From: a virus
Length of the DNA stretch: 30,752 nucleotides
Strand: one strand, 5' to 3'
Virus record (IMG/VR): IMGVR_UViG_3300027784_000021
Coordinates: 1 to 30,752 of that record
In this document: positions 1 to 30,752 of the stretch, one piece after another
Layout: the number at the start of each line of letters is the position of its first letter
Numbering within the stretch: position 1 is the first letter of the stretch
Translations under genes and position numbers: made by a program
The notes under the pieces: model-generated
The model's database searches: none
Told to the model about the DNA's origin: nothing
What the model saw: only the letters and a program-made list of their open reading frames with translations

Positions 1-2
1 TG

Positions 3-314
3 GAAGAAGCAGATACTGAACGGGAAGTGTTTAAAGGCGACCTTGAAAAGCTTGAAGATGTGACGGAATTAGAACGTAAGGTTGAACGGTTAGAAGGCAA
101 GATATGGCGGACTAATGGCGGTATAGAAGGCAAATATTATAAGATGTTAGACATCGTTGTGGCGGACTTGTTGCCCCAAGGGGAATGGCGGGTATACGTT
201 GACCTGCTTTGGGATTATGTTTTAGAACACCAAGCGGATGATTCTATCGTGTCTGTGTTGGGGCAATTACGGGCTGATGTTAAGCGATTTTCGGGTCGTG
301 TGTTACCGCGCTAG
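3..314 (+). CDS. 3' end of an unknown helical acidic protein (cut by window start)
   Basis: The reading frame is open from the first bases of the window to a TAG at 312-314, so the gene begins upstream. A GTG at 27 is in frame but has no convincing ribosome site, so I treat it as internal. The visible 103 residues start with a charged heptad-like stretch rich in Glu and Lys, likely a coiled coil. A second helical region follows, containing the segment YVDLLWDYVLEH. There is no recognisable domain, signal peptide or membrane segment. It precedes two similarly sized helical proteins on the same strand, so it probably belongs to the same late unit. I do not recognise the family. Confidence 0.6.
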   Translation, partial: EEADTEREVFKGDLEKLEDVTELERKVERLEGKIWRTNGGIEGKYYKMLDIVVADLLPQGEWRVYVDLLWDYVLEHQADDSIVSVLGQLRADVKRFSGRVLPR

Positions 315-334
315 TGCTATAAGTGTCATTAATT

Positions 335-363
335 TTGTATTTTTGAACTATTTGTATTATTAT
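335..363 (+). promoter_or_regulatory. possible sigma70-like promoter (weak)
   Basis: TTGTAT at 335-340 and TATTAT at 358-363 are separated by 17 bases, in the 88-base gap before the next gene. The -10 box matches 5 of 6 consensus bases but the -35 only 3 of 6. A start near 370 would give a short leader containing the ribosome site. AT-rich gaps throw up such matches by chance, so this is a candidate only. Confidence 0.25.
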
Positions 364-402
364 GGTTAAGAAGGAAGTTGTCAGGAAGGGGGGGGCGTTG
401 GT

Positions 403-1023
403 TTGAAACGCTTGAAAAATAATGTTGAAAAAAGCAGACAGGCTTTGAGCAGGGAAAGGGTGCAGTTGGCCCAAGCTGCGGATAATCTTTACAAAGCGGT
501 GGAAAGCATCGAAGGTATTTTGCTTGACTATATACATAGACCTCATCCCCAGACGAATTTGGAAAAGTGGCCTGATGGGGAATATTTTCATGCCATAATG
601 CTTGAACTTCGTAATGATCGTTTTGAGCAAGCAGCTTATGCGCTTTTGGAACTTACGGATGATGTTGTGGGGGCTATGGCTGAATATCGGGAATTTTTAC
701 ACGCACTTGAAGATGGTGTTGACCCTTCCGAAGTTGGCGAAGGTTTTTATGCTAGGGTGGAATCTGACCTAAATTTGGTTTTGGAATATTTGGAACGTTA
801 TGTTATTGCAGAACTGGTTTATGCGGAAAAGCTACTAGGTGAAATTGATGATATGATGAGCGAAGGCACTTTACCAGACTTTCTTGGCGATGACTTGTTA
901 GAAATTGCAAATAAGTCAGTAGTAAGGGATCGACATTCAGCGTTGAAAATTGCCATGGAAGCGAAGGAACGAATTGCTCAACACTTGGATGATATGCCCC
1001 AGAAAATAGGCAGATACTTATAG
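403..1023 (+). CDS. unknown helical acidic protein, 206 aa
   Basis: This starts with TTG at 403, about 8 bases after a G-run ribosome site (AGGAAGGGGGGGG). The protein looks almost entirely alpha-helical. It has a basic N-terminal helix (KRLKNNVEKSRQALSRERVQ) followed by long acidic helices, and no Cys-based motif, signal peptide or membrane span. It stops 13 bases before the next gene, which is nearly the same size and has a similar helical pattern near the C-terminus, so the two may be old paralogs. Its place in a virion gene cluster suggests a structural or assembly role, but I do not recognise the family and assign no function. Confidence 0.7.
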   Translation: MKRLKNNVEKSRQALSRERVQLAQAADNLYKAVESIEGILLDYIHRPHPQTNLEKWPDGEYFHAIMLELRNDRFEQAAYALLELTDDVVGAMAEYREFLHALEDGVDPSEVGEGFYARVESDLNLVLEYLERYVIAELVYAEKLLGEIDDMMSEGTLPDFLGDDLLEIANKSVVRDRHSALKIAMEAKERIAQHLDDMPQKIGRYL

Positions 1024-1036
1024 GGAGGGTTGTTTT

Positions 1037-1633
1037 ATGTCTTATGGGCAGGACGTGTTAATGAGTATAAAATTTGGAATTTCATCGGTGTTGAGGGATG
1101 TTAGGCGTAGTAAGGAACTAGCGCAGGAATTACATGATTATATCCGAAACGAAGTTGCCTTAGTGGTGGACGCTGCTTTGGCAGACCCAGGTGACGCTGG
1201 GGACTACCAAATAGAATTTGTAGAAGATATGGTGGAAGAATTATATAAGGATAGCGATTTGGTTATAGGGCACCATCGAAAGGCTATAGGGTATCTTGAA
1301 GATATGCGTTTGCTTTTGGGTGACATGGTTGATGAAGCTGATAGCCTTCAGGCGATAGATCAGCATTATCGTTATGATGACTTGGTAAAGTATTTCAACG
1401 AAGCATTTTATAATGTTGATGAACTGCGTTGGGTTATAGAAAAGCTTGAAGCTGCTGCGGGTGAAATATACAATACTGTTTTTGAGTTTGGCTATTTTAC
1501 GGATGAATTAGGGGAAGCTATGAATTACATTTTTGAAGTGACGGACGATAATCGTGGTCGTTCGCTAATGGGAAGGCGTAATGCCATGTTGGATAGCTTG
1601 CTGTATTACCAAGAGCTTCTTGATAGTCTATAA
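1037..1633 (+). CDS. unknown helical acidic protein, 198 aa
   Basis: ATG at 1037 follows the ribosome site TAGGGAGGG by a normal distance. The product is predicted to be nearly all helix, strongly acidic (many Asp and Glu), and lacks any recognisable domain. It resembles the preceding gene in size, charge and general layout: a helical bundle with a basic patch near residues 175-185 (GRSLMGRRNAM). The two genes are 13 bases apart and are probably co-transcribed. Immediately downstream lies an orphan fragment of a GLUG-type protein. Function unknown. Confidence 0.7.
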   Translation: MSYGQDVLMSIKFGISSVLRDVRRSKELAQELHDYIRNEVALVVDAALADPGDAGDYQIEFVEDMVEELYKDSDLVIGHHRKAIGYLEDMRLLLGDMVDEADSLQAIDQHYRYDDLVKYFNEAFYNVDELRWVIEKLEAAAGEIYNTVFEFGYFTDELGEAMNYIFEVTDDNRGRSLMGRRNAMLDSLLYYQELLDSL

Positions 1634-1680
1634 GCTTTTTGTTTACGTATAATAGGGGGTGTTTTGTGTGGATAATTTGA

Positions 1681-1746
1681 GTGGCCCTAATAAGAACCTG
1701 GTTTATTGACCATAACGAATATCCTAAGTTAGCTTGGGAGAAGTAA
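1681..1746 (+). pseudogene. orphan C-terminal remnant of a GLUG-type fibre protein
   Basis: The frame from 1681 to the TAA at 1744-1746 encodes only about 21 residues, ending WFIDHNEYPKLAWEK. This matches the end of each GLUG block in the next gene, where IEQDKDYPRLYWE and IKDKYDYPRLSWE occupy the same position. The upstream part of such a block is missing, so this looks like the tail end of a deleted or recombined GLUG gene. A ribosome-site-like AGGGGGTG (1653-1660) sits upstream but drives only a 13-codon frame from the GTG at 1668. The similarity is visible; the history is inferred. Confidence 0.55.
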
Positions 1747-1792
1747 TACAGGATGATTTACGTGGTAAAATTGTGTAGCGAGGTGGTTTGTT

Positions 1793-4312
1793 GTGGCTAT
1801 TAAGATAAGTACAAAAGAAGAATTGCTTAAAATCGGCGTTGATGAAGAATATCCATTGGATGCGGATTATGAACTGGAAAATGACATAGACCTTGAAGGC
1901 GAGAATATAGAGCCGATTGGGGGATTTGAAGAAGAACGACCTGATCCAGAAGAAGATGGACTTCAAGGAACTTTTGATGGTAATGGTTATAAAATTTACA
2001 ATGGCAAATTAGAACATCCAGAAGAATCTGGTGTCGGATTATTCTCATATATTGGCAAGAATGGTAAAGTTAAAAACTTAGGTGTAGATGGTGTAGATGT
2101 GGAAGTAGAAGGAGAAATGCCTGTAGGCGGTTTAGCTGGAGCTAACTTTGGAGACATCCAAAATAGTTACGCAACGGGAGATGTAACAGGAAATAGTAGG
2201 CCTGTAGGCGGTTTAGCTGGTGGTAACTTTGGAGACATCCAAAATAGTTACGCAACGGGAGATGTAACAGGAAATAGTAGGTATGTAGGCGGTTTAGTTG
2301 GACGTAACAGAAGTGATGCCAAAATATACAATAGTTATGCTACAGGAGATGTAGAAGGAGAAGAAGAAGTAGGAGGTTTAGCTGGATATAATTCAGGAGA
2401 AATCCAAAATACCTATGCAATAGGAAATGTAACAGGAGAAGAACAATTAGGCGGTTTAGTTGGATATAATTCAGGAGAAATCCAAAATAGCTACTGGGAC
2501 ACTGAAACATCAGGAATTGAAGAAGGAATCGGCGAAGATGAAGGCACAACCGAAAATGTAGAAGGCAAAACTACTGTTGAAATGACGGTAATAGATACTT
2601 ATAGTAATTGGGATATAGCAAAATTGGATGATTTGGAGGATGAAATCTGGAAAATTAAAGATAAATATGATTATCCGAGACTATCTTGGGAGGATTATGA
2701 TGCTCCAGAAGAGCCATTGGGTTTTAAACCTATAAATGATTATGATGATTTAAAAAAAATTGGTGTTGAAGAAGATTACCCGCTTGATGGGGGCTATTAT
2801 CTTACTCAAGATATAGATTGCGCTGGGGAAGACCCCTTCCCCGGCATAGGTATGATAGATGATCCAGTCAATCCTAACCCTGATTTGATGTTTACTGGAA
2901 CTTTTGACGGACAAGGAAATACTATTAAAAACCTAACTATGAATAACATGGATAATCCTGATAACTCATTTTGTAATTTTATAGTAAATGCAGGCGCAGT
3001 AAAGGACTTGAATTTTGAAAATATTGATTTTACGGGTTTTTTTCACGTTGGGGCTTTTGTAAATACTGGTAATATTGAGAACTGTCATGTATTGTCTGGA
3101 CAAGTAAAAGGTGAGATTTTAGAGGGTTCGGATATGTCCCCTGAAGTTGGGGGCTTTGCGAGTGCGGTGGTGACTATGGGGGAGGTTACCGCTAAGGTGG
3201 AGAATTGTACTACATACGCTGAAGTAATTTCTGATGAATATGCTGGTGGTTTTGTTTATGTTGTGAATGAAGGGGCGGAAATAAATAATTGTCAAGCTCA
3301 TGGTAATGTTGAATCTGGTGATAGAGGGGCGGGGTTTGTAGTATTTCTAAATGAATCGTGTTCTATTAATTATTGTCAAGCCCATGGAGATGTACAGGGT
3401 GGCGACCTTTCTGCGGGTTTTGTGATGGATGTGGATGGAATAGTTGATAATAGTTTTTCTACTGGAAATGTTGTTGCTGATTCTCATAGGTTGGCTGGAT
3501 TTGCAGTTGATGTAAGAGGTCGCGGGGAAGTTAATAATTGCTATTCTACAGGAGATGTAGAATCTATAGATGAGGAAGCAACTACTTATTATGTTGCTGG
3601 ATTTGTTCGATTTATAGCCGATGGAGGATTAGTAAAAAACTGCTATTCTACCGGGAAACCTACTTCTCCAGATTCGAATGGTTTATATGGTTTTGTTGGA
3701 ATAAACCATGGTACGGTTGAAAACTGTTTTTGGGATATGGATACTTCTGAAGTAGATTCTTCTGATGCGGGTGAAGGCAAAACCACTGATGAAATGAAAC
3801 AACAATCCACTTACTCCGAATGGGATATAGCTAAAAAAGAAGATCATACTGATGAGATATGGTATATTGAACAAGATAAAGATTATCCTCGCTTATACTG
3901 GGAGTTAAAAGAAGAAGAGGAAGATAAAGAAGATCCATACGAACTTGTAGTAACTCATACTCCTGGAGAAAGGATTAACGATCATCTTGACATGGAACGT
4001 CATATTTACCATAGATTAGAAAATGTACCTAAAGAACTTAGGGATGAAGCTGATTTTATACTAGTACAGAAAGAACCTGAAGATCCGCAAGCAGAACCGC
4101 CTGCGGAATATGATGTGGTAAAACAGCCTGAAGATTTTAATTTTGTTACGGTGTATAGTCCCCATAGATTTGCAGGCTATTTCCCTGGGCATGTTATATT
4201 ATATGTTAGTGCCCATAGGACGGCTACGCGGTATGAAGTTTTGGGGCATAGTGGTATGTTACAGATGGGGGATGATGTGCCTGCGGGGATTGCTACTAAG
4301 GAAGAAGTATAA
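1793..4312 (+). CDS. GLUG-repeat beta-helix protein, probable fibre or adhesin, 839 aa
   Basis: GTG at 1793 follows GAGGTGG. Residues about 1-100 open a first block (STKEELLKIG, then FDGNGYKI). Residues about 109-236 carry GLUG repeats of the form GGLAGxNxGxIQNSYATGDVTG, typical of right-handed beta-helix surface proteins. A second block begins near residue 309 with the same opening pattern (YDDLKKIGVEEDYPLD, then FDGQGNTI) and has more divergent repeats, including CYSTGDV. Each block ends in a YPRLxWE motif. Residues about 716-839 form a separate module shared with the N-terminus of the next gene. GLUG proteins are usually extracellular; in a phage structural cluster a receptor-binding or fibre role is the best inference. 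The repeat region favours A-ending codons (gga, aca, gta) more than the capsid genes, which suggests acquisition. No signal peptide is seen. Confidence 0.8.
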   Translation: MAIKISTKEELLKIGVDEEYPLDADYELENDIDLEGENIEPIGGFEEERPDPEEDGLQGTFDGNGYKIYNGKLEHPEESGVGLFSYIGKNGKVKNLGVDGVDVEVEGEMPVGGLAGANFGDIQNSYATGDVTGNSRPVGGLAGGNFGDIQNSYATGDVTGNSRYVGGLVGRNRSDAKIYNSYATGDVEGEEEVGGLAGYNSGEIQNTYAIGNVTGEEQLGGLVGYNSGEIQNSYWDTETSGIEEGIGEDEGTTENVEGKTTVEMTVIDTYSNWDIAKLDDLEDEIWKIKDKYDYPRLSWEDYDAPEEPLGFKPINDYDDLKKIGVEEDYPLDGGYYLTQDIDCAGEDPFPGIGMIDDPVNPNPDLMFTGTFDGQGNTIKNLTMNNMDNPDNSFCNFIVNAGAVKDLNFENIDFTGFFHVGAFVNTGNIENCHVLSGQVKGEILEGSDMSPEVGGFASAVVTMGEVTAKVENCTTYAEVISDEYAGGFVYVVNEGAEINNCQAHGNVESGDRGAGFVVFLNESCSINYCQAHGDVQGGDLSAGFVMDVDGIVDNSFSTGNVVADSHRLAGFAVDVRGRGEVNNCYSTGDVESIDEEATTYYVAGFVRFIADGGLVKNCYSTGKPTSPDSNGLYGFVGINHGTVENCFWDMDTSEVDSSDAGEGKTTDEMKQQSTYSEWDIAKKEDHTDEIWYIEQDKDYPRLYWELKEEEEDKEDPYELVVTHTPGERINDHLDMERHIYHRLENVPKELRDEADFILVQKEPEDPQAEPPAEYDVVKQPEDFNFVTVYSPHRFAGYFPGHVILYVSAHRTATRYEVLGHSGMLQMGDDVPAGIATKEEV
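2120..2281 (+). repeat. two tandem 81-bp GLUG repeats, nearly identical
   Basis: The units at 2120-2200 and 2201-2281 differ at two adjacent codons only (two base changes by eye). Each encodes one 27-residue GLUG repeat. A third, more diverged unit begins at 2282. The near identity at silent positions indicates recent duplication or gene conversion, and the array can change length without breaking the frame. Confidence 0.9.
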
Positions 4313-4349
4313 AGATAGTTTTGTAATTTTATAAGGGGGTGCTTGTTTT

Positions 4350-6485
4350 ATGGCAGGGCCGAATGACAATTTAAAGGTTGATCGTGTATTACATGGAGTG
4401 CAAAACATACCAGCGAATATTTACGAAGAAGCGGATTATGTGTTGGCGGAACGTGAACCTGATTCATCGCATCCGAATCGCAGGTTTGAGTTGGTGAAGA
4501 AGCCTGACTTGGAAGATCGGACATACGTAGGAGATCCGTGGCGGTTTGCGGAAACCCGTCCAGGTGCGCGAATGGTGGTTGCGTATTTGCCGACACGTGG
4601 TGCTTATAGTCGTGCTGAAGGTGGTCGTTGGAACGTGTTGCCCGTGACAGGGGAACTGCCTGACACAGCAGATGGCTGGCATGAAAATGTTGAAATGTTT
4701 TGGGAAAATTGCTACCGGGAATCTATGGAACCCTATTTTGAAATGGCTGTTGCGCTATTTGAAGAAGATGAAGATACTGTTAAAGTTACTGTTGAAGAAG
4801 ATGCTTGGCACTTGTGGGATAAATTGCTTGACGTAGGGGCAATTGTCGTAGAAGAAGATCCCAAATTCAAGGGAGGCAATAGAATAATTCTGCCACCGTT
4901 TATGGCAGGGCATGATAAAGATTTGATAGTGGCTTTTATGCGTGAAATTATGCAGGATCGCGTTCGCATAATCAAAACCGGGGAAGTTCCGCTATCTAGC
5001 GGGCAGGACGATTATGGTATGAAAAACATCGTTGGTTTGAAGTCCACGTGGAATGTTGGCGATATTGATATTGAAGGCGAAGCGGAAAACGGGTTTACAA
5101 TGCTATCTCCTGGTTTTGGGGTAGGTGAAGGCTACGTATGGTTTGGCTTGATTGGTTTTGTGGGGTTTGCCCGCGAACCTGAATCCTTGGGTGAATTGTT
5201 TATGGCGCTTGTTGTTCATTGGAATCGTTTGGACATTGCACAGTTTATTCGTTTTATTCCTGGGGATCGATATGAACAGATAGTTGATATGTATTACTGC
5301 CCTAGGTTAAAAGCTTTACGCTTGGAAATGCGTATTAAGAATCTTGAAACCGATGAGGTTTCGCCACGTTTTGCTATAGGTGGAACCATAGACCTTGTTG
5401 CTGCTTCCTTGGAACTGTTTGGTAAGAATAGCATAGACGATCTTGTTGCTAAGATTGAGGAAGAAGATGGCGAAGATGATGCACAGGTTGCGGAACACTT
5501 ATTGACCACCTTAGATGATTTGCAGCCCGATGTTTATGATTCCCACAAGGTTCTGGTTAATAGCATGAATATCCACACAGAAGAAGGTTCTAAGTTTGAA
5601 AGCGTTAGAATCATTTCTGGTATGCGTGAACGTGGCCTTTACAACGTTGTTTTCAAGGAAGCCAATGGCAAGGAATGCATGATTGCCTTGCGGTTGGACG
5701 AAGTAATGCCAGGCTTTAAAGATGAACCGTGGTGGTTTGGTGTTGGTGCCATCGATCCTGAACTTGGTTATTTTGACTTGCTTAATCATTTTCAGGGTGG
5801 TATGTGGGGCGGTCTTACTAACTGGGGCGAAATACACACCTATAACTGCCCATTGCTTGCAGGCACTTACCAGTTTGCTGCCACGGATCAAGAAGATCGT
5901 GTGTATGTCGGGGAATTCACTATTACTGACGATGATGTGGAAGTAGAATTCACGCTGCAAGAACCTGGCGAAGGCCCTATGGCCACGGTGAAGTTCGTTG
6001 ACAAGAATAGAGTAGATGCAGGTAAGGATATAAAAGTGAAGCTTGATCCCTATAACCTAACAGACGAAGAAATGGGTAGCTTTTCCCTAACCGGCGGGGA
6101 AAGTGAATGGCAGATGCCGCCTGGAATGTATTACTTGCAGTTTGAGGCTAATGCAAAATACGATTACGATATATTGAATCCTATTGTGGAAGTAAAGCCA
6201 GGGGATGTAGGTGGCGAAGTGACTGTTGAACTTGATATTGTGGAAGCATGGACTGTAAACTTTGAAGAAGATGCTGGCGAATTTTCAGGCAATGCGGAAA
6301 TCTACAAGTTTTACAGGTATCCCAACAGGGACGATATACGGGAGAAGGTGAAGGATGTGACCCTTGATAATGGTTCTGGGGAAGCAAAACTGCCTTCGGG
6401 TAAGTATGACCTTGTTGTGGACGGTGAATTCATCAAGGAATTCGAGATTGAACAGTCTGATACTGTTGTAGAATTTGCCCTGTAG
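4350..6485 (+). CDS. large beta-rich virion surface protein, 711 aa, unknown family
   Basis: ATG at 4350 follows AAGGGGGTG. Residues about 1-110 resemble the last 120 residues of the GLUG protein: both have a VPKELRDEADFILVQKEP-like segment (here IPANIYEEADYVLAEREP) followed by a VVKQP/LVKKP strand. The centre (about 130-480) is mixed and acidic, with the aromatic-rich stretch GVGEGYVWFGLIGFVGF. The C-terminus (about 495-711) contains three beta-sandwich-like units marked by LLAGTYQFAATD, MPPGMYYLQFEA and LPSGKYDLVVDG, similar to PEGA or CnaB-like extracellular repeats. It ends one base before a hairpin terminator. A tail-fibre or decoration role fits the domains and the neighbour, but I cannot name the family. 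Confidence 0.75.
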   Translation: MAGPNDNLKVDRVLHGVQNIPANIYEEADYVLAEREPDSSHPNRRFELVKKPDLEDRTYVGDPWRFAETRPGARMVVAYLPTRGAYSRAEGGRWNVLPVTGELPDTADGWHENVEMFWENCYRESMEPYFEMAVALFEEDEDTVKVTVEEDAWHLWDKLLDVGAIVVEEDPKFKGGNRIILPPFMAGHDKDLIVAFMREIMQDRVRIIKTGEVPLSSGQDDYGMKNIVGLKSTWNVGDIDIEGEAENGFTMLSPGFGVGEGYVWFGLIGFVGFAREPESLGELFMALVVHWNRLDIAQFIRFIPGDRYEQIVDMYYCPRLKALRLEMRIKNLETDEVSPRFAIGGTIDLVAASLELFGKNSIDDLVAKIEEEDGEDDAQVAEHLLTTLDDLQPDVYDSHKVLVNSMNIHTEEGSKFESVRIISGMRERGLYNVVFKEANGKECMIALRLDEVMPGFKDEPWWFGVGAIDPELGYFDLLNHFQGGMWGGLTNWGEIHTYNCPLLAGTYQFAATDQEDRVYVGEFTITDDDVEVEFTLQEPGEGPMATVKFVDKNRVDAGKDIKVKLDPYNLTDEEMGSFSLTGGESEWQMPPGMYYLQFEANAKYDYDILNPIVEVKPGDVGGEVTVELDIVEAWTVNFEEDAGEFSGNAEIYKFYRYPNRDDIREKVKDVTLDNGSGEAKLPSGKYDLVVDGEFIKEFEIEQSDTVVEFAL

Positions 6486-6515
6486 GAAGGGGGACTATGG
6501 TTCCCCCTTCTTTAA
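6484..6515 (+). terminator. intrinsic terminator after the surface-protein pair
   Basis: GAAGGGGGA (6486-6494) pairs perfectly with TCCCCCTTC (6502-6510) around a 7-base loop, and TTT follows. The stem begins directly after the TAG of the 711-aa gene. The T-run is short, so termination may be partial, or the hairpin may mainly protect the mRNA end. Confidence 0.6.
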
Positions 6516-6545
6516 GGGGACTTATTATGGAAAAGGGGTGTTTGT

Positions 6546-6848
6546 ATGTTGGAAGCCATTCAGCAGATGAAAGATCCAGATTACTGGGTTGAACAAATTC
6601 TGGAAGAAGAATTGCTTGATTATGTGTTTGGTGCAGGTTCAGATTTTGGGGAAGCATATTTTGCCCAGGTGGTGCGTGACGTAAGCTTGTATATGGAACG
6701 CATGGGCTACGATGATGCTGCCATTGAAGAAGAACTTGCTGCCGTAGGCGAGGCCTTGTTTGACGGTCTAAAACGCGTTGTGCGTGAATTGGAAGATGTC
6801 GTGGATGGCCTTATGGCTGATTATCTACGTAAGCATTTTGGAGTCTAA
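6546..6848 (+). CDS. small helical acidic protein, 100 aa, unknown
   Basis: ATG at 6546 follows AAAAGGGGTG. The protein is strongly acidic and predicted helical throughout, with a C-terminal amphipathic helix (VVRELEDVVDGLMADYLRK). No domain is recognised. It heads a run of six small genes between the surface proteins and the portal, each with its own clear ribosome site. That spacing argues that they are real genes despite their size. Function unknown. Confidence 0.65.
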   Translation: MLEAIQQMKDPDYWVEQILEEELLDYVFGAGSDFGEAYFAQVVRDVSLYMERMGYDDAAIEEELAAVGEALFDGLKRVVRELEDVVDGLMADYLRKHFGV

Positions 6849-6866
6849 TAATGGGGGTGTTTTAGT

Positions 6867-7238
6867 ATGGTTCGTGGGCGTGTGGAAGGGCTAGAACCCT
6901 TAGATGCTTTTTTCAACGAAGCTAATGATTTGACAAGGGAAAGCATTTGGTTTGCATATTTTATGGAAAACTTGGAAGTTATTTTGATGTGGGTTGAAGA
7001 ACCTGACTATCCTGCACTTTTGGAAGGGATTTTTGAAGGGGTATTAAACATGCTTGCCACAGACCAGGGTGTGGATGCGTGGCAGGATCTGGATAGTTCG
7101 ACTGTGCTGGACGTATCTGAAGCTGCTGTTGCGGGTCTTAATCATGCCATGGGTGTTGTGCAGGACTGGGTAGGCGATGTGAAGAAAGATTTTGATAAGG
7201 CTTTATCTTACTTTGAAGAAGAAGGCGGAGCCATTTAG
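6867..7238 (+). CDS. small helical acidic protein, 123 aa, unknown
   Basis: ATG at 6867 follows AATGGGGGTG, 18 bases after the preceding stop. It is predicted helical and acidic. Its layout resembles the 107-aa protein at 7925: an aromatic segment near residues 25-40 (ESIWFAYFMENLEV, compared with SQGWYSFLLSLKV there) and an acidic then basic C-terminal helix (KKDFDKALSYFEEEG, compared with KQGVADFKRALQADG). The two may be distant paralogs; that comparison is by eye. No known domain. Confidence 0.65.
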   Translation: MVRGRVEGLEPLDAFFNEANDLTRESIWFAYFMENLEVILMWVEEPDYPALLEGIFEGVLNMLATDQGVDAWQDLDSSTVLDVSEAAVAGLNHAMGVVQDWVGDVKKDFDKALSYFEEEGGAI

Positions 7239-7272
7239 CAATAGCCTTGGGGCGTGGAATAGGAGGGGCGTT

Positions 7273-7581
7273 ATGCGTAGACGTTTAATGGAATTTCGTT
7301 ATCATACTAAGAACATATCACCTGGCGGGGGTAAGCGTGTGACTGTTGATTTTGTCCCTGGGGTTGATGTAACTGACGTACGGGAACGTCTTTTGCGTCA
7401 TTTGGGTTATGCCCGAGGGGTTGAAAGTGTTGAGGACGCTGGTAGCCGTGGTAGGGCGCTCTTGGTTACATTTTCCGATGAACGTTATGCGGATAAGTTT
7501 GTTGATTATGTGCAGCGTCTAATGCTTGAACGCCACCAAGATGCCCATAAGAAAATCAAGGCTGCGGTAGCTCATAAATAG
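7273..7581 (+). CDS. small basic protein, 102 aa, unknown
   Basis: The frame is open from 7192, but the ATG at 7273 has a strong AGGAGGGG site 4-5 bases upstream and avoids overlap with the previous gene, so I start there. Unlike its acidic neighbours the product is Arg/Lys rich. It appears to alternate strands and helices (TVDFVPGVDVTDVRERLLRH, then ALLVTFSDERYADKFVDYV), which suggests a small ferredoxin-like or RRM-like alpha/beta fold. This is a fold guess from pattern only. It might bind nucleic acid, or bind an acidic partner encoded beside it. Confidence 0.6.
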   Translation: MRRRLMEFRYHTKNISPGGGKRVTVDFVPGVDVTDVRERLLRHLGYARGVESVEDAGSRGRALLVTFSDERYADKFVDYVQRLMLERHQDAHKKIKAAVAHK

Positions 7582-7591
7582 TGTGCAGAAT

Positions 7592-7620
7592 TTGCCTTAA
7601 TTACTGTGGCCTATTATAAT
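7592..7620 (+). promoter_or_regulatory. candidate sigma70-type promoter
   Basis: TTGCCT at 7592-7597 and a perfect TATAAT at 7615-7620 are separated by exactly 17 bases. They lie in the 62-base gap before the 83-aa gene. A start near 7627 would leave a very short leader containing the GGGGGTG ribosome site (from 7630). This is the best -35/-10 pair I found in the window. It could give extra expression to the small genes and the head module. Confidence 0.45.
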
Positions 7621-7643
7621 GGGGTTAATGGGGGTGCTATTAA

Positions 7644-7895
7644 ATGCCTGATCTTATGGATGAGAATGTTATAGAAGTTGAAGAAGAAGAACTAGAACAG
7701 CTAATAACTGGTTTAATATATTCCTGGATGGAAAGTAGCGAACTTGAAGTATCGCCTGCTACGGAAATTCAGATACTGCGCAGGTTGCGTTATATTTTCC
7801 GTAGGGCTGTAAGGCCGGATAGACGCATGTGGGCCATGGCAAGGCGTTTGGCCCGCAGGACTGTTGATCAGCTAGCTGGTCGCAGGGAATTATAG
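7644..7895 (+). CDS. small protein with acidic head and basic tail, 83 aa, unknown
   Basis: ATG at 7644 follows AATGGGGGTG and a good candidate promoter. The first 20 residues are very acidic (ENVIEVEEEELEQLI). The second half is Arg rich (RRLRYIFRRAVRPDRR, then MARRLARRTVDQLAGRREL). This polar charge split suggests that the basic part contacts DNA, RNA or an acidic partner. No family recognised. Confidence 0.6.
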   Translation: MPDLMDENVIEVEEEELEQLITGLIYSWMESSELEVSPATEIQILRRLRYIFRRAVRPDRRMWAMARRLARRTVDQLAGRREL

Positions 7896-7924
7896 GCTAA
7901 TTATTTAGCAGGGGGTGTTGTGTT

Positions 7925-8248
7925 TTGAGTGATTGGGTAGTTCCTTATGTTGAAGATGCTTTTGATGATGTTTGGATGCTTACTGAATCCCAAGGGTGGT
8001 ATAGTTTTCTGCTTTCGTTAAAAGTGGGGCCGAGGGCTATAAAAAGTAGTATTTTTGACGCTTTGTACGTGGGGCGAGATTGGATTCAGGGTGAAAACTT
8101 ACCAGAAGCTGAAGAACATGAAATGTTGCGTGACATGATTAAAGTAGCGGTTTTTGCTATCGAGGATTATACAACGGATCTTCGCATAGACATGAAGCAG
8201 GGGGTTGCTGACTTCAAACGGGCATTGCAAGCAGATGGCCTTCTGTAG
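7925..8248 (+). CDS. small helical protein, 107 aa, unknown
   Basis: TTG at 7925 follows CAGGGGGTG at normal spacing; no ATG lies nearby in frame. The product is predicted helical with a Trp-rich N-terminus (SDWVVPYVEDAFDDVWM). Its organisation resembles the 123-aa protein at 6867, so the two may be paralogs. The gene ends 19 bases before the next start. No recognised domain. Confidence 0.6.
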   Translation: MSDWVVPYVEDAFDDVWMLTESQGWYSFLLSLKVGPRAIKSSIFDALYVGRDWIQGENLPEAEEHEMLRDMIKVAVFAIEDYTTDLRIDMKQGVADFKRALQADGLL

Positions 8249-8267
8249 GCCGTAGGGGGTGCTATTT

Positions 8268-8516
8268 TTGCGTAGGACGTTATTTAATTTATCAGAAAGC
8301 TTATCAGAAAGCAGTTTGACTGAACGGCTAATTACCTGGAAATATAACCGTTATGGGCACTTGGAAATCTGGCAGGGGGATAGAATGGATGGGGAAGCAG
8401 ACATTTACATCCAGGCTGACCACGAAGTAGAAACCTTTTTTGCCCAGATAGGCTTGCCCATTGACTTGGTAGATCCAGGCGACCATGATGTTTGTGAAGA
8501 TCCAGGTTACTTTTAG
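8268..8516 (+). CDS. small acidic protein, 82 aa, unknown
   Basis: A GTG at 8259 is in frame but lies inside the ribosome site (TAGGGGGTG, 8253-8261). TTG at 8268 has the same spacing as neighbouring genes, so I start there. The N-terminus carries a small repeat (LSESLSESS, from a duplicated TTATCAGAAAGC). The rest is probably a compact beta fold with an acidic C-terminus (VDPGDHDVCEDPGYF). Function unknown; it is the last small gene before the portal. Confidence 0.55.
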   Translation: MRRTLFNLSESLSESSLTERLITWKYNRYGHLEIWQGDRMDGEADIYIQADHEVETFFAQIGLPIDLVDPGDHDVCEDPGYF

Positions 8517-8534
8517 CGAAGGGTGTTACTTACT

Positions 8535-8624
8535 ATGCGCAGTTTGATTTTAAGGAGGTATTTACTTGGGAGTTTTGCGAGATTTCTGGGAAGGGACGAT
8601 ATTAAGGCGCAGGGTAGAAGTTGA
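8535..8624 (+). CDS. possible 29-aa leader ORF overlapping the portal start
   Basis: ATG at 8535 lies about 9 bases after GAAGGGTGTT (8518-8526), which resembles the ribosome sites used elsewhere in the window. It encodes a short basic peptide (MRSLILRRYLLGSFARFLGR and nine more residues) and ends at 8622-8624, inside the portal gene in another frame. The portal's own AAGGAGG lies inside this ORF, so translating it could open or block the portal start. It may be chance; there is no similarity evidence. Confidence 0.2.
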   Translation: MRSLILRRYLLGSFARFLGRDDIKAQGRS

Positions 8625-10281
8625 AACAACGAATGATTCGTCCATGTTGAACGAAAGTTTTATGGAACTTTTGGAATCGTTTGTTGATTCATCTATAGGT
8701 TCCCGTCACCATTTTTGGAATTCGATTCAGAAGTTATATGACATATCAGATGACCGGCAGAATCGTTATAATGAATTTCGTTCAATGGAAAAGGACGTTT
8801 TAATGTCGTCAGCCCTGGAACTCTATGCGGATGATGCTACGCAGGTTGATCCCCAGAAGGGTAAGCGTGTTTGGGTAGAACCTGAAGGCGGGAAATACAA
8901 AAATTTAGTTAAGGATCTTAATAACTTTTTAGATGCGATAGATGCGGATGATAAAGTTTGGGGCTGGGGCTATAATTTGGCTTTGTACGGCGATTATTAT
9001 TTGCGTTTTTATTCGGATGAAGAAGATGACGAAAGCCTAAACATATTGCAGGAAGCAATAAAGCTTTCAGCAGGGGTGGCTAGTGGTGACGGTGACGAAG
9101 AAGTAAAAAGTAGCAGGCTCTTAGAAGATCAAGAATGGGAAGTTTATGATAATGGGGATGAAGGCCAAGATGAAGAAGCTGAAGAAGATGACGGGGCTTC
9201 GATGTTCCCCTACGTGGAAGAAATAGACGAACCTGAAAGTGTTTTTGATTTGACTTATCGTGGGAAAACTGTTGCTTATGCGATAATTGACAAGGATGAA
9301 GCTGACCAGAAAGGCGTGTTTGCCAATGAACGGAAGGTGCAGGTTTTACCGCCTACGGCTGTAGTTCACTTTTATATAACCAAGGCACAAAAATTTGATC
9401 GGATAAAGTTAACGTTAAGCGGGTCTGGTAATAAAAAGATAGACGGTAAAGAAACGGAATTTCGGGTGGCCCGTGGTTCTTCGCTTTTTGACAATATTCG
9501 TTCTACTTATCGGATATTGAATAGCATGGAAAATTCGATGTTGTTATCCCGTATAGTTAGATCCGCTTTTGTTAGGGTGTTAAACGTTGAAGTTGGGCGT
9601 TACCGTGGTCGCAAGGTGACTGATATGGTGCGTAAGGTCAAGCGCCTGTTTTCATTTTCTGAACAGATGGATATGCAGGATGATAGTGGTTCGGGTGCAT
9701 ATTCTACCTTGCGTTCACCTGCCCCGTTGGGCGAACCGATTGTAATGCCCACACGCGATGGGGTGGGGCAAATTCGGCAGGAAACAATTGGGGATGATTA
9801 CAATGTTAAAGACATTGTTGACATCGAATACTTTCGCAACAAATTGTTTGCGGGCTTGAAGATCCCCAAGGCGTTTTTGGGCTGGGAAGAAAAAATACCC
9901 GGTAGTCGTGGGGAAAACCTTATGACATCCTTGGATATTCGGTATAGCCGTACGGTTCAACGTATTACGACTGCGTTGCGGAATGGTATAAGGGATTTGT
10001 GTAACATATATCTCATTTATAAAGGCCACGATGAAGCGGTGAACCAATTTCGGGTTTGCATGGTGTCGCCGACCACGGCTGAAGATCGGGAACGCTATCA
10101 GCATATTGATAAGCGGTTGGGCGTTGCTAGTAACGTGGCTAGGCTCTTGGTGAATGACATGCGTGATCTTGATGTGGATCAAAGGGAACTTGCTAAGTAT
10201 CTTTTGGAAGAATATATGGATATTACGGACGATGATTTGTTGAAACGGCTCATGCCTGAACCTGAAGAAGAAGGGCAATAG
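8566..10281 (+). CDS. portal protein, T4 gp20-like, 571 aa
   Basis: TTG at 8566 follows TAAGGAGG. The portal is a dodecameric ring at one head vertex that nucleates prohead assembly and serves as the DNA channel and motor dock. T4-type portal signatures are clear: an N-terminal helical region (RYNEFRSMEKDVLMSSALEL), and in the C-terminal half TLRSPAPLGEPIVMPTRDGV and DIEYFRNKLFAGLKIPKAFL followed by the RGENLMTSLDIRYSR segment. T4 gp20 is 524 aa; the extra length here lies mainly in a very acidic insertion near residues 145-225 (EEAEEDDGASMFPYVEEIDE). It heads the head module: portal, unknown gene, protease-scaffold, capsid protein. Confidence 0.95.
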   Translation: MGVLRDFWEGTILRRRVEVETTNDSSMLNESFMELLESFVDSSIGSRHHFWNSIQKLYDISDDRQNRYNEFRSMEKDVLMSSALELYADDATQVDPQKGKRVWVEPEGGKYKNLVKDLNNFLDAIDADDKVWGWGYNLALYGDYYLRFYSDEEDDESLNILQEAIKLSAGVASGDGDEEVKSSRLLEDQEWEVYDNGDEGQDEEAEEDDGASMFPYVEEIDEPESVFDLTYRGKTVAYAIIDKDEADQKGVFANERKVQVLPPTAVVHFYITKAQKFDRIKLTLSGSGNKKIDGKETEFRVARGSSLFDNIRSTYRILNSMENSMLLSRIVRSAFVRVLNVEVGRYRGRKVTDMVRKVKRLFSFSEQMDMQDDSGSGAYSTLRSPAPLGEPIVMPTRDGVGQIRQETIGDDYNVKDIVDIEYFRNKLFAGLKIPKAFLGWEEKIPGSRGENLMTSLDIRYSRTVQRITTALRNGIRDLCNIYLIYKGHDEAVNQFRVCMVSPTTAEDRERYQHIDKRLGVASNVARLLVNDMRDLDVDQRELAKYLLEEYMDITDDDLLKRLMPEPEEEGQ

Positions 10282-10326
10282 TTTCTGGTTTTGATTTGTT
10301 GTTTGTGGTAAAGGGGGGAATTGGTT

Positions 10327-10815
10327 TTGGATATTTCAAGAGTGGTTGTTTTGGAAGCCCTATATAGTGCCAAAGGGCGGGCAGCAAGTTGGGGCAAAGA
10401 AGAAGAAAAGCGGGAAATTGAACGTTTGATTCAAGAAACGATCCAGGCGGAAGGTATACCAGATTCGGTTAAGGCGAGTAAGTATTATCGGACATTGAAA
10501 CCTATTCGGGAACGTTTTGGTGACGAGTTGCGTTCAAAGGCAATTTATAGTACATTTAAGAATATAGCAGAAACTGCTGAATATACAGAAGTTGAAGTTG
10601 CGAAGGCGTTCAGTTCCCTAGTAACCCATGCGTTGATTGAGCATGAAATAACTGGGGAGCCGTTGAACGTGATATATCAGGAATTGCGCTTGAATGACAC
10701 TATGTATGCGTTGAATGAAATGTTTGCGGGTAGGGGTATACCGCAGAAAACAATTGTCGAAACGATGGCGCATTTATTCCCAGACCTGTTATCAGGCGGG
10801 GCAAACGAGGGTTGA
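10327..10815 (+). CDS. unknown head-module protein, 162 aa
   Basis: TTG codons at 10321 and 10327 are both in frame; the ribosome site AAAGGGGGG ends near 10318, so the second TTG (MDISRVVV) has the usual spacing and is preferred. The protein is mainly helical with mixed charge (KEEEKREIERLIQETIQAEG, then KYYRTLKPIRERFGDEL) and has no recognised motif. It lies between the portal and the protease-scaffold, where T4 carries small core or scaffold genes (67 and 68). A prohead core or assembly role is therefore reasonable but unproven. Confidence 0.65.
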   Translation: MDISRVVVLEALYSAKGRAASWGKEEEKREIERLIQETIQAEGIPDSVKASKYYRTLKPIRERFGDELRSKAIYSTFKNIAETAEYTEVEVAKAFSSLVTHALIEHEITGEPLNVIYQELRLNDTMYALNEMFAGRGIPQKTIVETMAHLFPDLLSGGANEG

Positions 10816-10851
10816 GGACATTGTTAGTGCCCTCTGTAGGAGGTGCTTTGG

Positions 10852-12636
10852 TTGAGTAAATTGATATTAAAAGATTATGTGCTTCCCGTAGACCAGGGGA
10901 TGATTAGAGAAGCAAGTAGTCCCCCGAAGAAGCGGGATGTGGTTTTGTGTTCATTTGATATGCCGTTGGCTGATTTTACTAATTACACGCGTAACGAACG
11001 TTTTTATAGCGGTAATTTGTGGAAGAATTGTTTTGAATCGGATGTAGTTCAGGAAATGCTACATACGAATACATTTTTTGGCGAAGCAGACCATCCATTA
11101 GAGCAGGATCGCTTGGAAACGTATATGCCTTATGTTTCTCATGCGGTGCGTAACCCACGTATTGACGAATCCCGAGGTTTGGTTTATGGCACCATTGATG
11201 TCTTGGACACGCCAAGGGGTAGGATAGTCAAGACTTTTATTGACTATGGATCTCAATTAGGGGCATCTTCACGTGGTGCTGGGGAAGTGGAGCAAGACGG
11301 TCGGGTGTGTGAAAGTGATTATGTTTTAGTGGGTTTTGATTTAGTTTGCATACCGAGTAACGTGGCTGCCCGTGCCCCTGCGCATCCTGCACAAGGAATT
11401 GCTGCTCCGCCATCATTTGAAGAAGCTATGGGGCTTTATATATCCCAGATGCAGGAACAGGGCAACATTAATCAGTTGCGGGAAATGCGTAAGATTATAG
11501 AATATGCTGGCGCTTCCCAAAACGATTCCCTTGTTCGCAGGTTAGATGAAAGCATAGCCAACTTGAACAAGGGTTGCCCAAGTCGTTGTGGCGGACATGG
11601 ACATGACCATGGTAGTGGGCGTAAGGTGATTGCTTCGGGTACTAACCTTACAGGTGGAAGCCAGGCACACAAGGATCTTGAAGAAGCTTTGGGTTATGTG
11701 CAGAAGCTGAAGAAGGAAAACGCTGAATTGCGTTTGCAGTTAAGCCAGAAGATTGGTTCAGCCAATTCTTTATTGGAAACCAAAAGTAGCAGGGACTATG
11801 GAAAACAGGGTAAGAAGGCCGACAAAGGCCAAGTAATGAATGAAAGGGTACTTCGGGAACTTAAAGATTTACAGGCTGAACTGGATGAATCGCTATACAG
11901 GGAAGAAGAATTGCAGGTTTCTTGTGAAAACCTTGAATTGTATTGTAGCGATATGGAAGCTTATGCGGAATCCTTAGAAGAACGTATCCGTTCTGAACAG
12001 CAAGAGATTTCAAAATTGAATAAAAAACTAAAGGATTTACAGGGGGTGGTAGAACAGTATGAACAGGAACTCCAAGTAAGTGACGCTGACAGTAAGCGTC
12101 TTAAAGAGGCAAACCGCAAGGTTAAAAGCCTAGAAGCGGAATGTCGGGATTTACGGGAGCAGCTTGCCGAGGAACGGCAGCGTTACGAAGAAGCTCACGA
12201 TTACTATGAATCTGCTTTGGATGCACTATCGTCCAAGGTGGCAGGTGGCGATGAATTACGAGAGGTTTATGAAACAAAAATTTCCCAAGCCCATGATCAG
12301 TTAGATGACATGGCACGCTATGCCAATGACTTGATTGGTTTTTGGGCGAGGGAACTAGGCGTTAGCCCTGACGCTATTCGAGGGCGGTTGCCGGAAAATT
12401 ACACGTATGCTGATTTAAACCAAGTTGTAGAAGCCTTGAAGGATTACAATGTTCGCAAGGAGAAGCTACCTTTTGCACTACCAAAAGGGGCTGGAAGGGA
12501 CTTCATGTTCCCCAAGCGGAAGCGGGGAGAATCCTTCAATGCTAACGGTGGCAATACGGATGCCAAGGAAGAAACAGACTATGAATTTCTAAACGAAGTT
12601 TTGCAGCACCAGACTGGCAGCCATGAAGCCAAGTAA
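10852..12636 (+). CDS. prohead protease fused to scaffold-like coiled coil, 594 aa
   Basis: The in-frame GTG at 10843 overlaps the ribosome site TAGGAGGT, so TTG at 10852 is the likely start. Residues about 1-190 match T4 gp21-type serine proteases: FFGEADHP gives the catalytic His81, and LGASSRGAG gives the nucleophile Ser (139 or 140). Residues 242-253 form a Cys/His cluster (CPSRCGGHGHDH). Residues about 275-520 are long charged heptad-like helices, as expected of an assembly scaffold. T4 encodes protease (gp21) and scaffold (gp22) separately; here they are one frame, so the protease would be built into the core and could release itself after assembly. It lies directly before its probable substrate, the capsid protein. 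Confidence 0.9.
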   Translation: MSKLILKDYVLPVDQGMIREASSPPKKRDVVLCSFDMPLADFTNYTRNERFYSGNLWKNCFESDVVQEMLHTNTFFGEADHPLEQDRLETYMPYVSHAVRNPRIDESRGLVYGTIDVLDTPRGRIVKTFIDYGSQLGASSRGAGEVEQDGRVCESDYVLVGFDLVCIPSNVAARAPAHPAQGIAAPPSFEEAMGLYISQMQEQGNINQLREMRKIIEYAGASQNDSLVRRLDESIANLNKGCPSRCGGHGHDHGSGRKVIASGTNLTGGSQAHKDLEEALGYVQKLKKENAELRLQLSQKIGSANSLLETKSSRDYGKQGKKADKGQVMNERVLRELKDLQAELDESLYREEELQVSCENLELYCSDMEAYAESLEERIRSEQQEISKLNKKLKDLQGVVEQYEQELQVSDADSKRLKEANRKVKSLEAECRDLREQLAEERQRYEEAHDYYESALDALSSKVAGGDELREVYETKISQAHDQLDDMARYANDLIGFWARELGVSPDAIRGRLPENYTYADLNQVVEALKDYNVRKEKLPFALPKGAGRDFMFPKRKRGESFNANGGNTDAKEETDYEFLNEVLQHQTGSHEAK

Positions 12637-12691
12637 TTTGTAACTGTGTTGAATGCTTAAAATGTAAATTTATTATAGGAGGTTGATTATC

Positions 12692-14128
12692 GTGGATAAG
12701 AACGCTGTCGTTTTTAACAATCCCCAGGCGTTGTTACAAGAAGAAATGAATCTTCTTGGGCAAAACAAGCCTGTGGTGAATAAGTGGGCGAAGCATATTG
12801 AAGCGGTGGAACGTGCTTGGGGGGGCAAGATGCCCTTAGACCGGCGTGTGGTGTTGGCCACAGCATTGGAGAATACCCAGCAGAAGTTGGCAGATGCGGG
12901 TTCTCTTTATGAAACTGCTGTGCAGCCGAGTGACGTTGGGCCGTTCAAGAAGTTTGCAATTGAACTTTTGACTGCCCTTGTGCCGAGCATGATTGTCCCT
13001 GATATAGTCACGGTGCAGCCGATGACAAATCGTATCGGGGAAGTCCGGTATATTGAATATATGTATGCGTCTGATAAAGGGCGCACTAAGGCGGGGACAC
13101 CTTTTGGTTCGCCGTTTAACAAGCCGGAATCTGATATTTGGTATTCCAGCGAATATGTTGAAGAAGAATTCATTGCTGAAGCTGGGAAAACCGAATATTC
13201 GGGTAATTTGGACTGGCTACCGATAAGGCCTGGAACTGTTGAAATAATGGTTGACGGTTACAAGGTCGTTGATAATGGTAACGGCAAATTGCAAGGTGAA
13301 CCCTTGGCTGGTGACGGGGAAATCAATTACGGTTCTGGTCAGTTTGATTTTGAGCTATCTGCTGAAGCAGATGAGGACATCTTTGCCAATTATGAATATA
13401 ATAACGAAGATGTGCCTGCACAGTCGCCGAAGGTGAAGTTCCGGTTAAAAACTTCTCCTGTTTCTGCCAGGACACGTAAGATTAACACGTCTTTCTCTTT
13501 TGACGCAGCTATTGATATGCAGCGTGATTATGGTGGAGAAATAAATGCCATGTTGGTATCCCAGATGGCTGCGGAAATCAAGCACGAAATTGATGGGGAG
13601 ATCATGGCAGACTTGCGTAAGATTGCAAGTGCTACTGAGCAGCCTATTGTTTTCGATGCTGCTGTGCCCCAGGCTATCAACATGCGGGATCACTATGATA
13701 CTTTCCTGCAAACGGTAATCCGTGCAGGGAACGCTATCTTTAACAAGACCCGCAGGGCAAGCCTGAACTTCTTGATTGGCGGTACCAATGTTGCGAACAT
13801 TGTGGAATACAACCGGCAGTTTGTTCGTGCAGACGGTACTGGTTTTGGTGCAGACCCCGTAGGGCCGCATCTCAGTGGTTTCCTTAATGGAATCCCCTTC
13901 TACAAGAACCCCTTCTATGACCCGAATCACTGGGTCGGTGGTTATAAGGGTCGGGGGCTTTTTGATGCTGGCTACGCTTACCTGCCTCATTATCCTGTCA
14001 TGGCATCCCAGTTGATCATGACGGAAGAATTCGAGGCGAAGCGGGGTTACGCTACCAGTTACGGCAAGAAGAATCTTAATAGCGACTTGTATGTTAAGGG
14101 CGAAATCAAGAACTTTGACGGTAGCTAA
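12692..14128 (+). CDS. major capsid protein, T4 gp23-like, 478 aa
   Basis: TTG at 12683 touches the ribosome site (TATAGGAGG), so GTG at 12692 is the start. HK97-fold capsid signatures of the T4 type are present: VGPFKKFAIELLTALVPSMI followed by VTVQPMT aligns with the T4 region ending GVQPM, and the N-terminal ~74 residues look like a removable assembly arm. LYE (72-74) fits the T4 protease rule (Leu/Ile-X-Glu), so the mature protein may begin at Thr75. Residues about 180-246 carry an extra beta domain (GTVEIMVDGYKVVDNGNG, then GDGEINYGSGQFDFEL). C-terminal segments include RRASLNFLIGGTNVANIVEY. It follows the protease-scaffold, as in T4. Confidence 0.93.
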   Translation: MDKNAVVFNNPQALLQEEMNLLGQNKPVVNKWAKHIEAVERAWGGKMPLDRRVVLATALENTQQKLADAGSLYETAVQPSDVGPFKKFAIELLTALVPSMIVPDIVTVQPMTNRIGEVRYIEYMYASDKGRTKAGTPFGSPFNKPESDIWYSSEYVEEEFIAEAGKTEYSGNLDWLPIRPGTVEIMVDGYKVVDNGNGKLQGEPLAGDGEINYGSGQFDFELSAEADEDIFANYEYNNEDVPAQSPKVKFRLKTSPVSARTRKINTSFSFDAAIDMQRDYGGEINAMLVSQMAAEIKHEIDGEIMADLRKIASATEQPIVFDAAVPQAINMRDHYDTFLQTVIRAGNAIFNKTRRASLNFLIGGTNVANIVEYNRQFVRADGTGFGADPVGPHLSGFLNGIPFYKNPFYDPNHWVGGYKGRGLFDAGYAYLPHYPVMASQLIMTEEFEAKRGYATSYGKKNLNSDLYVKGEIKNFDGS

Positions 14129-14170
14129 ACAAGGCTATTCGTCTACATTCTGATATTGTCGCATAAGCGT

Positions 14171-14208
14171 TGGGCTGGGGTAGGGTGTGAACCTTACCCC
14201 ATGGCCCA
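14171..14208 (+). terminator. strong stem-loop after the major capsid gene
   Basis: GGGGTAGGG (14177-14185) pairs with CCTTACCCC (14192-14200) through one G-U wobble around a 6-base loop. The stem extends outward past a 2-base bulge through TGGGC (14171-14175) and GCCCA (14204-14208). No T-run follows (TATTACGG), so this may be an mRNA-stabilising or partial termination hairpin that raises capsid expression relative to downstream genes. Confidence 0.45.
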
Positions 14209-14238
14209 TATTACGGTTAGGATTGGGGGTGTTGTTTA

Positions 14239-14799
14239 GTGGCAACTATAAAGTTTTTCAATGATACGGGCGTAGATAAGGTTATTAAGAAGTATGCAGC
14301 TTACCAGCCAATACACATTCCTGCGGGCAAGCAGGTGGTTGTAAGAAGCGTGCCTGAAGAATCTTTGAAGTATTATCAGGAAATGGCTGATATGCATGGT
14401 TTGCGGTTCGAGCTTGGTGGTCGGGCATCTGTGACTACTGTTAAGAAGCGCAAGGATTCAAAGGTTCGTGAACAGGGGCAAAAAGATTTGGCAGGGCCTG
14501 TTAAGCAGGAAGATGCTGCAGGGGCTTCTGGGGGTTCGGCAGTTAATGTAGAAAGTGGCGATGCCCTAAGCGGTAAGGATGCGGAAACCGCCGAAGGAAA
14601 ACAGAAAGATGATGAAATTACTGCCGATATTTCTGCAATGTTGCGTAACGCAACGAATGCGGAAATAACTGCTTATCTGGAAAAGGCGGGTGTGGCTGTG
14701 CCTACACGGGCTAAGAAAGCAGAATTGCTTGAAATAGCCGAAGCGAATAAGGATGCCATACTGCCGTTCATAAGCGTTGATGAAGGTGGTTCCGAGTAG
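14239..14799 (+). CDS. structural protein with C-terminal SAP/HeH-like helices, 186 aa
   Basis: GTG at 14239 follows TTGGGGGTG. Residues about 1-65 form a small beta-type domain (TIKFFNDTGVDKVIKKY, then IHIPAGKQVVVRSVP). Residues about 70-130 are a low-complexity linker rich in Gly, Ala, Lys and Glu. Residues about 138-175 look like a helix-extension-helix motif of the SAP/HeH/LEM type (ATNAEITAYLEKAGVAVPTR, then AKKAELLEIAEANKD), often used to bind DNA or a protein partner. Position just after the capsid gene suggests a head-associated or connector protein. The exact role is unknown. Confidence 0.65.
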   Translation: MATIKFFNDTGVDKVIKKYAAYQPIHIPAGKQVVVRSVPEESLKYYQEMADMHGLRFELGGRASVTTVKKRKDSKVREQGQKDLAGPVKQEDAAGASGGSAVNVESGDALSGKDAETAEGKQKDDEITADISAMLRNATNAEITAYLEKAGVAVPTRAKKAELLEIAEANKDAILPFISVDEGGSE

Positions 14800-14815
14800 T
14801 CTGGGGGTGTAGTTA

Positions 14816-15748
14816 GTGAAAGAGCTTGATCGCATAGTCAAAGAACTGGAAGCTGGGGAAGAAAAAGCCTTTGTGTTGCCAGAAGCAACAAGGGCTATTT
14901 CGGTATCGGTAACTGGTGATTACGGTGTTTACCTGCGAGTGGATGGGGAAGGCGCTGTAATTGGTGGCGATGATACGCATTTTGTGCCCCCAGAAGGTTC
15001 TTTGGACTTTGAAAACTGGCCTGAAGAAATTAGCATGGTATCCGAAGGTGTTACGACTGTTGAAGTGGTGGCTTATGGTTTGCCTGCTACAGATAAGGCT
15101 AGGAAGCGGATCAAGCATGATTTAGGTAGCCCCCCATTGGAGTTGGCGATAAAGAACATTGATGAAGTTATACATCGGGCTTTTGAAGAATTGCAACCAG
15201 ACATTTTAGAGTATCGTTATGTGACGTTGCCTTTTAGCAATGTCATAGATATGTCTGATTATAAGCCCGATCTGGTTATTGACGTTTATAGGACGCAGAT
15301 GGCTGGTGCAGGGGTAGACTTATATGACCCGTTTTACATTCCGTTGTTTACGGGCTTTCATCCGCCTGACGGTAGCTTGGAAGATATGATGTATTTCCTG
15401 CTTCGTCAGCAGATTTTGCATACGCTAAAAGATCGGTTGTCTTACCGCTTAGTAGGAGATCACTTATACATTGATCTGTCGCCCCCGAAGCCGAATTACG
15501 TTACTGTTGTTTATTCGCCACGTTTGGATAGTTTTGAAGATTTACAGGATAAGGAATGGGTCAGGCTAGTTTTTCGTCTGGCGCTGGCTTATACGAAGCA
15601 GATTGAAGGGCGGATTAGAAGCAAGTTCCGGGTGCAGAATTCGCCTGTGGAATTGGATGGTAGTGATTTGCGAAGCGAGGGTCAGGATGAAGAACAAAAG
15701 GTTAGGGAAGATGTGGAAGATATGATTTACACATTTTTCCCAGAATAA
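14816..15748 (+). CDS. probable head-tail connector/neck protein, 310 aa
   Basis: GTG at 14816 follows CTGGGGGTG, 16 bases after the previous stop. Residues about 1-90 are a beta-rich domain. From about 100 to the end the pattern resembles a family common in large T4-related phages: a YVTVVYSPRL strand, then LVFRLALAYTKQIEGRIRSK and NSPVELDGSDLRSEG leading into a Glu-rich C-terminal helix. Such proteins sit among the neck and connector genes. The gene's place between capsid and tail-terminator genes agrees. The family link is from memory of the sequence pattern; the precise neck role (T4 gp13- or gp14-like) is not established here. Confidence 0.65.
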   Translation: MKELDRIVKELEAGEEKAFVLPEATRAISVSVTGDYGVYLRVDGEGAVIGGDDTHFVPPEGSLDFENWPEEISMVSEGVTTVEVVAYGLPATDKARKRIKHDLGSPPLELAIKNIDEVIHRAFEELQPDILEYRYVTLPFSNVIDMSDYKPDLVIDVYRTQMAGAGVDLYDPFYIPLFTGFHPPDGSLEDMMYFLLRQQILHTLKDRLSYRLVGDHLYIDLSPPKPNYVTVVYSPRLDSFEDLQDKEWVRLVFRLALAYTKQIEGRIRSKFRVQNSPVELDGSDLRSEGQDEEQKVREDVEDMIYTFFPE

Positions 15749-15771
15749 TTTGTTAAGGAGGTTTGTTTGTT

Positions 15772-17175
15772 ATGAGTGAACAGGAACGGTTAATATTGCA
15801 AGAACTGTATGACCAAAACAACAGCAAGACGGGTGGGCAAAACCAAGGCATACAAAAAGAAGGAACTGCCAATGTGTACCAAGATACGCAGTATCAGGGG
15901 GTTCCTGAAATACCTGGAGCATCTACTGTAGGGGGATATGTTTATCGCTGTCCTTCTGGGGTTGAAGTAACCATGGTTCACGAACTTGGTGCGGGCGAAA
16001 CCATTAAAGATCCTGCTACTGGGGAAGATGTAGTGCCTGCTTTTGTTCGCAGGGAAGGTGAAGATCCCGCAGGCCCGTCTGCCAGGACTTATAATGATGC
16101 CCAGCAGGACACTTATGATGTGCCTGGTAGCGGTAAGATTGATGAATTGGTGGACGAAGCCCAAAGGCTATTCACATCGTTTTTGTCTGAAGCTGGTGCT
16201 GACGTAAAGGCACTTGACCGGGAAATCGATCACAACATTAATGTTGCGAACATTGAAGCCTGTTTGGGGATTGAAACCGAATCCAACATCCAAGCGCAGG
16301 AACTGGGTAAACGGCTAAGTGAAGGTTTGGGTTGCCGTGTGGTGATACCCGAGCCGGAAATGCGCAAGGATGAAGGGCTTTGCGTGTTTAACGTTATCAT
16401 CGGTAGCAACCGTGGTGTGAATGAAAGCCTGGGGCTTTCAAGAGAATCAAAGACTACTAGGAGGGGTAGAAATATGAAGGATAGAACGCTTCGTCAATCT
16501 CGCAGTTTGGGCAGGGAATCCCTGTTGGAATCCAGGGGTGGTCGTAGGCCTGGTCGTAGTTCCCGTGGCAGGAGTGACCGTGGCTATGGTGAAAGTGCCC
16601 GTTTTGGAGCAAGGGGTCGTTATGGTCGTGGGCATTTCCGTTTTGGGGAAAGCCGTTCGCGCAGGCCTGATCGGGGCGAACCTGCCAGAAGCGAAAGTCG
16701 GCGGAGTGAAAGCCGTAATCCAGCCCCAGCCCCTCGCAGTCGGCGTGGTTTTGAACGCACTACTGAACGTAGTAGAGTAGGTTCCAGCATGGAAAGTCGG
16801 CGTAGCCGGAGGCCGATGGGCGAAACTCGCCGTCCAGAACGTTCAAGCATGAGTTTGGGCAGAGGGCATAGGGGTACACGGCCTACTCCCTCAGTCGCCA
16901 GGGAACGTAGTTCCATGACCCGTGATAGTGGCATTGGACGTTCACCACGTGGTGCTGGGTATACTCCCCGTAGCCGTGATCGTTATGAAGGCAGTCGCTT
17001 TGAAAGCAGAACTCCTACACGTGCAGGCGTAAGACGGCATAGCCGGATGGGTCGGCGTGAAGGACTGGGCGTGCCTGGTCGTGACCGTGAACGGGGTTGC
17101 CAGTTATCCATGAAGGATCTGGGCTTGGGTGAATCCCGTAGCTATGGTCGTAGCCGTAGTCGCTATCGCAGGTAA
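15772..17175 (+). CDS. two-part protein with Arg/Ser/Gly-rich disordered C-terminus, 467 aa
   Basis: ATG at 15772 follows TTAAGGAGG. Residues about 1-225 form an ordinary, mostly acidic N-terminal part (VYRCPSGVEVTMVHELGAGE; ACLGIETESNIQAQELGKRL; LCVFNVIIGSNRGVNES). From about residue 226 the composition changes abruptly to Arg, Ser and Gly with almost no Lys, in RS, RGR and ESR motifs, resembling eukaryotic RS/RGG domains or protamines. This tail is surely disordered and very basic, so nucleic-acid binding, DNA compaction or condensate formation are possible roles. An internal in-frame start with a perfect ribosome site separates the two parts. The gene lies in the neck region and ends just before a strong terminator. 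I do not recognise the family. Confidence 0.8.
   Translation: MSEQERLILQELYDQNNSKTGGQNQGIQKEGTANVYQDTQYQGVPEIPGASTVGGYVYRCPSGVEVTMVHELGAGETIKDPATGEDVVPAFVRREGEDPAGPSARTYNDAQQDTYDVPGSGKIDELVDEAQRLFTSFLSEAGADVKALDREIDHNINVANIEACLGIETESNIQAQELGKRLSEGLGCRVVIPEPEMRKDEGLCVFNVIIGSNRGVNESLGLSRESKTTRRGRNMKDRTLRQSRSLGRESLLESRGGRRPGRSSRGRSDRGYGESARFGARGRYGRGHFRFGESRSRRPDRGEPARSESRRSESRNPAPAPRSRRGFERTTERSRVGSSMESRRSRRPMGETRRPERSSMSLGRGHRGTRPTPSVARERSSMTRDSGIGRSPRGAGYTPRSRDRYEGSRFESRTPTRAGVRRHSRMGRREGLGVPGRDRERGCQLSMKDLGLGESRSYGRSRSRYRR
16474..17175 (+). CDS. nested in-frame product: RS/RGG-rich basic protein, 233 aa
   Basis: ATG at 16474 is in frame with the long gene and is preceded, 7 bases away, by AGGAGGGG (16459-16466), as good a ribosome site as any in the window. 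The product starts MKDRTLRQSRSLGRES and ends with a similar motif (MKDLGLGESRSYGRSRSRYRR, shown with the C-terminal end). By hand count 65 of 233 residues are Arg, with only two Lys. ESR occurs seven times. So the gene may yield a full-length protein plus this short form, as with lambda C/Nu3. It may also be a fusion of two once-separate genes that kept its second ribosome site. Confidence 0.6.
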   Translation: MKDRTLRQSRSLGRESLLESRGGRRPGRSSRGRSDRGYGESARFGARGRYGRGHFRFGESRSRRPDRGEPARSESRRSESRNPAPAPRSRRGFERTTERSRVGSSMESRRSRRPMGETRRPERSSMSLGRGHRGTRPTPSVARERSSMTRDSGIGRSPRGAGYTPRSRDRYEGSRFESRTPTRAGVRRHSRMGRREGLGVPGRDRERGCQLSMKDLGLGESRSYGRSRSRYRR

Positions 17176-17197
17176 TGTAGTGGTTTAGTTATCTTTG

Positions 17198-17248
17198 ACG
17201 GGGCAGGGTTTTTTCTTACACTCCTTCTGTCCCTGCCCCGTTTTTGTT
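17198..17248 (+). terminator. strong intrinsic terminator after the RS-rich gene
   Basis: ACGGGGCAGGG (17198-17208) pairs perfectly over 11 bases with CCCTGCCCCGT (17231-17241), followed by TTTTTGTT. The 22-base loop is itself T/C rich. It is the clearest terminator in the window. The next gene's AGGAGG begins only about 7 bases later, which leaves no room for a promoter between them. Confidence 0.85.
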
Positions 17249-17268
17249 ATATATAGGAGGGCTTGCCT

Positions 17269-17955
17269 GTGTTACGGAACTTGCAGATGTTGTGTGAAGC
17301 CACGAAGGACGAACTAAAAACTCGAATTAGCCGTGATCATCCAGAACGATGGGAACGCAGGCGTAATTACGAAATTGATGAATATAAGGGTATAAACAAA
17401 CCGGAATTGCGGGCAGGCAACCTGGAAGCGTATTTTGCCGTACAGGGCAGAAGGCTTTATTCGGTTACTTTGCGTTTTGAGGGTTTTGTGCCGATAGTCC
17501 AGTATTTTCTAAATCACATAGATGATGAATTGTACGAAGTTGTAGACGCTGCCATATCTTATGTTGCTGATAGCCATGACACGCATGTTTATTGTAGCTG
17601 CCCAGATTTCCGTTATCGTTTTCGTTATTTAGCGACTGTTGACGGGTATAATGCAGGCCCGTCTGAAAATCGTTTTCCCGAAATTCGTAATCCAGGACTT
17701 GAGGGCGCAGCGTGCAAGCACGTGGCCAAGGTTTTGAGCAAGACGCATCGTTGGAAACGTAGGCTTGCCAAGTTTGTAAGAAAAGCCCTTGTGGAAGATG
17801 GTTTGGTTGACGTTGAAACTGTGAGAACCGTGGAAGATGAACAGGGTGTTGTGGAGCAGCGACCTGAAAAGCAGCCAGAACCAGGTGGCGATAGGGATCA
17901 GCGACTGAAGTATTTACAAAGGCGATTTGCAGAAATTGCTGAAGAAGGGGAATAA
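17269..17955 (+). CDS. SWIM-type zinc-finger virion-cluster protein, 228 aa
   Basis: TTG at 17263 is too close to the AGGAGG at 17255-17260; GTG at 17269 has correct spacing. The key motif is CSCPDF (Cys109, Cys111) with ACKHV (Cys149, His151), the CxC...CxH pattern of SWIM zinc fingers, which bind zinc and often nucleic acid or proteins. Between them lies a conserved-looking RYRFRYLATVDGYN segment. The first 100 residues are basic and may form a beta domain (YFAVQGRRLYSVTLRFEGF); the C-terminus is charged and helical. Proteins with this layout occur in structural clusters of other large phages, but their role is not known. A head-tail connector or DNA-contacting role is inference. Confidence 0.75.
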   Translation: MLRNLQMLCEATKDELKTRISRDHPERWERRRNYEIDEYKGINKPELRAGNLEAYFAVQGRRLYSVTLRFEGFVPIVQYFLNHIDDELYEVVDAAISYVADSHDTHVYCSCPDFRYRFRYLATVDGYNAGPSENRFPEIRNPGLEGAACKHVAKVLSKTHRWKRRLAKFVRKALVEDGLVDVETVRTVEDEQGVVEQRPEKQPEPGGDRDQRLKYLQRRFAEIAEEGE

Positions 17956-17970
17956 GGGGGTAGGCACCTG

Positions 17971-18570
17971 TTGAGCAGGGAATCTGGTTTTGGGAAATTA
18001 TCTCCCAGTCAAGGCGAAAAAGATTTGTTGGTAAGGTGGCACAACGAATCTGCTGGCTTGCGGGGAGTTTTTTGCACTTATTACCCCGTGGCAGAAAGTG
18101 TGGCTAACCTGTATTCTGATCGGCAGATTGTTTATGAAGATCCTGTGGAACTGTATATCCACCTTGATCAGTACCCTTCAATAAAGTTTTTGCGTAATTT
18201 AGGTTGGTATGTAGAGGATAAGGATAACTTGCCTATCTTGGCGTATTTGCCACACAGCACTTATGGGCAGGACTACTGGACACCACACCATGAAGCACAG
18301 CCACCTGTGCCAGACATGGAATATTTGCCGGTTAAGCGTGGGGCCAAGTTGGTTTTACATTCCAATGTGGCAGATTCGTTGAACGAAAGGGAGTTTATAG
18401 TTACGGATACCCGAACTGGGGAGCTTCCACACGTTGCAACAATTTGTAAGTTAGCGCCTGTAAGAATGCTTTATCAACCTACGGAGCATTCGGAAGGGCA
18501 AGATCCTAATTACCAGTATCTGAAGCGTAAAAATGAAAACATCGTGGTGAAGAAAGATGCCAATGATTGA
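17971..18570 (+). CDS. unknown neck-region protein, 199 aa
   Basis: TTG at 17971 follows AAGGGGGTA at about 10 bases. The product appears to be a beta-rich, single-domain protein (RGVFCTYYPVAESVANLYSD; EDPVELYIHLDQYPSIKFL; KRGAKLVLHSNVADSLNERE; EFIVTDTRTGELPHVATICK). It has no signal or membrane segment. It overlaps the next gene by 14 bases, showing translational coupling. Position between the connector candidate and the gp10-like protein suggests a neck or head-completion component. I do not recognise the family. Confidence 0.65.
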   Translation: MSRESGFGKLSPSQGEKDLLVRWHNESAGLRGVFCTYYPVAESVANLYSDRQIVYEDPVELYIHLDQYPSIKFLRNLGWYVEDKDNLPILAYLPHSTYGQDYWTPHHEAQPPVPDMEYLPVKRGAKLVLHSNVADSLNEREFIVTDTRTGELPHVATICKLAPVRMLYQPTEHSEGQDPNYQYLKRKNENIVVKKDAND

Positions 18571-19066
18571 TAGGCGTTTTTATATTTATATACAGACGAT
18601 AAACAAGTCGTGGCGACCTGGGGAAATAATGATCCAGGAAGAAGATCGCCATTTAGCGCCATATTTTGCTCGGTATATGGCACGTGTTTTGGTTGACGAA
18701 TTGCAGCAGGCGATAGATGATCAGCGTTATGCCAGGCATTGGCCCCCGTTAAGCATTCCTTACTATGAATACAAGAAGAAAAAAGGGCTTAGTTTGAAGA
18801 TGTGGGAAGCTACGGGGCTATTAAGGGATTCCATAACGTATTTTAAGTTTGGCAATGCTTGGGTCGTGGGGGTTGATCCCGCTAAAACATATCCAGACAC
18901 GCCAGTTTTGGTTTATCGGGTTATGAAATACTTGGAACACGGAACGGTTAAGATGCCACCTAGACCGCTAGTAACGCCTGTGGCTGCGAATGTGCGGAAA
19001 AGCATATCAAGGCATTGGAATGCTTTTACAAACCGATTGGAGGAAGAATTGCAATATGGGCATTGA
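18557..19066 (+). CDS. HK97-gp10-like tail completion protein, 169 aa
   Basis: The gene overlaps the previous one by 14 bases. ATG at 18557 and 18563 are both possible, with only a weak GAAGAAAG site, so translation probably couples to the upstream gene. The pattern fits HK97-gp10-like minor tail or neck proteins: a helical N-terminus (LAPYFARYMARVLVDELQQA), a central LWEATG/LLRDSITYFKFGNAWVVGVD unit, then the typical EHGTVKMPPRPLVTPVAANV ending, where a leu-glu-x-Gly-Thr turn leads to P-x-R-P. These proteins help join the head connector to the tail. The gene ends inside the start of the next one. Confidence 0.75.
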   Translation: MPMIDRRFYIYIQTINKSWRPGEIMIQEEDRHLAPYFARYMARVLVDELQQAIDDQRYARHWPPLSIPYYEYKKKKGLSLKMWEATGLLRDSITYFKFGNAWVVGVDPAKTYPDTPVLVYRVMKYLEHGTVKMPPRPLVTPVAANVRKSISRHWNAFTNRLEEELQYGH

Positions 19067-19790
19067 TTCTGTAGATCGTAAGGCTTTAAAGCTTTATGAT
19101 GAAGCCATGGTGGAAAAGATAAAAAAAGTTTTTTCAAATACTTATTATGCTCCACCAGATAAGTTGTTTTTGTATTCTGGGGAAGATAATGATGGCTTGT
19201 TAAAGTTGCCGATTATTGGCATTCATCGTCCAGGTGGCTTTTCCATAAATCGCAATTTAGTGAACTATAGCGAATATATGCGTGGTAAGCGGGTTAAGGT
19301 AGCGGATGACCAGACGCTTTATCGTTATATGCGAAGTTTGCCTGTTACCATACCTTATCGGATAGAAGTCTGGGGCGAAGAAGATAATACGGTCACGCAG
19401 ATCCTAAAAGAATTGATATTCTTTTTCCATTATGAACCTACGTTGATTATAAGCATTCCAGAGCTTAAAAACGATGAAGCAGAAGAACCTTCTACTGAAA
19501 AAGCTAGGGGTGTTGATGGCCTAGCAGGGTATTCCCCTGAACAGGATTATAAGTTTGAAGATTTTGTTTTTGACATCTTTTTTGAATCGGATGACATAAA
19601 TGACGATTCAGATGTTATGGACTTCGAAGATTATGGACGGTTATATCGGTACACTTTTGACCTGGTTGTGCCCGATGCACGGCTATTTACCTTTGCTGAT
19701 ATGTATACTGTGCTTGATGTGGATGTGACGTATAAGTTAGTAGAACCTCGGAATTTGGGCTTTGTTGACGAAGGGGAGGGCGATGTGTAG
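19056..19790 (+). CDS. probable tail terminator / sheath-stabiliser protein, 244 aa
   Basis: The frame is open from 18990, but ATG at 19056 has GGAGGAAG (19039-19046) upstream and gives the short 11-base overlap typical of coupled genes. The product has an alpha/beta core (LPIIGIHRPGGFSINRNLVN; LPVTIPYRIEVWGEEDNTVT; ILKELIFFFHYEPTLIISIP) and an acidic middle insertion (EDFVFDIFFESDDINDDSDV). Size, position immediately before the sheath, and a strand-helix pattern around PYRIEVW fit tail-terminator or T4 gp15/gp3-like proteins that cap tube and sheath. The assignment rests mostly on position. Confidence 0.55.
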   Translation: MGIDSVDRKALKLYDEAMVEKIKKVFSNTYYAPPDKLFLYSGEDNDGLLKLPIIGIHRPGGFSINRNLVNYSEYMRGKRVKVADDQTLYRYMRSLPVTIPYRIEVWGEEDNTVTQILKELIFFFHYEPTLIISIPELKNDEAEEPSTEKARGVDGLAGYSPEQDYKFEDFVFDIFFESDDINDDSDVMDFEDYGRLYRYTFDLVVPDARLFTFADMYTVLDVDVTYKLVEPRNLGFVDEGEGDV

Positions 19791-19820
19791 GTTGGATTTT
19801 TCTTTTTGTTCAATAGGGTG

Positions 19821-19826
19821 TATAAT
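19821..19826 (+). promoter_or_regulatory. possible -10 box upstream of the sheath gene
   Basis: A perfect TATAAT lies 57 bases before the sheath start in the 92-base gap that precedes it. There is no good -35 at 16-18 bases; the best upstream match (TTGGAT, 19792-19797) is 23 bases away. Phage late promoters may need only an extended -10 or a phage sigma factor. This is a weak candidate. Confidence 0.25.
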
Positions 19827-19882
19827 TACCTTGAAAGCTTTGTTTGACTTGTGTTTTGATAATAGTTTAGGGGGTGTTTGTA

Positions 19883-21757
19883 GTGCCTAGTGGAGATTTG
19901 AAGAATACGATTCCACGTATAACTACTAAAGAAAAGGATTTTACGGACTACGTTTCGGAAACCTTGTTTGGTACGTCATTTGGTTTGGTAGGGCCTGCCA
20001 CGAAAGGGCCGACTAACAAGGTGGTCGAAGTTCGTACGCCGAATGAGTTTCTGCGGTTGTTTGGTAAACCTGTCAAGAAATCGTATGCGACCATGGCGGC
20101 CTTATTATACTTAGAAGCAGGAAACCGCCTTAGCTTTGCACGCATCGGGGTGGAAGATAAAATGAAGTACGCTGAAAAGAAAGTCGTTGATGAATCAGAT
20201 AGTGACGCTTTGCGTTTCTATGGTGAATCAAAAGGAAGCTGGGCGAATGGTGTTAAGGTTAATATCCGGTTGGTGCATAAGGACAATGAGGATATTGGCG
20301 ATGCTGCGGAAGCAGAAGTCGGTGACATGACAATCAAATATCGTGTTGCTGGCGAGCATGGCAACGATGGTTCTGTTGAAGTGGATGATAGCTTGGATGC
20401 TGTAAGGGATTTGGATGTGGCTTATGATGAAGATGCTAAGAAGTTAACCGTGGAATTAGCCACCAAGGATGATGACGGTACTGTGGTTTTAGACGATTCC
20501 AAGAATACGGTAAGCAGGGTTGCTAGGGCCATTGAACTTACGGGTGAATTCGATGTTGCTTATGACGATGGCGATGCGGATAATGTTATTGATGACACGC
20601 TTGCCGATACTTACGAATTTTCTGGCGGTTCTGGTTATAGGTATGAGCAGGATCTGTTCCGTCTGGAATTTTTGGATAGTGAGGGTGATTTGCTACAAGC
20701 TTATGGTATTGTGTCCTTGAATGACGATGATAACAATTATGTTGTTTCAGAGTTGGACGGTTCAGACTATTTGCGTGTGGAAGATTTGCTTGATGGGCAA
20801 GGTTTGTCGGAAGGCACTTTTTTGAAGGAAGGGGTTTATGAACTTTCTGGGGGCGATGACGGTGACGATGCTCTTGATTACGGGCATTTTGAAGATGCCT
20901 TGGAACTTTTTAAGCCACGGGATATTATAAGTGCCAGGATGCTAGCTGCCCCAGACAATCAACACACACGGGTGGTTGAAAAGCTCATTAGTGTTGCTGA
21001 ACATCGCAAGGTTACGGTGGCTTTGATAGACCCGCCAGAAGGCATGAGCAAAAGACATGTTGTGCGTTGGCACAATGGTTTGTTGCAGGGTTCTGTATAT
21101 CCTGAACAGAAAATTGATAGTAGTTATGCGGGGATTTATTGGCCTGAAGTTGAGGTTGATGTGCCGTATCTCGAAGATCCCGTGTGGATGCCTCCTAGTG
21201 GTATAGTTGCAGCCTTGCGTTCCGAAGCTGCGGAAGCACGTAATCCCTGGGATGCTGTTGCAGGTATACGGCGTGGGGTACATCATCGTATTCGGGATGT
21301 CCGAAAGCATCTTGATGAAGATGACCAGTATGATTTGTATGCTGAAGGCAATCGGATTAATCCGATAATCAAGGTACAGAACATTGGTGTAATGATTAAC
21401 GGCAACCGGACGGCCCAGACCTATCCGACATCCTTAGATCGTATGAATGTTAGGGATGCTATGATTGAAATTGCGCTGGGTATGATTGAAGCGGGTAGGA
21501 TGGTGAAGTTTGAGCCTAATGACCCGCATACCTGGAATGAATTTCGGGGTTATGCGAAGCCGATATTGCGTAGGGTAGTTGATGGACGTGGCTTGTACTG
21601 GTTTGATATTAAGATCAAGCCTACGGAAGAAGATATTCAAGCAGGGAGGCTACCGATTGAAGTGCATGTTTCGCCTACTCGGGTGGCTGAACAGATTGAT
21701 ATTACCTTTATCTTGACTGACAAGGGTGTTTCCGAAGTGTTGGAAGAAGCTAGCTAG
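19883..21757 (+). CDS. contractile tail sheath protein, T4 gp18-like, 624 aa
   Basis: GTG at 19883 follows TTAGGGGGTG; a GTG at 19874 overlaps that site and is rejected. Sheath signatures: an N-terminal GTSFGLVGPATKGPTNKVVE then TPNEFLRLFGKP, a domain with KVTVALIDPPEGMSKRHVVR, and the C-terminal QNIGVMINGNRTAQTYPTSL then FEPNDPHTWNEFRGYAKPIL. Length is close to T4 gp18 (659 aa). The sheath forms stacked hexamers around the tube and contracts to drive it through the envelope. A very acidic variable region covers about residues 100-340. The last 46 residues, which should form the inter-subunit mesh strands, are duplicated in the next small gene. Confidence 0.95.
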   Translation: MPSGDLKNTIPRITTKEKDFTDYVSETLFGTSFGLVGPATKGPTNKVVEVRTPNEFLRLFGKPVKKSYATMAALLYLEAGNRLSFARIGVEDKMKYAEKKVVDESDSDALRFYGESKGSWANGVKVNIRLVHKDNEDIGDAAEAEVGDMTIKYRVAGEHGNDGSVEVDDSLDAVRDLDVAYDEDAKKLTVELATKDDDGTVVLDDSKNTVSRVARAIELTGEFDVAYDDGDADNVIDDTLADTYEFSGGSGYRYEQDLFRLEFLDSEGDLLQAYGIVSLNDDDNNYVVSELDGSDYLRVEDLLDGQGLSEGTFLKEGVYELSGGDDGDDALDYGHFEDALELFKPRDIISARMLAAPDNQHTRVVEKLISVAEHRKVTVALIDPPEGMSKRHVVRWHNGLLQGSVYPEQKIDSSYAGIYWPEVEVDVPYLEDPVWMPPSGIVAALRSEAAEARNPWDAVAGIRRGVHHRIRDVRKHLDEDDQYDLYAEGNRINPIIKVQNIGVMINGNRTAQTYPTSLDRMNVRDAMIEIALGMIEAGRMVKFEPNDPHTWNEFRGYAKPILRRVVDGRGLYWFDIKIKPTEEDIQAGRLPIEVHVSPTRVAEQIDITFILTDKGVSEVLEEAS

Positions 21758-21775
21758 GCGATAGCCATGCTAGCT
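21748..21775 (+). other. hairpin over the sheath stop codon
   Basis: AGCTAGC (21748-21754) pairs with GCTAGCT (21769-21775). The 14-base loop contains a nested GGC-GATA-GCC mini-hairpin. The stem covers the last sense codons and lies next to the TAG. It has no T-run. It separates the sheath gene from its small partial duplicate and may lower readthrough to it, or mark the duplication junction. Confidence 0.4.
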
Positions 21776-21798
21776 GAACAAGCTTGGGGGTGTTACGG

Positions 21799-21933
21799 AT
21801 GCTAATTGAGATCAATGTTACGGAAGAAGATATTCAAGCGGGGCGTTTGCCAGTTGAAGTCTATGTTTCGCCTACTTGGGCGGCTGAACAGATTGATGTT
21901 GATTTTGTTTTGGCTGGCGATGATGTTGGTTAA
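21799..21933 (+). CDS. stand-alone duplicate of the sheath C-terminus, 44 aa
   Basis: ATG at 21799 follows TTGGGGGTG, the same ribosome site used by the sheath and tube genes. The product contains TEEDIQAGRLPVEVYVSPT and AAEQIDVDFVL, matching the sheath end (TEEDIQAGRLPIEVHVSPT, VAEQIDITFIL) at 24 of 31 residues. At DNA level 21820-21915 matches 21623-21718 at 78 of 96 bases by hand count. The frame is intact, with its own start, ribosome site and stop, and changes include both silent and amino-acid differences. In contractile sheaths the C-terminal strands join neighbouring subunits, so a free strand unit could cap the sheath end or modulate assembly. It may instead be a decaying duplication. 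Confidence 0.65.
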   Translation: MLIEINVTEEDIQAGRLPVEVYVSPTWAAEQIDVDFVLAGDDVG

Positions 21934-22030
21934 GTGGTGGTTTGTTTTACTTGGTGCGTAACTTTACTTTGCATTCTTACATTTACATGGATTAGTTTTG
22001 TTGGTTGATCAAATTTTGGGGGTGTTAAGG

Positions 22031-22546
22031 ATGCAAAAGTGGGGTGCTACCCGCCTAGCGGATTCCAGGGATCTGGAAGTCCAAAGGGAAAATCATTTTG
22101 AACTACAGCTTGTAGGAAATGGGAATGTTGATTTTGGAGAGGATTTCACTATATCGGTGGAAAGTTTTCCGTTGCCGACTGAAACATCTGAACAGTTGGA
22201 AGTGCCTTATGGTAACACTACTGTGAATTTAGCTGGTCGTGTTTCTTGGGGTGCTGGTGCCCTTGTGGTTCGTGACTTTGTGGACAAGAAAACAAAGGCT
22301 ATTTTGATTGATTGGCGGTCGCAATGTTACAACCATGAAACTGATCAGGTAGGCAGGGCTAGTGATTATAAAACCCAAGGTTATGTTTATGAATATTCGG
22401 TTGATGGGCAATTAACAGGTATGTGGGAGCTACAAGGTGTTTGGCCACAAGAAGTAAACTACGGTAATTTAACTCACCAGAGTGGCGAACGTAAGAACAT
22501 AGAAGCGAACCTTGTTTACGACAAGTGTACGCCTATTGAATACTAA
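22031..22546 (+). CDS. tail tube protein, T4 gp19-like, 171 aa
   Basis: The frame is open from 21998, but ATG at 22031 follows TTTGGGGGTG at 7 bases. The protein has the size of T4 gp19 (163 aa) and its pattern: an N-terminal NHFELQLVGNG-like strand after DSRDLEVQRE, an IDWRSQCYNHETDQVG segment, then KTQGYVYEYSVDGQLTGMWE and LQGVWPQEVNYGNLTHQSGE, with an ending IEANLVYDKC, all typical of tube proteins that report type, location and strand-swapping. It stacks as hexameric rings inside the sheath. It lies after the sheath, as in T4-like phages. Confidence 0.93.
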   Translation: MQKWGATRLADSRDLEVQRENHFELQLVGNGNVDFGEDFTISVESFPLPTETSEQLEVPYGNTTVNLAGRVSWGAGALVVRDFVDKKTKAILIDWRSQCYNHETDQVGRASDYKTQGYVYEYSVDGQLTGMWELQGVWPQEVNYGNLTHQSGERKNIEANLVYDKCTPIEY

Positions 22547-22587
22547 TATTTATCAAAACCTTACTCTTGAAAAGGGGGAACTTACTT

Positions 22588-23499
22588 ATGAGGATTGAGG
22601 GGCTAGCTGCATATGCTGAACGATTTACTTTGCCGAGCCTGGGGCATAGGCAGGTTTATGGTGATATGATTCCCGGCGGTGAAGGGATGATTAGGCCAAT
22701 GACCACAAACGAAGAAAAGTATGTGGTAAGTGGCTATACCAATGAAAACATGCGAAGGGTTTTGAAGCAGGTTGTGGTCGAACCCGAAGGTTTTGACCCG
22801 TGGAAGCTTATAATAGCAGATTTGTTGTACTTGACTTTTAAAACCAGGATGGTGAGTTTCGGAAGTTCGTATCGGTTGGATTTAGAGTGCCCACAGCGTA
22901 ATTGCGGGTATGTTAACAACGGTGTGCTTATCGATCTTGATAGCCTGGATGTAGACTATTTGGACGAAGATTTTGAGCAGCCTATTGAAATAGGCCCGTT
23001 GCCGTTTGAGCAAATGCGAAAAGGCGATGAGGTATATGTTGAACTAAACCCCTTGTTGTCTGTAGATATGATTGAACGGGTTTCTGATAAAGCTCGCAAG
23101 ATAGCGGAAAAAACTAGTAGTCCGCAACGGGAAGCGGAATACCTGTTTCGGTTGGCAGCACATATAAAATCCGTTGGCAGTAACGAATTCAAAGGCTTGG
23201 ATGACGCTTATGCCTATGTGTCTAAGATGCCAAGTATGAATTCTGCTTATATCTGGGAACACGTTAACCGTGTTATGAATTTTGGCATGGAAGATACGTG
23301 GTTGCATCGGTGTACTAACTGCGGGGTTGAATCCCGTTATATGATCCCTATCACTTCGGAATTTTTTCGTCCTTCATTCTTCAACAATGACAAGCAAGAG
23401 CAGGGCGATGTTGGTGGAAGCCAGGCAGAAGGAGAAGTGGCAGGGGCTGGAGATTCTAGACAACGAGTTATTTCTGAATTTACGGGAGAAGATGAATAG
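22588..23499 (+). CDS. T4 gp26-like baseplate hub/tail assembly chaperone, 303 aa
   Basis: ATG at 22588 follows AAAGGGGGAA; an upstream TTG-type start at 22567 lacks a site. The pattern fits the T4 baseplate family: a LPSLGHRQVYGDMIPGGEGM opening, then MTTNEEKYVVSGY and LLYLTFKTRMVSFGSSYRLD followed by a Cys pair. Cys101/Cys106 (CPQRNC) and Cys242/Cys245 (CTNC) could form a zinc-ribbon site. The C-terminal 40 residues are Gly/Glu-rich and probably flexible. In T4 relatives this protein helps assemble the hub and tape measure. It overlaps the next small gene by 8 bases, immediately before the tape measure. Confidence 0.8.
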   Translation: MRIEGLAAYAERFTLPSLGHRQVYGDMIPGGEGMIRPMTTNEEKYVVSGYTNENMRRVLKQVVVEPEGFDPWKLIIADLLYLTFKTRMVSFGSSYRLDLECPQRNCGYVNNGVLIDLDSLDVDYLDEDFEQPIEIGPLPFEQMRKGDEVYVELNPLLSVDMIERVSDKARKIAEKTSSPQREAEYLFRLAAHIKSVGSNEFKGLDDAYAYVSKMPSMNSAYIWEHVNRVMNFGMEDTWLHRCTNCGVESRYMIPITSEFFRPSFFNNDKQEQGDVGGSQAEGEVAGAGDSRQRVISEFTGEDE

Positions 23500-23686
23500 G
23501 CGTTACGATGTGATTATGAACGAAACCTTACAGTTGGTTCGTTATGGTACTAACATCGATCCCCACAATGTTGAATTGATGTATGTCTTTGAACGCAAAG
23601 ATTACCTTCATAGAATCAAGGACTTACAGCGGGTTGAACAGGAACACTACCGGTCTATGAGTAGTGGTAGCGGTAGCCGTAAGTAA
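23492..23686 (+). CDS. small pre-tape-measure protein, 64 aa, unknown
   Basis: ATG at 23492 overlaps the end of the chaperone gene by 8 bases, with GGGAGAAG just upstream. The frame stays open back to at least 23387 inside the previous gene, so a longer product is possible. It is basic and helical (MNRRYDVIMNETLQLVRYG, then RIKDLQRVEQEHYRSM) and ends in a Ser/Gly tail. Many tailed phages place two overlapping assembly-chaperone genes before the tape measure, and this pair matches that layout. Confidence 0.6.
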   Translation: MNRRYDVIMNETLQLVRYGTNIDPHNVELMYVFERKDYLHRIKDLQRVEQEHYRSMSSGSGSRK

Positions 23687-23741
23687 CGAAGCCTTTTGTG
23701 GCTACTGGTTTTAAAATCCTATTTGGAATGGGTGGTATATC

Positions 23742-26636
23742 TTGCCGCAACGTTATGAACGCCAAATGCAACAAACAATGAGGCGACAAACTCTTGATAG
23801 GGCGTTTCCAGAACAGCAGCAACGTCATGGGGATCGCCAGCAGGGTCGTGGTGTTCGTCAGGAAATGCGGGAAGCTCGCGAATACCATGAACAGATGAAT
23901 AGGGTTCGCAGGGACGCTTATCAACAAGCTTCAAGGGATTATCAATCTTTTTCAAATGATATAGCCCAGCAGACTAAGGAAACGCTTTCTACCCATGAAA
24001 GTGCTTACAAGGAAAAGATTGGGCATGTAGAACAGTATGCCCAAAAAGCTTCTAAGCAACATAAGAAGGCATCCAAGCAAGGGCAGTTAAGTGTCAAGGA
24101 CTTGGAAGGTGCCTTCACTTCAGCCATGGAAAAAATGACTAACGTGGGTATGGAAAGTATTAGGGCTACTGCTAGGGAATTTAATGTTTCCTTGGATACG
24201 ATGTCTGACAGGCTGCGTGCTGTTGACCTTCAGTTAATGGAAACAAGTGAACAGTTTGGTCGCCTTTTTACTAGAAGCGAACGTATGGATATACAGTATG
24301 AAGTTATGCAGCTTGGGGCTAGGAGCCAGGAACAGGTAGAACAGTTGTCCCAAACCTTGATGCGTTTGCGTTCCTTATACCCAGAAATGGGGCTAGCACA
24401 GGAAGAATGGCTTGCTAGTATGGCCTTGGTGGAAGATCAGGCGGTTCCTGCTGTGGAATCTGTGTTGGAAAGCATGACTGCTGCTGCCGAAAAGGGTATG
24501 TTTTTTACTGATGAACGTGTCTTTGAATCGTTAAGAAGGCAGTCTGAACGTGTTATGAGGCAGGCACACATGGGCGTTGCAGACTTGGAGGAAGGTTTGC
24601 AGGATGTTGTGGCTACAACGGCTGCTCTAGAAGATCAGTTTGTGGGCTTTGGTGATACGGCGGGGACGATTATGGAAGATTTTCATAGGGTATCCCAAGA
24701 ACCAATAACTGAACTTACCAAGGATACTGAACTGTTAATGCGTATGACCCAGCTTTATGGGCATGATCTCAAAAGCTTGTTTGTTGGCCTGGAAGAAGGC
24801 CATATATCCCAAGCAGAAGCGATGGAAATGTCTATAGATCAGCTTGGCAATGCGTTGGAACAGATGCAAGAAGCTGATCCGATACTGAGTAGGGAGTTAC
24901 CAGCGTTGTTTGGCCTTCCCCAGGAAGTGCTTCGTTTGGATATAGATGATTTAGACCCCGAAGAATTTGCCCAGCAGGTGGAAATGATGGTTGATCCGTC
25001 CAAGGATCTGATCGACTTCATGGAAGAATCGGGTTATGTGGCTTCGTTTGAACATCTTGTGCGGACTGGCGATCATACGGAAGCCCTGGTGTTAGCCCAG
25101 CATGAAACAAAAACGTGGATTGAAAGTGTTTTTGGGGAATTGAGTTCAATAAAAGGTATTACGCAAAGAATTTCAGCTTCTAATATGCTGCAGAACAAAC
25201 AGCTTGGGGGTATACAGACGACCATGGCTGCGCAGACGGGGGCGGGCATGGCTGCGCAGACGGGGGCGGGTGCTAAAGGCTTCTTAAAAGGTGCTGGCAG
25301 GGTGGCTCCATGGCTTGTTGGGGCTATTGGCGTGCAGCAAGCCATAGCAGGATATACAGGTGCAGGAGAAGATGAAATAGCGGGTGTTGAAGCTGCCAGA
25401 GAAGGATTGCCTTGGGGTACTGCTTTGGCAGGTGGTAAATTAGGGGCCAAAGGCGGTGCGGCGTTGGGTACTGCAATAGCTCCTGGGTTGGGTACTTTAA
25501 TTGGTGGGGCTATTGGTGGCCTTGGTGGTGGACTAGCGGGATTTTTTGGTGGCGAAGCCTTGATAGATCCTGCTGCAGATTGGGTTGGTAGACTTATGGG
25601 TGGTGAAGCCTATCAGGAAGAAGTTCCAGCTTACCAGCATGGTACACCTTATGTTCCAGAAGATCAGTTTGCCTTTTTGCATCGTGGGGAAGCTGTATTG
25701 TCCCCCGATGAAGCAGAAAGGTATAGGAACGTGGATGATGATGGTCGGGAACAGGTGCATCGGCTTTTAATTAGGGAGATGCGAATACAGCGCTTGCGTG
25801 TTGAACGCATGGATCTCCCCAGGGACGATATGGCAGGGCCAGGAACGTATGGCTTGCGTGCAAGGCAAACGGAAGGTATTCCTGGCTTTTTTAGCAATGT
25901 GTGGGATAGTATTTCGGGCTTCTTTTCCAATATTTTTGGTTTGGGTGGTATGCGTGGCGATGGTCGTGCATCGGGCGTTGGTATGTATAAAGGTGCCCAA
26001 GAGTGGGTAGATAGATTTCCCTTAACGTCCCCGTTTGGGTCACGCACTATTACGGTAGATGGGCAAACTTACAATGATTTTCATAATGGCATAGATTTAG
26101 GTATGCCAGAAGGAACGCCTATTCCTGCTTTGGGCGGTGGTGTGGTTAGCGATGCGGGACGTGATAGCACTAGGGGTAAATACCTATACCAGAAGTTGCC
26201 TTCGGGTAAGGAGCTTGCTTATTATCATTTAAGCAGTATAGCAGCAAGGGCAGGCCAGGCGGTTAGGCCAGGGCAAAAAATCGCAGCTTCTGGGAATACT
26301 GGACGTTCTACAGGCCCGCATTTACACCTTGGGGTCAGAGCATCATCTGGGGAGTGGATTGATCCAGAAAGTTGGTTGCAGTCTGGCGACATGGCTGCGG
26401 GGGCTAATTTGGGGCCTGTTCCCACGGCTGTTTATAATGCGACCCCGACTATCCAGTACAATGAAGGTGATAGGGATTTCGATACTACGCCAATTGTGAA
26501 TGCACTAAACAGTAATTCAATGCAGATTATTGACCTGTTAAGGGCTATACTATATAAGCTAGGTGACGGTGATCGGGAACGTATTAGGCGTGCCTTGGAA
26601 TGGGATGAAGATGAATTACGGGCAGCAGGATATTAA
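23742..26636 (+). CDS. tail tape measure protein with M23 peptidase domain, 964 aa
   Basis: TTG at 23742 follows a weak GGGTGG. The N-terminal half is long, Gln/Glu-rich helix and coiled coil, typical of tape measures that set tail length. Residues about 565-605 are a Gly/Ala-rich hydrophobic stretch (LGTLIGGAIGGLGGGLAGFF) likely to insert into membrane. Residues about 755-890 are an M23 (LytM-type) endopeptidase: FHNGIDLG gives His781 and Asp785, and GPHLHLGV gives His860 and His862. This zinc enzyme cuts peptide cross-links in peptidoglycan and would act locally during DNA entry. At about 1.5 angstrom per helical residue the length suggests a tail near 100-145 nm, an estimate only. Confidence 0.9.
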   Translation: MPQRYERQMQQTMRRQTLDRAFPEQQQRHGDRQQGRGVRQEMREAREYHEQMNRVRRDAYQQASRDYQSFSNDIAQQTKETLSTHESAYKEKIGHVEQYAQKASKQHKKASKQGQLSVKDLEGAFTSAMEKMTNVGMESIRATAREFNVSLDTMSDRLRAVDLQLMETSEQFGRLFTRSERMDIQYEVMQLGARSQEQVEQLSQTLMRLRSLYPEMGLAQEEWLASMALVEDQAVPAVESVLESMTAAAEKGMFFTDERVFESLRRQSERVMRQAHMGVADLEEGLQDVVATTAALEDQFVGFGDTAGTIMEDFHRVSQEPITELTKDTELLMRMTQLYGHDLKSLFVGLEEGHISQAEAMEMSIDQLGNALEQMQEADPILSRELPALFGLPQEVLRLDIDDLDPEEFAQQVEMMVDPSKDLIDFMEESGYVASFEHLVRTGDHTEALVLAQHETKTWIESVFGELSSIKGITQRISASNMLQNKQLGGIQTTMAAQTGAGMAAQTGAGAKGFLKGAGRVAPWLVGAIGVQQAIAGYTGAGEDEIAGVEAAREGLPWGTALAGGKLGAKGGAALGTAIAPGLGTLIGGAIGGLGGGLAGFFGGEALIDPAADWVGRLMGGEAYQEEVPAYQHGTPYVPEDQFAFLHRGEAVLSPDEAERYRNVDDDGREQVHRLLIREMRIQRLRVERMDLPRDDMAGPGTYGLRARQTEGIPGFFSNVWDSISGFFSNIFGLGGMRGDGRASGVGMYKGAQEWVDRFPLTSPFGSRTITVDGQTYNDFHNGIDLGMPEGTPIPALGGGVVSDAGRDSTRGKYLYQKLPSGKELAYYHLSSIAARAGQAVRPGQKIAASGNTGRSTGPHLHLGVRASSGEWIDPESWLQSGDMAAGANLGPVPTAVYNATPTIQYNEGDRDFDTTPIVNALNSNSMQIIDLLRAILYKLGDGDRERIRRALEWDEDELRAAGY
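25223..25270 (+). repeat. perfect 24-bp tandem repeat in the tape measure gene
   Basis: Two identical 24-base units (25223-25246 and 25247-25270) encode MAAQTGAG twice, just before the Gly-rich membrane-like segment. The repeat is in frame and local GC is higher than its surroundings. It looks like recent slippage. Confidence 0.9.
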
Positions 26637-26650
26637 TAGGTGGTGGTTAG

Positions 26651-27151
26651 ATGACTTTTCCCAGTATAGACGAATCAGTTACCTTGCATGTTTTGTGTTT
26701 AGAGCGCGATGTTAGTAAGCGCTTGTTTATACTGCCTGATGAATTTAATCGTTCCAATGCAGCCCAGTATGATGAGGCGGATGTTCGTCTGCGTAGTAAT
26801 CCGTTCCGTGGATATTCTTCAGGTGGGCCGTCAGTAACTAGCCTAACCATACCCTTGCATGATGATTTGCTGCGCCATAGAGGGGAAACTATTATGTCTG
26901 TGATTGATTTTTTTGAAGCACTAGCACATCCGCATTATTATACGGAAGGCAATAGGGTGGCTTCGCCTAGGGTGCTAATCCGTATTGGTGATTTTTTCAA
27001 GATGCGTGGCAATCCAGACAATGTGGATGTCACGTTTCGCAAACCGTACCGCAACGGTATTTATCTGCAAGCTGATATATCAGTAACTATGTCTGAAGCG
27101 TTGCGTGTGCCTTTGGCTGCGGTTAATGTGCATCAAGGGGAACGCAGGTAA
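26651..27151 (+). CDS. baseplate/tail protein upstream of wedge gene, 166 aa
   Basis: ATG at 26651 follows GGTGGTGG, 14 bases after the tape measure stop. The product is beta-rich: DESVTLHVLCLERDVSKRLF, then GGPSVTSLTIPLHDDLLRHR, and a PRVLIRIGDFFKMRGNPDNV strand pair, ending in QADISVTMSEALRVPLAAVN. Proteins of this kind commonly lie between the tape measure and the hub and act as baseplate hub or LysM adaptor components; here no LysM repeat is visible in this gene. The assignment is by position and fold pattern. Confidence 0.6.
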   Translation: MTFPSIDESVTLHVLCLERDVSKRLFILPDEFNRSNAAQYDEADVRLRSNPFRGYSSGGPSVTSLTIPLHDDLLRHRGETIMSVIDFFEALAHPHYYTEGNRVASPRVLIRIGDFFKMRGNPDNVDVTFRKPYRNGIYLQADISVTMSEALRVPLAAVNVHQGERR

Positions 27152-27170
27152 GAAGTTTGGGGGGTTGAAC

Positions 27171-27563
27171 ATGCCTAATGAAGAAATGATTCATAGTTAT
27201 GTGTTGCATAGGGAACGGGGGTATGATCGGGAATATATAGCGGAACATGGTATGGATCAAATAAATTCCCGGTATCGTAAGCTACGGCGTTATATAGATG
27301 AAAAAGGCCGTAAATTCGTTGAAACCCCTGAACGTTTGTATATACCAGAAAGCGATGACGATGTGGAATTTCAGGTAGGGCCAGAAGTTGAAAACCGTAT
27401 TGACCTTATAGCCCATAGGTTTTATGGCGATCATCGTTTTTTCTGGATTATTGCCATAGCCAATGATCTGCACTTTCCTTATGACGTGGCTATTGGTGAC
27501 ATAATTAGGATTCCGCCATTGGAAGTAGTTATAGAAAGCGGTGGTGTTTTGTCATTATGGTAA
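27171..27563 (+). CDS. T4 gp53-like / LysM-like baseplate wedge protein, 130 aa
   Basis: ATG at 27171 follows TTTGGGGGG; the open frame from 27105 overlaps the previous gene and is not needed. The C-terminal half contains ENRIDLIAHRFYGDHRFFW, then IIAIANDLHFPYDVAIGDII followed by RIPP, the pattern shared by gp53-like wedge proteins and LysM-type adaptors. The N-terminal half is charged and helical. In T4 gp53 helps link wedges into the baseplate. The gene overlaps the hub gene by 7 bases, indicating coupled translation. Confidence 0.75.
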   Translation: MPNEEMIHSYVLHRERGYDREYIAEHGMDQINSRYRKLRRYIDEKGRKFVETPERLYIPESDDDVEFQVGPEVENRIDLIAHRFYGDHRFFWIIAIANDLHFPYDVAIGDIIRIPPLEVVIESGGVLSLW

Positions 27564-29581
27564 GAGCTTTGGCGTTGATGAAGGATTTTCAAGCTAATTT
27601 TACCCAGGGCATGATTCCCCGTCTTGATCTCGAACTTGTAGATCCTGCTAGCGGGGAAACCAATTACAAGATGCATAGCATCCCGCCAGAAAACATTATT
27701 AGTTTTAACTACCAACGGGTTATCGGTGGTGTTTCTAATCAAGTATCGTTTGTCGTTTTTTCCAATGAACCTTTGGAATTAGAAGGCTGGTTAGTTGCTA
27801 GTATGCTGAAAAAGGGGGCTTTGCGTTTTCGTTGGGGCTACTACAGGCCTACAGGATATGCTGGGGATGTGGAAGCCCTAGTTAGTGATTGGCATTCGGG
27901 GATGTTAATTGACTATGAGCCTGAATTTTTATATGAGGGTGCTAATATGACCTTGAAGGCCATATCTTCGATAGATCAAGGTGAAGATAGGATGATAGGT
28001 TCTTACCTGGATTCTGCTATTGAAGGTGTGGTTCCAGAAGATCTAGATGATGCTGAACTTCCTGAAGATATAGGAGATATATACCGTTTAGAATCGAGCA
28101 TAAACCCTAGCAGGGTTGCCAAGCAGTTGATAGAAAAAGCAGGTTGGAAAGTGGGGAAAATCGATCCTTCTGAAACGGTTGAAACTGGGCAGGACGTAAT
28201 ATTGCCCAACGTCAATGTTTTAGAGTTTTTAGAAACACTTGCAGGTTACGCAGAAAGGCCCGATGGACAAACGGGTTTTCAGGTGGCTGTTGAAGATCGT
28301 GTGGATGACGATGGTATAGCCATACCCAAAGTGCATTTTCGTGTGCCTGGTTACGCAACGGATGATGAAGATGCTATTCAAGGGGAATTCAATTATTGGC
28401 GTGGGCTACCACAACGTAATGGGAAGGTTAATTTGCTATTGCGTTTTCGTCCGAAGTTTAATGCTGCATTAAGTGACCATAATATGGCGATGGGCAATGA
28501 AGTGGATTCAGTATCGTATCAAGATTCCGATTCTAACGAAATGACTATTGATGATGTGGATGGGGTTACAGGTGCTGCTCCACGTGCGCCGAAAAACAAT
28601 GCTTATGCCCCAGAAGTATCAATGACCCAGGATGAAGCACGCAAGTTGGCCAAAAACACTAATGACATGGGTGTTTATACGGCTGAAATGGAAATCATAG
28701 GGTTCCCGCACATAAAACTCTTAGAACCGATCAAGGTAAACGTGATCCCCCCAGAAGGTGGCGGGGCGGTGCATCATACTAGTGGGGCCTATACGATCAC
28801 CAATGCTACGGATTCTATCCAGGGTGGGCGTTATACAATATCATTATCGGGGCTAAAATGGACGGAAGCACTATCTGGGTATAATCGTGATAAAGAAGAA
28901 AACCCTGGTGATTCTCGTACCCCAGGTGGCCCAGAACTGCCAGATTCTGACGGAACTTTGGGCGATGTGCCGTTTTATAAAAGGTTAATACCTTCTGACC
29001 GTCCGAATTCTGGTAGGGAAATGGATTCACCACATGCCCCCAAGGGCATTGTTATACACAATACTGCTAATACGAATGATTCAGCTTTGGGTTATGTAAC
29101 TTACTTAAATGAAAGTGATCATCCGCTAAGGCCGAACCGCCCTAATGTTGCATGGCATTTTTCGGTTGACCATGAATGTATTGTGCAACATGCACCTACA
29201 CGGGCTAGGCTTGTTCATGCGGGTGCTTTTAACGATGAATATATTGGTATAGAAATTTGCATGGGTAGTCATGGTGAGGACTTTTTGCAAGCAGAATATA
29301 ATGCTGCGCTGTTAGGTAATCACCTTGCCAGAAACTATTTATTACCAGGCCTTGATAGAGGGATGGATATGTTTACGGAAGGCGATATAGTTAAGCATAG
29401 CGAAGATCCTTCTGGGACAGATCCGCAATGTCCTTTCATATCACGCAATGAGCCGGGTATAGGGGCACAGTATACAACGGTAACTTACCAAGGTATAGAA
29501 TTTGTTACCATGGGATTCCAGGAAATAAAAAAACAGATACTTCACGGCCCTGACCGTAGTATCTTACAAGATTTTTTATGA
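27557..29581 (+). CDS. baseplate hub protein with C-terminal amidase_2 domain, 674 aa
   Basis: ATG at 27557 overlaps the previous stop by 7 bases. Residues about 1-440 resemble gpD/gp27-like hub proteins: LDLELVDPASGE at the start, FSYQRVIGG-type strands, and a late IIGFPHIKLLEPIKVNVIPP strand followed by YTISLSGLKW. A Pro/Gly linker follows. Residues about 490-640 are an N-acetylmuramoyl-L-alanine amidase of the amidase_2 type: GIVIHNTANT gives His501, VAWHFSVDHECIVQHAPTRA is the core, and KHSED with DPQCP give His614 and Cys625 as zinc ligands. The enzyme would cut the sugar-peptide bond in the cell wall. It complements the M23 domain of the tape measure. Confidence 0.88.
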   Translation: MVRALALMKDFQANFTQGMIPRLDLELVDPASGETNYKMHSIPPENIISFNYQRVIGGVSNQVSFVVFSNEPLELEGWLVASMLKKGALRFRWGYYRPTGYAGDVEALVSDWHSGMLIDYEPEFLYEGANMTLKAISSIDQGEDRMIGSYLDSAIEGVVPEDLDDAELPEDIGDIYRLESSINPSRVAKQLIEKAGWKVGKIDPSETVETGQDVILPNVNVLEFLETLAGYAERPDGQTGFQVAVEDRVDDDGIAIPKVHFRVPGYATDDEDAIQGEFNYWRGLPQRNGKVNLLLRFRPKFNAALSDHNMAMGNEVDSVSYQDSDSNEMTIDDVDGVTGAAPRAPKNNAYAPEVSMTQDEARKLAKNTNDMGVYTAEMEIIGFPHIKLLEPIKVNVIPPEGGGAVHHTSGAYTITNATDSIQGGRYTISLSGLKWTEALSGYNRDKEENPGDSRTPGGPELPDSDGTLGDVPFYKRLIPSDRPNSGREMDSPHAPKGIVIHNTANTNDSALGYVTYLNESDHPLRPNRPNVAWHFSVDHECIVQHAPTRARLVHAGAFNDEYIGIEICMGSHGEDFLQAEYNAALLGNHLARNYLLPGLDRGMDMFTEGDIVKHSEDPSGTDPQCPFISRNEPGIGAQYTTVTYQGIEFVTMGFQEIKKQILHGPDRSILQDFL

Positions 29582-29650
29582 TATGTTGGGGAAAAGAAGT
29601 GTTAGAAACGGTGACGTTTGAAGAAGGTTTGCGTTAGGGGTTGTTTTTAA

Positions 29651-30752
29651 ATGACATTACAAGAACACCAAAAAAGACGTAGGGATAGGCAAAAATGTTA
29701 CGGGCTTTATCGGGGGCGTGTTGAAGAAAACCATGATCCTAAAGGTTTGGGGCGGGTGAAAGTGAGAATCCCGCATTTGCATGGTGTTCCCGTTGACGAA
29801 GCACGTGTTGAAGTGCGTAACAACGCATCCCAGTATATACCTTCGGAACACTTGCCATGGGCTAGGGTGTTGGCGAGGATGCCGACTGGTAGTGATTTTG
29901 GTTCTTTTGACGTATATCACGTGGGTGTGCCTGTTATCATTGCGTTTGAAGGTGGGGATGTTAGTCGTCCTTTAGTGCTAGGTAGCTTGACTGGCAGTTA
30001 TTCCCGCAAGGCCAAGAAGATGGGGCAGTTTAGCAACAAGTATCCCAACAAGGATACTGGATCGTGGCGTGCAATAGGGCCTTATGAAAGGCCGTTAGAA
30101 GCCATGCCTGATGAAGATAATGAATATCATCGTACTAGTATTTTTAAGAGTGTGAAGGGGCACACACTTTACTATGATGAAGAAAACGAAAAGGAATCCA
30201 TGTCGTTGATTGATCGGGCGGGTCAGATATTCCGATTTATTGCTCCTGTGAAAGATGAGTTTAACCGGACGGGTAACAAGGCGTTCCAACGTGGGATACG
30301 CAATGCCATGGATAGCGATGATGGCGGTGCTTTTCCCTATACCAAGATAAAAGAACGGGCTGTTTTATCGCTTAGGGATTTAGCAGGCCAAGTTTTGAAG
30401 ATGGTTTCGGAGCAATTTAAGGAAAGAATAGAACTGTTTTCCGTGTCTAAAGACGAATATCGTAAAACCAAGCGGAAGTCGGGCATAAAACTAGATTCGG
30501 GTGAGGGCAAAACAGGTGGTATGGTGATTGCCCAAGATGATGACCTGGGCAATGTGGTATATATAGAAGCCAACGCTACGGATTTGACTTTTGATGTGGT
30601 ATTGGTGCAAAATGGTACTGAAGTATCACGTTTTAATATGAATGGCGGGAAGATACGCATGGATGCTTCAGATGAAGTAAAAACGGCTGCTCCTTCAATA
30701 GAAACTTCAGATGATCCTAGCTTGGGTGAAAATGATACCAAGTGGGTGGATG
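29651..30752 (+). CDS. gp5/gpV-like OB-fold baseplate spike protein (cut by window end)
   Basis: ATG at 29651 follows TAGGGGTTG. The frame stays open for 367 codons to the window end. Residues about 15-115 look like the OB-fold base domain of T4 gp5 or P2 gpV: YRGRVEENHDPKGLGRVKVR, then LPWARVLARMPTGSDFGSFD and VYHVGVPVIIAFEGGDVSRP followed by LVLGSLTG. The region after about residue 160 alternates short strands (ESMSLIDRAGQIFRFIAP; AVLSLRDLAGQVLKMVSEQF), as in a spike body that leads to a beta-helix. The protein sits at the tip of the tube and punctures the envelope. No lysozyme domain is seen in the visible part. Confidence 0.85.
   Translation, partial: MTLQEHQKRRRDRQKCYGLYRGRVEENHDPKGLGRVKVRIPHLHGVPVDEARVEVRNNASQYIPSEHLPWARVLARMPTGSDFGSFDVYHVGVPVIIAFEGGDVSRPLVLGSLTGSYSRKAKKMGQFSNKYPNKDTGSWRAIGPYERPLEAMPDEDNEYHRTSIFKSVKGHTLYYDEENEKESMSLIDRAGQIFRFIAPVKDEFNRTGNKAFQRGIRNAMDSDDGGAFPYTKIKERAVLSLRDLAGQVLKMVSEQFKERIELFSVSKDEYRKTKRKSGIKLDSGEGKTGGMVIAQDDDLGNVVYIEANATDLTFDVVLVQNGTEVSRFNMNGGKIRMDASDEVKTAAPSIETSDDPSLGENDTKWVD

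Follow-up and report, generated by a model that had tools for sequence, protein, structure and literature searches.

A gene in the head cluster of a T4-type phage encodes a 467-residue protein whose first half is acidic and whose second half is rich in Arg and Ser. Judging from its sequence and by analogy with T4, we consider it probable that this product is a prohead core protein that works like T4 gp68 and is cut at maturation by the S77-family protease of the same phage. In T4-type phages, the prohead core is a transient protein structure on which the capsid shell is built. The DNA analysed here (the window) is the whole 30.7-kb stretch of an IMG/VR virus record (30,752 nucleotides), and it carries T4-type head and tail genes for portal, protease, capsid, neck, sheath, tube and baseplate proteins. 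The gene lies among the head genes, in agreement with a preliminary description that had called it a phage protein of the virion gene cluster, and a role in the head interior appears to be the best reading of its product. The features discussed are listed in Table 1; a slash within a motif marks the bond that would be cut.

Table 1. Features in and around the gene (window positions)
Feature	Position	Strand	Basis
Portal protein (Portal_T4)	8566..10281	+	
Prohead protease, Peptidase_S77 (T4 gp21 family), with coiled-coil scaffold-like C-terminal part	10843..12636	+	Pfam; PHROG head maturation protease
Major capsid protein, gp23-like, expected propeptide site LYE77/T	12683..14128	+	
Neck (gp13-like) protein, upstream of the slot	14816..15748	+	HMM built without the window: 3.6e-47
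Shine-Dalgarno sequence AAGGAGGT of the gene	15755..15762	+	
Gene under study, 467 aa, acidic then basic, candidate prohead core protein	15772..17175	+	Open ORF; Shine-Dalgarno sequence; ortholog L104:1478-2611
Half conserved with L104, 48% identity over 173 aa, includes GYVYxxPSGxE...AGETIKDPxTG..VVP	15913..16431	+	
Small folded alpha/beta domain (predicted), helix-strand-strand-helix-strand-strand	16129..16404	+	AF2 model
Candidate prohead-protease site V216-N-E218/S219 at acid/base junction	16417..16428	+	Phi-x-E at junction; INE/T in L104
Tract of 249 aa rich in Arg, Ser and Gly; net charge +46 (69 R, 3 K)	16426..17172	+	
AGGAGG before in-frame ATG 16474, candidate internal start that would yield the tract alone	16459..16464	+	Shine-Dalgarno match
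Terminator-like hairpin and T run, directly 3' of the gene	17198..17245	+	Read from sequence
SWIM-like zinc-finger protein, downstream of the slot	17263..17955	+	HMM built without the window: 5.5e-28

An acidic half joined to an Arg-rich tract

Inspection of the ORF showed that the frame is open from a TTG at 15763 to the stop codon ending at 17175, and the best start was the ATG at 15772, which is preceded by AAGGAGGT. Residues 1-218 are acidic (pI 4.4); in them an unstructured part is followed by a small alpha/beta domain and then by the protease-like VNE/S junction. Residues 219-467 form the C-terminal half, a tract with a pI of about 12 that contains 27.7% Arg, 16.1% Ser, 14.1% Gly and 1.2% Lys. 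RS and SR steps are frequent (16 and 19, respectively). The proportion R/(R+K) was 69/72 in the tract compared with 537/968 across the other ORFs of the window (Fisher P = 1e-13). The disorder and charge prediction proposed in the preliminary description classed the strongly positive tract as disordered according to the charge-hydropathy boundary.

That description had concerned 16441-17175, a real Arg-rich stretch that covers only the C-terminal half of one longer ORF. Its counts of 233 residues, 65 Arg and 2 Lys are exact when taken from an internal Met at 16474, and its phrase "almost only" Arg, Ser, Gly, Glu and Pro is slightly strong for residues that make up 72% of the 233. The recurrence of RS steps was borne out, while the RGG-like motifs came down to one RGG. 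The label of a eukaryote-like RS/RGG domain was not upheld, given that single RGG, the lack of a Pfam family match and the few aromatics (11 in 249 residues). Direct searches gave no useful matches for the whole protein in IMG/VR, and nothing useful for its halves in the phage collection or among PDB sequences.

One ortholog was found by a scan with an alignment of the SWIM-like gene, in the record IMGVR_UViG_3300000557_000007 (L104); a rescan for additional orthologs found none. It is a 377-aa ORF directly upstream of a SWIM-like gene, and no neck gene lies directly upstream of it. It shares 46% identity with the first half of the window protein (1e-45), its acid/base junction reads INE/T, and its C-terminal RS/RE tract of 145 aa contains 37% Arg and 4 Lys. 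The Arg codons of the two tracts differ (chi-square, about 4e-7): CGT 30, AGG 12, CGG 11, AGA 8 and CGC 8 in the window, and AGA 30, AGG 12 and CGT 12 in L104. Because the L104 tract stays Arg-rich with changed codons, Arg richness is maintained at the protein level, and retention of the tract by selection on the protein is supported by this one ortholog. A simple DNA repeat was rejected as the origin of the tract: its only tandem match spans 19 bp, and its direct repeats are few, short and degenerate. The Ser codons are biased to AGY (26 of 40), so dispersed similarity at the DNA level is present to some extent. The earlier argument from mixed Arg codons for protein-level selection and against a simple repeat held. 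Likewise, the proposed search for homologs in which the region is missing or broken found it present, intact and diverged in L104, and wider relatives have a Lys/Arg block.

The tract could also be a loosely constrained low-complexity tail with no role of its own. Its length and order are very different in the two proteins (249 aa versus 145 aa), and an ES pattern described below is not common to both. Against this, composition, charge and position are kept despite the codon change, and the same gene slot holds the most basic ORF at nearly all loci; we give such a tail hardly any credence.

A separate product from the ATG at 16474 is possible. The L104 tract likewise contains an in-frame ATG with an AGGAGG 12 nt upstream of it, a spacing poorer than that of the window. 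The protein, perhaps as a separate product from this start, might thus be an intracellular one that binds nucleic acid or forms condensates, with RNA as its target or a part in host takeover, and T4 gene 21 provides a precedent for internal initiation. The disordered, Arg-rich composition would suit such a protein. The AGG AGG, however, also reads as two Arg codons, and a 6-nt Shine-Dalgarno match precedes 16 of the 574 internal in-frame start codons of the window. The RNA binding and condensates suggested in the preliminary description left no sign, as neither an RNA-binding domain nor a Pfam match was found in the protein, and the single RGG and scarce aromatics point the same way. We regard an intracellular function as very unlikely.

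The gene slot in related phages

The protease call rests on a Pfam score of 29.2 bits against a cut-off of 27. The closest capsid proteins were those of Listeria phage LIS04 and Bacillus phage SP-15, at about 50%, followed by that of Streptococcus phage GXN1 at 37%. Searches of GTDB genome contigs with the protease and the major capsid protein revealed no relative. The capsid gene is intact in the window and broken into pieces in six related loci (L007, L026, L027, L030, L053 and L054); the SP-15 annotation joins the pieces and records an endonuclease within the gene. Elsewhere in the window, an ORF of 839 aa at 1793-4312 has four repeats of the GLUG motif (Pfam 2e-32) and is a candidate surface or fibre protein, and positions 23742-26636 encode a tape-measure-like protein in which a metallo-endopeptidase domain lies close to the C-terminus.

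We compared the gene order with that of relatives and found that a neck gene, a slot gene and a SWIM-like gene follow one another in SP-15, LIS04, L002, L017, L027, L029, L035 and L070. The window gene occupies the same position between neck and SWIM-like genes and matches the SP-15-type slot family in this respect. In L004, L016, L038 and L042 the slot was identified from the neck side only. The slot protein of SP-15, LIS04 and eleven other relatives is acidic with a Lys/Arg basic block, and no such block was present in the slot proteins of L003, GXN1 and L012. Among the 14 loci with a basic block, the window and L056 included, the slot ORF was the most basic ORF in 13 and ranked third in L035. 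SP15_037 of SP-15, LIS04_64 and PHROG 1053 (function not assigned) share with the window protein the slot, an acidic part, a basic block and an alpha/beta domain for which the same fold is predicted. Their block is a Lys/Arg mixture of about 55 aa placed before the alpha/beta domain, whereas the tract of the window follows the domain. The basic block of PHROG 1053 had no match in the window, and PHROG 1053 was sought and not found in T4, SPO1, phage G, P-SSM7, S-PM2, RaK2, phiM12, phiYS40, RM378 and others.

Several variants of the slot were observed. In L105, an Arg-rich acid/base protein (positions 97-981; 25 R in 100 aa) lies two genes upstream of the SWIM-like gene, and a separate 139-aa zinc-ribbon-like gene lies between them, an arrangement that resembles a split slot protein. 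In L004, the basic block is a 123-aa gene of its own (10558-10929; PHROG 1053 match) directly upstream of the slot gene, whose 376-aa product has its own basic block too. Basic-block proteins of more distant T4-type phages, near the T4 67/68 position, were seen between portal and protease in L068 (5581-6330) and L093 (3854-4594), and Maribacter phage Colly_1 likewise has one between these two genes. High-Arg ORFs of L060 and L062 were discarded, as they look like wrong-frame ORFs in GC-rich DNA.

The AF2 model of the alpha/beta domain had a mean pLDDT of 80 (3-sequence alignment). The C-terminal domain of SP15_037, predicted without the window sequence, showed the same order of elements (pLDDT 82). 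A Foldseek search matched an SP-15 protein of 338 aa, which is also the length of SP15_037, with a TM score of 0.54 and an E value of 0.057 (rank 28 of 930), a match that is not fully independent because the alignment behind the model contained the SP-15 sequence. None of the solved structures matched the domain well. Comparison of a window and L104 profile with an SP-15, LIS04 and L002 profile gave an E value of 0.0016 in the same register; the single window domain against the relatives' profiles was not significant and became suggestive only once L104 was added. On these predicted folds and profiles, the two domains are probably homologous, with a changed domain order. A zinc-ribbon-like stretch containing two pairs of Cys also occurs in the slot proteins of many relatives (L002, L009, L016, L017, L027 and L029). 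A similar GYVY..P segment has one Cys in the window and none in L104, and the zinc-ribbon-like stretch may have been lost there.

The slot position could also suit a neck or head-tail connector protein whose long disordered basic tail touches DNA at the portal, since the gene has a gp13-like neck gene on one side and, on the other, a SWIM-like gene whose product has a tail-type PHROG match (its Pfam SWIM score is under the cut-off). The charge split, the protease-like junctions and the resemblance of the relatives' proteins to gp68 fit a core protein better, and basic-block proteins of other T4-type phages sit between portal and protease. We consider a connector quite unlikely.

Candidate protease sites and a proposed gp68-like role

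The T4 protease gp21 cleaves after L/I-x-E (PMC9026906), and the SPN3US protease gp245 cleaves after A-x-E with Ser preferred next (PMC10052503). Most capsid proteins of this phage group that cover the region have Phi-x-E followed by Ala, Ser, Thr or Gly at the expected propeptide site. In the window portal protein, LNE/S and LLE/S occur near residues 30 and 37 (8566-8690) and are possible propeptide sites. Near the N-terminus, a Phi-x-E with Ser, Ala, Gly or Thr next was present in 20 of 22 slot proteins compared with 325 of 986 other ORFs, an enrichment whose P value is overstated because the slot proteins are related. The L104 protein begins MSKEMKILE/TIE/S; the N-terminus of the window protein lacks such a site and offers LQE/L only. 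ES dipeptides numbered 11 in the window tract against 3.1 expected, and the basic blocks from 12 relatives together had 24 against 8.2, an enrichment not seen in other ORFs (control ratio 1.07). The L104 tract has 1 ES against 2.6 expected and is enriched in ER instead, which weakened repeated E/S cleavage as a conserved feature. Because L104 lacks the ES pattern, the junction motif carries the case for cleavage, and internal cuts are only possible.

According to its T4 record, gp68 has an acidic N-terminal half and a strongly basic C-terminal half, and PHROGs labels it (PHROG 1049) as a head scaffolding protein. The window has the corresponding setting, namely a T4-type head cluster with a gp20-type portal, a gp21-type protease and a gp23-type capsid protein, together with acidic and basic halves of pI 4.4 and 12.0. 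gp68 also has an L-N-E motif at its acid/base junction, like the VNE/S of the window protein. The basic block of SP-15, LIS04 and L002 aligned with gp68 (hhalign E 7.8e-4, non-basic positions included), and 7 of 300 composition-preserving gp68 shuffles matched or beat the real gp68. In the same model, the window protein gave no match (-0.8 bits). Because the window protein itself has no gp68 match and 7 of 300 shuffles were as good, our claim is that it works like gp68, rather than that it belongs to the gp68 family. The two proteins also differ in other respects: gp68 has 141 aa, contains Lys and Arg mixed and does not match the window protein directly in sequence, and T4 gene 68 lies between 67 and 21, whereas the window gene follows the neck gene. 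T4 gp68 is present at about 240 copies in the prohead core (PMC9958956; table in PMC9026906) and is degraded by gp21 (PMC9958956); the two papers disagree on whether it is essential.

In the model that we propose, the window protein would correspond to T4 gp68 and to the basic-block proteins that SP-15, LIS04 and relatives encode at the same gene position, and the basic block of this gp68-like core protein would have become RS-rich. The acidic half with its alpha/beta domain may anchor the protein in the core and offset the positive charge of the other half, and the Arg/Ser-rich half may stick to acidic parts of the scaffold like an electrostatic glue. As the head matures, cleavage by the S77 protease would occur after the Glu of VNE/S, possibly also at further E/S sites, and would free the Arg-rich part, which would probably mostly leave the head as T4 core peptides do, although some may stay with the DNA.

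Possible fates of the Arg-rich part and known systems

Alternatively, the protein may be a protamine-like internal head protein whose cleaved Arg-rich part stays in the mature capsid on DNA and is perhaps ejected together with the DNA, like the internal proteins of T4. The preference for Arg over Lys (69 to 3) and the Ser richness are as in viral DNA-condensing proteins, among them ascovirus P64, which condenses DNA via its basic C-terminal domain (PMC6163548). The internal proteins (IPs) of T4 are basic and bind DNA at low salt (PMC9026906), and the DNA of the relative SP-15 has extra negative charge (PMC5977210); the DNA of the window phage is not known to be modified. On the other side, mature heads of T4 were found to lack gp68, which is degraded, and the window protein has no clear N-terminal targeting or cleavage site. 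Moreover, with T4-like copy numbers and a genome size assumed from relatives (150-220 kb), 240-360 copies would neutralise about 3-6% of phosphates. To condense the genome fully in the manner of a protamine, thousands of copies would be required. We consider a protamine-like head protein unlikely, if plausible. In its boldest form, the part freed at VNE/S, perhaps as smaller peptides, would stay in the capsid as a tailed-phage equivalent of protamine, derived from a former core protein, and would neutralise or order the packaged DNA; the tract has a protamine-type composition (Arg/Ser-rich, almost Lys-free, disordered), and we hold this version to be doubtful.

The gp68-like core protein remains our preferred reading. 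T4-type head core proteins are among the least understood pieces of phage assembly, and the SP-15-type slot proteins have so far been annotated as "hypothetical". The slot, the acid/base architecture and the protease-type junctions together give this neglected family a testable function. In one branch, a Lys/Arg block has apparently given way to an RS-rich tract with hardly any Lys, a change reminiscent of how protamines evolved, and it raises the question of whether some phages keep Arg-rich peptides on packaged DNA.

Among known systems, T4 IPI-IPIII are basic, are incorporated in the core at about 360 copies (about 300 each in PMC9026906) and are cut by gp21; unlike them, the window protein has no clear targeting peptide of 10-20 residues ending in Phi-x-E/[SAGT]. 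Ascovirus P64 and other viral protamine-like proteins are large and cationic with a basic C-terminal half (PMC6163548). They come from viruses of eukaryotes, and their likeness to the window protein is one of composition only. By analogy, the closest phage parallel is a T4-type core protein, and the compositional parallel is found in the viral protamine-like proteins.

Follow-up and report, generated by a model that had tools for sequence, protein, structure and literature searches.

In the accessible portions of the structural reports on the sheaths of phage XM1, phage Milano and the T6SS, the N- and C-terminal strands of neighbouring subunits complete a sheet on two platform strands, here called the handshake region, and the C-terminal arm of the Milano sheath comprises residues 486-503. 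The ends of the XM1 sheath, according to the excerpts on this phage, are the site of action of terminator and initiator proteins, which work by strand addition or as a cap. The XM1 tail terminator gp5 adds a strand at the sheath end, a role that would be open to a free strand, and gp5 itself is a hexameric ring protein. The sheath initiator (gp25-like; gp15 in XM1) forms an entire domain (about 117 residues in the XM1 protein), whereas the gene described here encodes a strand fragment. Some phages have two sheath genes, and sheath duplication has been shown for several jumbo phages, as stated in the available excerpts. In the openly licensed PMC literature, as far as its retrieved text goes, no description of a free-standing sheath strand gene was found, and a free ORF for sheath strands with its own start is new with respect to these papers.

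The window, which is the whole stretch of 30,752 nucleotides (30.7 kb) that was analysed, belongs to a T4-like contractile-tailed phage, as judged from its recognisable structural genes: portal, prohead protease, gp23-like capsid, sheath, tube, a baseplate hub-type protein and a baseplate wedge subunit. The two tail genes of interest and the small ORF between them, the mini-gene, are the following:

19874 to 21757, plus strand: tail sheath gene (gp18-like), matching PHROG 23 tail sheath with E 3e-57
21799 to 21933, plus strand: mini-gene of 44 aa, with ATG at 21799 and stop codon TAA at 21931-21933
22031 to 22546, plus strand: tail tube gene (gp19-like), matching PHROG 4542 tail tube with E 3e-14

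The sheath protein matches solved T4-like sheaths by profile (best E 4e-89) and aligns with them over nearly its full length; its match to Pfam PF17482 has an E of 0.0034 only, below the cut-off of that family, and the tube gene matches Pfam Phage_T4_gp19 with E 1e-3, also below cut-off. The listed sheath ORF starts at GTG 19874, from which sheath residues are counted here, and a Shine-Dalgarno-like site at 19870 precedes GTG 19883, which may be the true start. The possibility that the phage already encodes both an initiator and a terminator was set aside, neither being identified with confidence: the baseplate wedge subunit at 27105-27563 is of unstated type, with weak matches to gp53 and to gp26-type chains (presumably of phage P1), the ORF at 18557-19066 has weak neck or tail-completion matches only, and profile and family searches singled out no gene of the window as a confident tail terminator.

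The sheath stop (21757) and the tube ATG (22031) are separated by 273 nt, which contain the 44-codon ORF, so that an ORF repeating the sheath end directly behind the sheath gene is present as the original prediction had it. Read from an upstream TTG instead, it would be 49 aa long. A read-through fusion of sheath and mini-gene was rejected because the mini-gene lies in another frame. Between the two genes no terminator-like site was found and promoter-like matches are at chance level, and Rfam families gave no match across the window. A hairpin of 7 + 3 base pairs, at 21748-21775, covers the sheath stop codon, with a folding energy that is not significant (z -1.67).

The similarity between the mini-gene and the sheath gene is carried by a direct repeat:

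21608 to 21743, plus strand: source segment of the repeat, in the sheath gene, beginning at residue 579 and stopping 11 nt short of the stop codon
21805 to 21940, plus strand: second copy, with 105 of 136 bases identical to 21608-21743

This identity of 77%, without any indel (blastn E 1e-25 within the record), is far beyond chance, and the earlier hand count of 78 of 96 bases proved exact for 21624-21719. The similarity extends 7 nt beyond the mini-gene stop and falls to chance level after that, on the sheath side after 21743. Mini-gene residues from the third onward are homologous to sheath residues 579-620, and the last 7 sheath residues have no counterpart. The changed C-terminus that had been described does differ from that of the sheath, but its tailoring comes down to substitutions plus a TAA codon where the sheath copy has GAA.

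The start of the mini-gene has another resemblance, to the start of the tube gene:

21768 to 21802, plus strand: 5' region of the mini-gene, similar to 21999-22034
21999 to 22034, plus strand: 5' region of the tube gene, the counterpart of 21768-21802

A ribosome site had been claimed for the mini-gene, and a Shine-Dalgarno-like GGGGGTG at 21786-21792 indeed ends 6 nt before its ATG. Over the 20 bases at this site and the ATG, 18 are identical to the tube start, against at most 14 of 20 anywhere else on the two strands of the window; what had been regarded as a special new start region is thus a near copy of the tube gene start. The gapped alignment of the two 5' regions scores 38, a value reached by none of 2000 base shuffles (best 32). 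On its own, the similarity ahead of the Shine-Dalgarno does not reach significance (P 0.065), and over this part the mini-gene/tube pair is outscored by 5 of 46 other GGGGG sites. Part of the resemblance is the habitual GGGGGTGTT signal of this phage, which occurs seven times on the plus strand (window positions 1655, 6853, 7911, 14225, 19870, 21786 and 22018) and stands just before a listed ORF start at six of these sites. The gap before the mini-gene and the gap behind it otherwise do not align (P 0.25), and the distances from repeat to start differ by 35 nt between the two copies.

The peptide matches a profile of sheath C-termini with E 8e-12, the profile including the sheath row of the window itself, and PHROG 23 with E 0.025; among Pfam and NCBIfam models no family was found at E 0.1. 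By similarity it belongs with the C-terminal region of the sheath family (PHROG 23 / PF17482), without being a complete sheath, as only residues 579-620 of 627 are represented. It is not a gp25-like sheath initiator by domain, having 44 aa and two strands only and lying beside the sheath gene, and similarity was found to the sheath only and not to a tail terminator. The AlphaFold model of the sheath, whose best PDB fold match is a T4-like sheath, is of modest quality overall (mean pLDDT 57.6), with block means of 66-85 over residues 551 to 620 and 41 for the last 7 residues. Its C-terminal strands are placed at 574-581, 592-601 and 608-615. When the sheath profile is aligned with Afp2 and Pvc2, the alignment stops inside the last strand, 5-6 residues before those chains end, so this strand should be the C-terminal strand of the family.

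Mapped in this way onto solved sheaths, the 44-mer would consist of the second platform strand and the donor (C-terminal) strand, and would have neither the N-terminal arm nor most of the first platform strand nor the tail. The original statement that the copied strands form the inter-subunit mesh is sound, because the model, the PDB sequence alignments and the solved sheaths together put them in the handshake region. Compared with T4 gp18 and PF17482, the 44-mer is a copy of the C-terminal (handshake) region with similar residues, and it shares the predicted helix and two strands of its parent sheath region; it differs in being a separate ORF that lacks the remainder of the sheath, including most of the first platform strand and the last 7 residues. 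The putative product is probably made, given its plausible Shine-Dalgarno and its position between two genes for which high expression may be presumed.

The distribution of the mini-gene was surveyed in 187 sources, namely the window and 186 loci, 176 of which hold a sheath ORF. In these 176 other sheath loci the C-terminus profile found no complete free-standing ORF for a sheath C-terminus; its four other short matches all run off a contig edge. The ends of 188 sheath ORFs (167 distinct, window included) were also searched against their own loci at E 0.01, and the second copies found besides that of the window comprise tandem sheath ORFs, either complete or truncated at a contig end, and a weak match on the minus strand of L188 that contains a stop. 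A capsid scan gave five loci with best-segment identities of 37-47%; three further sheath-ORF ends among them (one from phage SP-15 again) had no mini-gene. A search for the mini-gene in related phages, proposed along with the prediction, therefore gave no counterpart among what are distant relatives only, with best-segment identities to the window of about 22-37% for the sheath, 25-43% for the tube and about 37-56% for the capsid. The broadest scan covered the best 80 of at least 598 confirmed loci, six of the 2,213 phage records with a sheath match were examined, and the loci include duplicates (SP-15 is L004, L010, L021 and L192).

Exact-peptide scans of IMG/VR with the sheath and tube proteins confirmed no close relatives, and megablast with 25 kb of the window found none among 50,697 phage records. 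Against the same records the 44-mer, a short query that would miss distant copies, matched two annotated sheath genes only (E up to 1). A degenerate pattern for the shared peptide matched 9 contigs with no sheath among them, and these were rejected as carriers of the mini-gene: six encode one unrelated protein type, which we take to be DUF2163-like, one encodes another, and two hold a 56-codon frame.

Between stop-to-stop ORFs, the gap from sheath to tube is within 60 nt in 124 of the 154 sheath ORFs with a tube downstream, and measures 208 nt in the window. Other phages carry ORFs between sheath and tube (L005, L012/L013, L030 and L031), none of which matches the sheath C-terminus profile and one of which, in L030, has what we take to be an HNH-like look; the sheath-tube junction thus tolerates insertions. 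Two or more tube-like ORFs stand behind the sheath gene in L083, L095, L096, L101 and L115, which shows that the tube gene, too, can have paralogs in series.

Partial tandem duplication is a familiar process and offers the explanation of the mini-gene to which we give slightly better than even chances: such a duplication gave rise to a probably translated 44-mer, which survives as a tolerated by-product and has no essential role. The duplicated unit would have begun at sheath codon 579, spanned the intergenic gap and ended with the tube start codon, and its head-to-tail join would have set the tube Shine-Dalgarno and ATG in frame before the last codons of the sheath. A later length change of 35 nt in one of the gaps would account for the present spacing. 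The new ORF would encode 44 residues with the second platform strand and the C-terminal strand of the sheath; the copies would since have diverged by about 23%, the new one ending early at its stop. The 136-nt repeat at 77%, right beside its source, supports the duplication. Of its junctions, the tube-start side is supported by the 18 of 20 matching bases, and the intergenic parts are otherwise unaligned. A tolerated by-product appears most likely because no examined relative has such a gene and because the copy has lost the tail. If this reading is right, the locus would be a snapshot of the birth of a small gene, in which one duplication joined the translation start of a neighbour to a fragment of a structural gene.

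Selection on the peptide bears on whether the product has a role. The dN/dS between the copies, which had been proposed as a check, is 0.63 (0.243/0.389, NG86, over 42 codons), weak evidence for selection, and 0.28 over a 31-codon core that was chosen after looking. Scored with a profile built without the window, the two copies are nearly equal, with 45.2 bits for the sheath and 44.2 bits for the mini-gene. At the 15 residues that differ, the mini-gene is clearly more family-like at 6 and the sheath at 6, with 3 undecided. Two substitutions stand out: a G to D change where G is found in 116 and D in 1 of 161 relative C-termini, and an R to W change where R is found in 58 and W in none of the 161. 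In addition, the stop cuts the C-terminal tail off the peptide. The dN/dS of 0.63, these two changes and the lost tail can be read as loosened constraint.

Neutral decay was simulated from a mixed ancestor with six codons assigned by family frequency; a copy stayed open and as sheath-like as the mini-gene in 3.5-6.2% of 4000 simulations, depending on transition bias. The first 36 codons carry no constraint signal, as 21-25% of the open simulated copies score as high over that part. A simulation from the present sheath, with P below 0.003, was rejected as unfair because some of the changes lie on the sheath branch. The near-equal profile score, the lack of indels and this low neutral retention speak against the by-product reading, and the simulations and dN/dS values are suggestive of selection at best. 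The original idea of a dedicated gene with tailored ends is not supported, with a duplicated-looking tube start, no counterpart elsewhere and weak evidence for selection.

A functional strand donor is unlikely, yet deserves to be weighed against the tolerated by-product. The 44-mer would be made in bulk with sheath and tube; its C-terminal strand might enter the handshake sheet of a subunit in place of the C-terminal arm of the neighbour, thereby capping the ends of the sheath or restricting its polymerisation away from the tube. The copied strands map to handshake strands, the five residues that are invariant in a 7-row alignment (mini-gene included) are kept, and the profile score is sheath-like despite 23% divergence of the DNA; the dN/dS of the post hoc core and the neutral retention point the same way. 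The C-terminus of the XM1 tail terminator similarly adds a strand to the sheath sheet, according to the excerpt on that protein. Against these points, no other sheath locus examined has a counterpart, the peptide has lost the tail and a glycine that most relatives keep, the first 36 codons give no signal of constraint, and the handshake unit is incomplete, lacking the N-terminal arm and most of the first platform strand. By analogy, a free donor strand could in principle occupy the sheath platform as a cap or as a competitor. That the peptide is a non-covalent chain stopper, which caps sheath ends or restrains polymerisation away from the tube, seems quite unlikely, and we put equally little trust in the birth of such a minimal donor in one step, by a tandem duplication capturing the start of its neighbour. 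If functional, the peptide would regulate contractile-sheath assembly in a minimal form and would offer a ready-made probe of the handshake mesh by which sheaths cohere.

The main alternative for the origin of the mini-gene is that a second sheath gene, once present, suffered an internal deletion, which would have fused the start of that gene to its last codons and left the mini-gene as a remnant. Eleven other loci have tandem sheath ORFs (L109, L110, L116, L118, L119, L129, L140, L142, L145, L150 and L188), and in three of them (L118, L145 and L150) one ORF is cut by the contig end; L085, with two adjacent pieces of one sheath, was left out of this count. The two L119 sheath proteins differ in length, yet are 98% identical over their last 60 residues. 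Such loci (L116, L119) and the jumbo phages with two sheath genes, as far as their descriptions were accessible, resemble the present locus in having a sheath duplication beside the sheath gene, but there the whole gene is copied and here the last codons only. A remnant of this kind would also explain the unaligned gaps before and after the mini-gene. Its start, however, matches the tube (18 of 20 bases) and not the sheath, with 9 of 21 bases at GTG 19874 and no register above 14 of 20, and a second-sheath origin is decidedly unlikely.

Recent uptake of the C-terminus of another phage's sheath by illegitimate recombination, with no time to decay, is improbable: it would explain the 77% identity, the family-like residues and an open frame without present selection, but neither the IMG/VR exact-peptide scans nor megablast of the 50,697 phage records found a donor, the W in place of R and the D in place of G, seen in none and one of the 161 C-termini, would be odd in a working sheath, and a place directly behind the source gene is the outcome of a tandem duplication. 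More improbable still is an assembly artefact, in which the sheath C-termini of two strains were wrongly joined at the sheath-tube junction, since although the 30.7-kb virus record is probably a metagenomic contig, the joints share no long exact word and the second copy has an early stop and residues that are rare or absent in the 161 relative C-termini.

Two further observations concern insertions and repeats. In phage SP-15 (L192, 10588-11737) the gp23-like capsid gene is interrupted by an insert of about 1.15 kb with a 268-aa ORF, which to us has the appearance of an endonuclease, and no Rfam family was found at cut-off in this insertion. In the window, the remaining direct repeats of at least 40 nt lie inside a gene for a GLUG-motif protein (1793-4312, Pfam E 2e-32), except one 40-nt pair at 75%. 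The GLUG gene has tandem repeats of 78-81 nt at 2119-2523, two of which are 98% identical.
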